DNA of 64,000 nt from Acidilutibacter cellobiosedens (lineage in GTDB: Bacteria; Bacillota; Clostridia; Tissierellales; Acidilutibacteraceae). This document shows positions 1 through 64,000 of this stretch, one piece after another. The stretch lies in contig NZ_CP035282.1 of the NCBI RefSeq assembly GCF_004103715.1, positions 1,230,673 to 1,294,672 of the forward strand, given 5' to 3'. Each line of letters begins with the position of its first letter. Within the stretch, counting starts at the first letter, position 1. The notes below the pieces were generated by a model. It was given only the letters and a program-made list of their open reading frames with translations, did not search any database and was not told where the DNA came from. Position numbers and translations under genes: made by a program.

Positions 1-22
1 ATTTTGACTTAAATAGAGGTTT

Positions 23-59
23 AAGCATATTTCTTAAATAGAAATATGCTTATTTTTTT
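23..59 (+). terminator. Rho-independent terminator of the gene upstream of the window
   Basis: An 11-bp stem (AAGCATATTTC paired with GAAATATGCTT) with a 7-base loop is followed by a run of T. It isolates the preT operon from whatever lies to the left. Confidence 0.8.
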
Positions 60-115
60 GTTAAAATATAAATGCAATTAACCTTTGAATATTAATATAT
101 AAAGGAGGAATAGTT

Positions 116-1387
116 TTGGATAAGGAAACAGATTATTTACAAGAGAAAGAGAAAATGTTTACCCCAATCTTGGCAGTCGAAGAAGCGTCAAGATGTCTTT
201 TATGTTATGATGCTCCTTGTACAAATGCTTGCCCAGCTGGGACAGACCCCGCAAAGTTCATCCGTTCTTTGCGTTTCAGAAACTTTAAGGGGGCAGCATC
301 AACTATCAGAGAAAATAATGTTCTCGGAGGAATATGCGCCAGAGTATGTCCTACAGATAAATATTGTGAAGGTGCCTGTAGCAGATGCGGTATAGATAAA
401 CCTATACAGATTGGAAAACTTCAGCGCTATTTGACAGATTATGAACAAATGACAGGGATTAAATCCCTGGAGGCTGTAAAGGCTACAAAGGATAAAGTAG
501 CAATCGTAGGTTCAGGTCCCAGCGGACTTTCCGCGGCAGCTAAATTAGCTTTGGCAGGATATAAAGTAACTGTATTTGAAGCAAGAGAACAACTCGGAGG
601 TTGGCTGACATACGGAATTCCGGAAAACAGACTGCCTCAGCAAGTTGTAGAAAATGAAATACAATATGTTAAGGATTTGGGAGTTGAATTTAAAACTAAT
701 TGTAAAGTAGGAAAGGGTATTAAAATAGAGGACCTCAAAAAAGACGGGTTTAGAGCATTTCTGTTAGCGACAGGAATGCAAAAAGGTAAAGGTGTTAATA
801 TAAAAGGAAACGATTTGAAAGGTGTTATAAACGGAGTGGATTTTTTGGCCAAAGCCAAAACATCCAGAGGAAATATTGAAGTAGGAAAGAAAGTTGTAGT
901 TATAGGCGGAGGAGACGTTGCCATGGATTGTGCTTCTACGGTTAAACTTTTAGGGGCAGAAGATGTAAAAGTAGTTTACAGAAGAAATATGGAAAAGATG
1001 CCTGCCGACAGAAAAGAATTAGCATATATTCAAGAACTTAACATACCTGTTTTTACCGGATTTAAACCTGCAGAAATAGTCGGTGAAAATGGAAGGGTTT
1101 CTAAATTTAAAGCAGTAGGTATGTTTGATAATTCAGAACTTAATCTTGATGCCGATATGGTCATATTCGCAGTAGGACAAGAGCCGGAAAAGAATATAGT
1201 GTCTGCTGATGTTAATGAAAAGGGAATATTTAAAACATCTAAATATATGACCAATGTAGACGGAATATTTGCCTCGGGAGATATTGCCGAAGGAGATAAA
1301 ACAGTGGTATATGCGGTAAAAGAAGGCAAAGAGGCAGCAGATTCAATAATTAAATACTTAACAAGCAAGAAAGAAGGTGTAAGATAA
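116..1387 (+). CDS. preT: NAD(P)-dependent dihydropyrimidine dehydrogenase, FAD subunit PreT
   Basis: This is the flavin/NAD(P)H-oxidising subunit of bacterial dihydropyrimidine dehydrogenase, which passes electrons through Fe-S clusters to PreA for reduction of uracil and thymine. The 423-residue protein has the N-terminal cysteine-rich Fe-S region of the GltD/PreT family ([14 protein letters not shown] near residue 28, then CARVCP and CEGACSRCG), an FAD-binding GSGPSG motif near residue 130 and an NAD(P)-binding GGGDVAMD motif near residue 265. Translation starts at a TTG 5 nt after AAAGGAGGAA. Its stop overlaps the preA start by one base (TAATG), so the two are translationally coupled. A generic GltD-like oxidoreductase is the alternative, but the partner makes PreT the better call. 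Confidence 0.88.
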
Positions 1388-2622
1388 TGAAAAAGAAAGA
1401 TCTTTCTATAGAATTTTGCGGAGTAAAATGTGAAAATCCATTTTTCTTATCATCATCACCAGTGGGCAATTGTTATGAAATGTGTGCTAAGGCTTTAGAT
1501 ACCGGCTGGGGCGGTGTTGTATTCAAAACTGTAGGATTCTTTATAGCAAATGAAGTTTCACCCCGTTTTGATAACTTAAGAAAAGAAAGTACACCCTTTA
1601 TAGGGTTTAAAAATATGGAACAAATAGCAGAGCATCCTTTGGAAGAAAACCTTGAAGCTATAAGAAGAATAAAAAAGGATTATCCCAATAAAGTATTGAT
1701 AGCTTCCATAATGGGACAAAATGAAGAAGAATGGGAGAAACTTGCAAAACTTGTTACTGAGGCGGGAGCGGATATAATTGAATGTAATTTTTCATGCCCT
1801 CAGATGACGAGCCATGCAATGGGTTCAGATGTAGGCCAGAATCCGGAACTGGTAAAGAAATATTGCCAGGCCGTAAGACAGGGAACCTCTCTTCCGTTTC
1901 TTGCTAAAATGACTCCGAATATAGGCAATATGTCATTACCTGCAATAGCTTCAATTGAAGGAGGAGCAACAGGAATATCGGCAATCAATACGGTTAAGAG
2001 TATAACAGGAATAGATCTCAATAAATTTATAGGGCTTCCCATAGTTAACGGAAAATCTTCAGTATCGGGATATTCAGGGAAAGCGGTTAAACCTATAGCT
2101 TTAAGATTTATACAGGAGTTAGCTACAAATGAAAAACTTAAAAATATTCCCATAAGCGGAATAGGGGGCATAGAAACTTGGGAAGATGCTGCCGAATTTA
2201 TACTTTTGGGTTCGACGAATCTACAAGTAACTACAGCTATAATGCAGTATGGTTATAGAATAGTAGAGGATTTAATCGAAGGATTATCCTATTACATGGA
2301 AGAAAAAGGATTTAAAAAATTGGACGATATGGTTGGTTTGGCAAATAAGAACATAATTCCGGCAGAAGATTTGGACAGAAGCTATATAGTATATCCCAAA
2401 TTTGACGAAGAAAAATGTGTAGGCTGCGGAAGATGTTATATATCATGCTATGATGGAGGACATCAGGCTATTAATTGGGATGACGAAAACAGGAAACCTG
2501 TTCTGGATAAGGAAAAATGTGTAGGATGTCATTTATGTGCTAATGTATGCCCTGTTCAATGCATTTCAAAGGGTGATATAGAATTCAAAAAAGGCTGCAA
2601 AGAAGAAGCAGTCGCCCTTTAG
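1387..2622 (+). CDS. preA: NAD-dependent dihydropyrimidine dehydrogenase catalytic subunit PreA
   Basis: This cytoplasmic catalytic subunit binds FMN and reduces uracil or thymine to the 5,6-dihydropyrimidine. The 411 residues match the usual PreA length. The N-terminal 320 residues form the dihydroorotate-dehydrogenase-like TIM barrel (NFSCPQM near residue 133, [15 protein letters not shown] near 257), and the C-terminus carries two [4Fe-4S] motifs, [11 protein letters not shown] and [11 protein letters not shown]. It is coupled to preT by a one-base overlap. No hydantoinase or beta-ureidopropionase gene follows, so the local genes cover only the first reductive step, or the reverse reaction. 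Confidence 0.9.
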
Positions 2623-2636
2623 TGAAGGGATAATAT

Positions 2637-3101
2637 ATGAGTCAAATAATATGCAGTGCCATAAGTGTAGGCATATTATCCGGAATCTGGGGTTTTATAA
2701 GTTCTCCCCTTGGGTTGTTATGCTGGGTCGGATTTGTAGGCTGCACAAGTTATTATGCTTCGGGAGGGAAAAAGGAAGGATTGAAAAAGTCCATTATCTG
2801 TAATATGACAGGAGTTCTGTGGGCTATGATGATTATCATAACGAGTGAGCACTTTGGTTCTTCAGTAGCAGGAGCCGTGATGACGGGAATATTTTCCTTT
2901 GTAATGTGTGCTCAATCTAAATTTAAACTCTTATCATTTATACCCGGAACATTTTGCGGAAGTTTTTCGACTTTTGGAGCAGGAGGAGACTGGAAACTGG
3001 TAATCGTATCACTTCTTTGCGGAGCTGCTTTAGGATATTTCTCCGATATGGGAGGAATATGGCTTCATAGGATATACCAACCAAGTAGTCAAAAATCATA
3101 G
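2637..3101 (+). CDS. DUF1097 family membrane protein
   Basis: This is a 154-residue hydrophobic protein with four or five predicted membrane segments and glycine-rich loops, resembling the DUF1097 family (YcdZ-like inner membrane proteins of unknown transport role). It starts 14 nt after the preA stop and ends just before a strong terminator, so it is the last gene of the preT-preA operon. A role in pyrimidine or dihydropyrimidine uptake or export is inferred from position only. The start ATG overlaps the end of a purine-rich stretch (GTGAAGGGA). Confidence 0.6.
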   Translation: MSQIICSAISVGILSGIWGFISSPLGLLCWVGFVGCTSYYASGGKKEGLKKSIICNMTGVLWAMMIIITSEHFGSSVAGAVMTGIFSFVMCAQSKFKLLSFIPGTFCGSFSTFGAGGDWKLVIVSLLCGAALGYFSDMGGIWLHRIYQPSSQKS

Positions 3102-3110
3102 TATTATTAA

Positions 3111-3160
3111 AAGAGATGCTTTCTCCGATTTTAATTTTTATCGGAAGAAAGCATCTCTTT
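3111..3160 (+). terminator. Terminator of the preT-preA-DUF1097 operon
   Basis: A long near-perfect stem (AAGAGATGCTTTCTCCGAT against ATCGGAAGAAAGCATCTCTT) begins 9 nt after the DUF1097 stop. The T-tract is short, but the stem is very stable. Confidence 0.7.
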
Positions 3161-3329
3161 ATAACCTATAGGAAGATTAACATTTCATTAATATAAATTC
3201 TCCATAAAATAGGTTTCAAAAGGGACATCCTTAATTTGTTAATACTTTAATAAAAGCCTTTTTTATAATATTAAAAGGAATATGGTATAATAGTAATATT
3301 ATTATCATGTTTTAGCGGTGGTGAATCAT

Positions 3330-4016
3330 ATGTGTATGTACAAAGATTTATTTGATGATGAAAGACAGACGGAAATGAGAAGATATTTTTTAAATTTGGC
3401 AAACACTGTCGGCATAATAAAAAGTTATAAGAAAAAGGAAGTCATTAATTATGAAGGCGATGATTTTGTGGGGATCGTGGTAAAGGGAGTTATTTCCCAG
3501 AGCATTATAAGCTCGAAAGGAAATATCCATCCTTTATATTTGCTCAGAGAAGGAGAAATATTCGGAGAGACTTTTTATTTCTGCGGAGGAGAAAATAATA
3601 TTTCAACAATTGCCAGAGAAGATTCGGAGGTTTCCTTTTTGTTAAAAGATAAGCTTAATATGGAACTTATAAATAACCCGGAAGGTTACAGATATTTTAT
3701 CCATAGTATAACCAGAAAATTCAGGATAATTTTGTTTCAGCTTACAAATAAGGTTTTCAATGATTCCATGGGCAAGGTTGCCGATACGTTGTTGAGGCTT
3801 TCTTCATGTACGGGTGAAGGCCCGTCGGGCAGAAACGTTATAAATATGATATTTACCCATCAGGAGTTGACCAATATTATAGGATGTTCAAGAATAACCG
3901 TAACAAATTGTTTGAATAGACTTTTGAGCGAAAAAATAATAAGCTATGAAGATAAAAAAATAGTAATTAATGATCCGGAAGCTTTAAAAAAATATATAGA
4001 TCTGATTTTAGATTAA
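3330..4016 (+). CDS. Crp/Fnr family transcriptional regulator
   Basis: About 228 residues: an N-terminal cyclic-nucleotide-binding-like beta barrel (about residues 15-125, with GDDFVGIVVKG and EGEIFGE), a long dimerisation helix, and a C-terminal winged HTH (about 165-225, HQELTNIIGCSRITVTNCLNRL). There is no N-terminal four-cysteine FNR cluster, so oxygen sensing through Fe-S is not supported, and the ligand is unknown. I placed the start at ATG 3330, preceded by GGTGGTG; an in-frame GTG lies at 3318. A -10 like TATAAT sits at 3286-3291. It follows the pyrimidine operon after a terminator and may control it, which is inference. Confidence 0.8.
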   Translation: MCMYKDLFDDERQTEMRRYFLNLANTVGIIKSYKKKEVINYEGDDFVGIVVKGVISQSIISSKGNIHPLYLLREGEIFGETFYFCGGENNISTIAREDSEVSFLLKDKLNMELINNPEGYRYFIHSITRKFRIILFQLTNKVFNDSMGKVADTLLRLSSCTGEGPSGRNVINMIFTHQELTNIIGCSRITVTNCLNRLLSEKIISYEDKKIVINDPEALKKYIDLILD

Positions 4017-4018
4017 AT

Positions 4019-4055
4019 AAGATGCTTTAGAAATTCTAAAGCATCTTATTTTTTT
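4019..4055. terminator. Bidirectional terminator between convergent genes
   Basis: The stem AAGATGCTTTAGAA/TTCTAAAGCATCTT is followed by a T-run on the plus strand. It ends the Crp/Fnr gene and overlaps the last codons of the minus-strand GGCT-like gene. Confidence 0.75.
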
Positions 4056-4473
4056 GAAATTTTAAATATCTTTCCCAATTTTCGGAAGATATATATTCTG
4101 CATTTTCACTTTTTAGTACATCTCTATTTACTAATTTATAAAAAGATAATCTTTCCTTATTATTGTTATCCAGATAATAAACATCTACCGGTTTCCTTTC
4201 GTAGATAATTTTGTCTCTGTCAAAAAAATATTTTTCAAAATTATCAATGGTTTTAAGCAAGGTATATTCGGCATCGTCATTAAAAGCAATTACCTGTCCG
4301 TATACTTTATCTTTTCCGTCAATTATAGCCGGACAGTTGTGGATTTTTAAATGATACAATTTTCCGTATATATATGCTACAGTGATAGAAGTTACCTTAC
4401 TTTTCAAATATTTGTTATAATTCCTGAAATTTTTTATAAGGGTTCCATAAATAAATATCTTTATTTCATACAT
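4036..4473 (-). CDS. Gamma-glutamylcyclotransferase-like (AIG2/GGCT fold) protein
   Basis: This 145-residue protein has the fold's nucleotide-independent substrate loop signature YGTL at residues 9-12, then a typical GxLYxL...PAI segment (residues about 37-51). GGCT enzymes release 5-oxoproline from gamma-glutamyl peptides or amines. It directly abuts pcp (stop and start adjacent at 4473/4474), whose product also releases 5-oxoproline, so the two genes form a small pyroglutamate-releasing pair. The exact substrate and the catalytic glutamate were not assigned with confidence. Confidence 0.65.
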   Translation of the reverse strand: MYEIKIFIYGTLIKNFRNYNKYLKSKVTSITVAYIYGKLYHLKIHNCPAIIDGKDKVYGQVIAFNDDAEYTLLKTIDNFEKYFFDRDKIIYERKPVDVYYLDNNNKERLSFYKLVNRDVLKSENAEYISSENWERYLKFQKNKML

Positions 4474-5082
4474 TTATTTTTCCGTAACTATAACTTCCAC
4501 TGCAGTTTCTATTGCTGTTACCATTGTATCTATATCCATTCCCGGCATATTTGGCTTATCGATAACCTGTTGAAATAAATAGGGGATATGGATAAATCCG
4601 GCTTTGATATTTAGATTGTTTTTATAAATATAGTTTAATATACCATACATGAGATGATTACATACGTAGGTTCCGGCAGAATCAGAGACGGCCGCGGGAA
4701 TCTTCTTGTTTTTTATCGCTTTTACTATATTTTTTATGGGGATAGAAGCAAAATATGCATTTTGCCCGGTTTCATCTATTTTTTCATCAATAGGTTGTTG
4801 ATTTAAATTATCCGGGATTCTGGCATCATTAATATTTATTGCCACTCTTTCAATGCTAATTCCGGTTCTTCCCCCTGCCTGACCGATATTTAGCACAAAA
4901 TCAGGGTTGATTTCTTTTATTTTATCAGTGGTACGCTTGATGGATTCGTTAAATGCAGTAGGTACTTGAAATTTTATAACATCTGCACCACATATATTAT
5001 CTTTTACTTTTTTTACAACCTCGTAGGCGGGATTAATGTCTTCTCCTCCAAAAGGATCAAAACCCGTAATTAAAATTTTCAT
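4474..5082 (-). CDS. pcp: Pyroglutamyl-peptidase I
   Basis: This cytoplasmic cysteine peptidase (family C15) removes N-terminal pyroglutamate from peptides. Its 202 residues are a normal family length. The N-terminal ITGFDPFGG motif and the catalytic triad are intact: Glu78 in GISIERVAIN, Cys141 in SAGTYVCNHLMYG, and His165 in GFIHIPY. The start ATG follows GGAGG. It is upstream of and contiguous with the GGCT-like gene. A fragment of a DUF979-type membrane protein lies immediately upstream, which matches the known association of pcp with DUF969/DUF979 permease genes. Confidence 0.93.
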   Translation of the reverse strand: MKILITGFDPFGGEDINPAYEVVKKVKDNICGADVIKFQVPTAFNESIKRTTDKIKEINPDFVLNIGQAGGRTGISIERVAININDARIPDNLNQQPIDEKIDETGQNAYFASIPIKNIVKAIKNKKIPAAVSDSAGTYVCNHLMYGILNYIYKNNLNIKAGFIHIPYLFQQVIDKPNMPGMDIDTMVTAIETAVEVIVTEK

Positions 5083-5115
5083 TCTATGACCTCCTTGATG
5101 TTATAAATATATAAA

Positions 5116-5238
5116 TTAAGCAAAAGCCCAAAAAATATGAATTAATAACATTGTTAAAGCTACCGGCAGCTGATATTTTATTACACCGTATTTTTTATCT
5201 TTAATCTCAAGAATAGCAGTAGGCACGATATAAAAATA
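5116..5238 (-). pseudogene. C-terminal remnant of a DUF979-family membrane protein
   Basis: A minus-strand open frame of 41 codons without a start codon reads ...YIVPTAILEIKDKKYGVIKYQ and then a hydrophobic tail ending HIFWAFA and TAA. This matches my recollection of the conserved C-terminus of DUF979 proteins, which are encoded with DUF969 next to pcp. The frame is closed by a stop at 5239-5241, just before the radical SAM gene, so the rest of the permease was deleted. It is visible only by translating the intergenic gap. Confidence 0.6.
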
Positions 5239-5254
5239 TTACGTATCAGCATTA

Positions 5255-5947
5255 CTAAACATTTAGTAATGCATTTGAAATTTCCTCGAATCTTTCATCG
5301 GTTATACCAAGTTTTTTCTTAAACCTTTCATCTTCCATTCTTGCAACAATTATCTTGTCGGGAGATATTTCCTTAATAATATTTTTTATCTTCTGAATTG
5401 ATTCTTCGTTATCGTTATAGCCCTTAATGATAGTAATTTCAAATAGAAATTTTCCTTTATATTGTTTACTAAAGGAGGCCATATTCGAAATATATTCTGC
5501 CAGCGTATACCCTTCAATCGGTCTTTGAACTTTTTGAAAATCTTTTTCTGTTATTGTTTTTATCTCTCCAACAACCTCATCACATTTATTAGCAATTTTC
5601 ATATATTCATCTCTACCTAATAGATATCCATTAGAAAGCAGTCTCACAGGTAAACCTTTGGCTTTGATAAAGTCAATAATATCACCAATTTTATCATTTA
5701 CTAAGGCTTCTCCTTTTGAGTTAATAAAAATTAATTCTGCTTTTGTATTTTCTATCATGTTTTCTAACTCAATCAATGAACTGTCTATTTTATCAAATGA
5801 CTTTTGGGTATCTATCTTATTTTTCGATCTTCCAATAGGGCAAAATATGCAGTCAAAGTTACAATACTTTTCTGGAAGCATGTTAACTTCCAGCACTCTT
5901 CTTCCGTCTTCAATATAAACATCTTTATAACTGAAACCACTCATCAT
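5255..5947 (-). CDS. Radical SAM protein, function unknown
   Basis: A 230-residue radical SAM enzyme with the cluster motif CNFDCIFC (Cys29, Cys33, Cys36) followed by PIGRSKN. The core barrel continues to about residue 200 (FINSKGEALVNDKIGDII, VRLLSNGYL, FEITIIKGYND), and a short C-terminal helix pair recalls the wHTH-like ends of small organic-radical activases. No auxiliary Fe-S motif was seen. The start follows GAGGAGG. It lies 15 nt downstream of the B3/4-domain gene and is probably cotranscribed with it from the riboswitch-controlled promoter at 6866-6894. The substrate cannot be inferred. Confidence 0.7.
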   Translation of the reverse strand: MMSGFSYKDVYIEDGRRVLEVNMLPEKYCNFDCIFCPIGRSKNKIDTQKSFDKIDSSLIELENMIENTKAELIFINSKGEALVNDKIGDIIDFIKAKGLPVRLLSNGYLLGRDEYMKIANKCDEVVGEIKTITEKDFQKVQRPIEGYTLAEYISNMASFSKQYKGKFLFEITIIKGYNDNEESIQKIKNIIKEISPDKIIVARMEDERFKKKLGITDERFEEISNALLNV

Positions 5948-5962
5948 CTTATCCTCCTCAAA

Positions 5963-6670
5963 TTAATTTATTGATATTTCTTTATTGTTAATATCAAGAA
6001 TTGTAATCTTACATGTTCCACCTAAATTATCTTGTACTATTTTTGCTAAATCCTTTAGAGCATTCTCAAATTCTTCTAACCTTTTTTCATCAATTAATTC
6101 AATGCACAAAAAAACATTCTTTGTATTTTCGGTGAGCATTGTTCTTACTGATTCCCGCCAATTCCAACATCTGCAAATTGCTCCTTCGTTATCTTTATAT
6201 ACTATTTCACCTTCATAGGGTGGTGCATTTTCATCCGTTCCTAATGTAACAAAATTTTCATTTCCAACTGCCTTGGTCAATCTTATATCTCCGACGAATT
6301 TATCGATATCCTCACCACCGCAGGGCAGTCCGTATTTTAAGGAAATAGAATTGTAAATATCAACCAAAGGATTAATAGTTCCTAAATGGTTTCCATTATG
6401 CACTCGCTTTAGTAATGCCTCAATAGACGATCTTGCACCTTTCTTTGTTTTAAATTTTTGGAACGCCTCTCTCCATACTTTTATAACTTCGTTACTACTG
6501 AATTCTACATTCTTCAAATATTTTAAGGACTCCTTTTCTGAATTACAAATCATATCCTTATATTTGTCTTTATCTTTTATAGAATTATCTATGCCGTGGC
6601 AAATAACAACACCAATTCTTGCATTGGGGAATAGGTTCCAAAAGTCATCTTCAATAATAAATTTTTTCAT
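5963..6670 (-). CDS. Solo B3/4-domain protein (Phe-tRNA synthetase beta-like fold)
   Basis: About 235 residues that resemble the free-standing B3/4 (editing-like) domain of phenylalanyl-tRNA synthetase beta: NARIGVVICHGIDN near the N-terminus, NPLVDIYNSISLKYGLPCGGED in the middle, and PPYEGEIVYKD followed by CRCWNWRES. Family members are thought to deacylate tRNA or bind small ligands, but most are untested. I start at ATG 6670, 8 nt after GAGGAGGT; an in-frame TTG at 6688 would place the Shine-Dalgarno inside the gene. It is the first gene behind the ykkC-type riboswitch, so it is probably induced by that ligand. Confidence 0.7.
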   Translation of the reverse strand: MKKFIIEDDFWNLFPNARIGVVICHGIDNSIKDKDKYKDMICNSEKESLKYLKNVEFSSNEVIKVWREAFQKFKTKKGARSSIEALLKRVHNGNHLGTINPLVDIYNSISLKYGLPCGGEDIDKFVGDIRLTKAVGNENFVTLGTDENAPPYEGEIVYKDNEGAICRCWNWRESVRTMLTENTKNVFLCIELIDEKRLEEFENALKDLAKIVQDNLGGTCKITILDINNKEISIN

Positions 6671-6699
6671 TAAAATGTACCTCCTCAAAAATAAATACT

Positions 6700-6742
6700 A
6701 AAAAAAGCCTTAGAAATATTATGAAATATCTCCCAGGCTTTT
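6700..6742 (-). terminator. Riboswitch expression-platform terminator
   Basis: On the minus strand AAAGCCT...GAGATATT pairs with AATATTTC..AGGCTTT and is followed by a U-run. The 5' arm uses the conserved AAAAGCC(C/T)GGGAGA segment of the aptamer, so ligand-bound aptamer and terminator are mutually exclusive: an ON switch. Confidence 0.8.
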
Positions 6743-6825
6743 ATCCTTCCGTGTACACAGTCAACTGTGTGCCTTTCTCTCGGACCTGCCAGTTATAAAC
6801 TGCGGAACCCTAGAAAGCTTAAATA
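6728..6825 (-). ncRNA. ykkC-class riboswitch aptamer, most likely guanidine-I
   Basis: The minus strand carries the ykkC-yxkD consensus blocks in order: CTAGGGTTCCG, GGTCCGAGAGAAA, a hairpin with ACACAG/CTGTGT, then ACACGG, and AAAAGCCTGGGAGA. These are hallmark conserved segments of the guanidine-I class. The PRPP, ppGpp and (d)NDP ykkC subtypes differ at a few binding-site bases that I cannot judge by eye, so the ligand is inferred. It lies between a good promoter and the B3/4-domain gene, with an overlapping terminator. Confidence 0.85.
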
Positions 6826-6865
6826 TATAACCAAATTATAATTTACAAGTTTAAAATATAAATTA

Positions 6866-6894
6866 ATTTTAGCATAATACTAAGATTAAGTCAA
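6866..6894 (-). promoter_or_regulatory. Sigma-A promoter of the riboswitch transcript
   Basis: On the minus strand TTGACT, a 17-nt spacer and TAAAAT lie about 40 nt upstream of the aptamer. Both hexamers are close to consensus. Confidence 0.75.
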
Positions 6895-6944
6895 TTTTTT
6901 GTTAAAATATATTTCTCTTAGTCATCCGCCTAATTTCCTCGCCG

Positions 6945-7907
6945 TTAATTGTTTTCCAAACTGTTATACACCGTAACCGCATCTATAATATTATACTGTT
7001 CCGTTTTATGATTTCCTTCGGCTCCTGCCGTAACCAAAATATATTCTTTCCCATCTGATTCGGCAAGACTTGCGAGACATAAACCAGCTTCATCGGTATA
7101 ACCTGTTTTCCCTCCTAAAATTTTGCCTTCCTTTATAGTTTGTTCTCCAAGCTCTTTAAACATGTTGCTCTTGAAAGTTATACCGTCCGGATGCTTATTT
7201 GTCGACGAAGTTGAATGGGAAGATGAAGTAAAAATTTCACGAAAAGTTTCATTTTCCAGAGCATAGGATAGAAGACTGGCTATGTCTTTAACTGTTGTAA
7301 AATGGTTTTGATCATGAAGACCCGTTGTATTTACAAAATGAGTATTGTCAAGGCCGAGTTTTTCGGCTTTTTTGTTCATCATATCAACAAAAGTTTCTTC
7401 CGAACCTGCTATGTAATCCGCAAGACCTATACAGCATTCCGCCCCGCTGGGAAGCAGTGCTCCATATAACAGATCTATTGCCTTTACTTTTTCTCCTTGG
7501 AGAAATCCTGCTACTGACGCATCGGAACCGCTAAGGTTCTGAAAAACCGAAGGGGAAAGTTCAACCTTAACATTTGTATTCGGCAGATTTTCTATAGCAA
7601 CAATTGCAGTCATAATCTTCGTCATAGAAGCAGGATAGACTTTTTCATCGGCGTTTTTTTCCATCAGTATGTTTTTATCCTCTAAATCAACTAAAATTGC
7701 ATAGGAACTATGAATTCCTTCCGGGGATATATAAATCTTTTTAGTAGATTTCTGCACCGGCTTAAATTCATGCTTATCCTTAACTTCCATAATTTTTCCC
7801 GGTATAATTTTTAAAGCAAAAACTGCAATTCCTAATATTAATAAAAACTTTAAAAGTCCTTTTATTTTTGACTTCTTCTTATATCTTCTTCTATATCCTT
7901 GTGGCAT
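6945..7907 (-). CDS. D-alanyl-D-alanine carboxypeptidase (peptidase S11)
   Basis: A membrane-anchored low-molecular-weight penicillin-binding protein that trims the terminal D-Ala of peptidoglycan stem peptides outside the cell. A basic N-terminus (RRRYKKKSKIK) and one membrane segment (about residues 18-33) precede the S11 domain with its active-site motifs: SMTK (Ser94 and Lys97 from the chosen start), SGAE where SxN is usual (about 154), and KTG (about 267). The asparagine of SxN is replaced by alanine, giving the SGA seen in some S11 members. The start is set at the second ATG (7907), 9 nt after AAGGAG; the first ATG abuts the Shine-Dalgarno. Confidence 0.85.
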   Translation of the reverse strand: MPQGYRRRYKKKSKIKGLLKFLLILGIAVFALKIIPGKIMEVKDKHEFKPVQKSTKKIYISPEGIHSSYAILVDLEDKNILMEKNADEKVYPASMTKIMTAIVAIENLPNTNVKVELSPSVFQNLSGSDASVAGFLQGEKVKAIDLLYGALLPSGAECCIGLADYIAGSEETFVDMMNKKAEKLGLDNTHFVNTTGLHDQNHFTTVKDIASLLSYALENETFREIFTSSSHSTSSTNKHPDGITFKSNMFKELGEQTIKEGKILGGKTGYTDEAGLCLASLAESDGKEYILVTAGAEGNHKTEQYNIIDAVTVYNSLENN

Positions 7908-8017
7908 AGTAAACATCTCCTTCTTATAGGATAACTCTATTTAAACATAAATCAAGAGGAAATATTTAAATATATTATTATAAATTTCTTAAGATTTTCT
8001 TATAAACCATAGGAAGA

Positions 8018-8044
8018 GCACAAGGGGACGGTTCTTTTGTGTCG
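8018..8044. repeat. Interspersed repeat containing GGGGACGGTTCTTTT, copy 1
   Basis: The sequence CACAAGGGGACGGTTCTTTTGTGT is a short imperfect palindrome with CACAA and TTGTG ends. A second, more degenerate copy is at 9478-9508. The same kind of motif is widespread in Clostridia, often near REP-type transposases. No transposase is linked to it here. Confidence 0.5.
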
Positions 8045-8205
8045 TTTTTACATTTAAAATCTTGTTAAAATCAATATATAGAGTCAGACAATAGTTATTT
8101 TATCTGCTGAAATAAATTCTAAATATTGAAACAATATAGGTTATATGATAAGATATATACAAAATATTGGAAAAGAATAATAAAGGTCAGGAGATGAAAC
8201 TTATT

Positions 8206-8565
8206 ATGAAAAGGTATTATAAAGTTATTGTTCCCGGAATAATAGAAATTCTCAGTTTTTTATTATTGGATGTTAAAAATTTGGAACTGTTCTTTATGAT
8301 ATGGACTTTTTTCTCAGTAGTAATCATATTATATATACTTTTAAATGATTCAAGGGAATTCATCAGGGCCGGAAATGTAGGAACCGACAAAGGAAATATT
8401 CAGCATACCCAAAATTATTTTGCACAAAAAATGGGAGAATACGTTTCCGTGAAAAACAAAAAAATGGGGAAAACTTCAGTAGATTATAAAATTATAATTA
8501 TTTTAATCATATATCCTGCAATTAATATTGTAGGTCTGATTTTGTCTTCTTTTAAATTGTATTAA
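8206..8565 (+). CDS. Small membrane protein, unknown
   Basis: About 119 residues with two N-terminal hydrophobic segments, a polar middle and a C-terminal hydrophobic segment (IIIILIIYPAINIVGLIL). I recognise no family. The start is put at ATG 8206, 8 nt after AGGAG; an in-frame TTG at 8167 has no ribosome binding site. The gene follows an A+T-rich promoter-like element (GATAAGATATATAC at 8147) that recurs before the sigma factor gene at 9869. It is followed by a frameshifted membrane gene, so this may be a two-gene locus in decay. Confidence 0.45.
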   Translation: MKRYYKVIVPGIIEILSFLLLDVKNLELFFMIWTFFSVVIILYILLNDSREFIRAGNVGTDKGNIQHTQNYFAQKMGEYVSVKNKKMGKTSVDYKIIIILIIYPAINIVGLILSSFKLY

Positions 8566-8583
8566 TCAGAAAAGGTGATATTT

Positions 8584-8956
8584 ATGGAAATATTGATGTT
8601 TATATTACTGTTTTGTACCGGTTTAAGATATATATAGTTCTTTAAAAAATATAATTAATTCTACAAATATTACATTTGGCAATATTGAGATAAATTTTTA
8701 TTTCAATTACGTGGTACTGTTTATAGGAATAGTATTTTTGATATCTATAATCGGAAGTATTAAAAAAAATCCGAGATTTATAAAACTAATATTAATATTT
8801 ATATATATGGAAATTTTATACATATTCATCTGTCTTATTTTTGGATTGATTCAAAAATACTTTTTAGGAGTTACTATTTATCTTATTATTAATCTTCTAA
8901 TTGATATTGGAATAGTAAAATATATAAGGGACAATTGGTTGAAAAAAATTTCATAA
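8584..8956 (+). pseudogene. Frameshifted small membrane protein gene
   Basis: A ribosome binding site (AAAAGGTGA) and ATG open a 17-codon frame (MEILMFILLFCTGLRYI) that stops in the run TATATATAG. The +1 frame is open from that run (from 8627) to 8956 and continues as a coherent hydrophobic protein (YSSLKNIINSTNITFGNIEI, then three membrane segments). Joined at the TA run, the two parts give a protein of about 123 residues. A slippage in the dinucleotide run, or a sequencing error there, explains the break. No family was recognised. Confidence 0.5.
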
Positions 8957-8999
8957 TCAAGATTTTTATATGAAAAACATCAATTATTTTCGTTTAGCG

Positions 9000-9028
9000 G
9001 ATAAATATTATTATGAATAATATTTATC
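9000..9028. repeat. Perfect 13-bp inverted repeat
   Basis: GATAAATATTATT and its reverse complement flank an ATG spacer. It follows the frameshifted membrane gene. There is no T-tract, so it could be a terminator remnant or a binding site. Confidence 0.45.
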
Positions 9029-9075
9029 ATTATATTTTATAAAAGACAGAACACAATAAAAATTTAACATTATTA

Positions 9076-9120
9076 TGCAAAATTATTGTAACAAAGGGGT
9101 GCATTCAGTAGTTTATTTAT
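9076..9120 (+). promoter_or_regulatory. Repeated ECF-type promoter-like element, copy 1
   Basis: A 45-nt segment (TGCAAAATT-TTGTAACAAA-GGGT...TCAGT) aligns without gaps to 10717-10761, with 38 identical positions. It overlaps the truncated lipoprotein frame. Conservation of TTGTAACAAA and of the downstream TCAGTnGTTTAT suggests a promoter read by an ECF-like sigma factor, possibly the one encoded at 9917. This is inference. Confidence 0.4.
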
Positions 9121-9421
9121 TGGTTGCACTAAAAGTGATTCGGAAGATGCATTGAAGAAAGAAATTATATATGACACAAAAGAAGATGCAGTGAAAAACA
9201 TTACACCTTATTTTAGTATAGCAAAGGCAGATACCGTAAAAGGTAATAAGGGTGCTTATGTAATATATCCGGTAACAGTCAACGATAAAGAATTAAATAT
9301 TTGTTTAGGTATTGTAGATGATAAAACAGAAATAATATCAAATAATGGAGTCAATATAATTGATAATAAATTTTTTGTTGTCATTAGTGAAGATGAAATT
9401 AATGTAGAATATAAAAGTTAA
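9092..9421 (+). pseudogene. Lipoprotein gene lacking its N-terminal start
   Basis: The open frame reads SSLFIGCTKSDSEDALKKE, a lipobox-like LFIGC with Cys followed by a polar mature region of about 98 residues (through ITPYFSIAKADTVKGNKG to NVEYKS). No in-frame ATG, GTG or TTG precedes the lipobox before the stop at 9089, so the signal peptide start was lost. A TTG at 9152 could initiate only a cytoplasmic fragment. The upstream DNA resembles the promoter-like element at 10717, so a deletion may have joined a promoter region to the body of a lipoprotein gene. No family was recognised. Confidence 0.5.
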
Positions 9422-9423
9422 AT

Positions 9424-9450
9424 TAGGGAGAACTGTACGGGTTCTCCCTA
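9424..9450 (+). terminator. Terminator-like hairpin after the lipoprotein fragment
   Basis: TAGGGAGAAC pairs perfectly with GTTCTCCCTA across a 7-nt loop just after the stop codon. The following T content is modest. Confidence 0.6.
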
Positions 9451-9477
9451 TCCTATTTGTTGTGTATCTATCCTAAC

Positions 9478-9508
9478 AGCGGGGACGGTTCTTTTTGTTT
9501 GACATGGG
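9478..9508. repeat. Interspersed repeat containing GGGGACGGTTCTTTTT, copy 2
   Basis: GCGGGGACGGTTCTTTTTGTTTGAC is a degenerate copy of the motif at 8018-8044. The two copies bracket the lipoprotein fragment. Confidence 0.45.
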
Positions 9509-9574
9509 ATAATGAGATCATAATCATACCTCGTTTTCTTTCTTCTTTTTTGGCATTTGTAGCAAAAATTTTGA

Positions 9575-9820
9575 TTATATCTTATCATTATTTCTGTCCG
9601 CTTCTATTTTTCCGAGCAAATATAATAGAGGCAAAGCCGGAATTTTTAAAACAGGTACTTTAGTTTTCTGCCTGCAGATGCCGTAATCCGTAAGTTTTTT
9701 TGTTACTACAAAGGCATTGGTAACTCCTGACTTTTCATCGTTTGCTAATTCCACTATAGCATATTTAAATATAAGATTTTTTTCAGAATAAGTGTCACAA
9801 AAAGGTACCTTTTTAAAAGG
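9575..9820 (-). pseudogene. Minus-strand C-terminal gene fragment, unknown
   Basis: This gap of more than 400 nt holds a minus-strand frame of about 81 codons bounded by stops and lacking a good start. It reads like real protein: KKVPFCDTYSEKNLIFKYAI, then VELANDEKSGVTNAFVVTKK, LTDYGICRQKTKVPVLKIP and an acidic end DRNNDKI. Amino-acid composition and codon use are normal for a coding remnant. I do not recognise the family. The plus-strand frame at 9457-9663 is most likely only its shadow. Confidence 0.4.
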
Positions 9821-9868
9821 TTATAATATTTGGAATACAAATATATTCATACATAACCTTATTTTTAT

Positions 9869-9890
9869 GATAAAATATATACAAAATATA
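9869..9890 (+). promoter_or_regulatory. Repeated A+T element before the sigma-factor gene
   Basis: GATAAAATATATACAAAATA recurs in close form at 8147 (GATAAGATATATACAAAATA) and 14327 (AATAAAATATATACGAAGTA). Each time it lies 30-60 nt upstream of a start or a start remnant. It probably includes the -10 region of related promoters copied with duplicated loci. Confidence 0.4.
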
Positions 9891-9916
9891 AATATTTGGA
9901 AGAAGGGAGGATGAGA

Positions 9917-10468
9917 ATGTTTATTTTAATGACATGTATAAATACCGAAGAGGAAAAAGAAAAGTTAAAAAAGATTTATCTTAAGTATAAAAAACTGATG
10001 TTTAAAATTGCATTTGATATTCTCCAAGATTTTCATTGGGCAGAAGAGGCGGTTGAGGAAGCCGGAATGAAAATAATCGATAATTTGGACAAGTTTTCCG
10101 ATATAGACAGTACAAACTCAAAGAATTTAGCTGCGGCCATAGTTAAAAATACGGCTAAAAATATGGCAAAACACCGAAACAAATTTGAAGCGGTGGATTT
10201 GGAAAGTAAAGAAAATAATTTAGAGGATAACAAATTTTTGCCGGAGATATTTTTGTTATCTCGGGAAAACGTTAAACAAATTGTTGAATGTATCTCCCAA
10301 TTAGATGAAAAATACGGGAAAATTCTTTGGATGAAGTATATTGATAATATTGATGACAGAGAGATTTGCAAAACTTTAGACATAAGCCCCGAAAATTTCA
10401 GAGTCAGACTATGCAGAGGAAAGAAGATATTAAATGGGAAGCTAAAAAATCGGAACTTATTAAAGTAA
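9917..10468 (+). CDS. ECF-like sigma-70 family RNA polymerase sigma factor
   Basis: About 183 residues with a sigma region 2 (LMFKIAFDILQDFHWAEEAV, about residues 29-60) and a C-terminal region 4 HTH (LDEKYGKILWMKYIDN, then EICKTLDISPENFRVRLCRG). This is the compact two-domain layout of extracytoplasmic-function sigma factors. The start is placed at the ATG 6 nt after GGGAGG. In related Clostridial loci an anti-sigma gene usually follows; here only a short homology remnant (10594-10686) is left after the terminator, so the factor may lack its local partner. The target promoters may be the elements at 9076 and 10717. Confidence 0.7.
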   Translation: MFILMTCINTEEEKEKLKKIYLKYKKLMFKIAFDILQDFHWAEEAVEEAGMKIIDNLDKFSDIDSTNSKNLAAAIVKNTAKNMAKHRNKFEAVDLESKENNLEDNKFLPEIFLLSRENVKQIVECISQLDEKYGKILWMKYIDNIDDREICKTLDISPENFRVRLCRGKKILNGKLKNRNLLK

Positions 10469-10502
10469 TAAACATAAGAATCTTTATCCGTAATAGCCAA
10501 AG

Positions 10503-10553
10503 CAAGGAGAGAAAGTTATTGTTTTCGTATAAGTAAATAGCTCTCTCTCCTTG
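10503..10553 (+). terminator. Terminator of the sigma-factor gene
   Basis: CAAGGAGAGA pairs with TCTCTCCTTG across a long loop and is followed by TTTATAT. Confidence 0.6.
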
Positions 10554-10593
10554 TTTATATACCATATTTTATTTTCAATTTCATCATGAAGGG

Positions 10594-10686
10594 GTGTTAA
10601 AGGTAAACAAAAATTCATTAGCCGGTTTTTTGTTAAAAAATTTTTGCTGGAAAGACATTATAAAGCATATTTGCTTAGTTTTATAA
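10594..10686 (+). pseudogene. Short conserved remnant downstream of the sigma gene, copy 1
   Basis: A 30-codon frame from a GTG reads ...NKNSLAGFLLKNFCWKDIIK and ends HICLVL and stop. A second degenerate copy at 14378-14482 reads NKNSLTDFLLSFYRKTFTGH and continues IYLVY. The shared pattern NKNSL-FLL...H-I-LV shows common ancestry. Position after a sigma gene suggests the N-terminal end of an anti-sigma or locus-specific protein, but I cannot confirm that. Confidence 0.4.
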
Positions 10687-10716
10687 CCGAAATTTTTTGT
10701 AAAATGTATTATATTG

Positions 10717-10761
10717 TGCAAAATTGTTGTAACAAAAGGGTACCCTCAGTTGTTTATATAT
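10717..10761 (+). promoter_or_regulatory. Repeated ECF-type promoter-like element, copy 2
   Basis: This partner of 9076-9120 contains TTGTAACAAAAGGGTACCCTC and lies about 55 nt upstream of the M1 aminopeptidase start. It is the likely promoter region of that gene. Confidence 0.45.
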
Positions 10762-10816
10762 ATGAAAGGGTAAATTTAAAATTATTAATATTAAAACATA
10801 CGGAGGAAAGTAGTAT

Positions 10817-12955
10817 ATGAACAGTAATAAAAAAGTATTTGTAATATTAATATGTCTTGTCGTTACATTTTCTTTTATCTACTTCAATAAAGCCAAAGTA
10901 TCCGATACACAATTTCCTGAAAATAATACATATAAAATACAAGCAACTTATGATAAAGAAAAAAGACTGCTGAAGGGATATCAAATCCTTGAATATACAA
11001 ACAGAGCAGGAAAAGATTTGGAAGAACTGAAATTTCATCTGTTTGCCAACGCTTACAGGGACTTAAAAACAGTACCGGAAGTGTCGGGAGACCTTGAACA
11101 TTATCCTGAAGGATTTAACGAAGGCAAGACCACAATCAAAGAAGTAAAAGCAAATGAAGAGGCGGCAGAATTCAAAGTCGACAATCAGATTCTCTCCGTC
11201 AAACTCAAAAAAAAGCTTTTAAAAGGTGAGTCCGTAAAAATAGAAATGGAATTTGAAGATTTGATACCGAAAACGAATAACAATTACGGAGTATATGACG
11301 GGATAACAAGCCTTGCCTATTGGTACCCAATTTTGGCTGTACATGACGGAAGTGACTGGCAGATAAGAGAATACGGTAAAATAGGAGAATCGAGCTACAG
11401 CGACATGGCAAATTATTATGTAAATATAACCCTTCCCGAAGATGAAATAACAGTGAGCACGGGAATAAAAACAGGAGAACATAAAGAAGAAAAGGGATAC
11501 AAAAAAGTAGAAATGGAAGCTTTAAATGTGAGGGATTTTGTAATCATATCAAGTGATAAATTTGTTAAGAAAGAGAAGAAAGCAGGAGAAATCACGATAA
11601 ACAGCTATTTTCTTCCGGAAAATAAAGCGGCAGGAGAAGCAACCCTCAAATACGGAGAAAAAGCATTAAAATATTTTGAGAATCTTATAGGTCCGTATCC
11701 ATATAAGGAATTGGACATAGCGGAAACCAATATGATAAATTCGGGTATGGAATATCCCCAATTGTTATCCGTAGGCAGAGGCCTTTATGAAGAAGAAGAG
11801 AACTTAAAAAACAGTGTAATATTTGAAACAACGGTTGTTCATGAAGCGGCACATCAGTGGTTTTACGGAATAATAGGAAACGACCAGCAGAAAGAGCCGT
11901 GGCTTGATGAATCCTTTGTCACATATTTAACGGCAAAATACTTTAAAGATAATGGAAGAGAGGAAATATTCAATCAGCAGGTAAAAAACAACGAATCGAA
12001 ATTGAAAGAATACAAATCCGTATTTTCAACGGTAAATGATTTTGACGGATGGAATTCTTATTTGGATACGGTATACAAGAGGGGAAGTTTAGTTCTATAC
12101 AAATTGAACGAAGACATGGGAGAAGAAAAATTCAAACAATTACTTCAGGAGATCTATAAGGAATATAAGTATAAAAATCTAAATACGGAGAAGTTTTTGG
12201 ATATTTTAACTAAAACAGAAGGGGAAGAGAGAAGTCAAATATTTAAAGAAGATGCTGTAAAGGAGAAAAAGGCAAAAGCTGATATAAATAAGAATATAAA
12301 ATTGTCGGATTTGCCTGTGGAATTGAGGAGGGCTAAAAATGCATCTGATAAAGTAATTGAGTTAAAAAATAAAGGCTACAGTATTAATATGACTTTTGAT
12401 TTCTTAGCCGTTAAGGGGGATGCTAATATCGTTTACGGGACTGAAGGAAATGAAGAGCAGAATAAGGATATGAGATTGGCAGCTGAAATGATTTTAGAAA
12501 CATCAATAGAACAGTCGTCAATGAAGAAACAGTCTGAAAAATTTAATGGTAAGGTTGTGACTGACAAAGAAGCTCTGGATATGAAAGAGATGCCGGATCT
12601 GACTATTATCGTAGGCAATCCCGACATTAACGGATATTATAAAGAGGTTAACGATAAGCTGGATATACAGATCCACGGGAATAAAATATCTATAGTGGAC
12701 CTTGACTATGATATAAAAGATGAAAGATATTTTTTCAGTTATTTGGTTGATAATTATGCAGATGAGGAGAAGAAGATAATGGTGTTTTATTCTAGGGACG
12801 GTACCGGAATATCTACTACTTACAGAGGATATTATTATTATTCCACCTTTGGAGGAGGGATAAAATACAATCCCGACTTTTTGGGATTGATTGCAGAAAA
12901 GGACGGGAAGAAAGAGGTCATGATATTTGATGAGGAAGGGAAAGTGAAAGAATAA
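10817..12955 (+). CDS. Exported M1-family zinc metallopeptidase
   Basis: A 712-residue cell-surface aminopeptidase-like protein. An N-terminal hydrophobic signal or anchor (about residues 6-23) is followed by the M1 beta domain, the substrate motif NSGMEYPQ in place of GAMEN (about residue 311), and the zinc site HEAAH (His342, Glu343, His346) with Glu365 eighteen residues later in WLDESF. Residues from about 500 onward form an extra domain (TIIVGNPDINGYYK, FYSRDGTG, YYYYSTFGGG) not needed for catalysis. The ribosome binding site is CGGAGGAAAG. The gene stands behind the ECF-type element at 10717, which suggests envelope-stress control. Confidence 0.85.
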   Translation: MNSNKKVFVILICLVVTFSFIYFNKAKVSDTQFPENNTYKIQATYDKEKRLLKGYQILEYTNRAGKDLEELKFHLFANAYRDLKTVPEVSGDLEHYPEGFNEGKTTIKEVKANEEAAEFKVDNQILSVKLKKKLLKGESVKIEMEFEDLIPKTNNNYGVYDGITSLAYWYPILAVHDGSDWQIREYGKIGESSYSDMANYYVNITLPEDEITVSTGIKTGEHKEEKGYKKVEMEALNVRDFVIISSDKFVKKEKKAGEITINSYFLPENKAAGEATLKYGEKALKYFENLIGPYPYKELDIAETNMINSGMEYPQLLSVGRGLYEEEENLKNSVIFETTVVHEAAHQWFYGIIGNDQQKEPWLDESFVTYLTAKYFKDNGREEIFNQQVKNNESKLKEYKSVFSTVNDFDGWNSYLDTVYKRGSLVLYKLNEDMGEEKFKQLLQEIYKEYKYKNLNTEKFLDILTKTEGEERSQIFKEDAVKEKKAKADINKNIKLSDLPVELRRAKNASDKVIELKNKGYSINMTFDFLAVKGDANIVYGTEGNEEQNKDMRLAAEMILETSIEQSSMKKQSEKFNGKVVTDKEALDMKEMPDLTIIVGNPDINGYYKEVNDKLDIQIHGNKISIVDLDYDIKDERYFFSYLVDNYADEEKKIMVFYSRDGTGISTTYRGYYYYSTFGGGIKYNPDFLGLIAEKDGKKEVMIFDEEGKVKE

Positions 12956-13066
12956 ATTATTGAGACTAATTTAACATTATTTACTCGTTAACAAACTCAG
13001 CTGATTTGATAAAGAATGTTAAACGATATGTTACTAAAAAATTTATCTATGAGAGGAAGGATTGCG

Positions 13067-13315
13067 ATGTATAAAAACAAAAGAAAGATTATTTTGACTT
13101 TAACAGTATTTACTTTACTTGTTGTATTTAGTTCTTTGGTATTTGCTCAAGATGATATGAAACCACAAGTATATGTAGAACAAGAGTGTGTTTGTATTCC
13201 TGTACCTGGAGGATATGATTGTTGTATGATGGAGTACAGATATGATAATAGTGGAGATTTGATTTCATCACGAACGCTTTGGTGCAAATTCACAGGAAGT
13301 TATGGAGATTGTTAA
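13067..13315 (+). CDS. Small secreted cysteine-rich protein
   Basis: 82 residues: a basic start (MYKNKRK), a signal peptide with a likely cleavage after VFA, and a mature part of about 54 residues with six cysteines, including CVCIP, DCC and a C-terminal Cys. The start ATG at 13067 follows GAGAGGAAGG; upstream in-frame ATGs have no ribosome binding site. The next gene encodes a membrane-anchored thioredoxin-like protein, so the peptide is probably disulfide-bonded with help from its neighbour. No family was recognised; a bacteriocin or a surface protein is possible. Confidence 0.6.
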   Translation: MYKNKRKIILTLTVFTLLVVFSSLVFAQDDMKPQVYVEQECVCIPVPGGYDCCMMEYRYDNSGDLISSRTLWCKFTGSYGDC

Positions 13316-13582
13316 TAACCCAAAATAGGGGTATAAGGTAATACTTTATTAAATGTTTAATATTCTTCATCTTTTTTATAATTAATAAAATGTTAATTAG
13401 GTAATTGCGAAACTAAAAAAATTGATTATTGAAATTAAGCCATTATAAAGATTGAATGTATAAAAACACCAAAAAACAGCAAAGAGATTTATAAATATTC
13501 ACTAGAAATATCGCTTGATTCCAATGTATGTAGAGTTTCGCAAATGCCTAAAAATGTTAATAAGTGAAAGGAGGTGCATAAA

Positions 13583-14149
13583 TTGAAAAAGAAAATTACC
13601 AAAACAGTAATTATTATAGGAGCAGTTCTTATTGCGCTGTATTTAGGGAAAAGAATTTCATATGAGGTTAAAGCTGATGAAGCAATGGAAAAGATGTCTT
13701 CGAAGCAAAATCTTAATATTTCAAGTTTAGATATGGATTTAAATTTAAAGAACAAAAAAGGAGAAAAAATTATTTTAACAAAAGAATTGAAAGATAAGGG
13801 ACAAGCTGATAGCCATTTTATCGTTTTTTTCTCTCCAACTTGTAAACCATGTTTACAGGAAATAAAAATGTTAAACCAGTTTGCAGATGATAATACTTTA
13901 AAAAAAGAGCCTATATTGATAGGAATAGGAGAATATAAAAAAATAAATGATTTGATAGATGAAAATAATATACTATTAGATTATTATTCTATAGATTTAT
14001 CAGAATTCAAAGAAAAGGTAAAAGAGAATGCAGTGCCATTAAGTTTAGTGGTGAATGGAAAGGGAGAATTACTTTTTGGGAAAAAAGGATGGTCAGATGA
14101 CAAAGATACGGTAGATTTATTTACTAAAAAAATCAATTCATATAAATAA
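13583..14149 (+). CDS. Membrane-anchored TlpA/thioredoxin-like protein
   Basis: About 188 residues: one N-terminal membrane segment, a linker, then a thioredoxin fold with the active site CKPC in FFSPTCKPCLQE and the cis-proline segment NAVPLSLVV. Such proteins act outside the membrane as thiol-disulfide oxidoreductases. The start is a TTG 6 nt after GGAGGTG. It lies 267 nt downstream of the cysteine-rich secreted protein and is followed by a strong hairpin. The 13316-13582 gap holds only a start-less open stretch near 13440-13567 that I would not call a gene. Confidence 0.7.
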   Translation: MKKKITKTVIIIGAVLIALYLGKRISYEVKADEAMEKMSSKQNLNISSLDMDLNLKNKKGEKIILTKELKDKGQADSHFIVFFSPTCKPCLQEIKMLNQFADDNTLKKEPILIGIGEYKKINDLIDENNILLDYYSIDLSEFKEKVKENAVPLSLVVNGKGELLFGKKGWSDDKDTVDLFTKKINSYK

Positions 14150-14231
14150 ATTATAGATATTACAAGTATACAACCAAACATTTGGTTTTTTCACGTTCAA
14201 ATTTTATTATAAACAAATTTGAATACCAAAA

Positions 14232-14293
14232 TTAATATATACTGAAGAAATCAGCAATAGTATTGTTGTGCTGATTTCTTTAGTATATATTAA
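14232..14293. terminator. 62-nt near-perfect hairpin (terminator or MITE-like repeat)
   Basis: A 25-bp stem with a single G-T position (ATATACTGAAGAAATCAGCA against TGCTGATTTCTTTAGTATAT) surrounds a 12-nt loop, 83 nt after the thioredoxin gene. It could terminate transcription in both directions. Its length would also suit a tiny inverted-repeat element. Confidence 0.6.
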
Positions 14294-14377
14294 TTGAGCT
14301 TGAAACATATAAGATAATGATTTCAAAATAAAATATATACGAAGTATAAATGCTTAAAGAAGATATACAATTTTTAA

Positions 14378-14482
14378 TATGGAAGAGGATTAAAGACAGA
14401 TGATAATAAGAATTCATTAACTGATTTTTTACTAAGTTTTTATCGGAAAACTTTTACAGGGCATATTTACCTAGTGTACTGA
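14378..14482 (+). pseudogene. Short conserved remnant, copy 2, interrupted by IS630
   Basis: This is homologous to 10594-10686 (NKNSLTDFLLSFYRKTFTGH). An ATG with MEED then TAA lies in another frame just upstream (14379), so the copy is frameshifted. The IS630 element inserted at the TA at 14472, and the old frame resumes after the element's right end as YKLQW and stop. The copy of the A+T element at 14327 shows that this was once a second sigma-type locus. Confidence 0.4.
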
Positions 14483-14565
14483 CATGATGATGCTTAATTA
14501 AATAAGAGTATCTTTTTTTCCGTTAAATGGTACAATAAAAAACAAAAGAAACGGCGGTGATATCT

Positions 14566-15075
14566 ATGGCAAGACCTAAAATACACAGAATTAATTTAAC
14601 GGATAATGAAGTAAAGAAATTGAAATCCTTACTCCGTAAGAAAGATACATCCAAAACAGTACGGAGCAGATGTCAGATTTTACTTGATCTTGATGAATCA
14701 CATGGGAAAATTTTAACCCATATACAAAGTGCAAAGTCAAACGGTGTATGTATGGCAACAATACAAAATGTAGTATGTGCTTACTCCAATGGTGGTATTG
14801 AAAATGTAATTACTCTTAAGCAAAGCATAAATTCCGACAATGCGCGCAGGTTGGCAGATGGCAGAGCAGAAGCACTAATTATTGAACTTGCCTGTGGGCC
14901 TGTTCCTGAAGGGCATAGCCGTTGGACGATAAGACTTTTAGAAGAAAAATTAAAAGTTATCTTGGAAACGCCCGTTAGTAGAGAAGCAATAAGACGAACT
15001 TTAAAAAAAACAAACTTAGACCTCACAAAAACGACTACAGGTGCATTCCTCCAAAAGAAGATGCCGATTTTGTAG
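14566..15075 (+). CDS. IS630 transposase, first-frame part (HTH domain)
   Basis: The N-terminal half of an IS630 transposase: a MARPKIHRINLT start, HTH DNA-binding segments (about residues 25-80 and 110-150), ending in a frame (DLTKTTTGAFLQKKMPIL) unlike the family. The family-like continuation KLRPHKNDYRCIPPKEDADF lies in the -1 frame from about 15013, directly after TTTAAAAAAAAC. Either programmed -1 slippage on the A8 run makes the full transposase, or one A was lost. The start is placed at ATG 14566, with an in-frame GTG at 14557. Confidence 0.75.
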   Translation: MARPKIHRINLTDNEVKKLKSLLRKKDTSKTVRSRCQILLDLDESHGKILTHIQSAKSNGVCMATIQNVVCAYSNGGIENVITLKQSINSDNARRLADGRAEALIIELACGPVPEGHSRWTIRLLEEKLKVILETPVSREAIRRTLKKTNLDLTKTTTGAFLQKKMPIL

Positions 15076-15080
15076 CATGC

Positions 15081-15716
15081 ATGGAAGATATACTTGACAT
15101 ATATGAACTTCCTTATAATAAGGTTCGCCCTGTTGTATGCATGGATGAAAAGCCTTGCCAACTCTTAGGTGAGTCACGAGAATCATTGCCAATGCGTTGC
15201 GGAGATGACTGTAAAATTGATTCTGAATACGTCCGTAACGGAACTTGCAGTATATTTGTTTTTACAGAACCTCTTGGCGGCATCCGCCATGTCAGCATAA
15301 GAGAACATCGTACAGCTGGGGATTGGGCAGAAGAAATCAAATATCTCTCAGATATTATGTACCCGGATGCAGAGAAAATAGTTTTGATCATGGACAATCT
15401 CAATACACACAAATCAGCATCTTTATATAAAGTTTTTCCACCTGAAGAGGCAAGACGCATCATAAAACGGCTTGAAATCCATTATACCCCAAAACATGGA
15501 AGCTGGCTTAACATAGCAGAGATAGAACTTAACGTGATGACACGCCGGTGCTTATCACGCAGAATTAATGATATTGAAATATTACGCAATGAATTAAATA
15601 CATGGGAAAATAACCGTAATGCTGACATCGCTAAAATCAATTGGCAGTTTAGAACAAAAGATGTCAGAACGAAATTGGCGTCTCTATACCCCACATATAT
15701 TATGCGGAACTCGTGA
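15081..15716 (+). CDS. IS630 transposase, DDE catalytic part
   Basis: This 211-residue open part has the catalytic triad of IS630: Asp in VVCMDEKP, Asp in LIMDNLNTH, and Glu in SWLNIAEIE. The frame is open further upstream to about 15013 and contains family sequence there (CIPPKEDADFVACMED). It is therefore the second half of the protein begun at 14566, reached by -1 frameshift rather than initiated at the ATG 15081, which has no ribosome binding site. Confidence 0.78.
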   Translation: MEDILDIYELPYNKVRPVVCMDEKPCQLLGESRESLPMRCGDDCKIDSEYVRNGTCSIFVFTEPLGGIRHVSIREHRTAGDWAEEIKYLSDIMYPDAEKIVLIMDNLNTHKSASLYKVFPPEEARRIIKRLEIHYTPKHGSWLNIAEIELNVMTRRCLSRRINDIEILRNELNTWENNRNADIAKINWQFRTKDVRTKLASLYPTYIMRNS

Positions 15717-15887
15717 AAATCAGGTTGTTTGTATAATTAAATATGAATATGTCGGTACACTATATAAATTACAATGGTAAATAGCTAAATTTCCTTAAGC
15801 TTTTTCTTATTATATCATCTCTATATGCATTTTGAAAATTTTTCAGCAGTCATCATAGCTATTTGTTAATAAAATTTATATAAAATA

Positions 15888-16103
15888 CATGATTTATTAA
15901 GATTAGCAGAAATAGTTAAACTTGAAACTACAGAAGAACAGAGAGATACATTAAATATTATTACAACTTTTAACATAAATGCCAGATATCCTGATTACAA
16001 GCAAAGCTTTTATAAAAAATGTGATTATAAATTTACTACAGCTAATATTAAGAAGATAAAGGAGTTGAGAGCATGGCTTCTTTCAATAATAGACGAAGAG
16101 TAG
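15888..16103 (+). pseudogene. C-terminal fragment of a HEPN-domain protein
   Basis: A 71-codon frame without a start reads HDLLRLAEIVKLETTEEQRD, ARYPDYKQSF and IKKIKELRAWLLSIIDEE, the typical C-terminal half of HEPN toxins that pair with MNT nucleotidyltransferases. The N-terminal half, including the expected RX4-6H ribonuclease motif, is absent. It overlaps the start of the MNT gene by 31 nt. The 15761-15887 stretch upstream has no convincing gene. Confidence 0.6.
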
Positions 16104-16393
16104 AGGAAATAATAGTAGATTATGGGAAGTTAATAGAAAAAGAAATAGATGTAAAATATATTTATTTATATGGTTCTTGTGCAAAAGGAACCTATACGGA
16201 AGATAGCGATATAGATATAGCTATAGTAGGGGACGATTTTGGTAGAGATATAATAGAAGATACTTTGCTATTAATGAAGCTAAGACGAAAAATAGATTAT
16301 AGGCTTGAGCCTCGTCCATTTAGAACCATTGATTTCAACCCATCTAATCCATTGGCCAGAGAGATAATGAATACCGGAATACAGGTGGTGTAG
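16073..16393 (+). CDS. mntA: MNT-domain nucleotidyltransferase antitoxin
   Basis: A 106-residue minimal nucleotidyltransferase with the active-site pattern GSCAKGTYTEDSDID (Gly34, Ser35, Asp46, Asp48) and an EPRPFRTIDF segment near the C-terminus. In HEPN/MNT type VII toxin-antitoxin systems this protein neutralises the HEPN RNase by adenylylation. Here the HEPN gene just upstream is truncated, so the antitoxin looks orphaned. The ribosome binding site AAGGAG lies inside the HEPN fragment. It is followed 5 nt later by a methyltransferase gene. Confidence 0.75.
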   Translation: MASFNNRRRVEEIIVDYGKLIEKEIDVKYIYLYGSCAKGTYTEDSDIDIAIVGDDFGRDIIEDTLLLMKLRRKIDYRLEPRPFRTIDFNPSNPLAREIMNTGIQVV

Positions 16394-16398
16394 GACAT

Positions 16399-17064
16399 AT
16401 GATAAAGTCGAAGCCTTGGGATTGGAGCAAGAATAAGAATGAAGGTTGGCTGACGCCTTCAATTGAATCTTGCTATTTAGCCGAGTCATGGAAATCTAAG
16501 GGGTTTAACAAATTTTTGGATTTAGGCTGCGGGCTTGGCAGACATTCAATTTATTTTGCTAAAAAGGGGTTTAGTGTAAATGCTGTTGACTTGTCAGAAT
16601 TTGCTCTAAATTATCTCAACGATTGGGCAGAGAAAGAAAAATTGAATATTAAAACAGAAACATGTGACATGTTAAATCTTCCTTTCAATGATGACAGCTT
16701 TGATTGTATAATAGATTACAATGTGATATATCATACGGATACATTGGGCTTTTTAAAATCTCTTGAGGAAGTTAAGCGCGTTTTAAAATCAGATGGTGAG
16801 TTGTTTATCACACTTATATCGAAAAATACCTGGTCCTTTAAAAATGCAGATAATTATAGACGTATTGATGAAAATACTATTTTGCGTAATGAAGATGATA
16901 CGGAACGGAATGTTCCCCATTTTTATGTTGATATTCAAGATATCAGAAATTATTTTAAGAATTTTGACTTTGTTGTTCCACCTCTGGAACAAACCGAATA
17001 TGACATAGAAAATACAGGCTATTATTCAACACATTTCAATCTTATCCTTCATAAAAAATATTAA
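16399..17064 (+). CDS. Class I SAM-dependent methyltransferase
   Basis: A 221-residue Rossmann-fold methyltransferase with motif I LDLGCGLGRHS (about residue 42), acidic motif II NAVDLSE (about 65), and post-motif FNDDSFDCIIDYNVIYH (about 97). The fold resembles UbiE/tellurite-resistance-type (TehB-like) small-molecule methyltransferases. It starts 5 nt after mntA and may be cotranscribed with it. The substrate is not predictable. Confidence 0.75.
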   Translation: MIKSKPWDWSKNKNEGWLTPSIESCYLAESWKSKGFNKFLDLGCGLGRHSIYFAKKGFSVNAVDLSEFALNYLNDWAEKEKLNIKTETCDMLNLPFNDDSFDCIIDYNVIYHTDTLGFLKSLEEVKRVLKSDGELFITLISKNTWSFKNADNYRRIDENTILRNEDDTERNVPHFYVDIQDIRNYFKNFDFVVPPLEQTEYDIENTGYYSTHFNLILHKKY

Positions 17065-17148
17065 AAAATTAATCTTATTTAATAAATCTAACTTTATGAT
17101 ATAATTATTCATATGATAAATTAATTTTCATTTAAGGAGAGTCTGACG

Positions 17149-17169
17149 ATGGCTGCACTTCCACATTAA
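17149..17169 (+). CDS. Leader peptide MAALPH
   Basis: A strong ribosome binding site (AAGGAGAG at 17134-17141) precedes a 6-codon frame MAALPH-stop, 80 nt upstream of an MFS exporter. Its stop region (CCACAT) can pair with ATGTGAA 20 nt downstream. This is the layout of ribosome-mediated attenuation before drug-resistance genes. Confidence 0.55.
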   Translation: MAALPH

Positions 17170-17228
17170 TTGTATGAGTTTTTTTATGTGAATAAAAATA
17201 ATTTTCCTGAAAAACAGGTTTTTTTGTC
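17160..17228 (+). promoter_or_regulatory. Attenuator region between leader peptide and MFS gene
   Basis: TTCCACAT (around 17159-17166) can pair with ATGTGAA (around 17186-17192), and CCTG-AAAAA-CAGG followed by TTTTTTT (17206-17225) forms a short terminator. Ribosome position on the leader peptide would decide which forms. The terminator stem is weak (4 bp). Confidence 0.45.
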
Positions 17229-17252
17229 ATGCAATTAACGGAGGTGTTGAAA

Positions 17253-18398
17253 TTGAATAAAAATAAGAATATCCATATTCTTTGCATTATAGCTTTTTTG
17301 CAAGGATTGGTTTTTTATGGTCCTATATCTACTTTGTTCAGACAGAACAGAGGGCTATCTTTAAACGATATATTTGTAATAGAAACGGTTTATGTAATAC
17401 TTTTATTTATATTTGAAATTCCTTGGGGATATATTGCCGACAGAATCGGCTACAGGTGGACTTTGATTATATCCTTTTTCTTGTTTTTCCTATCTAAAAT
17501 AGTATTTTATTCTGCTCATTCTTTTGACGGATTTTTATTTGAAAGGATTATTTTGGCTTTGGCCATATCGGGGATATCAGGCTGTGATTCAGCTCTTATC
17601 TATACTTCCGTAGATGAAATGGACAGCAACAGGGCCTTCAGTTTATATAATGCTTCTTCTGCCGGCGGTTTTTTAGCGGCTTCTTTTCTTAATTCCATTA
17701 TAGTGAAATATTCTATGGATTTAACTGCACTATTAACTATCATTCCTTACGGGGCAGCTTTTTTCATTTCTTTTTTTCTTAAAGACAGTTCTCATCATGT
17801 TGAGTCCCAAAGAATCAGTCTGACTGATAATATTAAAGTCTTAAAGAAAAACAAAAATATAATCATATTTTTAATATCCATGGCTTTAATCTCCGAAAGT
17901 ACCCATTCCATATGCGTTTATCTAAATCAGCCCATATATTTAAGAAGCAGTATTGATATGAAATACTTCGGTTTTCTGACTGCATTCATGCAGATTGCCT
18001 GCTTGTTATCCGCAAGAGCTTATAAATTAAATGAAAAAGTCGGAACCAAAAAGTTATATATAGTCTTAATTTCTATGATAATAGGTGCAAATATATTTTT
18101 GATTTATTTAAAAAACGGAATTTTAGTTGTACTGATGATATTCATCATAGAAGGAGCTTTTGCAGTTACCCAGCCTCTGTCGAACACCATACAGAACAGG
18201 AGTATTACTGTAGCTAACAGGGCAACCTTTTTATCATCCTATGCCATGGTAGGAGATATAATAGGAAGCATTTCAAATTTAGCGGTGGGAAAAGCATCGG
18301 ATTTTTCATTGAATATTGCAATCGGAACTTGCGCCGGGCTTAACATATTAGCACTGATTTTAATTCTTATATTTTTTAGAAAGAAAAAGAATAAATAA
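17253..18398 (+). CDS. MFS transporter, probable drug efflux
   Basis: About 381 residues with roughly 12 membrane segments and the MFS loop 2-3 signature GYIADRIGYRWTL after segment 2, plus a second-half counterpart. It resembles Firmicute multidrug or macrolide efflux carriers. The start is a TTG 6 nt after GGAGGTG, inside a slightly longer frame that opens at ATG 17229. A leader peptide and attenuator precede it, which suggests induction by a ribosome-targeting drug. A strong terminator follows. Confidence 0.72.
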   Translation: MNKNKNIHILCIIAFLQGLVFYGPISTLFRQNRGLSLNDIFVIETVYVILLFIFEIPWGYIADRIGYRWTLIISFFLFFLSKIVFYSAHSFDGFLFERIILALAISGISGCDSALIYTSVDEMDSNRAFSLYNASSAGGFLAASFLNSIIVKYSMDLTALLTIIPYGAAFFISFFLKDSSHHVESQRISLTDNIKVLKKNKNIIIFLISMALISESTHSICVYLNQPIYLRSSIDMKYFGFLTAFMQIACLLSARAYKLNEKVGTKKLYIVLISMIIGANIFLIYLKNGILVVLMIFIIEGAFAVTQPLSNTIQNRSITVANRATFLSSYAMVGDIIGSISNLAVGKASDFSLNIAIGTCAGLNILALILILIFFRKKKNK

Positions 18399-18402
18399 TT
18401 AA

Positions 18403-18448
18403 AATAACATAGAATATATATTTACACGAACATATGTTCTATGTTATT
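18403..18448 (+). terminator. Terminator after the MFS gene
   Basis: AATAACATAGAA pairs with TTCTATGTTATT over a 22-nt loop, followed by a T-rich stretch. Confidence 0.7.
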
Positions 18449-18491
18449 ATATTTATAACGAATAGGAAAATTAAAATTTCGGAGTGATATT

Positions 18492-19796
18492 ATGGAAATA
18501 TCGGATAAACTGAAAATTTTATCGGCTGCTGCCAAATATGATGTATCCTGTTCCTCAAGCGGAAGCAGGAGAACAAGTAAAAAGGGAGGATTCGGCAGTA
18601 CAAGTATGTATGGAATATGTCACAGCTGGACTGATGACGGAAGATGTATATCTTTGCTCAAGATCCTTATGAGCAACTGCTGCATATACGATTGCGCATA
18701 TTGTATAAACAGGCGTTCCAACGATATTCCCAGAGCAAGTTTTACACCGGATGAAGTGGCGGATTTGACAATAAATTTTTATAAAAGAAATTACATAGAA
18801 GGGCTTTTTTTAAGTTCGGCAGTTTTAAAAAGTCCTAATTATACGATGGAACTTTTAACCGATATAGCGAGAAAATTAAGAGAAAATTATGGATTTAACG
18901 GATATATTCATCTTAAAACCATACCGGGAGCGGATAACGATTTAATAGAAAAAGCAGGAATGTATGCAGACAGAATGAGTGTAAATATAGAATTGCCATC
19001 GGAAAAAGGATTGAAGTTATTGGCTCCTCAAAAGAAAAAGGAGTCCATATTAACTCCCATGAATTTTATTAATTACAGAATGGAACAATATTCGGAAGAA
19101 AAGAAAAAGTTCAGATTTTCTCAAAAATTTGTACCTGCAGGTCAGACTACACAGCTTATAGTAGGGGCTACACCGGATAACGACTTGAAAATACTGAGAC
19201 TTTCCGAGGCTTTATATAATGAATTCAAGCTGAAAAGAGTGTATTATTCCGCTTATGTTCCGGTAACACATCATCCGAATCTTCCAGCCGTGTCTTCTCC
19301 TCCTTTAATAAGAGAACACAGGCTTTATCAGGCTGATTGGCTGTTAAGATTTTATGGTTTTCATGCTTCTGAAATACTTAATGAAGAAAAGCCGGATTTT
19401 GATTTGGCTCTTGATCCTAAATGTAACTGGGCATTAAAAAATTTAGAATTTTTCCCTGTAGAAATTAACAGAGTAGACTATAACACCCTTTTAAGGGTTC
19501 CGGGAATAGGAGTAAAATCAGCTCGAAAGATAGTAGCGGCAAGAAGGTTCTGTCCTTTAAATTTTGATGATTTAAGAAAATTAGGAATCGTAATGAAGAG
19601 AGCAAGGTATTTTATAACCTGCAATGGGAAATATTATGGTATAAAAAATATGGATGAGTCTGCAATACGAAACAGTCTGATATATGAGGATAAAAAAAGC
19701 TCCAATATTGTAGGAGAGCAGCTTTCCATGTTTTCCGTCTATCCCAGTATTATCTTACCTGAAAACAATATAAAGGTAATAGGGGAGGAAGTATAA
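18492..19796 (+). CDS. Putative DNA modification/repair radical SAM protein
   Basis: 434 residues. The radical SAM cluster motif is CIYDCAYC (Cys64, Cys68, Cys71), followed by the barrel, and a C-terminal helix-hairpin-helix DNA-binding segment (YNTLLRVPGIGVKSARKI, about residue 335). This is the family called putative DNA modification/repair radical SAM protein, which regularly pairs with the next gene. The stop overlaps the downstream start by one base. The reaction is unknown; the HhH and the partner suggest action on DNA bases. Confidence 0.85.
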   Translation: MEISDKLKILSAAAKYDVSCSSSGSRRTSKKGGFGSTSMYGICHSWTDDGRCISLLKILMSNCCIYDCAYCINRRSNDIPRASFTPDEVADLTINFYKRNYIEGLFLSSAVLKSPNYTMELLTDIARKLRENYGFNGYIHLKTIPGADNDLIEKAGMYADRMSVNIELPSEKGLKLLAPQKKKESILTPMNFINYRMEQYSEEKKKFRFSQKFVPAGQTTQLIVGATPDNDLKILRLSEALYNEFKLKRVYYSAYVPVTHHPNLPAVSSPPLIREHRLYQADWLLRFYGFHASEILNEEKPDFDLALDPKCNWALKNLEFFPVEINRVDYNTLLRVPGIGVKSARKIVAARRFCPLNFDDLRKLGIVMKRARYFITCNGKYYGIKNMDESAIRNSLIYEDKKSSNIVGEQLSMFSVYPSIILPENNIKVIGEEV

Positions 19797-20536
19797 TGCT
19801 TTGTTATTTCTATGACGGCAGTTTTGAAGGACTTTTGACGGCTATATATGATTCCTATTACAGAAAAGAAATTCCCGACAGGATAATTTCAAGAGTTGAA
19901 TTGCAAGAAAGTATGTTTGTTGATAAGGTGTACATAAATACGGATGGGAACAAAGCGGCAAAAGTTTATGAGTCTATCAGGACAAAAATATCGGAGGATG
20001 CTCTTAAAAATTGTTTTTATGTATTTTTATCTGAAACGAAGGATAAGGATACGGTTATATATAAATATTTAAGGAAAGGTTGGAAGATTGGGAAAAATGT
20101 GAATTTAAATTTATCTGACGACATCGTTCTTTCAGTCTATAAAATATGTAGAAGAGTAACAAGAGAAGTTCAGCTGTTCGTTGGACTGGTACGTTTTGAA
20201 TGTACCAATAATGGGGTATACTATGCTCAGATAGAGCCGGATAATGATATTGTGGGATTGCTGGCTTCCCATTTTGTAGAAAGACTTTCCGATGAATATT
20301 GGATTATTCATGATTTAAAGAGAAGTGAAGCTGTTGTATATAATAAGAAAGAGTGGGTTATAACGGATTTGTCTTTGGAAAGGCCATTTGAATTTTTAAA
20401 AGAAGAAAAAAAATACCAAGAGCTGTGGAAGGAGTATTATGTAAGTGCTTCAATAAAGTCAAGGGTAAACCTTAAAGCCCAGAAAAATCATATGCCGGTA
20501 AGATATTGGAAACACTTGATTGAAAAGAAAGTTTAA
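19796..20536 (+). CDS. DUF4130/TIGR03915-like DNA metabolism protein
   Basis: A 246-residue partner of the radical SAM gene, translationally coupled through TAATG. It begins with the family signature YFYDGSFEGLLTAIYDSYY and ends with LKAQKNHMPVRYWKHLIEK. Homologues include a domain fused to or adjacent to uracil-DNA-glycosylase-like proteins. No UDG domain is visible here. The two proteins probably act as a unit in DNA modification or repair; this is family knowledge plus gene order. Confidence 0.78.
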   Translation: MLCYFYDGSFEGLLTAIYDSYYRKEIPDRIISRVELQESMFVDKVYINTDGNKAAKVYESIRTKISEDALKNCFYVFLSETKDKDTVIYKYLRKGWKIGKNVNLNLSDDIVLSVYKICRRVTREVQLFVGLVRFECTNNGVYYAQIEPDNDIVGLLASHFVERLSDEYWIIHDLKRSEAVVYNKKEWVITDLSLERPFEFLKEEKKYQELWKEYYVSASIKSRVNLKAQKNHMPVRYWKHLIEKKV

Positions 20537-20615
20537 TAAATATTGAATTTTGATATCTGTTACATAAAGCTATGATATAATAACTAATAGACGAAAAGAT
20601 GGAGGATGGTGTGTG

Positions 20616-21458
20616 ATGATAGAATTAGGTAAAATTCAAAAATTGGAGATTAAAAGATATACATCCGTAGGAGTATATCTAAATGTGAAGGGAAGCAGTG
20701 ATGAAAATAAGTCGGACGTTTTACTCCCGAAAAGACAAATTCCTAAGGAAGCAAAAGTAGGGGATGAAATAGAAGTTTTTATATACAGGGATTCGGAGGA
20801 CAGGATGATAGCTACTACGTCAAAACCGAAAATTGCCTTAGGCGAAATAGGTTTTCTGAGGGTAGTGGAAATAACTAAAATTGGGGCTTTTTTAGATTGG
20901 GGGCTTGAAAAGGATTTATTTCTTCCTTTTAGAGAGCAGATTTATAAAGTGCAAAAAGGAAAAAAGTATCTTGTAGGTGTATACATAGATAAAAGCGATA
21001 GGCTGTGTGCTACTATGAAAATCAAGGATTTTCTTCAGAATGACCCTCCATATAAAGAAAATGACAGAGTTAAGGGAATGATATATAGTATCAATGAAGA
21101 TATAGGAGCATTCGTGGCAGTGGATAATAAATATGACGGACTGATTCCTATGAGAGAACTTTATGGAGTATATAGAGCAGGGGATGAAGTTGATGTAAGA
21201 ATTATAAAGGTAAAAGAGAATGGAAAATTGGATTTGACCATTAAAGAAACACCCCATATTCAAATAGAAGAAGATGCAGAGAAAGTTTTAAAAAGGTTGG
21301 AAGATAACCAGGGAGTACTATCACTTAATGATGAAAGTTCTCCGGAAGATATAAAAAAAGAGTTGCATATGAGCAAAACTGCTTTTAAGAAATCTGTAGG
21401 GAAATTACTGAAAGAGAAGAAGATTCAATTCACTAAAAACGGTATAAGGATTAAATGA
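20616..21458 (+). CDS. cvfB: CvfB-family S1 RNA-binding protein
   Basis: About 280 residues arranged as consecutive S1/OB domains (first near residues 1-65, second near 70-135, third near 145-215, KENDRVKGMIYSINEDIGAF) and a C-terminal winged HTH (KKELHMSKTAFKKSVGKLLK). This matches CvfB/YitL, an RNA-binding regulator. GGAGG lies 10 nt before the ATG; a GTG three bases earlier is possible. It stands alone between the DNA-metabolism pair and the encapsulin genes. Confidence 0.85.
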   Translation: MIELGKIQKLEIKRYTSVGVYLNVKGSSDENKSDVLLPKRQIPKEAKVGDEIEVFIYRDSEDRMIATTSKPKIALGEIGFLRVVEITKIGAFLDWGLEKDLFLPFREQIYKVQKGKKYLVGVYIDKSDRLCATMKIKDFLQNDPPYKENDRVKGMIYSINEDIGAFVAVDNKYDGLIPMRELYGVYRAGDEVDVRIIKVKENGKLDLTIKETPHIQIEEDAEKVLKRLEDNQGVLSLNDESSPEDIKKELHMSKTAFKKSVGKLLKEKKIQFTKNGIRIK

Positions 21459-21547
21459 AAGTGTACAAATTAAAATATCCTGTGTTTAATGGAATTTAAG
21501 AAGGGTAATAAATTAAAGGATGATAAAAAATATGGGAGGGATTGTAT

Positions 21548-21883
21548 ATGAGTGAATATCATGAACCGGTAGAATTGATAAGTGAAAAGGACAGAAATAT
21601 AGTGAGAGCACTCAACAGCTTGAAGGAAGAAATTGAGGCAGTTGATTGGTATAATCAAAGGGTAGCCGTATCTCAGGATGCCGAATTGAAAAGTATAATG
21701 GCTCATAACAGAGACGAAGAAATTGAACATGCATGTATGACATTAGAATGGTTGAGGAGAAATATGTCCGGATGGGATGAAGAACTTAGAACTTATTTGT
21801 TCAAAGATGGCTCTGTTGTAGACTTGGAAGGAAAAGGTGAAGCTGATTCAGAGTCTCAACTTGACATAGGAGATTTAAAATAA
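21548..21883 (+). CDS. Encapsulated ferritin-like cargo protein (EncFtn)
   Basis: A 111-residue helical protein with the EncFtn pattern: EEIEAVDWYNQR in the first helix and HNRDEEIEHACMTLEWLRR in the second, placing Glu28, Glu58 and His61 as ferroxidase ligands. The acidic C-terminal tail ends SQLDIGDLK, similar to encapsulin cargo-loading peptides. The start ATG follows GGGAGGG. It lies 11 nt before the encapsulin shell gene. Role: oxidise and hand iron to the nanocompartment lumen. Confidence 0.85.
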   Translation: MSEYHEPVELISEKDRNIVRALNSLKEEIEAVDWYNQRVAVSQDAELKSIMAHNRDEEIEHACMTLEWLRRNMSGWDEELRTYLFKDGSVVDLEGKGEADSESQLDIGDLK

Positions 21884-21894
21884 GGAGGGATATT

Positions 21895-22680
21895 ATGCTA
21901 TACAGAGAAATTGCACCGGTAAGCAAGGAAGCTTGGAAGGAAATTGACGAAAGAGCGAAAAAAGTTTTTAAAGCTTATCTGTCGGCGAGAAAAGTGGTCA
22001 GAGTAAACGGGCCTAAAGGCCTTGATTATAATGTGTTAACAGAAGGCAGATTAGGTAAAATTGAAAGCAAGGATAATGTATCTTACAGTTCTTATAAAGT
22101 TTTACCCTTGACGGAGTCAAGAGTCGAATTCGAAATGGACAGATGGGAACTTGATAATATTCTAAGAGGAGCAGAAGATATAGATTATAAGCCCTTGGAA
22201 GATGCTGTTAAGAATATTGCCTTATTTGAAGATAGAGCAGTATATAGTGGACTGGAAGAAGATTCAATAGTAGGATTAATTAAATCTTCACAAAATCCGA
22301 CTATTCCTTTTGGAGAAAGTTCGGAAGGTATTATGGACGGAATTGCCAAAGGATTAATAACATTGAGAGAAAAATTTGAAGAGGGGCCTTTTGCCTTAGT
22401 AGTAGGGGAAAAAGCTTATAGAAGAATTATCTCGGAAGAATCTTCCTACCCATTGTATAAAAAGATTGAAAAATTAATCGGAGGTAAAATCGTTTATAGC
22501 CATGTATTGAACGGAGCAATTTTGTTGCCTTTCAATCATGAGGATTTGGAATTGACTATAGGAAGAGATTTTTCCATAGGGTATCAATCTCACACTAATG
22601 AGAAGGTAAAATTCTTTATAACCGAATCCTTTACTTTCAGAGTAAAAGATGAGAATTTGATTGTAAATTACAGCCTATAG
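21895..22680 (+). CDS. Family 1 encapsulin shell protein
   Basis: A 261-residue HK97-fold shell protein (linocin M18/CFP29 family). Typical segments include the N-terminal cargo-binding helix (LYREIAPVSKEAWKEIDERA), VNGPKGLDY, and a C-terminal LEFT-type strand region (LTIGRDFSIGYQSH). With the ferritin-like cargo gene just upstream it forms an iron-storage nanocompartment. The ribosome binding site is AAGGAGGG. The operon ends at the terminator at 22711. Confidence 0.92.
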   Translation: MLYREIAPVSKEAWKEIDERAKKVFKAYLSARKVVRVNGPKGLDYNVLTEGRLGKIESKDNVSYSSYKVLPLTESRVEFEMDRWELDNILRGAEDIDYKPLEDAVKNIALFEDRAVYSGLEEDSIVGLIKSSQNPTIPFGESSEGIMDGIAKGLITLREKFEEGPFALVVGEKAYRRIISEESSYPLYKKIEKLIGGKIVYSHVLNGAILLPFNHEDLELTIGRDFSIGYQSHTNEKVKFFITESFTFRVKDENLIVNYSL

Positions 22681-22710
22681 AGTTGGAACAATATATTATT
22701 TCGGCAATTA

Positions 22711-22752
22711 AAGGGAAGTGGTAACAATGCGGTGTTACTACTTCCTTTTTTT
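22711..22752. terminator. Bidirectional terminator between encapsulin and DUF1275 genes
   Basis: AAGGGAAGTGGTAACA pairs with TGTTACTACTTCCTTT, followed by T on the plus strand. It overlaps the end of the convergent minus-strand gene. Confidence 0.75.
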
Positions 22753-23448
22753 AAATTCCTCTTCCTCAATAAACATGCAGACAAACACTATACATAGAAT
22801 TACCGCACTGACTAAGATGGCCTTTTGCCCAAGAATTGAAACCCAGTGTTTTCCTAAAACCGCACCAAGCGTAAATACAAATATAAAACCGTAATAAAAA
22901 AAGCTCTTATAAAGCAAACTCTTGTCTTTTTTGTAGACAGAGCTGCAAAGCAGATCTGTGGCAGTACGAAGATTTCCTATACACATAGTGGTAGCCAGAG
23001 AATTGTTGTGTATTTTCCTAAAACTTTGAACCTGAATACCACATGCAAGTGAAATCATGCTGTTTGCCAAAAGGTTCATGGAACTGTTCATGAAGGTTAC
23101 CGCCGTCATAATTATAATTTCTATAATAACCGATAACTGCCTCCAGTGAGGCTTTTTGCAGTTTTTAAAATTGAGACACAGCATTTGAGCGATAAATACT
23201 CCGGCAGTAAAGGACATAATCGGAAATAAATATCGGACGGATTCCACATAATTTCCGTCAAAGATATGTATCCCTAAAAGGATGATATTGCCGGTTTGTG
23301 CATTTGCAAAAACATGATCCCTGAAAATATATGTGTAAGCGTCCATATAGCCGCCGGAAAAGGCAAGAAGAATTCCGACTATGATGGACTCAGACATCTG
23401 CCATTTATATTTTTTATTGCCTTTTTTTTCTATGCTTTGCATCTTCAT
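22738..23448 (-). CDS. DUF1275 (YoaK-like) membrane protein
   Basis: 236 residues with six likely membrane segments and DUF1275 landmarks: GGYMDAYTYIFRDHVFANAQ in the first part (GGxxDxxxY...F.NxQTGN) and CGIQVQSFRKIH in the fourth segment. The function is unknown; transport is often guessed. There is only a weak, distant ribosome binding site (AAGAGGG, 11 nt upstream). It converges on the encapsulin operon and is divergent from the BREX promoter. Confidence 0.75.
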   Translation of the reverse strand: MKMQSIEKKGNKKYKWQMSESIIVGILLAFSGGYMDAYTYIFRDHVFANAQTGNIILLGIHIFDGNYVESVRYLFPIMSFTAGVFIAQMLCLNFKNCKKPHWRQLSVIIEIIIMTAVTFMNSSMNLLANSMISLACGIQVQSFRKIHNNSLATTMCIGNLRTATDLLCSSVYKKDKSLLYKSFFYYGFIFVFTLGAVLGKHWVSILGQKAILVSAVILCIVFVCMFIEEEEFKKRK

Positions 23449-23584
23449 TTGATATAATACCCTCTTTATACAACCAATACAGGCAGTCTTTATCCTTTAT
23501 ATACTATAGCAAAATGGAAAGTCCATTGCAAGCTATTATGAGTGAAAGATAGAAGAGATGTTATTGAGAAGTCGAAAAAAACAA

Positions 23585-23613
23585 TTGTGAATGCGATATT
23601 TGTATTATATAAT
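23585..23613 (+). promoter_or_regulatory. Sigma-A promoter of the BREX-Cmr operon
   Basis: TTGTGA, a 17-nt spacer and TATAAT lie 46 nt upstream of the XRE gene. No other comparably good promoter was noticed at the brx, pglX or cmr junctions. Confidence 0.7.
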
Positions 23614-23658
23614 ATATATAGTTGGTTAGAATGGAATTATAATGAAAAGAGGTGCTTT

Positions 23659-23868
23659 ATGGGTGTAAGCTATAAAAAATTATGGAAGTTGTTAATTGAT
23701 AAGGATATTAAAAAAACTAAAATGAGAGAAAAAGTAGGGATTAGTACAAGTACATTGTCTAAACTAACAAGAAATGAATATGTATCTCTTGATATATTAG
23801 TCAGAATTTGTTCTTATCTAAAATGCCAAATCAGCGATATTTGTGAAGTAATATATGAAGAAGATTAA
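23659..23868 (+). CDS. XRE-family (Cro/C1-type) HTH regulator of the BREX locus
   Basis: 69 residues forming one HTH domain (MREKVGISTSTLSKLTRNEY, then LDILVRICSYLKCQISDICE), the small DNA-binding type with little else. The start is ATG 23659 after AAGAGGTG; upstream in-frame codons lie in the promoter and are not used. It ends next to the brxA frame and is the first gene after the promoter, so it probably autoregulates the operon. Many BREX loci use a WYL-type BrxR instead, so this is a different regulator class. Confidence 0.75.
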   Translation: MGVSYKKLWKLLIDKDIKKTKMREKVGISTSTLSKLTRNEYVSLDILVRICSYLKCQISDICEVIYEED

Positions 23869-23886
23869 ATGGGAAGAGGTGGAAGT

Positions 23887-24489
23887 GTGAAGAATTTAGA
23901 ATACAGTGCCGGCATTGTCAGCAAGGGATTTTGGTTTCAGGAGTTTAAAAAATATATAGAGATGTTGAAAGAAGGAAAGACGGCAGCAGAAATCAAAGAG
24001 TTCCAGGTAAAAGAAAATATATTTTTGGCTCCGTCTCCGTCTTACGGCAAGAAAATAATCGGAGAGATTTTTAAGCGCACGCAAGCTCTTCCTAAAGATA
24101 TTATAGAATTGTTTTCTGATCTTAATGTTTCGGATCAAAAGCTTATAAATTTGTTGGGGATTATGTTAACCGACAGGTTATTTTTTGAATATATATATGA
24201 AGTTTATAGGGAGAATCTTATCCTTGGGACAAAAAAATTCAAAGACAGCAGTACGCGTATATTTTTAAAAAATAAGTCGGAGCAAAGCAAAAAAGTAGCG
24301 GGATTTACGGAACAAACGAAAAAAAGATTGGCCACAGCCTATAAGACCTATTTGAAAGAGGCGAATCTCCTACTGGAAAAGGACGGTATTTTAACATATC
24401 ATAAACCTATCATGGATTTTCAATTGGAAATTAAAATGAAAAGTCTATCTCTTTATCCATATTTAAAGGCATTGACGGGGGTAATTTAA
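23887..24489 (+). CDS. brxA: BREX protein BrxA (DUF1819)
   Basis: About 200 residues, the normal BrxA size. Typical segments are SAGIVSKGFWFQEFKKYIEM, KRTQALPKDIIELF, LLGIMLTDRLFFEYIYEVYR and a C-terminal tail ending YPYLKALTGVI. BrxA is a small all-alpha DNA-binding BREX component with NusB-like fold. The start is set at GTG 23887, preceded by AGAGGTGGAAGT; an ATG at 23869 directly follows the regulator stop. It overlaps brxB by one base (TAATG). Confidence 0.88.
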   Translation: MKNLEYSAGIVSKGFWFQEFKKYIEMLKEGKTAAEIKEFQVKENIFLAPSPSYGKKIIGEIFKRTQALPKDIIELFSDLNVSDQKLINLLGIMLTDRLFFEYIYEVYRENLILGTKKFKDSSTRIFLKNKSEQSKKVAGFTEQTKKRLATAYKTYLKEANLLLEKDGILTYHKPIMDFQLEIKMKSLSLYPYLKALTGVI

Positions 24490-25079
24490 TGAAAGAATCG
24501 AAGAAAACATTGGAACAACGTTTAGATCAAATCCAGATAGAAATAGATAAAAAAGATTTCAGAAAAAATAAAGGGATGGGAAATGAGATAGGATATTATA
24601 TATTTGATTACTCTGAAAGAGAAGAATTAAAGGTCAGAGAATATATCAAGTATTTAAAAGAAAAGAATAATCCTAATATTACTGGGTATAAGTTGTTGGT
24701 ATATGATTTGTATGATTTGATGATTGATTACATAGAAAAAGAAGGCCTTCTTGAAAAATGTATTAATATGGAGGAAGAATACGGGCTGGAATATTTGATT
24801 ATTTCTGTAGCGGAATTGTTGAATATGGATGACAGCAGAAATTTTTTTACCGATTATATAGAAGAGAATACTCCCGAAAATGCGGTAGTTTTTATTACAG
24901 GAGTTGGTAAGATATTTCCTTTTGTTCGTGCCCATGATATTTTAAACAAATTGAGTCAGGTTTTTGACAGGGCTCCGGTAGTATTGTTTTATCCCGGAAA
25001 GTATGACGGTCAGACTTTAATATTGTTTTCAGAATTTGAAGACAATCACTATTACCGAGCGTTTCCGCTGGTTAAATAA
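24489..25079 (+). CDS. brxB: BREX protein BrxB (DUF1788)
   Basis: 196 residues matching the DUF1788 family in length and pattern, with NAVVFITGVGKIFPFVRAHD and RAPVVLFYPGKYDG followed by FEDNHYYRAF. BrxB is required in type 1 BREX and lacks an assigned catalytic role; a relation to phospho-signalling folds has been proposed for similar proteins. It is coupled to brxA by a one-base overlap and lies 12 nt before brxC. Confidence 0.88.
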   Translation: MKESKKTLEQRLDQIQIEIDKKDFRKNKGMGNEIGYYIFDYSEREELKVREYIKYLKEKNNPNITGYKLLVYDLYDLMIDYIEKEGLLEKCINMEEEYGLEYLIISVAELLNMDDSRNFFTDYIEENTPENAVVFITGVGKIFPFVRAHDILNKLSQVFDRAPVVLFYPGKYDGQTLILFSEFEDNHYYRAFPLVK

Positions 25080-25091
25080 TGGAGGGGTATT

Positions 25092-28000
25092 ATGCTGATT
25101 AAGGATATGTTTGTTAAGCCTATTGATAGGGATATCAAAGGAGTAATAAAAGTTGGACAAGATGACGATGCCAATGTGAAACAAGAGTTGGAAGAATATG
25201 TAGTAACAGACGAATTACAGAGGCATTTCAGAGATTTTTTTGAAAGCTATAGAAAAGGAATTAATGGGGATACCGACAAAATGGGAGTTTGGATTTCCGG
25301 ATTTTTTGGAAGCGGTAAATCCCACTTTTTAAAAATCCTATCATATTTATTGGAGAATAGGAAGGTAAACGGAAAACCGGCTGCAAATTATTTTTTAGAT
25401 GAAAATAAAATTAAAGATCCCGCAGTTGTCGCCGATATGAAATTGGCTTCATCGATTCCTACTGATGTTATATTATTTAATATTGATTCTAAAAGTGAAA
25501 CGTCCGGGAAAAAGGGCAAAGATACAATACTTAATGTTTTTTTAAAAGTATTTAATGAAAAATTGGGTTTTAGCACAAATCCCTATGTAGCCGATTTGGA
25601 AAGGCAGCTGAATGAGGAAGGGTTATATGAGGTTTTTAAAGAGAAGTATAAAGAAATTACGGGAGATGACTGGATAGAATTCAGGCACAAATTTAGCTTT
25701 TTTAAGGACAGGGTAATTAAGACATTGGCGGAAATTAAGTTTATGACCTTGGAAACGGCAAAAGACTGGGCAAGGAGTACAACAAGGCCTTATGAAATAA
25801 GTATAGATGAATTTGCTCAAATGGTAAATAAATATTTAAGGTCAAAAGGAGAAAATCATCATATTATTTTTTTGGTTGATGAGATGGGTCAATATATCGG
25901 AGATAATACGGATTTAATGCTCAATCTCCAAACAATAACCGAAGATTTGGGAACCGTTTGCCGAGGCAAAGCCTGGATTATAGTAACTTCTCAGCAGGAT
26001 ATAGATTCCGTAACAAAGGTTAAAGGCAGGGATTTTTCGAAAATTCAAGGTCGTTTTGATACGAGGATAAGTTTAACATCTGCCAATGTGGACGAAGTTA
26101 TTAAGCTCAGGATATTAAAGAAAACGGAAACTGCCAATGAGACCTTATCGGTGCTTTATGAGAATAAAGAAACCATTATCAGAAATCTTATAATTTTTAA
26201 CGATACTGCTGAAAAAAAACTATATGAAGATAAAAAGGATTTTTGTGAGGTATATCCTTTTATACCATATCAATTTAATCTTTTGGCCAATGTATTGACT
26301 TCCATCAGGCAGCATGGTGCCAGCGGAAAGCATTTGTCGGAGGGAGAGCGTTCTATGCTTGCACTGTTTAAAGAAAGTGCGGAAAAACTGATGAACAAAG
26401 GAGACGGTACGATTGTACCTTTTAATATATTTTATGATGCCTTAAATAAGTTTTTGGATCACAGTCATTCGGTTGTCATTTCTTGGGCTTTGAAAAATAA
26501 GTGTATAAACCCGAATAATGAAGAAGATAATTTTAATGTGAATGTTTTAAAGGCTTTATTTATGATCAAATATATTGATGAAGTTGAAGCAAATGCAGAT
26601 AATATTACTACTTTAATGGTGTCCGATATAGATGAAGACAGAAGGGCGTTGAAAGAAAAAGTACAGGAAGCTTTGGATATTTTAGTGGATCAAATGCTGG
26701 TTCAAAAAAACGGTAATATATATATTTTTTTAACCGATGAGGAACAGGAAATTAACCGTTCGATAGAGAATCAGGATATTGAATTTACCGATTTAATAAG
26801 GAAGGTTTCGGAACTCATTTTTGCCGATATTTATTTTGAAGAGAAGGTTAAAGTTGAAAACTTTAAAAACAGATATTCCTTTGGATTTAACAGGTTTGTG
26901 GATGACGTACCGTATAAAGGAAATCAGACTTTCGATTTCGGAGTTAAGATAATTACTCCAAGATCGGAATTAAATGGGCAGAGCGATAATTTACGTCTGC
27001 TAAGCAGTGCCGGGCCGAATGTCTACGTGGATTTACCTAATGATGCGGGGTTTTTGAATGAGTTGAGTTTGTCCATGAAAATTGAGAAGTTTTTATCCGT
27101 TCCGTCTGCTGGTAATATTTCAAAATTTGAGGAAATAAAAGCGGTGAAACGGGAGGAAATGAGGGAACATCAGGGAAGAGCGAAATTATTTTTGCAGGAA
27201 TCATTAAAATCTGCTAAATTCTATGTTAATGGCGACTTGTTGGAATTAAGCACTAAAGACTTCAAATACAATTTGACGGAAGCTTTGGAACGTATGGTGT
27301 CTACGGTTTATCATAAATTAAATTATATTACTCACCCTATGGATGAAGTTGATATATATAATCTGTTTAAATCGGACAATTCCGGTCAGATAACTTTAGG
27401 TACTGCTTTGCCTAACGAGAATGCCATAAGGGAAGTATTGGATTATATACGGCTTCGGACCCAAAATCATGCCAAGATTTCATTGAAAGAGATAAAAAAC
27501 AGATTTAATAAAGCACCTTACGGTTTTATAGATGCGGATACGGAATGGATAATCGCCAAATGTTTTAAAGACGGGCTGATAAGATTTACTTTAAATGGGA
27601 GTATGGTTTCTTTATTAAATGAAGCTTCCGAAAGAATCGTCGAATATATTACGAAACGGGTTTATGCCGAGAAGTTTTTAATAGAAGAAAAAGAGATCAT
27701 ATCGGAAAATATGAAAAGAAACTTAAAAAATGTGGCTAAGGAAGTATTTAAAATAACTATTATTACGGAAGATGCAGATACTATGGTGATGGAATTCAAT
27801 AAACTTGCCAAAGATATGGTTGATAATTTGGAAAAGATATTGCGGGAATACCGAACCGATACCTATCCCGGAAAATATATTGTAATGAGCGGGATTAAAT
27901 TGATTCAAGGGACTATATTCATGGACAAAGCTGTAGATGTATTTAGATATGTGAAAAACCGTGAAGAAGATTATCTTAATTTTGCAGAGGATTATCTGCC

Positions 28001-28679
28001 GATAAAGGCTTTTTTTGGAGGGGAACAGCAGGGAATATGGGATAAGACTCAGAAATATATCGATATATTTGAAGAAAGCAGATCTTATGTAATTAATGAA
28101 GAAATAGAATCCGTCGTAAAAAGAATGGAAACCATTTTTAAAATGCCTTATCCTTATAACAATATTAAAGATTTGCCCGAACTTAACAATAAATTTCCAA
28201 ATATTTATAATGAAATTTTAGACAAAGAACTTGAACCGGTAAAAACGGAAATCTGTGAAGCTGAGAAGAGAGTAATGGAAGTATTGAAACAAAGCGGTCT
28301 GGAAGAAATATTTTTTGAGAAATTCACACGTGCCTTTTATAATCTTACCGAAAAAGCCGAGTCATGCGACAATGTGGCTAGGTTAAACGGATGCAGAACG
28401 GAAGCGGATAAATTAAAGATCAGATTTTTAAATGAAATCGCTAAAGAACAGGAACGCATAGCCGAAAAAGAAAAACCTAAAAAAACGGTTGAAGCGGGAA
28501 GGACGGATAAAATTGCAAATCCGGTAAAAAAGCAGCGTAATATAAGTATCAGAGATATAAATCCTTCAAGTTCATGGCAGATAGAAACCGAAGAGGATTT
28601 GGAGAAATATCTGCGGGACTTAAAAGAAAGGCTGGAAAAGGAAATTGAAGAAGGTACTATATTAAATATTGAGTTTTAG
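25092..28679 (+). CDS. brxC: BREX ATPase BrxC (PglY-like)
   Basis: A 1195-residue AAA+/STAND-like ATPase, the expected BrxC length. The Walker A motif GFFGSGKSH is at residues 70-78, and the likely Walker B/sensor segment is IIFLVDEMGQYIG (about 258-270). The long C-terminal part is helical with a charged end (EEDLEKYLRDLKERLEKEIE). BrxC assembles with BrxB, PglX and PglZ on DNA. It lies 12 nt after brxB and 11 nt before pglX, with no promoter between. Confidence 0.92.
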   Translation: MLIKDMFVKPIDRDIKGVIKVGQDDDANVKQELEEYVVTDELQRHFRDFFESYRKGINGDTDKMGVWISGFFGSGKSHFLKILSYLLENRKVNGKPAANYFLDENKIKDPAVVADMKLASSIPTDVILFNIDSKSETSGKKGKDTILNVFLKVFNEKLGFSTNPYVADLERQLNEEGLYEVFKEKYKEITGDDWIEFRHKFSFFKDRVIKTLAEIKFMTLETAKDWARSTTRPYEISIDEFAQMVNKYLRSKGENHHIIFLVDEMGQYIGDNTDLMLNLQTITEDLGTVCRGKAWIIVTSQQDIDSVTKVKGRDFSKIQGRFDTRISLTSANVDEVIKLRILKKTETANETLSVLYENKETIIRNLIIFNDTAEKKLYEDKKDFCEVYPFIPYQFNLLANVLTSIRQHGASGKHLSEGERSMLALFKESAEKLMNKGDGTIVPFNIFYDALNKFLDHSHSVVISWALKNKCINPNNEEDNFNVNVLKALFMIKYIDEVEANADNITTLMVSDIDEDRRALKEKVQEALDILVDQMLVQKNGNIYIFLTDEEQEINRSIENQDIEFTDLIRKVSELIFADIYFEEKVKVENFKNRYSFGFNRFVDDVPYKGNQTFDFGVKIITPRSELNGQSDNLRLLSSAGPNVYVDLPNDAGFLNELSLSMKIEKFLSVPSAGNISKFEEIKAVKREEMREHQGRAKLFLQESLKSAKFYVNGDLLELSTKDFKYNLTEALERMVSTVYHKLNYITHPMDEVDIYNLFKSDNSGQITLGTALPNENAIREVLDYIRLRTQNHAKISLKEIKNRFNKAPYGFIDADTEWIIAKCFKDGLIRFTLNGSMVSLLNEASERIVEYITKRVYAEKFLIEEKEIISENMKRNLKNVAKEVFKITIITEDADTMVMEFNKLAKDMVDNLEKILREYRTDTYPGKYIVMSGIKLIQGTIFMDKAVDVFRYVKNREEDYLNFAEDYLPIKAFFGGEQQGIWDKTQKYIDIFEESRSYVINEEIESVVKRMETIFKMPYPYNNIKDLPELNNKFPNIYNEILDKELEPVKTEICEAEKRVMEVLKQSGLEEIFFEKFTRAFYNLTEKAESCDNVARLNGCRTEADKLKIRFLNEIAKEQERIAEKEKPKKTVEAGRTDKIANPVKKQRNISIRDINPSSSWQIETEEDLEKYLRDLKERLEKEIEEGTILNIEF

Positions 28680-28690
28680 AGGGGGATATT

Positions 28691-31600
28691 ATGGACAAGG
28701 CTGTGTTAGAAAACTTCGCCGTATATGCAAGGAACAAGTTAATACAGGATATTAAAAATAAAGCATCTATGATAGGCATTACAGAAGAAGGAATAGCTGA
28801 TCCTCTTCCGGAATCCAATTCAGATATGCTGATTTTCAACATTAAGACTGTGGAATCATATAGAATTCACGGCGGAGAAGTAAATCAGTACAAAAAGCTC
28901 GTTGAAGAGCTCAATAAAAGAAAAGAAAGTCAGGACTACGGTACCGCATATAAAGGATTAATAGAAGAAGTAGCTTATACTTGGTTTAACAGGCTTATAG
29001 CTATACGATTCATGGAAGTAAACAATTATCTTCCCGATAAAATGAGAATACTTTCTTCAGGAAGGAAAGGAGTAAACGAACCAGAATTTGTCACCTACTA
29101 TCAAGATACAAGCTTAAATTTTACGAATGAAGAGTTAGAACGGTTGGCTAATTGGAAATCAGACGGCAGCGCGGCATCAATGGACAATATGTTTCATCTT
29201 TTATTTATAAAACAATGCAATGTCTTAAATGAGAATCTGCCGGGGTTATTTGAAAAGACCGATGATTATGCCGAATTGTTATTGAATATATCGTATAATG
29301 ACCAAGATGGAGTATTGTATAAATTGGTACATGATATACCGGAGGAATATTTTGATGTAGAATCGGAAAAAGACAAAGGTCAGGTGGAAATTATAGGCTG
29401 GATGTATCAGTATTATAACACTGAGAGGAAGGATGAAGTATTTTCAAGACCAAAGTCGGTCAAAATTCAAAAAGAAGATGTTCCTGCCGTGACACAGCTT
29501 TTTACACCTGATTGGATTGTCAGATATATGGTAGAAAATTCATTAGGAAGGCTTTGGATAGAAAAATTAATAGCTGATGGTGACAAACGGAATGAAAAAG
29601 AAATAGCCGGAGAGTTTAATTGGAAATATTATATTCCGGAAGCAGAACAAAATCCTGAAGTGAAAGAACAGTTAAAAGGAATACGAAAGGATAGGAGAAA
29701 TATTCGATTAGAGGATATTAAATTTATAGACCCCGCCATGGGCAGCTTTCATATAGGGGTTTATGCCTTCGAAGTGTTCATGCAATTATATGAAAGTCAA
29801 GGATACACAGTTAGAGAAGCGGCTAAGTTAATTATTGAAAAAAATCTGTATGGCCTTGATATAGATAAGAGGGCGTACCAGCTATCCTATTTTGCTTGTA
29901 TGATGAAGGGAAGACAATATAACAGGAGAATTTTAAATGGGAAAACAAAATGTAATTTATACGATATACCTGAGAGTAACAATATTAATAGAAATCATTT
30001 AGACTATTTAGGTACTAATATTGAAGATAAAAAAGTTTGGGCTAAGCGTAAAAAAGAGATAGTGGAAATCCTTGATATTTTTAAAGATGCAAAGGAATAC
30101 GGATCTGTATTAGATGTACCAGATAAATATGATTTTAGATTGTTAAAAGAGTTTATTGAAAACAAACAGTTAGATCTATCTTTTGATACCACAGGTATTG
30201 ATGATACACAAAAGAAAATTATAAATGTACTTAGTGTTGCTGAAATATTGTCGAAGGAATACAATGTCGTGACAACAAATCCTCCATATATGGGAAGCAG
30301 CGGTATGAATTCAAAATTAAGCAGATATGTTAAAGATAATTATCCCGAGAGCAAATCGGATTTATTAACAGTTTTCATTGAAAGGTGCAGGGAGTTCACG
30401 AAAGATTGCGGATATTATGCCATGATAACTCAACATTCATGGATGTTTTTATCAAGCTTTGAAAAGCTCAGAAAGAAACTCCAGTCAAATACTATCTGCA
30501 ATATGATACACTTGGGGCCGAGAGCTTTTGAAGAAATAGGCGGAGAGGTAGTACAGAGCACAAGCTTTGTATTTAAAAACACTTTAATTAATAATTATAA
30601 GGGAAGTTATATAAAGCTTATTGATTTTAGCAATGCAGAGGAAAAAGAAACGAAAGCATTGGAAGTAATAAAAAACCCTCAATGCGGATATTATTATGAA
30701 ACGGATCAGAATAATTTTAAAAAGATACCGGGGATGCCGGTGGCTTATTGGGCAAGTGAGAAGATAATTAAAACCTTTATATTTCCAAAATTATGTGAAG
30801 TGTGCGAAACACGAAAGGGTTTAGCTACGTCAGACAATAATAGATTTTTAAGATTATGGCAAGAGGTTGGTTTTGATAAGGTAGAATATAATTGTTCTTC
30901 AAATTATGAGTCACAAATTATTAATAAAAAGTGGTTTCCATTAAATAAAGGTGGAGATTTTAAAAGATGGTATGGAAATAATGAGTATCTAATTAATTGG
31001 GAAAACAATGGATTTGAGATAAAAAATTTTAAAAGTTCTAACGGGAAATTACTTTCAAGGCCTCAAAATTTATCATATAATTTTAAACAAGCTATAACTT
31101 GGACAAAAATAACTTCGGCTTTATTTTCTGCAAGGATGTGTTTTGGTGGTTTTTTGTTTGATGATGCAGCAGCTATATGTTTTAATGCAGATATACTAAA
31201 GTTGAGATATATTGTTGCTTTTTTAAATTCAAAAATTTGTCAAGTGGTAGTTAAGATTTTCAATCCTACACTTAATATTCAAATTGGTGATGTCGGTAAT
31301 TTGCCAATTTGTATCGAAGATAGAGTATATCACCCAATAGTTAAACTTAGCAATAATAATATCTCAATATCCAAAACCGACTGGGATTCTTTTGAAACCT
31401 CATGGGATTTCAAAGTTCATCCGTTGTTAGATAAAGATAAGCAAAACCAGGTTCCCAAAACCATAGAAAATTCATATGAAAATTGGAAGCACTTTGCCAA
31501 TTCACAATTTGACAGGTTAAAAGCAAATGAAGAAGAGCTAAACCGTATTTTTATCAAAATTTACGGTTTGGAAGATGAATTAACTCCGGATGTAAGTGAT

Positions 31601-32419
31601 AAGGATATAACTATTGCCAAAATATTCGATACTAAAAATGAAATCTATGACGATATAAAAGGTAACAGATATATATTAACTAAAGAAGATGTTGTCAAAT
31701 CCTTCATTTCCTATGCAGTAGGCTGTATGTTCGGGAGATATTCCTTGGATACGGAAGGTTTGGCATATGCCGGAGGCAAATGGGACGACAGCAAATATTC
31801 TGCTTTTATACCTGATAAGGATAATATTATATTGATTACGGATGAGGAATACTTTAAGGATGATATATTAAACAGATTTGTCGAATTTGTAAAAGTTTGC
31901 TACGGAGAAAAAACATTGGATGAGAATCTTAAATTCATAGCAGATGCCTTAGGCGGGAACGGTACACCAAAAGAAATTATACGAAATTATTTCCTTAAAT
32001 ATTTTTATAAAGACCACGTGAGGACTTATAAGAAGCGCCCCATATACTGGTTTTACGACAGCGGAAAGGAAAACGGGTTTAAAGCACTTATATATATGCA
32101 CAGATACAATGAAGACACTACAGGTAAAGTTCGTATAGACTATTTACATAAAATACAAAAAGCTTATGAGCGAACTATGGACAACTTAAAATATGAAATA
32201 GCAAATAATAAAAATCCAAGAGAAGTATCGAAAGCAGAAAAACGCCTTACAAAGCTTATGAAACAACTAAAGGAATGTAAAGACTATGACGAAAGAATTG
32301 CCCATTTGGCATTGGCAAGGATACCCATTGATTTGGACGACGGGGTTAAGGTAAACTACGATAAAATTCAGATCGATGAGAAAGGAGAGAAAATACAAAT
32401 ATTAGCTGAAATAAAATAG
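28691..32419 (+). CDS. pglX: BREX-1 adenine-N6 DNA methyltransferase PglX
   Basis: This 1242-residue enzyme marks host DNA by N6-adenine methylation at a non-palindromic site and is needed for phage exclusion. SAM-binding motif I is DPAMGS (residues 347-352), and catalytic motif IV is NPPY (530-533). The region from about residue 700 to 880 is the expected target-recognition part (KGLATSDNNRFLRLW through NIQIGDVGNLPI) and looks more A+T-rich than its flanks. The C-terminus is highly charged. The next gene, 17 nt downstream, is cmr1 rather than pglZ, which is the unusual point of this locus. Confidence 0.93.
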   Translation: MDKAVLENFAVYARNKLIQDIKNKASMIGITEEGIADPLPESNSDMLIFNIKTVESYRIHGGEVNQYKKLVEELNKRKESQDYGTAYKGLIEEVAYTWFNRLIAIRFMEVNNYLPDKMRILSSGRKGVNEPEFVTYYQDTSLNFTNEELERLANWKSDGSAASMDNMFHLLFIKQCNVLNENLPGLFEKTDDYAELLLNISYNDQDGVLYKLVHDIPEEYFDVESEKDKGQVEIIGWMYQYYNTERKDEVFSRPKSVKIQKEDVPAVTQLFTPDWIVRYMVENSLGRLWIEKLIADGDKRNEKEIAGEFNWKYYIPEAEQNPEVKEQLKGIRKDRRNIRLEDIKFIDPAMGSFHIGVYAFEVFMQLYESQGYTVREAAKLIIEKNLYGLDIDKRAYQLSYFACMMKGRQYNRRILNGKTKCNLYDIPESNNINRNHLDYLGTNIEDKKVWAKRKKEIVEILDIFKDAKEYGSVLDVPDKYDFRLLKEFIENKQLDLSFDTTGIDDTQKKIINVLSVAEILSKEYNVVTTNPPYMGSSGMNSKLSRYVKDNYPESKSDLLTVFIERCREFTKDCGYYAMITQHSWMFLSSFEKLRKKLQSNTICNMIHLGPRAFEEIGGEVVQSTSFVFKNTLINNYKGSYIKLIDFSNAEEKETKALEVIKNPQCGYYYETDQNNFKKIPGMPVAYWASEKIIKTFIFPKLCEVCETRKGLATSDNNRFLRLWQEVGFDKVEYNCSSNYESQIINKKWFPLNKGGDFKRWYGNNEYLINWENNGFEIKNFKSSNGKLLSRPQNLSYNFKQAITWTKITSALFSARMCFGGFLFDDAAAICFNADILKLRYIVAFLNSKICQVVVKIFNPTLNIQIGDVGNLPICIEDRVYHPIVKLSNNNISISKTDWDSFETSWDFKVHPLLDKDKQNQVPKTIENSYENWKHFANSQFDRLKANEEELNRIFIKIYGLEDELTPDVSDKDITIAKIFDTKNEIYDDIKGNRYILTKEDVVKSFISYAVGCMFGRYSLDTEGLAYAGGKWDDSKYSAFIPDKDNIILITDEEYFKDDILNRFVEFVKVCYGEKTLDENLKFIADALGGNGTPKEIIRNYFLKYFYKDHVRTYKKRPIYWFYDSGKENGFKALIYMHRYNEDTTGKVRIDYLHKIQKAYERTMDNLKYEIANNKNPREVSKAEKRLTKLMKQLKECKDYDERIAHLALARIPIDLDDGVKVNYDKIQIDEKGEKIQILAEIK

Positions 32420-32436
32420 AAGTAAGGGGGAGAGTC

Positions 32437-33486
32437 ATGAGAAAAGTTCAAATTACACTAAAACTTATTTCACCATTAGTAAGTTTTGGAGAGGATAAAA
32501 AAAATAAAGAATTTAGAGTTACAGAATTGAAGGCACTTTTACGTTCAACTTTTAGAGAATTGTATTATTTTCAAAATTTAGAAGAGATGAAAAAACAGGA
32601 GGCTGATTTATTTGGAAGCACAGAAAAGAAAGCACCGGTTTCGATAGTATTACAAAATATAATATGTAGGGTTGATAGTAGTATTGCTATGCTGCCGCAT
32701 AAAGAAGGCAAACAAGCTTTTTATACTTCATGTTTTGGCATAGACAGCGAGATAACAATATGTTTTATTGAGAGAAATAAAAAAGGTAATATGGATTTTC
32801 TTGAGTTCTATATTTATTTGTTAATTCAAGCTTCAATAATAGGTGCATTGGGAAGAAGATCAAGAAAAGGATTTGGTTCTTTTAAGGTAACGAATATAGA
32901 AGATTTGTCTGATAATGATGGTGATGAATTTGGGAAATTACTGCCCATGAATTTAGAAGATATTGTGGAATTATTGACAAAATTAAATTTGAACAATCAA
33001 GGAGAGTTTGTAAAACTAAGAAACTGTTCTACAACGGATAACATTGTTTCTTATAGCGGGCAGGGCAAATCAGACGAGCTGGATTATCCATTTGTGAAGA
33101 GAATAACAATAAATCATTTAAATAATGAAACAGATGTAAAGGGATTGTTAAAAAAGATTTCTGAGTTGACTCATGATAGATTGTGTGCAATAGAAAATAA
33201 TGAAAACGGCCTTTTGGATAGAAAAGATCTTGATAAAGTAAATGTCAGTATTTTAGGGCAGCATAAATCAGGAATTCCCAAAATAAAAAGATTTGCATCA
33301 CCTGTATGCATTTCATTTGCAATGGACAGAGGAAACAATAAATATTTAATTATTAAAGAACTGAATTATAATTATGCCGTTAGCAAATTGTATAATAATA
33401 AAACCAAAGTTAACTCAAAAATAAACCAAAAGTATATTTCTGAGTTTATAAATAAATTGGTACAAACAGGAGGTGTTAAGAAATGA
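32437..33486 (+). CDS. cmr1: Type III-B CRISPR RAMP protein Cmr1
   Basis: A 349-residue RAMP-fold subunit that caps the 3' end of the crRNA in the Cmr complex. The N-terminus VQITLKLISPLVSFGED is a RAMP strand, and the glycine-rich loop GALGRRSRKGFGSF (about residues 134-147) is characteristic of Cmr1. GTAAGGGGGAGAG precedes the ATG. The gene begins 17 nt after the pglX stop and overlaps cmr2 by four bases (ATGA-type). Codon use is visibly more A+T-rich than in pglX, suggesting that the Cmr block was brought in as a unit. Confidence 0.88.
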   Translation: MRKVQITLKLISPLVSFGEDKKNKEFRVTELKALLRSTFRELYYFQNLEEMKKQEADLFGSTEKKAPVSIVLQNIICRVDSSIAMLPHKEGKQAFYTSCFGIDSEITICFIERNKKGNMDFLEFYIYLLIQASIIGALGRRSRKGFGSFKVTNIEDLSDNDGDEFGKLLPMNLEDIVELLTKLNLNNQGEFVKLRNCSTTDNIVSYSGQGKSDELDYPFVKRITINHLNNETDVKGLLKKISELTHDRLCAIENNENGLLDRKDLDKVNVSILGQHKSGIPKIKRFASPVCISFAMDRGNNKYLIIKELNYNYAVSKLYNNKTKVNSKINQKYISEFINKLVQTGGVKK

Positions 33487-35348
33487 AATATTTATTGGCT
33501 GTAACTTTAGGTCCTGTACAATCTTATATAGAAGAATCCGAGAAGTTTATAGGCCTTAGGAATGGCAGTCAAATAATATCGGATTTAATGAAAAATATAA
33601 TAGAATATATATTTGATAAAGATGAGGGAAGCCAAATAATATACCCTAAATATGATAAACCTATTGACATAAATAGTATTAATGATTGTACAAACTATCT
33701 TGTTTTTGAGGTAACTGAAAAAGATAAGTTAGAATTAAAATCCTTAGAAGATAAAATATACAAAAATATGGGCGGAAATCCTGAGAATTTTAAAGAAACT
33801 TTTTTTCTGTTTTGGGCAATTGAAGAATTGAAAAGTGATGAAGATTATTCCACTATATATAGTAAACTTCAAAGATTAATGAACGGAATCAAGCATACCT
33901 ATATTTTTAACAATGAAGAGAAATTTCAGGAAGGTAATTTTGGTAATGATAAATGCCATATATGTGGGAAACGCTCTATATATAAGAATGATTTATGCCC
34001 CTTATGTATATATAAAAGAGAATATAATAAAAAATACAATGAATCTAATTATGAATCCAATTATTCCATAGCTATAAAATGTTGGAAAGCGAAATATAAG
34101 GGAAATATTAAAGCAGTTGATAAATTGTTTAAAGAAATTTTTAAGAAAGGGCATGAAGATGGATATTATAGCTTATCGCAGTTAGAAAATACCATATTTA
34201 TGTTAAAAAAAGGTGATATCAAAAATAAAAGATTTAAAGATTTTTTATATGATTTGAAACAAGAATCAGCAGAGAAGTTAGAAAAATTAACAAAGAAAAA
34301 GGAAAATAGATTATTATCGAAAGAGCTTGAAACAATTCAGCAAGACCTTAGAAGCATACAGCAGGATCTTAAAAAATTATATAAAAATGAAAATAAAGAT
34401 TTAAATATATCAGAACCCAATTATGAGTACGGATTTATACAATTTGATATAGACTCCTTAGGGGATTGGATGCATGGAAAGTTTTTGGATGAAGATATGC
34501 AGAAAAATTTGAAAGCGTATCAAGAGAAAATATCGGGACTGCTTATTTCATTCGGTAGAGAACTGAGAAAAGAGTTAGAACATGAATGTGATATTATTTA
34601 TTCGGGCGGAGATGATTTTTTAGCTATGATGCCTATAGAAAAAATTCAATTTGTATTAGATAAAATAAAAAAATTGTTTGAAAAAAATGTTGGGATGAAG
34701 TTGCAAGTTATCGGAATATCTAAAGAGATGACTCATTCAACATGTATAACGATTGCGCCGTGTAAAGTACCTATTGGAGAAGTGTTAAGTAAAAGTAGGT
34801 TAGAATTGAATAAAGTTAAAGAAAAATATGAGAAAAATAATAAGAATGGTATTGCATTTAATTATATTGTAGGGGACGGTGCTGCAGTAACAGCTTATAT
34901 GAAAAAAGATAATTTTGACGGATTCTTAAAACTAATAGAATATTATAAAGAAATAAAAGATATTTTTCCTTTATCTTTTATTAAAAAGTATCAAAAAGAG
35001 TTTATAAATTTCCCGTATGAAGAAATTACAAATCAAAATTTCAGAGATTTAAGATCTATGAACAAAATAGAGTTAAAACGTATTATGAAAAAAAGCAAGT
35101 TAGTTAAGGAAGATAAAGGAACCGAACAAAAAGAAATTGCAATACAAAAATATATGAATGAAATGATAAAATTTATGGATTCATTATTTTATAAAAATTG
35201 TGTGCCCATATCTGCCAATAGGGAAAATGTAGATTTTGAAAATTATTCAAATATAATAGATATTTACGAAAGGTTATGCAGATTACAAGGATTCTATAAA
35301 TGTATCGGAGGTGATGTAAATGAAACTACTGAAATTAAAACCGTGTGA
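33483..35348 (+). CDS. cas10: Type III-B Cas10 (Cmr2), cyclic oligoadenylate synthase
   Basis: 621 residues, short for Cmr2. It starts directly with the first Palm-type segment (LAVTLGPVQSYIEESEKFI), without the N-terminal HD nuclease domain. A zinc-binding motif CHICGK...CPLC uses Cys158, 161, 172 and 175. The first active-palm strand is FIQFDIDSLGDWM, and the polymerase signature SGGDD is intact at residues 374-378. It is therefore predicted to make cyclic oligoadenylates when target RNA binds but to lack HD-type ssDNase. It overlaps cmr1 by 4 nt and cmr3 by 29 nt. Confidence 0.9.
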   Translation: MKYLLAVTLGPVQSYIEESEKFIGLRNGSQIISDLMKNIIEYIFDKDEGSQIIYPKYDKPIDINSINDCTNYLVFEVTEKDKLELKSLEDKIYKNMGGNPENFKETFFLFWAIEELKSDEDYSTIYSKLQRLMNGIKHTYIFNNEEKFQEGNFGNDKCHICGKRSIYKNDLCPLCIYKREYNKKYNESNYESNYSIAIKCWKAKYKGNIKAVDKLFKEIFKKGHEDGYYSLSQLENTIFMLKKGDIKNKRFKDFLYDLKQESAEKLEKLTKKKENRLLSKELETIQQDLRSIQQDLKKLYKNENKDLNISEPNYEYGFIQFDIDSLGDWMHGKFLDEDMQKNLKAYQEKISGLLISFGRELRKELEHECDIIYSGGDDFLAMMPIEKIQFVLDKIKKLFEKNVGMKLQVIGISKEMTHSTCITIAPCKVPIGEVLSKSRLELNKVKEKYEKNNKNGIAFNYIVGDGAAVTAYMKKDNFDGFLKLIEYYKEIKDIFPLSFIKKYQKEFINFPYEEITNQNFRDLRSMNKIELKRIMKKSKLVKEDKGTEQKEIAIQKYMNEMIKFMDSLFYKNCVPISANRENVDFENYSNIIDIYERLCRLQGFYKCIGGDVNETTEIKTV

Positions 35349-36399
35349 CAATACTTTTTTTAGAGATGGGAAAGTTTTTAAAATGGGTTATAACAATATA
35401 ATACAATCAAAAAATATTCCTTATCCTTCGGTTTTTTCAGGTGCTGTTTTTACAGCATTTCTGGCAAATAATGAGGGCTTAAAGAAAAAATTCATGAAAA
35501 ATCCGTCTGTTAAAGAAAAAAGAAAGATTTTAAAAATAGGACAAGTGTATCTTTATAATGAAAGAACAAGAGATATTTATATACCTGCTCCTAAAGATTT
35601 ATTTAAAGATGAAGATGGTGAAATATATTTTGGAAAATTTGATGATTTGGCGGAAGGAATGACTTCTTTACCGTATAAGAAGGCACTTATGTCGCCTAAT
35701 ATTGATGGTATCGAAAGAATATCAAAAGAGTTTATTAATATTAAAAATATATTTAGAGAGTATAAAAACAAGTCTTATTTAGGAATGGATTTAGTTCATG
35801 AAGATGAAATATTTAAAAAGAATTATAAGGTAGGAATAGGTACTGATTATGATAAAAGGATTGTAAAGGAAGATTTGCTGTATAGAGTTGAGCAAACGGA
35901 ATTTTTATCTAATGATTGGTCATTTATAGTAGAGTATGATATAAATATCAAACTTATCAAAGAGAAAAAAATTGGAAATATTGAAGAATTAAAAAAAGGT
36001 TATTTAAAATTAGGTGGAGAGAACAAGATATGCAAATATGAGGAATGTGACAAATGGGTAAATGATTATATAAATGAGTTCAGAAAAAATGCGGAAGATA
36101 ATTATAAAATAAATTCATCTATTATAAAACTTATATTTACAAGTCCTGTTTATTTTAAAGGAGAGAATGATTTAAACAAGATTGGGGTTATAGGAATATC
36201 AAGCGACAAGCCTATTTATATAGGAGGATTTGATATTAAAGAAAAGGCAGCTAAACAAATGTATAAAGGTTATGAGGCGGGAACTGTATTTTTAATTATG
36301 GAAAATAAATTTGAAACCATAAAAAATAGACTTGAAACTTCTATAGGAGATTTAATTAACGAAGGCTTTGGAAAATATATAATTTTGGAGGAAGAATAA
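35320..36399 (+). CDS. cmr3: Type III-B CRISPR RAMP protein Cmr3
   Basis: 359 residues. The N-terminal signature KLKPCDNTFFRDGKVF is the Cmr3 form of the RAMP fold (usually PxDxLFFRDGxPF), followed by YPSVFSGAVFTAFLAN; the C-terminus has EAGTVFLIMENKF and ends GFGKYIILEEE. Cmr3 binds the 5' handle of the crRNA and contacts Cas10. The start overlaps the cas10 end by 29 nt, with GGAGGTG as ribosome binding site inside cas10. The last base overlaps the CARF-nuclease start (TAATG). Confidence 0.88.
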   Translation: MKLLKLKPCDNTFFRDGKVFKMGYNNIIQSKNIPYPSVFSGAVFTAFLANNEGLKKKFMKNPSVKEKRKILKIGQVYLYNERTRDIYIPAPKDLFKDEDGEIYFGKFDDLAEGMTSLPYKKALMSPNIDGIERISKEFINIKNIFREYKNKSYLGMDLVHEDEIFKKNYKVGIGTDYDKRIVKEDLLYRVEQTEFLSNDWSFIVEYDINIKLIKEKKIGNIEELKKGYLKLGGENKICKYEECDKWVNDYINEFRKNAEDNYKINSSIIKLIFTSPVYFKGENDLNKIGVIGISSDKPIYIGGFDIKEKAAKQMYKGYEAGTVFLIMENKFETIKNRLETSIGDLINEGFGKYIILEEE

Positions 36400-37853
36400 T
36401 GGATGGGAAACCGGATGCTTTAGTGATATGTTCTACATTAAATCAGATTACAAATTATTTGGTTATAAAAAAGTTTATAAAAGAATATGGACCCTTAAAA
36501 ATATATAATATTACATTTGATAAAGATGCCCGTAAAAAAATGAATAAAAATATTAATATTGATGATTGGGACAAACAATTAAAAAATTCATGTAAAAAAA
36601 AGTTTAAAATAGATGATTGTAATATCACAAATATTTGTCTTGGAGAAAGCGATTTTTACAATATTGGAGATATAGTTTATAAAGTGATGTGTGAGATTGA
36701 TAAATTTGATATAGAAAATAAAAAAACCATATATTGGCATATCACAGGCGGTCAAAGAATAATAGCTATGGCTGCCGGTGAAATTATCAAAGAAAGGCCG
36801 CAGGACAAATGGATTTATATGGAAGGCAATGTTGAAAAATTACTTGAATATAATAATCAATTAAAAGAAGTAGAAATAAATGATTATGATGATAAAAAGT
36901 TAGAATTTAAAGATGCATTTAAACTTGCAGGATTTAATTTAAATGAAGATCTTAAATCAACTACTATTTTAAATATAAGTAAGGAGTTAGGGCTTAATAA
37001 TAATGAGTTAAAAAATGAAATTGAATTTTATAATAAACTGTATGATATTTTTATACAACCGGAAGATAAGGCAGAAAAAATAGAAATGGAGCTATACGAT
37101 GGTGAGGAAGAGCAAAATAAAAGATCTTTTAGAAATTGGCTTATTTACTCTAATAGTAATAATGAAACTACTAAAAAAGAAAGAGTTGAAGGAGAAAATA
37201 GCGAGAGACAGCAATTTATATATAAATTATTTGAGAAGTTATTGGACAAACATAATGAATTAAAGAAAGAGATTTGCGGATACGATATATTAAATTCCCA
37301 AGAACTAAAAAATAATTATCCGGCAGGTTATATACTTGAAAAAATAGCAGCATGTAAGATATATGATGTTTTAAGATCTAAAAACTTTGCTCATAATATA
37401 AACCAAATAGGATTGAGTATAAAAGCATATTTTGACGATGAAGAAAAGATAAAGCATAAAGATAAAACAACAGTGGATGAGCTTGATATAGCACTTTTAA
37501 GCAGTACAGGCAAAATTATTAATTTTGAATGTAAAGTGGGGGGGATGGAAGGAGACAATGCTAAAAGCCACAACTATACGACATATAGATTAGCGGGAGT
37601 ATTTGGAATGCCGATACTGATTTCACCATTGCTTCAAGAAGAAATAAGTGAGTTAAAAGAAGAAGAAGTAGATAAGTCGAAAAAAGAAATAGATAAGTTA
37701 AAAGCCGAGTTTTATAAAAAACAGTATTCGACAATAAGAGCGGCAGAGAGAGCCGAATTATATGTGTGGGGAATAGATAGTATAGAAAATAATTTGGAAG
37801 AATTATTAAAAAGAAGACAGGAGGAAGGAAAATGTACACGAAAAGCCAATTAG
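36399..37853 (+). CDS. CARF-domain nuclease, Card1/Can2-like (DUF1887 type)
   Basis: 484 residues. The N-terminal CARF-like Rossmann domain has HITGGQRIIAMAAG (114-127), the ligand-loop region that reads cyclic oligoadenylate. A helical linker follows, then a C-terminal PD-(D/E)XK nuclease with ELDIALL (Asp363) and NFECKVGG (Glu377, Lys379) after YPAGYILEKIA. Card1/Can2 proteins bind cA4 and cut nucleic acids to arrest infected cells. It sits between cmr3 (1-nt overlap) and cmr4 (22-nt overlap), so it is built into the Cmr block. The ligand ring size is not readable from sequence. Confidence 0.82.
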   Translation: MDGKPDALVICSTLNQITNYLVIKKFIKEYGPLKIYNITFDKDARKKMNKNINIDDWDKQLKNSCKKKFKIDDCNITNICLGESDFYNIGDIVYKVMCEIDKFDIENKKTIYWHITGGQRIIAMAAGEIIKERPQDKWIYMEGNVEKLLEYNNQLKEVEINDYDDKKLEFKDAFKLAGFNLNEDLKSTTILNISKELGLNNNELKNEIEFYNKLYDIFIQPEDKAEKIEMELYDGEEEQNKRSFRNWLIYSNSNNETTKKERVEGENSERQQFIYKLFEKLLDKHNELKKEICGYDILNSQELKNNYPAGYILEKIAACKIYDVLRSKNFAHNINQIGLSIKAYFDDEEKIKHKDKTTVDELDIALLSSTGKIINFECKVGGMEGDNAKSHNYTTYRLAGVFGMPILISPLLQEEISELKEEEVDKSKKEIDKLKAEFYKKQYSTIRAAERAELYVWGIDSIENNLEELLKRRQEEGKCTRKAN

Positions 37854-38767
37854 AATATATAAAAGCCATAACACCGATACATGCAGGTACCGGACAGGAT
37901 TTGGGCATTGCGGATATGCCTATACAGAGGGAAAAACATTCTAATATACCCAAAATAGAAGCATCATCTCTCAAAGGTTCAATAAAAAGTATTTTGTATT
38001 ATAAAATAAAGAATGGAAATTGCAATAGTGAGAATAATGGAGAAGATGATTTGAAAAAAATGTATAAGTATTTTGGTCCTGAGAATGGAGACGAAGCTTC
38101 AAGTTTAATAGCCTTTACGGATGCAAAATTGCTGCTGTTTCCGATAAAGTCTGCTGCAGATATTTTCAAGCTTGTTACCTGCCCGTATATTTTAAAAAGG
38201 TGGGTTGAGGATTTAAAGTTAAGTAAAATCAATCAAGGCGGTCAGGTGGATAAAAATGAAAATGAAAATAAAAATAATTATAATCGGATAGATGATTTAG
38301 ATGTGAAAGACGGACAGGCAATAGATTTAGGTGAAGGGAAAGATAATATAATATTGGAAGATTATGTTTTCAAAAAAAGTGAAACACAATGTAAAGAAGT
38401 TTTAAAAGAAATATTTAAAAAAGAAGATGTTGATGTTAAGAAAATCATTATACTATCCGATTCGGATTTTGTAGAACTTGTAACTTTATATACGGAAATT
38501 ATAACAAGGAATAAGATAGATACAGATACTGGTGTAGCTAAGGATGGAGGGCTTTTTACAGAAGAATATTTACCGGCTGAAAGTATATTATATTTTATAG
38601 TGTTGGAGGCGCCGAATTTTAATGGGGATGAAGAAAATAATGCTATAAAGTATTATACCAAACATATAGGCGATGTATTCCAAGTAGGAGGAGATTTTAC
38701 TATAGGAAAAGGCTTTGTAAAAAGATTGAGCAAGGAGAGTGGTCGCGATGTCAATCAAGAATCTTAA
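37832..38767 (+). CDS. cmr4: Type III-B CRISPR backbone protein Cmr4
   Basis: A 311-residue Cas7-type backbone subunit that cuts target RNA every six nucleotides. The N-terminal signature TPIHAGTGQDLGIADMPIQR carries the catalytic aspartate at position 28 in IADMPIQRE, intact, and SSLKGSIKSILYY follows. The C-terminus has FQVGGDFTIGKGFVK, the RAMP glycine-rich loop. The start overlaps the CARF-nuclease end by 22 nt, with AGGAGGAAGG as ribosome binding site. Confidence 0.9.
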   Translation: MYTKSQLEYIKAITPIHAGTGQDLGIADMPIQREKHSNIPKIEASSLKGSIKSILYYKIKNGNCNSENNGEDDLKKMYKYFGPENGDEASSLIAFTDAKLLLFPIKSAADIFKLVTCPYILKRWVEDLKLSKINQGGQVDKNENENKNNYNRIDDLDVKDGQAIDLGEGKDNIILEDYVFKKSETQCKEVLKEIFKKEDVDVKKIIILSDSDFVELVTLYTEIITRNKIDTDTGVAKDGGLFTEEYLPAESILYFIVLEAPNFNGDEENNAIKYYTKHIGDVFQVGGDFTIGKGFVKRLSKESGRDVNQES

Positions 38768-39269
38768 TTTAGAAATTGCTCAGTTTGCTATGAAAAGTGT
38801 TTTAGACTCGGTTAAGGAAATGGAAAGTTGCGTAGATGGAGAAAATAAAAGGGAAAAAGGAAAAGTCGGTAAACCCAAAGAAGATGTCAAAAAAGATACT
38901 AAAAAAAATTCTCCTTATAAATCTTTAATTAAGAAAATACCTGTAATGGTACAAAAAAACGGGTTAATTAATACATTAGTATTTTTATTTTCCAAACAAA
39001 AAGGTAAGGAGTATAAGTTGGCTTTAAATCATTTTATCAATTGGAGCATAATAAACCCTAAAACTAAAGACATGGAAAGTTTTAAAAAAATAAAATTAGA
39101 AGAAGATCAATTTGGAGAAGATCAATTCGAAAAAGATAAATACAAAGAGTATATAAAAGCTGTATATGGATTATCTTCTAAGGAATATAGAATTCTAACG
39201 GGAGAAATGATTAATTTATTTGTTTGGCTTAAAAGGTTTGCTGATGGTGTAATTGAAGGGGATGATTAA
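38748..39269 (+). CDS. cmr5: Type III-B CRISPR small subunit Cmr5
   Basis: About 173 residues, alpha-helical, with the Cmr5 N-terminal pattern NLEIAQFAMKSV, a lysine-rich variable insert (KREKGKVGKPKEDVKKDTKK) and a helical core (KSLIKKIPVMVQKNGLINTL, then LTGEMINLFVWLKRFADG). Cmr5 forms the belly filament contacting target RNA. The start ATG lies 10 nt after AAGGAG; a GTG at 38739 is closer to the ribosome binding site than usual. It overlaps cmr4 by 20 nt. Confidence 0.85.
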   Translation: MSIKNLNLEIAQFAMKSVLDSVKEMESCVDGENKREKGKVGKPKEDVKKDTKKNSPYKSLIKKIPVMVQKNGLINTLVFLFSKQKGKEYKLALNHFINWSIINPKTKDMESFKKIKLEEDQFGEDQFEKDKYKEYIKAVYGLSSKEYRILTGEMINLFVWLKRFADGVIEGDD

Positions 39270-39272
39270 ATT

Positions 39273-40496
39273 ATGGGTAATAGCAATGAAGTATTTTGCA
39301 TAAAGAAAGAAAGTGATAATAGATTTGTACCAATATTTGTAGATAAAGAGGAAAGAGAAAATAATAAAAAAGGTTATATAGAATATTACGGATGCAATGA
39401 ACTTGTTCACAATATTTCAAATTCCAAAGATATTTCTAATCTATTATTAAAATTAAATAAATTTTCAGGCATTGAAATCCCCCAAGACATAAATACAGTA
39501 AAATATAAAGAAATATTGGATCAAGTAAGAAAAAATAATAGGGAGATAATGGCATTAACAGAAGAACAATACTATTGGCTGAACTTTGATGCAAAAATAA
39601 TGGATAAGTTAGCAATAGGTTTAGGAGGGCAATCTGTATTTGAAAATGATATTACTTTACATCATATATATGGTATTCCTTATATTCCAGGCCAGGCAAT
39701 AAAGGGCAGTATGCGGAATTATATAATAAGAGAAGAAAAAGAATTTAACGGAGATGAAATTAAAGCTGTTAAAAATTACTTTTTCAGATGTATATTTGGA
39801 TCAGGCTCAGATGATGAGAATGCAGATCAAGGGAAGGTTATTTTTTTAGATGCTTACCCTAACGATAAATTTGATTTAGAAAAAGATGTAATAACAACTC
39901 ACTATACTAACTATTATCAGGGGAGCGGTTTTCCGTTAGATACAGAAGAGCCGATTCCAAACAATTTTCTAATTGTAAAAGATACCTGTTTTAGTTTTAA
40001 TATTGGAATAAGCAGAAAAGTAGCAGATGAAAATTGTACATTGAGCAATGGGAAAAGCGTAAGGGCTTTTCTGTTAGAAACAATATTGGATGTTTTGCAG
40101 TATAATGGATTAGGTGCTAAGACATCGGTAGGATATGGATTTTTTGATGTGGACAGAAAACAAATTATAGCCGATGAAAAAGCAAAATGGGAAGAAGAGA
40201 AAAGACGATTAGAGGCAGAAACAGAAAAGAAAAAATTTGAAGAAGAAACAAAAGGCATGACAGAACTCCGGATAGAAATGTACAAATTAAAAAAAATGAC
40301 GGGGTCTACTAAACACAACGAGGTTATGAATCTGTTTAAGGAGTATATAGATAAAGTCGATGGAGATGAAAAAATAGAATTGGCTGAGTTTATAAAAAAT
40401 TATTTGGTTTCTGAAAATAAATGGAACAAAAAAAACGGTGATAAATTAAACAAAAAAATTGAAAGAATCTGTGATATACTAAATTGTGAAATTTAA
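39273..40496 (+). CDS. cmr6: Type III-B CRISPR RAMP protein Cmr6
   Basis: 407 residues. The RAMP core has the Cmr6 motif IPYIPGQAIKGSMRNYI and the glycine-rich loop LGAKTSVGYGFFDV (about residue 275). A charged coiled-coil segment (KAKWEEEKRRLEAETEKKK) and a helical C-terminal extension of about 110 residues follow; the extension is longer than in minimal Cmr6 proteins. It is the last Cmr gene and lies 42 nt before pglZ, with no terminator in the gap. Confidence 0.88.
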   Translation: MGNSNEVFCIKKESDNRFVPIFVDKEERENNKKGYIEYYGCNELVHNISNSKDISNLLLKLNKFSGIEIPQDINTVKYKEILDQVRKNNREIMALTEEQYYWLNFDAKIMDKLAIGLGGQSVFENDITLHHIYGIPYIPGQAIKGSMRNYIIREEKEFNGDEIKAVKNYFFRCIFGSGSDDENADQGKVIFLDAYPNDKFDLEKDVITTHYTNYYQGSGFPLDTEEPIPNNFLIVKDTCFSFNIGISRKVADENCTLSNGKSVRAFLLETILDVLQYNGLGAKTSVGYGFFDVDRKQIIADEKAKWEEEKRRLEAETEKKKFEEETKGMTELRIEMYKLKKMTGSTKHNEVMNLFKEYIDKVDGDEKIELAEFIKNYLVSENKWNKKNGDKLNKKIERICDILNCEI

Positions 40497-40538
40497 AAAC
40501 AGTTATTAGTTAATCGGTGAGAGAAGGGAGCATAATTT

Positions 40539-43067
40539 ATGGCTGAATTAAACTTAAATCAAATTGAAGACAAACTAAATCAAAAATTCACAGGAGACAG
40601 CCGCAAACTTGTTTTTTGGTATGACGACAAAGGAGAATTTGCGGAAGATATTAAAAATCTGAAGCTGAAAAATGCCAAGATCCATTGCCTGACTCATACC
40701 AATTTATTTAAGACAAAAATATTGTTGGAACGGGAAGATACCGAAAGCAATTATCTTATATATGCTCCTTTCCCTAAGCCTGATTCCAGAGAAAATCATT
40801 TGGCGGATACCGTTAAATATTCCGGGGAGTTTTCTGCTGATAGGATATCTTTGCTCATGGCGGATTTAGGTATGGATGAAAAATGCAGGCCCGTATTACA
40901 GAAATATAGAAAATTCTTTGATTCAAAGGATAGAATAAAGAGATTTCGTGCTCTTGAAGTCGACGATTATAACGGGAAAGATAATATAGAGATATTATTA
41001 TTCAGTGTTTTGGCCAAATCCAAAGCAGCTAATTTTGAAGAAGCGGTACGTATTGTTTTAACCGGAAGCAAACTTGTCGGCAATGAGTATATGGCGGAAT
41101 TCAGAAAATACGGATTGGATGAGGCTTTTTGGGAACATATCGGGCGTACCTTCTCTTTTACAGATGATAAGCCTAATCTCGAGAAATTAATTATAAGTCT
41201 TTTTTTAACATATGCGGAAAAAGAGATCCACGGGGAACTGCCTTCTTTTATAAATAAATACCTGCTGAATAAATCGGGAACGGTTATGGCTTTTATGGAT
41301 CAACTTATGAACAATATTTTATATCAGGGCAGATTCGATGATTTGTCTGATGAAGTTTATCAAAAGATTAACGGAGAAAAATTGTTTGAAAATCTGTCGG
41401 CGGATGATGTAGTGGATTTGGATATATTCAGGTTTGCGGATGAAAAGATTATTAGTTGGATGATTGAGCGGTTATTGGATGAAAATTTAAATGCAACTAT
41501 TAACGGCATGGATATTCCCAAACTTTGCAGGTTCAGAGAGAAAAAACATTTCGGGGGAAATTATTTTAACGAATACCATCTTTTAAGACATGGATTTTAT
41601 ATAATATCTCAGACAAACTATAGACCGGGGTCCGACATTCTTTCTATAATAAAAAAATATGATGAGAATGATTACAAAATAGATACTCATTACAGAAAAT
41701 TTTATTACTATTTGGATAAGGTAAAAAACTGTCATATTTTTGATGGCTTGCAAGAATTGGTAGAAAACATTTATACCAATAAATACCTTAATGTTGTTAC
41801 TAAAGAATTTAATGATAAATTTTCTTATGAAGAGATTAAAAAAGGCTATAAACTTCAAAGAAACTTTTATGAAAATTTTGTGTCCCGAAGCAAGGAAATG
41901 TTGATAGTGATTATTTCGGATGCCTTTCGCTATGAGGTTGCCAAAGAATTGGTTGAAAGAATGAAAAAAAATAAGAGGTTTGAAACAGTAAGTATTGAGC
42001 CGCAAATCGGGATAGTCCCTTCTTATACGAGGCTCGGAATGGCGTCTTTGCTTCCTCATGAAGAGTTGAATATAGATGGCAATTATAATGCTTGTGTAGA
42101 TGGAAAACCCTGCTCTGATTTGGAAGAAAGAGATGAAATATTAAAATCCGCGGACCCGAATTCCGGAAGTATTCGCTATGATGATTTAAAGAAATATAAG
42201 AAAGACGAATTGCGGGAGTTTTTTGTCGGCAAGTCTGTGGTTTATGTTTATCATAACCAAATCGATGCCAGAGGAGATAAACCGAATACGGAAGACGAAG
42301 TTTTTATGGCTTGTAAAGAAGCTATTGATGAAATAGAAGAATTAATAATAAAGCTTACGGACAGTGTTTCGAGGATTAAGTATATCGTGACGGCTGATCA
42401 CGGATTTATTTATAAAAGGAATAAAATTATTGAATCGGATAAGATAGACGGTTTTTTTACAAAGAATGACCAGGTTAATAAAAGATTTATAATATCGGAT
42501 AAAGATTATGAAGTTACGGGAACAAAGAATATATATGTATCCGATGCTCTTGACAGTTATGATACCAGAACCGTAACCGTTCCCGTGACTTCCAATATAT
42601 TTAAAGCATCGGGGGGAGGGCAAAATTTTGTTCACGGCGGCAGTTCCCCTCAGGAAATATTGGTACCGGTTGTTCAGGTAAAAACAGTCAGAGGGTATAG
42701 AAAAAGTGAAAATGTTAAGATTTCAGTGATCAGTATGCTGTCTAAAATCACGAGTTTAATAGTAAATTTGGATTTTATTCAACAGGAAGCTATCAGTGAT
42801 GTGGTAAATTCTACTACATATAAAATTTCTTTTATTGATGAAGGAGGAGAGATTATATCGAACGAGGAGATACATTTAGCCGATAGCAAGGAAAAAGAAT
42901 CCGCAAAGAGGATATTTAAGCTGAAATTCAACTTAAAGAATCAAAAATATGAACGGGATAAAAAATATTATTTTATAGCTGTAGATACAGAAACCGGCAT
43001 GGAAGTTTTACGCCATGAAGTTATGATAGATATTGCTTTTTCAGACGATTTTGGATTTGATATATAG
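40539..43067 (+). CDS. pglZ: BREX protein PglZ (alkaline-phosphatase-superfamily domain)
   Basis: 842 residues, the usual type 1 PglZ length. The metallo-hydrolase core shows IVIISDAFRYEVAKEL (Asp461) and VTADHGFIYKR (Asp620, His621), followed by the conserved HGGSSPQEILVPVVQVKT. PglZ is a core BREX nuclease/phosphatase component working with PglX. GAGAGAAGGGAG precedes the start. Its base composition returns to that of brxA-pglX, richer in G+C than the Cmr block just upstream. Confidence 0.92.
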   Translation: MAELNLNQIEDKLNQKFTGDSRKLVFWYDDKGEFAEDIKNLKLKNAKIHCLTHTNLFKTKILLEREDTESNYLIYAPFPKPDSRENHLADTVKYSGEFSADRISLLMADLGMDEKCRPVLQKYRKFFDSKDRIKRFRALEVDDYNGKDNIEILLFSVLAKSKAANFEEAVRIVLTGSKLVGNEYMAEFRKYGLDEAFWEHIGRTFSFTDDKPNLEKLIISLFLTYAEKEIHGELPSFINKYLLNKSGTVMAFMDQLMNNILYQGRFDDLSDEVYQKINGEKLFENLSADDVVDLDIFRFADEKIISWMIERLLDENLNATINGMDIPKLCRFREKKHFGGNYFNEYHLLRHGFYIISQTNYRPGSDILSIIKKYDENDYKIDTHYRKFYYYLDKVKNCHIFDGLQELVENIYTNKYLNVVTKEFNDKFSYEEIKKGYKLQRNFYENFVSRSKEMLIVIISDAFRYEVAKELVERMKKNKRFETVSIEPQIGIVPSYTRLGMASLLPHEELNIDGNYNACVDGKPCSDLEERDEILKSADPNSGSIRYDDLKKYKKDELREFFVGKSVVYVYHNQIDARGDKPNTEDEVFMACKEAIDEIEELIIKLTDSVSRIKYIVTADHGFIYKRNKIIESDKIDGFFTKNDQVNKRFIISDKDYEVTGTKNIYVSDALDSYDTRTVTVPVTSNIFKASGGGQNFVHGGSSPQEILVPVVQVKTVRGYRKSENVKISVISMLSKITSLIVNLDFIQQEAISDVVNSTTYKISFIDEGGEIISNEEIHLADSKEKESAKRIFKLKFNLKNQKYERDKKYYFIAVDTETGMEVLRHEVMIDIAFSDDFGFDI

Positions 43068-43082
43068 AGAGGGGACAGTAAT

Positions 43083-44414
43083 ATGTTGGAAAGGGTTAAT
43101 AGAAGTATAATTTCCAATAAGCTTTTAACTTATTTCCCTGGAAAGATTGTTAGAAAAGATCTAACTAAAAAAATTAAAGAGGGTGCAAATGTCCCTATTT
43201 ATGTGTTGGAGTATTTATTAGGTATGTATTGTTCTTCTCAAGACGAAGAAGTTATTGAAGAAGGGATACAAAATGTAAAGGATATATTGGCTAAAAATTA
43301 TGTACGACCGGATGAAGCACAGAAGATTATTTCAAAATTACGTGAAACAGGCAGTTATACGGTTATTGACAAAGTTTCGGTTAAATTAAACTATAAGACA
43401 GATACTTATGAAGCAGAATTTTCTAATTTAGGCATTCGGGGAGTGCCGATATCTCATACATATCCTTTGAAATATGAAAGACTTCTTTCAGGAGGCATTT
43501 GGTGTATTGTCCGTATGGAATACTATTATGATGAAGAAGATAAGAGGCGAGTCCCTTTTATTATACACAAATTGACTCCAATACAGATGCCGAGAATAGA
43601 TATAGATGAGCTGAAGACAGCCCGCAGGGAATTTACAGATGAAGAATGGATTGATGTAATACTTCGCAGCACGGGAATGGAACCGGACAGTTTTAATGAC
43701 AGACAAAAATGGCTGCATTTGGCACGTCTCATTCCTTTGGTAGAAAATAATTATAATTTTTGTGAACTTGGCCCCAGAGGAACAGGAAAGTCTCATATTT
43801 ATAAAGAGATTAGCCCCAACAGCATTCTTGTTTCGGGCGGGCAGACTACTGTGGCAAATTTGTTTTATAATATGGCTTCCAAGCAGATCGGGCTTGTGGG
43901 TATGTGGGATTGCGTTACCTTTGACGAAGTGGCGGGAATTACTTTCAAAGATAAGGACGGAGTCCAGATAATGAAGGATTATATGGCATCAGGTTCCTTT
44001 GCCCGTGGGAAAGAGGAGAAAAATGCTTCTGCTTCTTTTGTTTTTGTAGGGAATATAAATCAGTCTGTAGATGTACTATTGAGAACTTCTCATTTGTTTG
44101 AGCCGTTTCCTGAATCTATGAATACCGATACTGCTTTTTTAGACCGTATACATTGTTATTTGCCCGGATGGGAAATACCTAAATACAGGCCGGAATATTT
44201 TACTGATGATTATGGTTTTATAACAGATTATTTTTCTGAAATTATGAGAGAGCTACGAAAAATTTCATGTGGGGATGCTTATGACAAATTTTTCAAATTA
44301 GGTAATCAGCTGAATCAAAGGGATACCATAGCAGTAAAAAAGACGGTATCCGGGCTGGTAAAACTTATTTATCCCGAGGGTAATTATACTAAAAAAATAT
44401 CGAAAAAATTTTAA
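43083..44414 (+). pseudogene. brxL: BrxL, N-terminal part (AAA+ ATPase), ended by a frameshift
   Basis: 443 residues of the Lon-like BREX ATPase BrxL: an N-terminal DNA-binding region, Walker A GPRGTGKSH (230-238), then SGGQTTVANLF and Walker B WDCVTFDEVAG. The frame goes out of register at ACTAAAAAAATATCG (about 44390) and stops at 44414. The -1 frame from that A7 run reads NIEKILRFALEMRRRVKEQL, which is the expected BrxL continuation and joins the C-terminal part at 44429. One missing A, phase variation, -1 ribosomal slippage or a sequencing error are the possibilities. Confidence 0.85.
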
Positions 44415-44428
44415 GGTTTGCTTTAGAG

Positions 44429-45130
44429 ATGCGAAGACGGGTTAAGGAACAGCTAAAAAAAATCGGCGGTATGGAGTTTTATGATGTGAACTTTTCATAT
44501 ATAGATCTTGAAACTTTTAATGAAGAGTATGTTCAGGTTCCTGAACAGGGCGGAGGAAGCTTAATCCCAAAGGGTATGGGAAAACCTGGACATATTTATC
44601 ATGTATCCCGAGGAAAATCAGGAATGATTGGTGTATTTAAATTGGAGACACAAATGACATCAGGTAACGGTAAGTTTGAGAGAACAGGACTTGGTTCTAA
44701 TTCGTCAGCCAAAGAATCAGTTGATACGGCCTATAAATATCTTAAGGCAAATAGTAAATTCATCAGTGGAAATATAAGCACTACGACTAAAGACTATTTA
44801 GTAAATGTTCAGGATTTAAACGGTATAGGGATGACTACGTCCCTGACTCTATCTACGGTAATTGCAATATGTTCCATTGCTTTAAATAAACCGCCTGTTG
44901 GCAGTATGGCTATATTGGGGGATATAAGTATCGGAGGTACATTGATAAAAGTAGATGAATTAGCTAATACTTTACAGGTATGTTTAGATAGCGGTGCAAA
45001 GAAAGTACTCCTGCCGTTGACATCGGCAGCCGATTTGGGAACGGTGCCGCCGGAATTGGTAGGAACTTTTAATTTGATTTTTTATAGAAATGCGGAAGAT
45101 GCGGTATTTAAAGCATTGGGAGTAGAATAA
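44429..45130 (+). pseudogene. brxL: BrxL, C-terminal part (Lon-like domain), out of frame
   Basis: 233 residues equal to the C-terminal Lon-protease-like domain of BrxL: MRRRVKEQLKKIGGMEFYDV, SYIDLETFNEEYVQVPEQGG and MAILGDISIGGTLIKVDELA. The ATG at 44429 has no ribosome binding site, and family sequence (ILRFALE) continues upstream of it in frame, so it is the detached second half of the gene at 43083. Together the two give about 680 residues, the normal BrxL length. BrxL is the effector ATPase in several BREX systems, so its state decides whether this locus is functional. Confidence 0.82.
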
Positions 45131-45269
45131 TGTTGATTCATCAAGGGAAAAATACTATTAATAGTTCACATAAATATTCATCTAATATGTTATAATTTCT
45201 TATGAATTTATGTAGGATTTTTTAAGAAAATTATAGCTGTAAAATAGGAGGATTTGTTGTAAAAATTAA

Positions 45270-45299
45270 TTGCTAAATTTGAAAAGTTTATGGTATAAT
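45270..45299 (+). promoter_or_regulatory. Promoter of the ToxI-like RNA
   Basis: TTGCTA, an 18-nt spacer and TATAAT lie about 175 nt before the tandem repeats, in the A+T-rich gap after brxL. A second TATAAT-like box is near 45390. Confidence 0.6.
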
Positions 45300-45473
45300 A
45301 TAAATGAGTAAGTAGGTGTTAAGGTACTTTCTTAATTTGTCCCTATAAGAGAAAGTTAAAAAATATACTGTACAAATTGTTTAAAAGGGTATAATTATTA
45401 AATATATAAAAAATTTGAGCATAATAAATTGTATAGTGAATATGCTAAACCTGTGAGTTAAAACTCACATTCA

Positions 45474-45593
45474 ATCAAAGAGGAGACCCCATGCCTTAAG
45501 TTGGGACATTGTTATCAAAGAGGAGACCCCATGCCTTAAGTTGGGACATTGTTATCAAATAGGAGACCCCATGCCTTGAGTTGGGACGTTGTA
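45474..45593 (+). ncRNA. toxI: ToxI-like antitoxin RNA: three 40-nt tandem repeats
   Basis: Three head-to-tail 40-nt units start at 45474, 45514 and 45554. The first two are identical; the third differs at four positions. Each contains GAGACCCCATGCCTTAAG and TTGGGAC, in which CCCA and TGGG can pair. A terminator follows, then a ToxN/AbiQ-type toxin gene. Tandem RNA repeats, terminator and endoribonuclease in this order define type III toxin-antitoxin systems, where each repeat folds as a pseudoknot that inhibits one toxin molecule. It is not a CRISPR array, because there are no spacers. Confidence 0.85.
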
Positions 45594-45595
45594 AT

Positions 45596-45640
45596 GAGAG
45601 ATGAGGTTACAAAAAATAATGCCTCATCTTCTCTTTTATT
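45596..45640 (+). terminator. Terminator between toxI repeats and toxN
   Basis: GAGAGATGAGG pairs with CCTCATCTTCTC, followed by TTTTATT. In known type III systems such a leaky terminator sets the excess of antitoxin RNA over toxin mRNA. Confidence 0.8.
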
Positions 45641-45723
45641 ATAACAAATATAAAAAATAATTTTAAAAGAACCTTCCGTAAATGAGTTTCAAGAAAAGCT
45701 TTTCTTATATGAGGTGGGTAATA

Positions 45724-46275
45724 ATGCAAAAAATCAGATTTTATAAAATTGATTTGAATTATGTAAAATACCTTTGGAAATTTGATAATAAAGTTCAATA
45801 TGATATATATAAATCTGATGATTATAATAAAAAGAGACCATATATAGGAGTTGTATTGGAAATAAATGATTTTAGGTATTTTGCACCTTTAGAGCATCCA
45901 AGAATTAGTCATAGAAAATTAAAAAGCAATCCTCATATACTAAAAATAAACAACGGAAGACATGGATTAATCGCTTTTAACAATATGATTCCTGTAAAAG
46001 AATCGCAATTAATAAACTTTGACTTTAAAGATGAAGATGCCAATTATCAAGAAATATTGAGAAGTCAATTTATATTTTGTGATAATAATAAGGAGAGGAT
46101 TAATAAACATGCTCAAAATACTTATAATAAAGTAGTAATTAAAAAAGATCCTTTTTTTATAAGTATATGTTGTAATTTTAAATTACTTGAAGAGAAATGT
46201 TTAAAATATATCGAACCTGCAAAACAATACATAGCGGTATCTAATGAAACAGAACATAGAAATATTGAAAAATAG
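45724..46275 (+). CDS. toxN: Type III toxin-antitoxin endoribonuclease, ToxN/AbiQ family
   Basis: 183 residues. The order of motifs matches ToxN/AbiQ: RFYKIDLNYVKYLWKFDNKV at the N-terminus, KRPYIGVVLEINDFRYFAPL, then HGLIAFNNMIPV, and a C-terminal helix with CCNFKLLEEKCLKYI. These enzymes cut mRNA and their own repeat RNA and kill phage-infected cells when the antitoxin is lost. The start ATG follows GAGGTGG; upstream in-frame codons lie between terminator and ribosome binding site. A terminator follows at 46281. Confidence 0.85.
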   Translation: MQKIRFYKIDLNYVKYLWKFDNKVQYDIYKSDDYNKKRPYIGVVLEINDFRYFAPLEHPRISHRKLKSNPHILKINNGRHGLIAFNNMIPVKESQLINFDFKDEDANYQEILRSQFIFCDNNKERINKHAQNTYNKVVIKKDPFFISICCNFKLLEEKCLKYIEPAKQYIAVSNETEHRNIEK

Positions 46276-46280
46276 GATAA

Positions 46281-46315
46281 ATAAAAAAGATAGCTTAACG
46301 GCTGTCTTTTTTATT
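46281..46315 (+). terminator. Terminator after toxN
   Basis: AAAAAAGATAGC pairs with GGCTGTCTTTTTT across a short loop and ends in a T-run. Confidence 0.75.
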
Positions 46316-46336
46316 TGACATATCATAATGTTTAAT

Positions 46337-46387
46337 ATATAATTAATTAGTAAATTAGTAAACTACTAATTTACTAATTAATTATAT
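46337..46387. promoter_or_regulatory. Perfect 24-bp inverted repeat with 3-nt spacer
   Basis: ATATAATTAATTAGTAAATT and four further bases are mirrored exactly on the other side of AAC. TTAGTAA units recur within it. It ends 11 nt before the start of the DUF6530-like gene, so it overlaps the likely promoter or leader. It can be a dimer-binding operator or an mRNA hairpin. Confidence 0.55.
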
Positions 46388-46398
46388 GGAGGCATATT

Positions 46399-46878
46399 AT
46401 GAAAATACCAACAACTTTAAAACATAAACCTGTTATTATATCGGAGAACTATGAAAATGTTGACGGCAGGTATGCTTATAATAGCGATGCTAAAGGCCTT
46501 TCATTAGGCTTGGCCCAGTGGAACGACAGAGGGAAAGTGGATATATCCGCTAAGGTATGGAGATATACGGGAGAAAAGTGGTCAAGGCAATCTGAGGAAC
46601 TTCCTCTTCATCGGGTACTTGATCTTGCAATACTTGTATGCAGAACAGAACTCTATTTCAGAGAGGCTTATAGATATCCCAAACTATATGATGATAAGAA
46701 TCCTGTTATTGACAGAGTGGGACTTCAGGGAGATGCCATGACGGTATCGGTATGTGTGGATAATGAAAAAATTGATGAGGATATTAAGCTTTTCAGGCAA
46801 GCTCTCAGTAATGATGATGAACTTATCGGAGAGAGATTAAAGACACTGTCAAGGATATTGAAGGAGATGGGGTATTAG
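46399..46878 (+). CDS. DUF6530-like protein, unknown function
   Basis: 159 residues without membrane segments. Recognisable stretches are YAYNSDAKGLSLGLAQWNDR, DISAKVWRYTGEKWSRQSEE and LPLHRVLDLAILVCRTELYF. I associate it with the DUF6530 family, which has no established activity. GGAGG precedes the ATG. It is followed 4 nt later by the GIY-YIG-like gene, so the two form an operon behind the large inverted repeat and next to the defence island. Confidence 0.5.
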   Translation: MKIPTTLKHKPVIISENYENVDGRYAYNSDAKGLSLGLAQWNDRGKVDISAKVWRYTGEKWSRQSEELPLHRVLDLAILVCRTELYFREAYRYPKLYDDKNPVIDRVGLQGDAMTVSVCVDNEKIDEDIKLFRQALSNDDELIGERLKTLSRILKEMGY

Positions 46879-46882
46879 TCAA

Positions 46883-47233
46883 ATGGATAGGAAAAAGGAA
46901 CTTAAAGAATTATATAAGCAGATGAAGCCGGAAATGGGAATATTTGCAGTTAAATGTACTGTTAATAATAAATATTTCATGGAATCTTCTCCAAATTTAA
47001 AAGGCAGAATAAACAGCACTGTTTTTAAACTTAATGCAAAAACTCATCCCAATAAGGAGCTGCAGGAGGATTGGAACAGGTACGGTGAAGATAGATTTAA
47101 TATTAGTATAATTGATACTCTTAAATATAGTGAAGATGAGACCAAAACCGACTATAGGGATGATCTGGCACTGCTTAAGGAAGTTTGGGAAGAAAAGATG
47201 TCAAAGGAGAATATAAAATTTTATAATCTGTAG
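46883..47233 (+). CDS. GIY-YIG-like nuclease-fold protein, degenerate
   Basis: 116 residues. The N-terminal half follows the GIY-YIG layout (GIFAVKCTVNNKYFMESSPN, then KGRINSTVFKLNAKTHPNKE, with EDWNRYGEDRFNISIID). The first tyrosines of the signature are replaced (GIF...KYFMES), so catalysis is doubtful. Such short proteins are common in Firmicutes with unknown role. It is cotranscribed with the DUF6530-like gene. Confidence 0.5.
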   Translation: MDRKKELKELYKQMKPEMGIFAVKCTVNNKYFMESSPNLKGRINSTVFKLNAKTHPNKELQEDWNRYGEDRFNISIIDTLKYSEDETKTDYRDDLALLKEVWEEKMSKENIKFYNL

Positions 47234-47267
47234 AAAAGTTTTATTCTTCCTCAATATAATGTTTTTT

Positions 47268-47300
47268 AAAAAGGCTTTCTTTAATGGGAGCCCTTTTTAT
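47268..47300 (+). terminator. Terminator; rest of the 47234-47562 gap
   Basis: AAAAAGGCT pairs with AGCCCTTTTT around TTCTTTAATGGG. The remaining 260 nt up to the oxidoreductase gene are A+T-rich, with a possible promoter but no convincing gene. Confidence 0.6.
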
Positions 47301-47562
47301 ATTAGTTTATTTTATTTCTATAATAAAATTTATTGTTGTATAATATGGGTTTATGTTATTGTATTATATGACACAGTAACAACTAGGACATGGAGGAGAT
47401 AAAATTTTGGAGGGATATATAAGAAACTAATTACATAATTATACTGGTTTTAAGGAAGATTTAATTAGTGAATATAAAGAATTATAATTTGGTATAGAAA
47501 AGAACAATAATTTGTTTGAACATAACAGGATATAAATATATAAATTTGAGGAGGAACATTAT

Positions 47563-48603
47563 ATGATGTACCAAAGAGAATATAAACAAAAGTTGAAAGT
47601 CGCAATGGTGGGGATTGGGTCTCATGCTTATAGGAATCTTTTACCTGCCCTTAATTATCTTCCTGTTGAGTTATGCGCTGTATGCAACCGTTCAAATGAG
47701 GAAATACTTGTTAATACTGCTCGGCAATATGGATGTCGTCATTACATGGACTCTCAGAAAATGTTTGAAAATGAAAAATTGGATGCTGTATTTATTTGTA
47801 CTCCGGCAAGTGTACAGCCTCATATTGCAGCTCAGGCATTCGTAGCAGGAGTAAATGTTTTTGTAGAAAAACCTCCTGCAGAAAACTCGGAACAGATTCT
47901 TCAAATGATTAAAGACAGAGGCAGCTTAGTTGCGGTAGCAGGATTTAAAAAGGCTTTCATGCCAGCTACGGATAAGGCAATAGAAATTGTTAATAATCCA
48001 AAATACGGTGTACCTGATTCTATTCTTGCTGTATACCCTGTTAAATTGCCTGATAATGGTAAAGATATATTAAAGAATAAAGAATATACTAAATGGCATA
48101 AAAACAGTTGCCATCCGCTTTCCTTTATGTTAGCAGTAGGAGGGAAGGTATCTTATGTTACATCTCATGTTGGTAAAAACAGCGGTATTTGTATAATAGA
48201 ATTTGAAAATGGAATTATAGGAAATCTCCATTTAGCAACGGGACCCCAGCCTAATGAAATGTATAATATATACGGTAACAGTTGGAATGTTAAAATAGAC
48301 AATACCACAAGGGTAATTTTTAATCGGGGGATACCATTTGATTACGGACATACGGAAAGTTTTATAAGTGAGGGTGAAGATTACGGGGCGATTTTATGGG
48401 AACCTCAGAATTGTCTTGCAACCCTTGAAAATAAAGCTTTATTTATACAAGGAATATATGGTGAGATGAAATATTTTTGTGATTGCATACTGGAGAAAAA
48501 AGTCCCTGAACGGGGTTCTTTAGAATTTGCTCTGAGAGTAATGAAGGTGTGTGAAGCTGCTCTTTTTTCGGAAGGCAAAAGAATTAAAATCGAAGAAAAT
48601 TAG
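47563..48603 (+). CDS. Gfo/Idh/MocA-family oxidoreductase
   Basis: 346 residues. An N-terminal Rossmann domain (KVAMVGIGSHAYRNLLPAL, residues about 12-30; AVFICTPASVQPHIAAQAF; VFVEKPPAEN with the conserved EKP near 105) and a C-terminal alpha/beta domain typical of NAD(P)-dependent sugar dehydrogenases, with AGFKKAFMPA in the GxxxR position. The substrate is probably a sugar or cyclitol. GAGGAGG precedes the ATG pair. It is monocistronic between terminators. Confidence 0.82.
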   Translation: MMYQREYKQKLKVAMVGIGSHAYRNLLPALNYLPVELCAVCNRSNEEILVNTARQYGCRHYMDSQKMFENEKLDAVFICTPASVQPHIAAQAFVAGVNVFVEKPPAENSEQILQMIKDRGSLVAVAGFKKAFMPATDKAIEIVNNPKYGVPDSILAVYPVKLPDNGKDILKNKEYTKWHKNSCHPLSFMLAVGGKVSYVTSHVGKNSGICIIEFENGIIGNLHLATGPQPNEMYNIYGNSWNVKIDNTTRVIFNRGIPFDYGHTESFISEGEDYGAILWEPQNCLATLENKALFIQGIYGEMKYFCDCILEKKVPERGSLEFALRVMKVCEAALFSEGKRIKIEEN

Positions 48604-48631
48604 ATTAACATTTAGAACATATGACATTTAA

Positions 48632-48674
48632 CAATGAAGCTGCTTTATTTATATTGAAATAGAGCAGCTTCATT
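48632..48674. terminator. Bidirectional terminator
   Basis: AATGAAGCTGCTTTATTT pairs with AAATAGAGCAGCTTCATT with one mismatch. It lies between the convergent oxidoreductase and S9 peptidase genes. Confidence 0.75.
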
Positions 48675-48693
48675 ATATATATATTTTAAATTG

Positions 48694-50691
48694 CTATTTT
48701 AAATATTTGTTCATCCACTCGGTAATTTCTTTTAATCTCCTGATCCTGTGTTTAGGCTTTCCGCTTCTGCTGAGTTCATGGTTTTCTCCCTTAAACATGC
48801 ATAATCTTGCTTCAACTCCATGATATTTTAAAGCAGTGAACATTTGAAGACCTTCAGCTAACCAACATCTGTAATCTTCCTGGGAATGAATAAATAAAGT
48901 GGGGGTTTTTGCCTTATCAGCATATTTCAGCGGAGAATGAAACCATAATTTTTCATGATTATTCCAAGGAGTTCCTCCCATCTCGTTATCTGTAAAATAG
49001 TATCCTATATCCGTAGTCCCGAAATCGGATATCCAATTGGAGATACTCCTTTGACTTGCAGCAGCGGCAAATCTGTCGGTGTGTCCTATGATCCAATTGG
49101 TCATGAATCCTCCGTAAGAACCTCCCGTCACTCCCAATCTGTTTTTATCTATAAAAGAATAAGTCTTTAGCATGATATCTGTAAATTTCATCAAATCATC
49201 GTAATCTATTGTACCGTATTTTTCTCGTATGTCGGCGAATTCGTTTCCTCTTCCGTCGCTTCCCCTGGGGTTGCAGAATATTACCGCATATCCTTCGTTT
49301 GCCCAATACTGCATTTCATGATAGAATACTTCTCCGTAAACTGTTTTCGGCCCTCCGTGGATATCCAATATTGTGGGATATTTTTTATTGGAATCGAAAT
49401 CCACCGGTTTTAATATCCAGCCTTCTATGGTAATTCCAGGCTCTGTCTCAAAAGCAATTCTTTCCGGAGAAGATATCTTTTTAGATTCTGAAACCCATTC
49501 GTTGAAAAATGTTATTTGTTCTTCTTTTTCGTCTTTCAATAGATAAAGTTCTTGAAGTTTCATATTTCTCATTCCTACAAATAATATATTTTCCTCATGA
49601 ACGTCGAAGCCGTCAACGGAACCTTTTTCTTTAGTTATTTTTTCGATATGTCCGTTTTCATCTATTCTGTTTATATAAGATGAATTCCATTCGGTAGTTT
49701 CAAAATAAAGATAATTTCCGTCAACTTTAAATGTGTCACTTTCTCCATATCTGCAGTCCGAACCTACTGACTGCCAAGTACTGATATCAAAATCCGGAGA
49801 TATATTTTTAACATTTCCCGAAGATAAATCCATGATATAAAATTGATGGTTTTGATTTAATCCGTAATCTTTCATGTCACTTCCTGCAAATATAATTTTT
49901 TCTCCCATAAATTCTGCATAAGAGTAACTGAAAGATTCTTTCCCGCTTATTTTTTCCAAAGTATTATCCGCTGTATTATATAAGTACATATTTGAAGTGA
50001 GAGGCATTTTATCCTTGAAAGTATTTATAATAATAACTGCTTTTGATTTATCTTTATTTAAATTAAACAATTCTACATTTGAGTACTTGTCGGTAGTAGG
50101 AATAACCTTGTTTTCTTTTGAATTGTATAAGTATAGCCTATTCCTTTTTTTGTTGGTAAACCCGCTTCCGTTACTCCAGAAAGGAATTTCATCTAATATC
50201 TCATAATCCTTTTCTTCCTTAATCTTTTTTAAAGCGGATTCTTTTTCAGCCTCTTTCAGATTGGTTAAATCTGGTTTGCAATCATCGTATAAGGCTGTAA
50301 GTATAAAATTGTTATCGCTGATTTTTTTGATTTCGGTAACAAGCAATGGGATTTTAAAGGCAAAAGAGGCTTCTCCTCCGTGAATATTTATTTTATAATA
50401 ATTTGTAAACTTTTCTCCTTCTTGAACTCTTTCTTTGTCCTTCTGGTTTCTAATCTCGGGGAATAAAATATTTGAGTCGTCCAGCCAAATAAAGTCTTTT
50501 TCTTCATCAAGAGAAGTCAATTGGAGTAGTTTTGCAGTATCTGTATTATAGATCCATATGTTTGAAAGATATTTATTTTCTTCCACATCCATTCTGCTGA
50601 CTACAAATCCTCCATATTTTCCGTTGGGGGAATATTTAATTTTTGATAGAAATTTGTATTTTGTGAAATCATCAATCTTTAAGTTTTCCAT
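48694..50691 (-). CDS. S9-family serine peptidase (acylaminoacyl-peptidase-like)
   Basis: 665 residues: an N-terminal beta-propeller of about 400 residues and a C-terminal alpha/beta-hydrolase domain. The catalytic triad is Ser525 in GGSYGGFMTNW, Asp606 in HSQEDYRCW, and His638 in GENHELSRSG. No signal peptide is seen, so it is cytoplasmic and acts on short peptides. A palindromic site lies directly upstream of its start. It is monocistronic. Confidence 0.9.
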   Translation of the reverse strand: MENLKIDDFTKYKFLSKIKYSPNGKYGGFVVSRMDVEENKYLSNIWIYNTDTAKLLQLTSLDEEKDFIWLDDSNILFPEIRNQKDKERVQEGEKFTNYYKINIHGGEASFAFKIPLLVTEIKKISDNNFILTALYDDCKPDLTNLKEAEKESALKKIKEEKDYEILDEIPFWSNGSGFTNKKRNRLYLYNSKENKVIPTTDKYSNVELFNLNKDKSKAVIIINTFKDKMPLTSNMYLYNTADNTLEKISGKESFSYSYAEFMGEKIIFAGSDMKDYGLNQNHQFYIMDLSSGNVKNISPDFDISTWQSVGSDCRYGESDTFKVDGNYLYFETTEWNSSYINRIDENGHIEKITKEKGSVDGFDVHEENILFVGMRNMKLQELYLLKDEKEEQITFFNEWVSESKKISSPERIAFETEPGITIEGWILKPVDFDSNKKYPTILDIHGGPKTVYGEVFYHEMQYWANEGYAVIFCNPRGSDGRGNEFADIREKYGTIDYDDLMKFTDIMLKTYSFIDKNRLGVTGGSYGGFMTNWIIGHTDRFAAAASQRSISNWISDFGTTDIGYYFTDNEMGGTPWNNHEKLWFHSPLKYADKAKTPTLFIHSQEDYRCWLAEGLQMFTALKYHGVEARLCMFKGENHELSRSGKPKHRIRRLKEITEWMNKYLK

Positions 50692-50710
50692 ATTTACCCT
50701 CCGTTTTTAA

Positions 50711-50739
50711 AATATTGTATAATAATATTATACAATATT
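50711..50739. promoter_or_regulatory. Palindromic operator-like site upstream of the S9 peptidase
   Basis: AATATTGTATAATA and its exact reverse complement are separated by one base. The palindrome contains TATAAT-like -10 hexamers on both strands and lies 20 nt before the peptidase start, so a bound repressor would block the promoter. Confidence 0.55.
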
Positions 50740-50824
50740 TTATTGTTTTCTTATATATTATTACATAATTTTATGATATGCAGGATTTTAAAAATATTAT
50801 GGGAAGATAAAATAAATATTATAA

Positions 50825-50870
50825 AGAATATACATGACAAGAAATATCCGACCCTTGTCATGTATATTCT
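50825..50870 (-). terminator. Terminator of the PTS-aldolase operon
   Basis: AGAATATACATGACAAG pairs perfectly over 17 bp with CTTGTCATGTATATTCT. It lies 31 nt after the aldolase stop on the minus strand. Confidence 0.75.
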
Positions 50871-50900
50871 TATTAATTACTATTTAAATATAAACATGTC

Positions 50901-51533
50901 TTACATGCTTCTAGTAGTATCGATGATTTTACGAATCTTTTCTGCATTTAAAGCAATTTCCTGTCTGCTGCCTTTTGTTAAAAGTCCGCCGATTCCCACA
51001 CAATCCACTCCGTTTTTTATCCATGTACTTAGATTGTCCAGGTTTATTCCACCGGATGCGAGTATGGGCATGTGAGGGAGTGGAGTTTTTATAACAGATA
51101 CAAGTGATGGTCCGTAGAAGTTTGAAATCGGAAAGGCTTTTATAAATGAAGCACCGGCTTCCAGTACTTCTGTCATTTCCGTAACTGTGGCACAACCTGG
51201 AGCATATGGAATTTGATATCTGTTACATACATGGACAACTTCTCTACTGAAGTTCGGTGCGATGATAAATTTCGCTCCGGACAGTATGGCTAATCTTGCA
51301 GTTAGGCCGTCTAAAACCGTACCTGCACCTATAAGCAGTTTATCGCCAAATTTTTCATTCAAAAATTTGATTACATCTCCTGCATTGGGTAAAGTGTAAC
51401 TGATTTCCAAAACATCTATTCCGCCCTCAAGACAGCCTTCAGCTATTTCTTGACACCTTTCAACATTTTCCACTCTGACAATTGCCATAACACCTGCTTT
51501 TATAATCCTATTTTCTATATCCGTTTTAAACAT
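50901..51533 (-). CDS. KDPG/KHG-type aldolase (Eda-like)
   Basis: A 210-residue class I aldolase with TIM-barrel landmarks: AIVRVENVERC at strand 1, DVLEISYTLPNA with the catalytic Glu, LLIGAGTVLDG, and the Schiff-base lysine in ASFIKAFPIS, then PILASGGINLDN. It splits 2-keto-3-deoxy-6-phosphogluconate-like phosphates to pyruvate and an aldehyde phosphate. It is the last gene of the minus-strand operon with an ascorbate-type PTS, so its substrate probably derives from the imported sugar acid. Confidence 0.85.
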   Translation of the reverse strand: MFKTDIENRIIKAGVMAIVRVENVERCQEIAEGCLEGGIDVLEISYTLPNAGDVIKFLNEKFGDKLLIGAGTVLDGLTARLAILSGAKFIIAPNFSREVVHVCNRYQIPYAPGCATVTEMTEVLEAGASFIKAFPISNFYGPSLVSVIKTPLPHMPILASGGINLDNLSTWIKNGVDCVGIGGLLTKGSRQEIALNAEKIRKIIDTTRSM

Positions 51534-51614
51534 ATTTTACCTCCTAATATTTTTATATTAATTTGTGGTAATTAAGTATAGGTAAACTCTACTTAAATTA
51601 ATGTAAATTTAACA

Positions 51615-52901
51615 TTAGCGGAATAGACCAAATATCCAGTTGATAATAGAACCAACGATGTTGTAGTCCACGTTAGGGAACGAAGCACCGGCAATACCTA
51701 AATCGGCAAATACCGGATAGAGAATTAATGGTAAAAGGACAAGACCGATTCCAACTATGAATGAGCCAAACAGGGCACCTTTCCATCCACCGTAAGCGTT
51801 GCCGAAGACACCGCAAGTTCCGCCTGAGAAGAAGCAGATGCCTGCAGCTGGTATCATAATAACCGAACTCTTAAAGAGTACCATAAGTAACATACCGAAT
51901 AATCCGCCCATGAATGAACCTATAAATCCTACTAATACTGCGGTAGGAGCAAATGGGAAGATAGCAGGGCAGTCAACGGCCGGTTTTGAGTTTGGAATAT
52001 ATTTTTCCGAAATTGCAACGAATGCAGCCGTAATTTCAGCTATAAATTGACGAACGCCATAGATTAATACACTCATACCGGCAGCAAATTGAACACCTTG
52101 AAGCAATGGATAGATGAACCATAGATCATTTCCGGACATTTCCCGAACCAATGATAATTGTCCATTGGCAGCACATGCTATGACTGCAACATAGAACAAT
52201 ACAACCATAAATAATGCCACTGAGAAAACGAAATCACGAAAGAGTTCAAACCATTGAGGCAATTCAATGTTGCTTGAGTCTGAATTTTTTTTGGATTTAC
52301 TGAATTTTCCAATAAATTTTCCGATATATCCCGATAATGCATATCCTATACAGTTGAAGTGTCCCATTGCTAAATTATCCGAACCCGTAATTTTATTCAT
52401 AAATGGTTGGCATATTGTAGGAAGTGCGGCACCACAAAATCCTAAAATAATACCTCCAATGATTATTGTTACAATTATAGGCAAATTGTTAGCAATGAAT
52501 ATCAATGCAAGTACACATGCAAAATAAAGAAAATGCTGTCCGGTTAAGAAGATTGCTTTGAAACGTGTAAACTTTGCAATTAATAGGTTGGCAACGAAAC
52601 CAACCAACATTAACAGTGCTACCTCGGTTCCGTAAGTATTAAGCGCCATACCTGTGGCAACTTCTACTTGAGTGGTTACTCCGTCAATACCAAAACCCGC
52701 ATTAAACAATGTAGTAAAATTAGTTACAATTGTTGAAATTGCTCCTGAACCAATGTTAAAAATCATAAATCCGATAATTGTTTTTACTGTTCCCGAAATT
52801 ACATCCTTAGCAGACTTTTTTTGTAATAAGAGACCTATAAGGGCAATACTGCCGACAATTAAAGCCGTATTTCTGGTCTGAGCTAAAATTGCATTTATCA
52901 T
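51615..52901 (-). CDS. PTS ascorbate-type transporter subunit IIC (UlaA/SgaT family)
   Basis: 428 residues with about 11 membrane segments. Conserved UlaA/SgaT stretches include VKTIIGFMIFNIGSGAIS, TGQHFLYFACVLALIF, HFNCIGYALSGYIGK and PLLQGVQFAAGMSVLIYGVR. It is the membrane channel of an ascorbate-family PTS permease that imports and phosphorylates a sugar acid. GAGGGAGAG precedes the start. It follows the IIB gene by 31 nt and is separated from the aldolase by 81 nt. Confidence 0.85.
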   Translation of the reverse strand: MINAILAQTRNTALIVGSIALIGLLLQKKSAKDVISGTVKTIIGFMIFNIGSGAISTIVTNFTTLFNAGFGIDGVTTQVEVATGMALNTYGTEVALLMLVGFVANLLIAKFTRFKAIFLTGQHFLYFACVLALIFIANNLPIIVTIIIGGIILGFCGAALPTICQPFMNKITGSDNLAMGHFNCIGYALSGYIGKFIGKFSKSKKNSDSSNIELPQWFELFRDFVFSVALFMVVLFYVAVIACAANGQLSLVREMSGNDLWFIYPLLQGVQFAAGMSVLIYGVRQFIAEITAAFVAISEKYIPNSKPAVDCPAIFPFAPTAVLVGFIGSFMGGLFGMLLMVLFKSSVIMIPAAGICFFSGGTCGVFGNAYGGWKGALFGSFIVGIGLVLLPLILYPVFADLGIAGASFPNVDYNIVGSIINWIFGLFR

Positions 52902-52932
52902 AGATATACACTCTCCCTCTTTATAAAATTGA

Positions 52933-53214
52933 TTATTTACTATTTGCAGCTATGAATTTTTTAAGTTTTTGCTTGATTTCTTTTTTATCCATAATATTAC
53001 GGATGCCGATTGCATATGGGACTTTATCCTTAAGTTCATCCATAAGGTCTTCCATCATAATTACTAAGTCCCCGTTAAATCCGATTAGTGAATCTAAATT
53101 TCCGTGTTCGGTTTTGATTTTAAAATCATTTTCACTGATTACTTGATCAACTTTGATTTTAAGAAGCATGCTTGAACCCATTCCAGCCCTACAGCAAATT
53201 AAAGCTTTATACAT
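52933..53214 (-). CDS. PTS ascorbate-type IIB component
   Basis: A 93-residue phosphocarrier domain. The phosphorylated cysteine is in ICCRAGMGSSM (Cys8), close to the N-terminus as usual for lactose/ascorbate-type IIB. It takes the phosphate from the IIA domain fused to the upstream regulator. Its start overlaps the regulator stop by one base. Confidence 0.88.
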   Translation of the reverse strand: MYKALICCRAGMGSSMLLKIKVDQVISENDFKIKTEHGNLDSLIGFNGDLVIMMEDLMDELKDKVPYAIGIRNIMDKKEIKQKLKKFIAANSK

Positions 53215-55307
53215 TATTTCCCCTCCTTATCTGATTCGTATTTTTTTATATAATCCATAATTTCTTTTGGATTGACAGCTTTGTCCAATACATCATAAAA
53301 TCCGTTATTTTCGAGCAGTTCTACCAATTCTGACATTGTACGGATATGACTGTTATTATCTACGGCACTGAGACAGAAAATATATTTCACAGGATCATTA
53401 TCCTTGTTTCCAAATTTAATAGGTTCTTGAAGTGTGGTAATGCCTATTGCAATTTCTTTTGCACCTGTTTCCGGCCTTGCATGAGGCAGGGCGACATGTT
53501 TTGTAATAACCATATAGGGAGATAATTTTGCGGCATTTACCATTGCATCTATATAATTTTCAGTTATCTTGCCATTTTCAAGTAATACAGAAGCTGATTT
53601 TCTGATGGCCTCCTCTAAATCCTTGGCAGGTATTCTTAGTTTGATTAGCTTTTCATTAGTAAGGTCACTTAGCATGAGTCCTTCATCTCCTTTAAACGTA
53701 AAAGTGTCTGTTTGTGTAAAGTAGGATAACAATTCATTGGAAAGCATACTTTCTGAAATTATTTTTGTATGCTTTTTGATTATATTCATAACTTCATCTA
53801 TTTTCGGTTGTCTTAAAAAAACGTCACCTAATTGAATATATACTTCTCTGGTGAGTTTATATTTTTCTTTCTGAGTCATAACAGGACTGACTTTGATTAT
53901 TGGAGCATTTATTTCTAAAACTGCCGGATTATAATTAGTAGTAAATACAATATCTATTGGCTCAACAACAGACTTTATTTTGGAGGATTCAAGAGGAGGC
54001 AGAAAATTTAATTCCGGAAATAAATTCACGAGTTCCTTATACAAGATTACGGAACTTCCGACTCCGTTTGAACAAACAATCAAAGCTGTTTTTTTCTTTA
54101 TAACTTCATAATCCTTTTTGTCGAAAAATATAGCGGCACAATGCAAAGTCAAATATGCTAATTCCTCTTCCGGTATTTCCTCTCCAAACAGTCCGCAGAA
54201 TTCTTTCATAACATTACTTACAATCTTATAAAATAATTTGTATTCCTCTTTTATCTTTTCACATAGAGGATTGGAAATTGGAAGTTTGAATAATAGCCTA
54301 TAATAAGCAGGTCTAAAATGCGAGTAAATTTGTTTGAATATTTTTTTGCGGTTTATATAATAAATTCCGCTTATAGATTCAAATTTTATCATTATACTGT
54401 TTACAATTTTGGAAATTACATATCTGTCTTTTGTATCCTCATTGATGTTTCCAACGGATATTCCTAAAATCCAAGCACTAATATACATAATGTCAAATGG
54501 ATGAATTTTATCTTTGATATTGTAGACTTCCAATAATTCTTCAGTAAATTTGTATTCTTTCATAGAATTCATTACAGTGATATTTGGTATATCCGGATTA
54601 TTGGCAATATTATCCTGATTTGAAACCATCCTTGATTTTAAGAAGATAAATATATAAACAAATTCCGCAAGCCTATCTTCTACAAACGTGATTTTGTATT
54701 TCTTAACAAGTTTCGATATTATTTCTTTTGAAGATTCAAAGGTGCCAAGTTTATATTCATCTATAAAAAGGTCAAATACCTTTGGATTATCACCATTTGA
54801 TAAGGTTTGGCTGATACTTTTAATCATTGTTCGTCTTATATTCATCTCTGACCCAGACAAATAATATCCTCTGATACGATTATATTTAATTTGGATATTT
54901 TCTTTTTTCAGCTCCGGGATCAAGTTCTTAAAATCAAGATATACAGTAGACCTGCTTACTTTCATTGAATCTATAAAATGGTTTATAGACAAATAATCCA
55001 TATTTATAAATAACATGAGATACATATATAGGAGCCTTTCAGTCTTGCTGAAATAATAAGTAGCTCTGGAATAATTTTTATCTATTAATTCTTTAATTGC
55101 CGTTTTAGTATCTTGCTGAACAATTATATTTCTACTCGAATTAAGAGAAATGGTAGGTACTTTTATTCCTCTCAGCATATGGTTGATTTTATTGAGTCTA
55201 TAAGTAATTTGACGTTTTGAAGAATTTGTTTCTTCTTCTAATTCTTTTAAAGTTATAATTGTACTGTTCAATAAAATGTTAAGCATCGATATAATTTTTT
55301 TATCCAT
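53214..55307 (-). CDS. BglG-family PRD regulator with C-terminal PTS IIA domain
   Basis: About 697 residues: an N-terminal HTH pair (LKELEEETNSSKRQITYRLN; INHFIDSMKVSRSTVYLDFK), two PRD modules (about 180-400), a IIB-like domain (ALIVCSNGVGSSVILYKEL, about 410) and a C-terminal IIA domain with the phospho-His in TKHVALPHARPE (about 605). It is both the regulator of this PTS operon and its likely IIA phosphodonor, since no separate IIA gene is present. The start is ATG 55307; a 13-codon frame overlaps it upstream. Confidence 0.85.
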   Translation of the reverse strand: MDKKIISMLNILLNSTIITLKELEEETNSSKRQITYRLNKINHMLRGIKVPTISLNSSRNIIVQQDTKTAIKELIDKNYSRATYYFSKTERLLYMYLMLFINMDYLSINHFIDSMKVSRSTVYLDFKNLIPELKKENIQIKYNRIRGYYLSGSEMNIRRTMIKSISQTLSNGDNPKVFDLFIDEYKLGTFESSKEIISKLVKKYKITFVEDRLAEFVYIFIFLKSRMVSNQDNIANNPDIPNITVMNSMKEYKFTEELLEVYNIKDKIHPFDIMYISAWILGISVGNINEDTKDRYVISKIVNSIMIKFESISGIYYINRKKIFKQIYSHFRPAYYRLLFKLPISNPLCEKIKEEYKLFYKIVSNVMKEFCGLFGEEIPEEELAYLTLHCAAIFFDKKDYEVIKKKTALIVCSNGVGSSVILYKELVNLFPELNFLPPLESSKIKSVVEPIDIVFTTNYNPAVLEINAPIIKVSPVMTQKEKYKLTREVYIQLGDVFLRQPKIDEVMNIIKKHTKIISESMLSNELLSYFTQTDTFTFKGDEGLMLSDLTNEKLIKLRIPAKDLEEAIRKSASVLLENGKITENYIDAMVNAAKLSPYMVITKHVALPHARPETGAKEIAIGITTLQEPIKFGNKDNDPVKYIFCLSAVDNNSHIRTMSELVELLENNGFYDVLDKAVNPKEIMDYIKKYESDKEGK

Positions 55308-55341
55308 ATTCAACAAATCCCCATTTCTCGTAAAAATTCAT
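55300..55341 (-). CDS. Upstream short frame MNFYEKWGFVEYG coupled to the PTS regulator
   Basis: A strong ribosome binding site (GGGAGGTG) lies 5 nt before an ATG opening a 13-codon frame whose last codons overlap the regulator start (TATGGATAA). The regulator itself has a poorer site (GGGGA, 10 nt away). This suggests translational coupling or leader-peptide control. Confidence 0.5.
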   Translation of the reverse strand: MNFYEKWGFVEYG

Positions 55342-55612
55342 TAAATCACCTCCCTTATGAATTTAGAATCTTAATGTTTCTATATATTTATAATATCTTT
55401 AAAAAGGTATCGTTTTCAATTTGATTTGAGTTTAACTTTTGTTTTGAATATGCTCAAAGATTGGATTATGTTTAAAAAATCCCAGCATTATGAGAATAGT
55501 GGTTCCAGACATTAGAAAAATATTTCAGAAGCATTTAATAAAATTTTAAGAAAAAATTAATAAATCTTAAATATCTTAAAAGTATAATTTAAGAAAAAGG
55601 GGAGGAGATTAG

Positions 55613-55696
55613 ATGAAGAGGACTTTAGAGTTTATTATTAAAACCGCTATTGTTGTTATATGTATATTAATAATATTTTATTTGAAAAATCGATAG
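55613..55696 (+). CDS. 27-residue single-span membrane peptide
   Basis: A ribosome binding site GGGGAGGAG precedes a frame starting MKRTLEFIIKTA and ending IIFYLKNR, a single hydrophobic helix with basic ends. It lies 127 nt upstream of the two-component system. The rest of the 55342-55823 gap holds promoters for the divergent transcripts and no other gene. Its role is unknown; small membrane peptides often modulate a nearby kinase or transporter. Confidence 0.5.
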   Translation: MKRTLEFIIKTAIVVICILIIFYLKNR

Positions 55697-55823
55697 GAAA
55701 ATGGACATATTAATAATGAAGAGCATTATAGTCCTTAAAAAAAGCGAATATTATTGCAAAGGGTAAAGCCTATTGATATACTGAAAATATAAGGCTTTTT
55801 AATAGAAGAAGGGGAATGAGGGA

Positions 55824-56522
55824 ATGAAAAAAGAGAAAATTTTGGTTGTGGAAGATGAGAAAGAGATATCGGATTTAATTGAAATATATCTTGTTAATGA
55901 TGGATATGAAGTATTAAAGGCTTATAACGGAGAGGAAGCATTAAATATATTAAAAAATGAAAGAGTTCACCTTATAGTTTTAGATATTATGATGCCGGGA
56001 ATGGATGGATTGGAAGTATGCAGAAGAGTAAGGGAAAATAACAATATTCCCATACTTATGCTAAGTGCAAAGTCTGAAGATATGGATAAGATATTGGGAC
56101 TTACCACAGGGGCTGACGACTATCTTACGAAACCTTTTAATCCCCTTGAACTTCTTGCTCGGGTTAAGTCCCAATTAAGAAGGTATATATATTTAAATCC
56201 TAACAGTGAGATAAATGATGATAATGATATAAATATAAAAGGGCTTACAATTAATAAAAAGACTCATGAAGTGACAGTATATGGTAGAAAAGTAGATCTT
56301 ACTCCCATTGAATTTGACATTCTTGCCCTTTTATCTCAAAATCCGGGAAGAGTTTTTAGCGGAGAGGAAATATTCAAAGAAATATGGAAAGAAAAGTATT
56401 TTGAAGGGAACAATACTGTTATGGTACATATAAGAAAAATTAGGGAAAAGATTGAAGATAATCCAAGGCAACCTCAGTTTATAAAAACGGTATGGGGGGT
56501 AGGATATAAAATTGAAAACTAA
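55824..56522 (+). CDS. OmpR/PhoB-family response regulator
   Basis: 232 residues: a receiver domain with acidic pocket (VVEDEKE, Glu10/Asp11), phosphoacceptor Asp54 in VLDIMMPGMDG, Lys in YLTKPFNPLELLARV, and a C-terminal winged HTH (ending TVWGVGYKIEN). It resembles VanR-like regulators. It overlaps the sensor kinase by 11 nt and is upstream of a heterodimeric ABC exporter that it may control. Confidence 0.9.
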   Translation: MKKEKILVVEDEKEISDLIEIYLVNDGYEVLKAYNGEEALNILKNERVHLIVLDIMMPGMDGLEVCRRVRENNNIPILMLSAKSEDMDKILGLTTGADDYLTKPFNPLELLARVKSQLRRYIYLNPNSEINDDNDINIKGLTINKKTHEVTVYGRKVDLTPIEFDILALLSQNPGRVFSGEEIFKEIWKEKYFEGNNTVMVHIRKIREKIEDNPRQPQFIKTVWGVGYKIEN

Positions 56523-57603
56523 ATTTTTTAAGAGTATCCGTTGGAGGATAATATTTCTTTTTTTCGCGAGTGTCATTACCGCTGTTTTTTGTGTATTGTT
56601 TTTACTCCTGATAGCTTATAACCTTCCGAGATCCCTTCTCCTAAGACAAACCTTAAGTGTTATGAAATATAGTGTGGGAGTTACTCCCGTTGTAATTTTT
56701 GTCGGTACGATACTATTTGTTTTTTTCTTTTTTATCTATATGCAGAGAATGGTTAAATATATTGAAGAAATTAACAGAGAAATTAAAGTTATTTCTCAGG
56801 GGCAACTTGAATCTCATATTCCCGTTAAATCCGATGATGAACTGGGGGAATTAGCGAAAAGCATTAATTTAATGGCTTCTCAGCTAAAAAATTCTATTGA
56901 GGAAGAAAGAAATGCGGAGAAAACCAAAAATGAATTAATTACAAGTGTGTCCCACGATTTACGGACTCCTCTCACGTCAATATTAGGATACCTGGGACTA
57001 ATATCTAATGATGATTATAAAGATGAAATAACTATGAGGTATTATGTTGATATTGCTTATAATAAAGGAAAAGATTTGAAAAAAATGATAGATGAACTCT
57101 TTGAGTTTACAAAGTTAAATTACGGAGGGCTTAAAGTTGACTTAAAAAAGATTAATTTAGGTGAATTATTAGAGCAGTTGGCGGAAGAGTTTGTTCCGAT
57201 TTTTAAAGATGCGGGAATGAAATATAGATTGGATATTCCTGAAAAGAAGGTATTTATATTGGCAGATGGCCCTCTTTTAGTGAGAGTATTTGAAAATTTG
57301 CTCATTAACGCTGTGAGATATGGAAAAGAAGGAAAATATGTAGATATAAACCTTCGCCGAAACGGAGATGAAGCCATAGTCGATATAGTAAATTATGGAG
57401 AAATTATTTCCCAGAGGGATCTTCCATATATATTTGATAGATTTTACAGAGTTGAAAAATCCCGTTCTCAAAAAACAGGAGGAACGGGACTCGGACTGTC
57501 CATTTCCAAAAGCATAGTAGAACTTCATCATGGAAGCATTAAAGCTTTCAGCGGAGAGGACAAGACTACTTTTGAAGTAGCATTAAAATGTGAAAATTCA
57601 TAG
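56512..57603 (+). CDS. Membrane sensor histidine kinase
   Basis: 363 residues: two membrane segments (about 14-35 and 58-80) with a very short extracellular loop, HAMP (about 85-137), dimerisation/phosphoacceptor segment SVSHDLRTPLTSILGYL with His148, and an ATPase domain (NLLINAVRYG; TGGTGLGLSISKSIVELHHG). The start is a TTG overlapping the regulator gene. The small external loop is typical of intramembrane-sensing kinases linked to ABC exporters and antimicrobial-peptide response. Confidence 0.88.
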   Translation: MKTKFFKSIRWRIIFLFFASVITAVFCVLFLLLIAYNLPRSLLLRQTLSVMKYSVGVTPVVIFVGTILFVFFFFIYMQRMVKYIEEINREIKVISQGQLESHIPVKSDDELGELAKSINLMASQLKNSIEEERNAEKTKNELITSVSHDLRTPLTSILGYLGLISNDDYKDEITMRYYVDIAYNKGKDLKKMIDELFEFTKLNYGGLKVDLKKINLGELLEQLAEEFVPIFKDAGMKYRLDIPEKKVFILADGPLLVRVFENLLINAVRYGKEGKYVDINLRRNGDEAIVDIVNYGEIISQRDLPYIFDRFYRVEKSRSQKTGGTGLGLSISKSIVELHHGSIKAFSGEDKTTFEVALKCENS

Positions 57604-57617
57604 TTTGGTATGAAATA

Positions 57618-57662
57618 AAACATCTCTATTGCAGAATAGAATATTATGGAGATGTTTTTTTA
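57618..57662 (+). terminator. Terminator after the two-component system
   Basis: AAACATCTC pairs with GAGATGTTT, followed by TTTTTATT. Confidence 0.7.
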
Positions 57663-57665
57663 TTA

Positions 57666-57695
57666 TTGTTAATACTTATATTTCTATGTTATAAT
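57666..57695 (+). promoter_or_regulatory. Promoter of the ABC exporter operon
   Basis: TTGTTA, an 18-nt spacer and TATAAT lie about 35 nt before the first exporter gene, so the operon has its own promoter after the terminator. Confidence 0.55.
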
Positions 57696-57731
57696 TTAGT
57701 GGACTTTATAGATAATGTGGAGATGAGCATT

Positions 57732-59468
57732 ATGGATTTTCTGAAGAAGTACATAAGAATATATTGGAAAAAATATATAATAGTATTGATATTTCTTACT
57801 TTAGAGGCTATCTGTGATCTTCTTCAGCCGACTATTATGTCTAAAATTATTGATAATGGAGTGGCAGCTAAGAACTTGAACTATGTATTTCATATGGGAG
57901 GAATAATGCTCTTAGTAACAGTCATAGGAGCGGTTAATGCTGCTACGAGGAATATTATATCAAGTAGAGTATCCCAAAAATTTGGTACTGAGCTTAGAGG
58001 GGATTTATTCAAAAAAGTTCAGAGCTTTTCCTTTGATAATATCAATAAATTTCAAGGGGCGACTCTTATTACAAGGTTAACTAATGATGTAACCCAAGTT
58101 CAAAATTTTGCTCACGGAATGATGAGGATATTTGTAAAAGCGCCTATTCTCTGTATAGGAAGCCTTATAATGGCAGTACTTCTTAATCCCCCGATGGCTT
58201 TAATTCTTATAGGAGTAATCCCTGTTATCTTTTTTATAATATATCTTAATGTAAGAATAAGTTATCCGTTTTTTGTTAAAATACAAATTGCGTTAGATAA
58301 ATTAAATGAAGTTATGCGTGAGTACCTGTCGGGAGTCAGGGTAGTAAAGGCATTTAACAGATTTGCTTATGAATTGGATGAATTTAAAATATCCAATGAT
58401 AATTTAACCAATGCTTCAATTACAGGGATGAAAGTAGTTTCCATATTCAATCCTATAATAACATTAGTTATAAATTTAGGAATAGTTGTTATTCTTTGGA
58501 TGGGAGGCATCAAAGTTAACAACGGTTCAATGCAGGTAGGAAAGATAATAGCATTTATTAATTATATGACTCAAATTCTTTTTTCTTTGGTGATGATGTC
58601 CCATGTATTTACTATGTTCATAAGAGCAAAGGCTTCAGCAGAGCGTATAGGAGAAGTTTTTGACCAAGAAAATAGTTTAAGGGAAATCGACTCTCCTGCA
58701 GATGTTAAAAACATAAAAGGAAAAATTGAATTTAAAAACGTGGATTTTACTTACAGCGGAAGCTTAAATCCTGTTTTAAAAAATATCAGCTTTGTCTGTA
58801 ATCCGGGTGAGATGTTGGCAATAGTCGGTTCTACCGGCTCAGGAAAGACGAGTTTGATTAATTTAATTCCCCGGTTCTATGACGTTACTTCTGGAGAATT
58901 AAAAATAGACGAAATAAATGTGAATATGATGAATTTAAAGGAACTGAGAGATATTATAGCTATTGTTCCTCAGAAAACAATGCTTTTTTCAGGAAACATA
59001 TTAGAAAATATTAAATGGGGAAATGAAAATGCCTCTGTCGAAGAGGTACAAGATGCTGCTAAAATTGCTCAAGCTCATGAATTTATAATGTCCTTTCCTG
59101 AAAAGTATACTACTCAATTGGGGCAAGGGGGAGTTAATCTTTCGGGAGGCCAGAAACAGAGAATTTCTCTTGCCAGAGCTCTTCTCAAAAAGCCTAAAAT
59201 TCTTATCTTAGATGATTCAACAAGTGCGGTAGATATGACTACAGAAGGGAAAATAAGAAGAGGATTAAAATTATATTTGAAGAATACAACTTGTATATTT
59301 ATTGCTCAACGCATTACTACAATTAGGGAAGCCAACAGAATAATTGTCCTTGATAATGGTATGATATCGGCAATTGGAACTCATGAGGAATTAATGAAAA
59401 ATTCGGATATATATAAGGACATATATTACTCCCAGATGGGAAGGGAGGATGCAGAATATGGAAAATAA
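57732..59468 (+). CDS. Heterodimeric ABC exporter half with degenerate ATP site
   Basis: About 578 residues: a six-helix exporter membrane domain, then a nucleotide-binding domain with Walker A GSTGSGKT, signature LSGGQKQRISLARALL and Walker B ILILDD. The catalytic Glu after Walker B is Asp (LDDSTSAVD) and the H-loop His is Gln (IFIAQRITTI), the pattern of the non-catalytic half in BmrC/TM287-type exporters. The start is placed at ATG 57732, 9 nt after GTGGAG. It overlaps the partner gene by 11 nt. Confidence 0.85.
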   Translation: MDFLKKYIRIYWKKYIIVLIFLTLEAICDLLQPTIMSKIIDNGVAAKNLNYVFHMGGIMLLVTVIGAVNAATRNIISSRVSQKFGTELRGDLFKKVQSFSFDNINKFQGATLITRLTNDVTQVQNFAHGMMRIFVKAPILCIGSLIMAVLLNPPMALILIGVIPVIFFIIYLNVRISYPFFVKIQIALDKLNEVMREYLSGVRVVKAFNRFAYELDEFKISNDNLTNASITGMKVVSIFNPIITLVINLGIVVILWMGGIKVNNGSMQVGKIIAFINYMTQILFSLVMMSHVFTMFIRAKASAERIGEVFDQENSLREIDSPADVKNIKGKIEFKNVDFTYSGSLNPVLKNISFVCNPGEMLAIVGSTGSGKTSLINLIPRFYDVTSGELKIDEINVNMMNLKELRDIIAIVPQKTMLFSGNILENIKWGNENASVEEVQDAAKIAQAHEFIMSFPEKYTTQLGQGGVNLSGGQKQRISLARALLKKPKILILDDSTSAVDMTTEGKIRRGLKLYLKNTTCIFIAQRITTIREANRIIVLDNGMISAIGTHEELMKNSDIYKDIYYSQMGREDAEYGK

Positions 59469-61281
59469 GAATTCCGAGAAGATAGTACAAAATATCGGTC
59501 TTTCAGGAAGAGGACACAGAGGGCCGAGAAATATGGCTCCAATTGAAAAACCGAAGAATTTTAGTGAGACTATAAAGAGATTATGGGGATATTTTAAAGG
59601 GGAAAAGAGACTCTTGACATTTGTATTCTTATTGGTAGGTATAGATGTTGGAGTTGGACTTTTGGCACCATACCTTATAGGAAAAGCCATAGATAATATT
59701 TCTCCCGGAATTCATGCCGTTGATTTTAGGAATCTACGCATTATTGCCTTAGTACTTATATCAGTATATATTACCGACGGTGTTGTTATTTTTTTTCAAG
59801 GCTGGATAGTGGCAGGCGTTTCTCAAAGAATAGTTTCGGGTATGAGAAAGGTGCTGTTTGGAAAGCTTCAAAAATTACCGTTGTTTTATTTCGATACTCA
59901 CAGTAATGGTGAGATAATGAGTAGGCTTACCAATGATATTGATAATATAAGTACTACCATATCCCAATCGACTATTCAACTGATGTCTGGCGTTCTAAAC
60001 ATATTAGGCGCTCTTATAATGATGATTGTACTAAGTCCTTTACTTACAGTAGCATCATTAGTTACAGTACCTTTAGTCTTATTTCTGACACGGGGGATTG
60101 CTAAAAAAACTGAGATACTTTTTAAGGAACAACAAGATGTCCTGGGAAATTTAAATGGTCATATTGAAGAGTCCATATCGGGGATTCAGGTAATAAAATC
60201 CTTCAATAGAGAAGATAATATAATCAGATATTTTGAGAATATAAATACTCAATTATGTGAAGTGGGAACTAAAGCTCAAATATGGTCAGGATTTATTATG
60301 CCGATGATGAATGTAATCAACAATTTCGGTTTTGCGGTAGTTGCCGTATCGGGAGGAATTATGGCAGTAAAAAATATTATTACCGTAGGAATAATAGCAA
60401 GTTTTCTTAGTTATTCCAGACAGTTTTCAAGGCCTCTTAATGATTTGGCCAATATATTTAATACTCTTCAGTCGGCCGTGGCAGGAGCGGAAAGAGTTTT
60501 TGAGATACTTGACGAACAAGAGGAGATTGAAGACAGAGAGAATTCCCTGACGCTTCATGATGTAAAGGGAGATGTGGAGTTTAAAAACGTAAGTTTTGAA
60601 TATAAAAAGGGAATCCCCGTACTTAAAAATATAAATTTTAAAGTGGAAAGGGGAAGTACAATTGCGCTGGTAGGTCCTACGGGAGCCGGGAAAACTACTA
60701 TAGTCAATCTTCTTACAAGATTTTATGATGTAACGGAAGGTGAAATATTAATAGACGGAAAAGATATAAGGGATTATACCAGAGACAGCGTAAGAAGATG
60801 TTTTGGAATTGTACTCCAGGATACGTATCTTTTTTCAGGAACAATAAAGGATAATATTAAATATGGTAAAATAGATGCATCAGATGAAGAAATTAAAGAA
60901 GCGGCGATAATGGCTAATGCTCATCAATTTATAAATAGAATGCCTCAAGGGTATGACACCGTCCTGTTAGAAGGGGGAATTAATTTAAGCCAAGGAGAAA
61001 GACAGCTTATAGCTATAGCCAGGACAGTTTTGGCAAACCCGTCTATTCTGGTCTTAGATGAAGCTACTTCAAGTATTGACACGAGAACGGAGTTTAAAAT
61101 TCAGGAAGCAATGCTTAAAATCATGAAGAATCGTACTACATTTATTATAGCTCACAGGCTTTCCACTATTAAAGGTGCAGACGTAATAATGGTTGTTGAC
61201 GGAGGCCGAATTGTAGAAAGGGGAAGTCATGAAGAACTTATATCAAAAAAGGGAGAATACTACCGCTTATATCAAGGATAG
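59458..61281 (+). CDS. Heterodimeric ABC exporter half with consensus ATP site
   Basis: About 607 residues: a cytosolic N-terminal extension, a six-helix membrane domain, then the nucleotide-binding domain with Walker A GPTGAGKTT, Walker B VLDEATSSID and H-loop FIIAHRLSTI intact; the signature is LSQGERQLIAIAR with Q replacing G. Together with the previous protein it forms one exporter with a single active ATP site. The start is ATG 59458, 9 nt after AAGGAGG (an ATG at 59449 abuts the site). Substrate unknown; drugs or peptides are likely. Confidence 0.86.
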   Translation: MENKNSEKIVQNIGLSGRGHRGPRNMAPIEKPKNFSETIKRLWGYFKGEKRLLTFVFLLVGIDVGVGLLAPYLIGKAIDNISPGIHAVDFRNLRIIALVLISVYITDGVVIFFQGWIVAGVSQRIVSGMRKVLFGKLQKLPLFYFDTHSNGEIMSRLTNDIDNISTTISQSTIQLMSGVLNILGALIMMIVLSPLLTVASLVTVPLVLFLTRGIAKKTEILFKEQQDVLGNLNGHIEESISGIQVIKSFNREDNIIRYFENINTQLCEVGTKAQIWSGFIMPMMNVINNFGFAVVAVSGGIMAVKNIITVGIIASFLSYSRQFSRPLNDLANIFNTLQSAVAGAERVFEILDEQEEIEDRENSLTLHDVKGDVEFKNVSFEYKKGIPVLKNINFKVERGSTIALVGPTGAGKTTIVNLLTRFYDVTEGEILIDGKDIRDYTRDSVRRCFGIVLQDTYLFSGTIKDNIKYGKIDASDEEIKEAAIMANAHQFINRMPQGYDTVLLEGGINLSQGERQLIAIARTVLANPSILVLDEATSSIDTRTEFKIQEAMLKIMKNRTTFIIAHRLSTIKGADVIMVVDGGRIVERGSHEELISKKGEYYRLYQG

Positions 61282-61302
61282 CATAAAATATTTAAAAAGG
61301 AG

Positions 61303-63060
61303 ATGATACAAATTAATATTAAAGCTAATATATATCAAACATTAAAGGGGTTAAAAGCAAGCCTTAAAAGATTTCCTGTTACTATAATTACATCTGTTGT
61401 TTTAGTAATACTTCTTATAGCTCTTGAAGAAAGCAGATCTTATTGGCAGAAGGAAGAACTGGAAAATCTTACACAAATAATAATGGTTATAGCTTTAGGG
61501 CTTCCTCTTTTTACATCTATGAAATTCTTTTTAGAAAAGAAGGGAAAATACAACGGGATTTTTCAAATAATTCTTTTTGCTTTGGTAGGAATATTTTTAT
61601 TGTTATATTATTTCTTCCTGCTTAAAGATTTTAAAACGGTAAGCATATCAAGATATATAGGGATGAGTGTGTTTCTGTACGTCACGTTTTTATATATTCC
61701 CCGCCTCGGGAGAAGAGAAGATTATGAGTATTATATAATCAAAATATTTTCTTCATTTTTAATGACTCTTATTTACTCTTTTGTACTGTTTGCCGGAATT
61801 TCTCTGATACTTTTTTCCGTATCAAAATTGTTTTCCGTTAATATAGAGGGGAAAATATATTATTATGCATTTGTTATTATAGCAGGACTATTTTCCGTAC
61901 CATATTTTCTTGCAAAAATTCCTTTAATAAGTTCTAAGTTTTCCGATGAGAAATATTCTAAAGGACTTAAAATACTTTTATTATATATAGTAATTCCTTT
62001 AATTCTTATATACACTTTAATATTATATGTATATTTTGGGAAGATAGTTTTAACCCAGCAGTGGCCTATAGGTTTGGTGTCGAATTTGGTTTTGTGGTAT
62101 ACTACTTTAAGCATAGGGGTTATATTTTTGATATATCCCTTAAAAGTTGATAACAACTGGGCAAAATATTTTATAAATTGGTTTCCTAAAATTATTCTTC
62201 CGATTCTTATAATGATGTTTGTTTCTATGGGAATAAGAGTGAGAGCTTATGGAATTACTGAAAACAGATATTATGTGTTGGTGCTGGGAATATGGGTATC
62301 GGCTATAATGCTGTATTTTATATTTGCAAAGGAGAAAAGAAATATTATAATTCCCGTTACTTTCTCCGTAATAGTTTTGAATTCTATTTTTGGGCCTTTA
62401 AGCGGTTTTTCCGTATCCAAATACAGTCAAAACCGAAGATTTGTTCACATATTGGAGAAAAACAATATGATTGAAGACGGAAATATCGTGAAATCACAAG
62501 GAAGTATTTCTGCGGATGACAGAGCCGAAATCAGCAGTATATTGGATTATTTTGAAGATAATCACAGCCTTGAGGATATAAAATACCTTCCGTCAGGCTT
62601 TGCTATGGGAGATATGAATGAAGTACTGGGATTTTCATATGTTAAAAAAGCTTCCGACGGAAGAGGCGAATATCTGTATTACAGCAGCTATGAAAACGAG
62701 GGAGCCATAGATGTAAAAGATTATGATTATTTTATGGATTCAAATTCTTTATACAGAAAATCCCTTGAGGTCGAAGGCATTCGGGCGGAATATGATATAA
62801 ATTCCTTTGCATTTAGCCTTGTCAGAAACGGCAAAGTCATATACACTAAGGATTTAAACGAATACGGCCGGACAATATATGAAAACAATAAAAATACTGA
62901 GGGAAAATCCACCGATCCAGCCGAAATGACCTTTACGGATGAAAATGACGATTTTAAAATCAAATATATAATCAGGAGTTTATCGGGAAAACTTGAAGGA
63001 GATCCAGCAAAATTTCATTTACAAAACATGGAGATAAATATCCTGTTGAAGATTAAATAA
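61303..63060 (+). CDS. DUF4153-family membrane protein
   Basis: 585 residues: about ten membrane segments in the first 370 residues and a soluble C-terminal part of about 210 residues (SADDRAEISSILDYFEDNHS; GDMNEVLGFSYVKKA). It resembles the DUF4153 family of unknown function. The ATG directly abuts the AAGGAG ribosome binding site; a start nine bases on would be an ATT, so initiation is unusual or the spacing is non-optimal. It is in line with the exporter genes (21-nt gap) and probably cotranscribed with them. Confidence 0.65.
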   Translation: MIQINIKANIYQTLKGLKASLKRFPVTIITSVVLVILLIALEESRSYWQKEELENLTQIIMVIALGLPLFTSMKFFLEKKGKYNGIFQIILFALVGIFLLLYYFFLLKDFKTVSISRYIGMSVFLYVTFLYIPRLGRREDYEYYIIKIFSSFLMTLIYSFVLFAGISLILFSVSKLFSVNIEGKIYYYAFVIIAGLFSVPYFLAKIPLISSKFSDEKYSKGLKILLLYIVIPLILIYTLILYVYFGKIVLTQQWPIGLVSNLVLWYTTLSIGVIFLIYPLKVDNNWAKYFINWFPKIILPILIMMFVSMGIRVRAYGITENRYYVLVLGIWVSAIMLYFIFAKEKRNIIIPVTFSVIVLNSIFGPLSGFSVSKYSQNRRFVHILEKNNMIEDGNIVKSQGSISADDRAEISSILDYFEDNHSLEDIKYLPSGFAMGDMNEVLGFSYVKKASDGRGEYLYYSSYENEGAIDVKDYDYFMDSNSLYRKSLEVEGIRAEYDINSFAFSLVRNGKVIYTKDLNEYGRTIYENNKNTEGKSTDPAEMTFTDENDDFKIKYIIRSLSGKLEGDPAKFHLQNMEINILLKIK

Positions 63061-63162
63061 GATTATTTAATGGATATTCAAGTATTTTATTAATTTTAAT
63101 AATTGACAGTATTTAAATTTTATGATATTTTAAATTTATATTAAAGAAAGGAGTGGTGTCTT

Positions 63163-63219
63163 ATGATGATGAGAATATATTTTAATTTTAATAACACTGC
63201 TCTTGGGATGTTGATTTAA
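63163..63219 (+). CDS. Leader peptide MMMRIYFNFNNTALGMLI
   Basis: A strong ribosome binding site (GAAAGGAG at 63146-63153) precedes an 18-codon frame ending at TAA, 103 nt before the RsgA-like gene. Short, strongly translated leader frames in front of ribosome-associated or resistance genes usually sense stalled ribosomes. Confidence 0.55.
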   Translation: MMMRIYFNFNNTALGMLI

Positions 63220-63240
63220 TTTCATATAAAATGATTTTTA

Positions 63241-63318
63241 TTACTCCCTGGGGCAGGATATAATTTTTTATGCTGTTTCACAGGGTATTTTTATGCCCAA
63301 AATAATAACTGGGGGTAA
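63241..63318 (+). promoter_or_regulatory. Leader hairpins with anti-Shine-Dalgarno pairing
   Basis: TTACTCCC (63241-63248) can pair with GGGGGTAA (63311-63318), which is the ribosome binding site of the next gene. Alternatives compete for the same bases: CCCTG (63246) with CAGGG (63281) followed by TATTTTT, and GGGCA (63251) with TGCCC (63294). Mutually exclusive folds are the hallmark of attenuation. Confidence 0.5.
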
Positions 63319-63322
63319 TAAA

Positions 63323-64000
63323 TTGAATAACAATTTGTTTGAATTAGGATTGAATGAAGAAATAATTGAAGAATTTAAACAGTATTATAAGGATGGATAT
63401 ATAGGAAGAGTTATCACAGAATATAAGGGAATGTATAAGGTTATAACCGAAAATGACATAATTTTATCACAGATATCGGGGAAAATTTCTTTTGAAGCTG
63501 TGGATAGGAATGATTATCCGGCAGTGGGAGATTGGGTGGTATTGGACAGAGATAGATCGGACAGAGGAAATGCGGCCATTCATGGAATACTTCAAAGAAA
63601 AAGTAAACTTTCCAGGAAAGTTGCCGGAACCGATATAGATGAACAGATTATCGCTTCGAATATAGATATAATATTTATCTGCATGTCATTGAATCAGGAT
63701 TTTAATTTAAGAAAGCTTGAAAGATATATAAGCATTGCATGGAACAGCGGCGGAACTCCTGTGGTGGTTCTGACCAAATCCGATTTGTGCGAAGATATTT
63801 CGGAGAAACTTACGGAAGTTGAAAAAGTAGCCATCGGAATAGATATAATACATGTCAGTTCATTAACATATGAAGGTCTGGAAGAGTTGAAGAAATATTT
63901 AACTTTTGGGAAAACCGTAGTATTTATAGGTTCTTCCGGAGTGGGAAAATCAAGTCTCATTAATTTATTGTTAGGCCAAGACAGATTAAAAACAAACGAA
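63323..64000 (+). CDS. rsgA: RsgA-like circularly permuted GTPase, cut by the window end
   Basis: 226 codons are present and the frame is open at 64000. The N-terminal OB-fold (GRVITEYKGMYKVITEND; VGDWVVLDR) is followed by the permuted GTPase motifs G4 (VVLTKSDLCE), G5-like HVSSLTYEG and G1 (GSSGVGKSSLINLLL) with the order G4-G5-G1 that defines RsgA/YjeQ, a 30S maturation factor. The start is a TTG after GGGGGT. Given the attenuator-like leader, it may be a specialised paralogue rather than the housekeeping copy. Confidence 0.82.
   Translation, partial: MNNNLFELGLNEEIIEEFKQYYKDGYIGRVITEYKGMYKVITENDIILSQISGKISFEAVDRNDYPAVGDWVVLDRDRSDRGNAAIHGILQRKSKLSRKVAGTDIDEQIIASNIDIIFICMSLNQDFNLRKLERYISIAWNSGGTPVVVLTKSDLCEDISEKLTEVEKVAIGIDIIHVSSLTYEGLEELKKYLTFGKTVVFIGSSGVGKSSLINLLLGQDRLKTNE

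What the first reader, a model, noticed from the sequence alone, without database searches (positions are those of the whole stretch)
45270..46315. New type III toxin-antitoxin locus directly behind the BREX-Cmr operon
Promoter, three 40-nt repeats, terminator and a ToxN/AbiQ-like RNase form a complete unit. The repeat unit is longer than the roughly 35-36 nt described for ToxI and antiQ and has its own core (GAGACCCCATGCC...TTGGGAC), so the RNA may be a new subtype. An abortive-infection system next to a Cmr-BREX operon adds a suicide layer triggered if the other defences fail or if phages shut off transcription.
Basis: partly seen in the sequence, partly recalled or inferred. Interest (0 to 1): 0.72.

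Follow-up and report, generated by a model that had tools for sequence, protein, structure and literature searches.

The report
Ordinary ToxIN toxin-antitoxin locus
A bacterium carries a small, complete "poison plus RNA antidote" unit of a well-known kind (ToxIN, type III) next to larger anti-phage genes; its RNA repeat is not a new subtype and the neighbourhood looks accidental, though its toxin has unusual active-site residues.

Summary
Three 40-nt direct repeats (45474-45592), a terminator hairpin, an intact 183-aa ToxN/AbiQ-family toxin gene (45724-46275) and a second hairpin form a textbook type III ToxIN locus: PF13958 at 151.5 bits (cut-off 25), and a predicted fold whose four best PDB matches are ToxN/AbiQ. 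The "new subtype" reading fails. Arrays upstream of 38 ToxN loci have periods of 33-54 nt; 13 of 38 are 39 nt or longer (four of the 13 weak) and four are exactly 40. Clostridium sp. Cult3 has the same core in a 36-nt unit before a related toxin gene (103 of 159 aligned residues identical). The core aligns with other ToxI repeats and fits their pseudoknot, with covariation in stem 2; the window's unit alone does not beat shuffles. The locus follows a BREX operon holding a Cmr cassette, but no other genome examined pairs the two closely. The one unusual point is the active site: T52-S53-x-K55 of solved ToxN is E57-H58-x-R60 here. E-H together is shared only with Cult3 among 53 aligned ToxN. Whether this toxin cuts RNA normally is open.

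The parts
45270..45299 (+). candidate promoter (TTGCTA, 18 nt, TATAAT, TG extension)
   Evidence: consensus match only, 19 sites found against 10.5 expected in the region
45452..45469 (+). leader hairpin just before the repeats
   Evidence: -8.0 kcal/mol, z -4.07, 1 of 200 shuffles as good
45474..45592 (+). toxI: three 40-nt direct repeats, presumed RNA antitoxin with an H-type pseudoknot core
   Evidence: homologous core and stem covariation
45596..45642 (+). rho-independent terminator between antitoxin RNA and toxin gene
   Evidence: -16.6 kcal/mol, 0 of 200 shuffles as good; sequence
45724..46275 (+). toxN: ToxN/AbiQ-family toxin (endoribonuclease by homology), 183 aa
46280..46315 (+). terminator-like hairpin after toxN
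   Evidence: -16.4 kcal/mol, z -6.78

Best explanation
A chromosomal type III toxin-antitoxin module of the ToxIN family, present as a discrete unit. One transcript gives a three-repeat precursor RNA; the terminator keeps toxin mRNA low. ToxN cuts the precursor within the A-rich linker (CAAAG/CAAAT) into about 40-nt units whose pseudoknot core binds and blocks ToxN. If transcription stops, for example in phage infection, the RNA decays and free ToxN cuts RNA. Shown here: anatomy, homology, predicted fold, conservation of the pseudoknot scheme across the family. Inferred from the family: processing and its place in the linker, neutralisation, trigger, abortive infection.
For: PF13958 at 151.5 bits; PADLOC AbiQ at 153.1 bits; solved relatives 4ato, 4glk, 7d8o, 2xd0 by sequence. 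AlphaFold2 model pLDDT 90.7; Foldseek's best four hits are these four, E 6.4e-12 to 1.2e-9, TMt 0.76-0.79. Repeats-terminator-toxin order as in print (PMC5086642, passages). Core aligned with units of 15 other loci: 85.8% of cells paired against 70.8% in shuffles and covariation score 0.441 against 0.186 (0 of 500 as high for each); stem 2 97.1% paired with double-sided changes in all 4 pairs. dN 0.23, dS 1.73 against Cult3 toxN by NG86. Significant DNA similarity to the Cult3 locus covers only the repeat region and the toxin gene.
Against: The window's own unit taken alone does not clearly fold better than shuffles: nested fold 165 of 200 as good; pseudoknot search 9 of 60 (copy 1), 4 of 60 (copy 3) and 17 of 100 as good. 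In one search two of five measures are not beyond shuffles (pairs with double-sided change 85 of 500, further pair types 208 of 500), and stem 1 is weak (75% paired). No Rfam family matched up to E 1. T52 and S53 of solved ToxN are E57 and H58 here, and T52V abolishes toxicity in E. coli ToxN (PMC8860590, passages). The closest homologue's toxin gene carries an in-frame stop.
Confidence: 0.92

Rival explanations
1. A decayed or catalytically weak ToxIN relic: the E-H-x-R active site no longer cuts RNA well, and the locus is kept by chance or for another role.
For: Two catalytic positions carry rare residues: Glu at T52 in 3 of 53 and His at S53 in 3 of 53 aligned ToxN; T52V is inactive in E. 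coli ToxN (PMC8860590, passages). The Cult3 relative has a stop in frame.
Against: Intact 183-aa ORF, repeats and terminator; dN/dS about 0.13 against Cult3, though dS 1.73 is near saturation and a second method failed. K33 to R is the majority state (31 of 53), K55 to R occurs in 5 of 53, and W57 is Trp in 0 of 53, so those three changes are not signs of decay.
Confidence: 0.15
2. A functional partner of the BREX-Cmr operon, a back-up suicide layer.
For: toxI begins about 345 nt after the end of brxL, same strand.
Against: Of 52 ToxN genomes checked, 14 have a PglZ match and only the window's has the two close; in the other 13 they lie on different contigs (11) or more than 1 Mb apart (2). 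Of 19 further genomes with the best PglZ matches, 2 have ToxN, both on other contigs; these two are among the 52 as well. Draft contigs could hide neighbours, and the new ToxN genomes were not checked for PglZ.
Confidence: 0.07
3. A new type III antitoxin subtype defined by a 40-nt unit and its own core.
For: No Rfam match; units of 36, 34 and 35 nt in the classic loci (PMC5086642, passage).
Against: Periods of 33-54 nt in 38 arrays, four of them 40; same core with 36 nt in Cult3; core alignable with other ToxI; 36-50 nt in print (PMC10853763, passages).
Confidence: 0.03

Closest known systems
ToxIN family (P. atrosepticum ToxINPa, B. thuringiensis ToxINBt, E. coli ToxIN, L. lactis AbiQ/antiQ)
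   Same: Toxin family and predicted fold, repeats-terminator-toxin order, about three repeats as in ToxIBt (2.9) and antiQ (2.8) (PMC5086642, passage), H-type pseudoknot scheme.
   Different: 40-nt unit instead of 34-36; 183-aa toxin with E57-H58-x-R60 in place of T52-S53-x-K55; no phage or toxicity data.
toxIN of Clostridium sp. Cult3 (L002)
   Same: Same repeat core, toxin 103 of 159 aligned positions identical (60% by tblastn), same E-H motif.
   Different: 36-nt unit, no significant DNA similarity in the flanks compared, toxin gene with an in-frame stop.
CptIN (Eubacterium rectale)
   Same: Type III, pseudoknot antitoxin; 45-nt monomer in print (PMC4627078, passages).
   Different: CptN (4rmo) is not found by sequence and is only a weak fold match (E 0.01).

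Membership tests
ToxIN (type III TA) | Toxin of the ToxN/AbiQ family | tested here: met
   PF13958 151.5 bits, cut-off 25; fold hits
ToxIN (type III TA) | Tandem repeat array directly upstream | tested here: met
   3.0 x 40 nt; score 70 against a maximum of 12 in 171 shuffles
ToxIN (type III TA) | Rho-independent terminator between repeats and toxin gene | tested here: met
   missed by the simple scan, which allows loops of at most 8
ToxIN (type III TA) | Promoter upstream of the repeats | tested here: inconclusive
   one 10-of-12 site at 45270, in an AT-rich region with many such sites
ToxIN (type III TA) | H-type pseudoknot in each repeat | tested here: inconclusive
   supported for the family in an alignment that holds this unit (3 of 5 measures beyond all 500 shuffles); not shown for this unit alone
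ToxIN (type III TA) | Catalytic residues K33, T52, S53, K55 | tested here: inconclusive
   R, E, H, R here; the first and last are conservative, the middle two are rare
ToxIN (type III TA) | Toxicity, RNA processing and neutralisation | not testable with these tools
   needs expression tests
CptIN | CptN-like toxin | tested here: not met
   4rmo not among the phmmer hits up to E 1; Foldseek E 0.01, TMt 0.55
TenpIN | TenpN-like toxin | not tested
   no TenpN sequence or model was compared by name; the only Pfam match up to E 1 is ToxN_toxin
part of the BREX-Cmr operon | Conserved neighbourhood | tested here: not met

The most novel reading that the evidence does not exclude
The window toxin and its Cult3 relative mark a small ToxN sub-lineage whose active site changed from Thr/Ser-Ser-x-Lys to Glu-His-x-Arg. 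A histidine-glutamate pair may do acid-base catalysis in the way of RNase A, perhaps with a new cutting site, while the ToxI pseudoknot was kept.
Probability: 0.22. Interest if true: 0.42.

Novelty: new member of a known kind. Interest (0 to 1): 0.2.

Why it matters
It adds one well-supported ToxIN locus and shows that repeat length alone is a poor mark of a new antitoxin subtype, because the same core occurs with 36-nt and 40-nt units. The E-H active site is a natural variant that could test how ToxN cuts RNA.

Tried and rejected
Rfam search of 45250-45750 at E 1: no match. Core pattern in viral contigs: none; P0002 in viral contigs: 2 stretches matched a pattern, none confirmed; 45440-45640 in plasmids by blastn up to E 1: none. 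P0002 by tblastn: 164 plasmid records and 3 phage records, all under 60% identity. Nested folding of single units: no better than shuffles. Pseudoknot search on all 38 arrays: 14 of 38 have 5 or fewer of 100 shuffles as good, mean rank 0.236; the window's unit is not among them (17 of 100), and the best structure found is not the shared scheme in several arrays (for example L007, L025, L029, L040). CRISPR array rejected: three abutting near-identical units without spacers. One relative from a phage record and one from a plasmid record have the usual TSPK and SSPK motifs. A paper search for ToxN with S53 gave 0 papers.

Faults in my own calls: one search read the loci found on the minus strand in the wrong orientation, and one search likewise; both were replaced. 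labels the active-site columns one off; one search has them right. Alignment A1 holds 18 rows from 16 loci, chosen by hand from the arrays (one search counts 38). Units L048, L049 and L050 were left out because phase or loops differed, one L002 copy was added, and some units were turned in phase or trimmed by hand. therefore leans towards the structure; one search is the unselected version. In one search, 19 of the 57 loci with enough upstream sequence showed no array over the threshold; four of the 13 long periods (L009, L014, L027, L058) rest on weak scores of 15-17, and L031 and L032 are near-copies. In one search the second method for dN/dS failed. G367 was left out.

Full report
Observation. 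Three 40-nt repeats lie at 45474-45592 (3.0 copies, 96% matches; spacing 40 and 40). Copies 1 and 2 are identical over the unit; copy 3 differs at four positions. A strong hairpin with a T-run follows (45596-45642). The toxin ORF starts at ATG 45724, behind GAGGTGGG, and codes for 183 aa. A second terminator-like hairpin lies at 46280-46315. The promoter at 45270 is a fair consensus match in a region full of such matches. A small hairpin (45452-45469, z -4.07) sits just before the repeats.

Toxin. PF13958 ToxN_toxin scores 151.5 bits with a cut-off of 25, and the PADLOC AbiQ model 153.1 bits. By sequence the solved relatives are 4ato, 4glk, 7d8o and 2xd0. An AlphaFold2 model from 28 aligned sequences has mean pLDDT 90.7; its four best Foldseek hits in the PDB are the same four ToxN/AbiQ structures, and CptN (4rmo) is fifth with E 0.01.

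Repeat length. I examined 58 ToxN loci, 57 with at least 100 nt upstream. 38 of 57 show an array above a threshold that 0 of 171 shuffled upstream regions and 1 of 55 downstream regions reach. Periods run from 33 to 54 nt; the 37 others have a median of 37. 13 of 38 are 39 nt or more, four of these on weak scores (L009, L014, L027, L058); four are exactly 40 (L001 = window, L043, L050, L063), all with scores of 70-83. The introduction of PMC10853763 gives 36-50 nt as typical (passages), and CptI of E. rectale is 45 nt (PMC4627078, passages). So 40 nt is ordinary.

Repeat core. Clostridium sp. Cult3 (L002) has GAGGAGACCCCATGCCTTGAGTTGGGA in a 36-nt unit, against the window's GAGGAGACCCCATGCCTTAAGTTGGGA in 40 nt; the extra bases lie in the linker. 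Eighteen units from 16 loci align with six invariant columns. The H-type scheme (stem 1 columns 7-10 with 19-22, stem 2 columns 14-17 with 33-36) has 85.8% of cells paired against 70.8% in shuffles and 39.8-48.9% when slid. The covariation score is 0.441 against 0.186, and 24 cells against 8.6 have a double-sided change (0 of 500 shuffles as high for each of the three). Two further measures are not beyond shuffles: pairs with a double-sided change (6, reached by 85 of 500) and further pair types (11, reached by 208 of 500). Stem 2 is 97.1% paired with double-sided changes in all four pairs; stem 1 is 75% paired, with only its two middle pairs well kept. In the window's unit stem 1 is GAGG/CCUU, reduced to AGG/CCU in copy 3, and stem 2 is CCCA/UGGG. 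Against this: the window's unit alone is not clearly better than shuffles (9 of 60 for copy 1, 4 of 60 for copy 3; 17 of 100), and the hand-picked rows favour the scheme. On all 38 arrays without picking, 14 have 5 or fewer of 100 shuffles as good, with mean rank 0.236.

Active site. PMC8860590 (passages) names Lys33, Thr52, Ser53 and Lys55 at the catalytic site and reports that K33A, T52V, K55A and W57F lose toxicity. Aligned to 2xd0 the window has R38, E57, H58, R60 and S62 at these positions. In 53 aligned ToxN the S53 column is Ser in 50 and His in 3 (window, L002, L030); the T52 column is Glu in 3 (window, L002, L040), Ser in 38, Thr in 9, Ala in 2 and Phe in 1; the K33 column is Arg in 31 and Lys in 22; the K55 column is Lys in 43 and Arg in 5; the W57 column is Trp in none. 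So only E57 and H58 are rare. The window, L002 and L040 form a supported clade (100/98), with the window and L002 together inside it (100/98); L030 lies elsewhere on a long branch whose place is unsure. Against Cult3 dN is 0.23 and dS 1.73 over 177 codons by NG86, which fits selection on the protein, though dS is near saturation; and the Cult3 gene has a stop in frame. Active with altered chemistry, or weakened: not decided here.

Neighbourhood. The genes before it are brxA, brxB, brxC, pglX, a Cmr/Cas10/CARF cassette, pglZ and a split brxL. Among 52 ToxN genomes (53 with a match; G367, under the cut-off, left out), 14 have a PglZ match at E 0.001, 10 of them over the family's cut-off, and only the window's pair is close. 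Of 28 other genomes with a PglZ match I checked the best 19 for ToxN: 2 have it, both on other contigs. Draft contigs could hide neighbours. The two nearest operons (G554, G571) have no match to the window's Cmr proteins in the 32-34 kb read of each and no ToxN in the genome. Significant DNA similarity between window 44900-47500 and L002 covers 45477-45607 and 45719-46209 only. The unit appears to move alone; its place behind BREX fits the usual clustering of defence genes (general knowledge).

Mechanism. The family model is taken over: precursor RNA cut by ToxN, pseudoknot units block the toxin, loss of transcription frees it (PMC5086642, PMC8860590 and PMC10853763, passages). None of these steps was tested for this locus.

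Verdict. A new member of a known kind. The subtype claim and the functional link to BREX-Cmr are not supported. The active-site variant is the only part worth a bench test.

Noticed in passing
window 32437-40496: A Cmr1-6/Cas10 cassette with a CARF-nuclease gene sits between pglX and pglZ of a BREX operon; no match to these proteins was found in the regions of the two nearest BREX operons read, G554 and G571. Three paper searches combining BREX with Cmr terms gave 3, 0 and 4 papers, none with the pairing in its title or the start of its abstract as listed.
   Followed up: partly
window 43083-44414 and 44429-45130: brxL is split into two ORFs in different frames; in G554 and G571 the two parts match in one frame.
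   Followed up: partly
L040 1310-1460: The array of the next toxIN relative has two repeats with an extra hairpin in the loop before stem 2 and a third without it (read by eye); L014 shows a similar insert.
   Followed up: no
window 46315-46387: A perfect TTGACA-17-TATAAT and a 24-bp perfect inverted repeat in front of a DUF6530 gene.
   Followed up: no
window 6728-6824: Guanidine-I riboswitch on the minus strand, 81.1 bits.
   Followed up: no
L030: A ToxN with Ser-His in the active-site motif has no array above the threshold, but one ToxI-like core can be read upstream (by eye).
   Followed up: no
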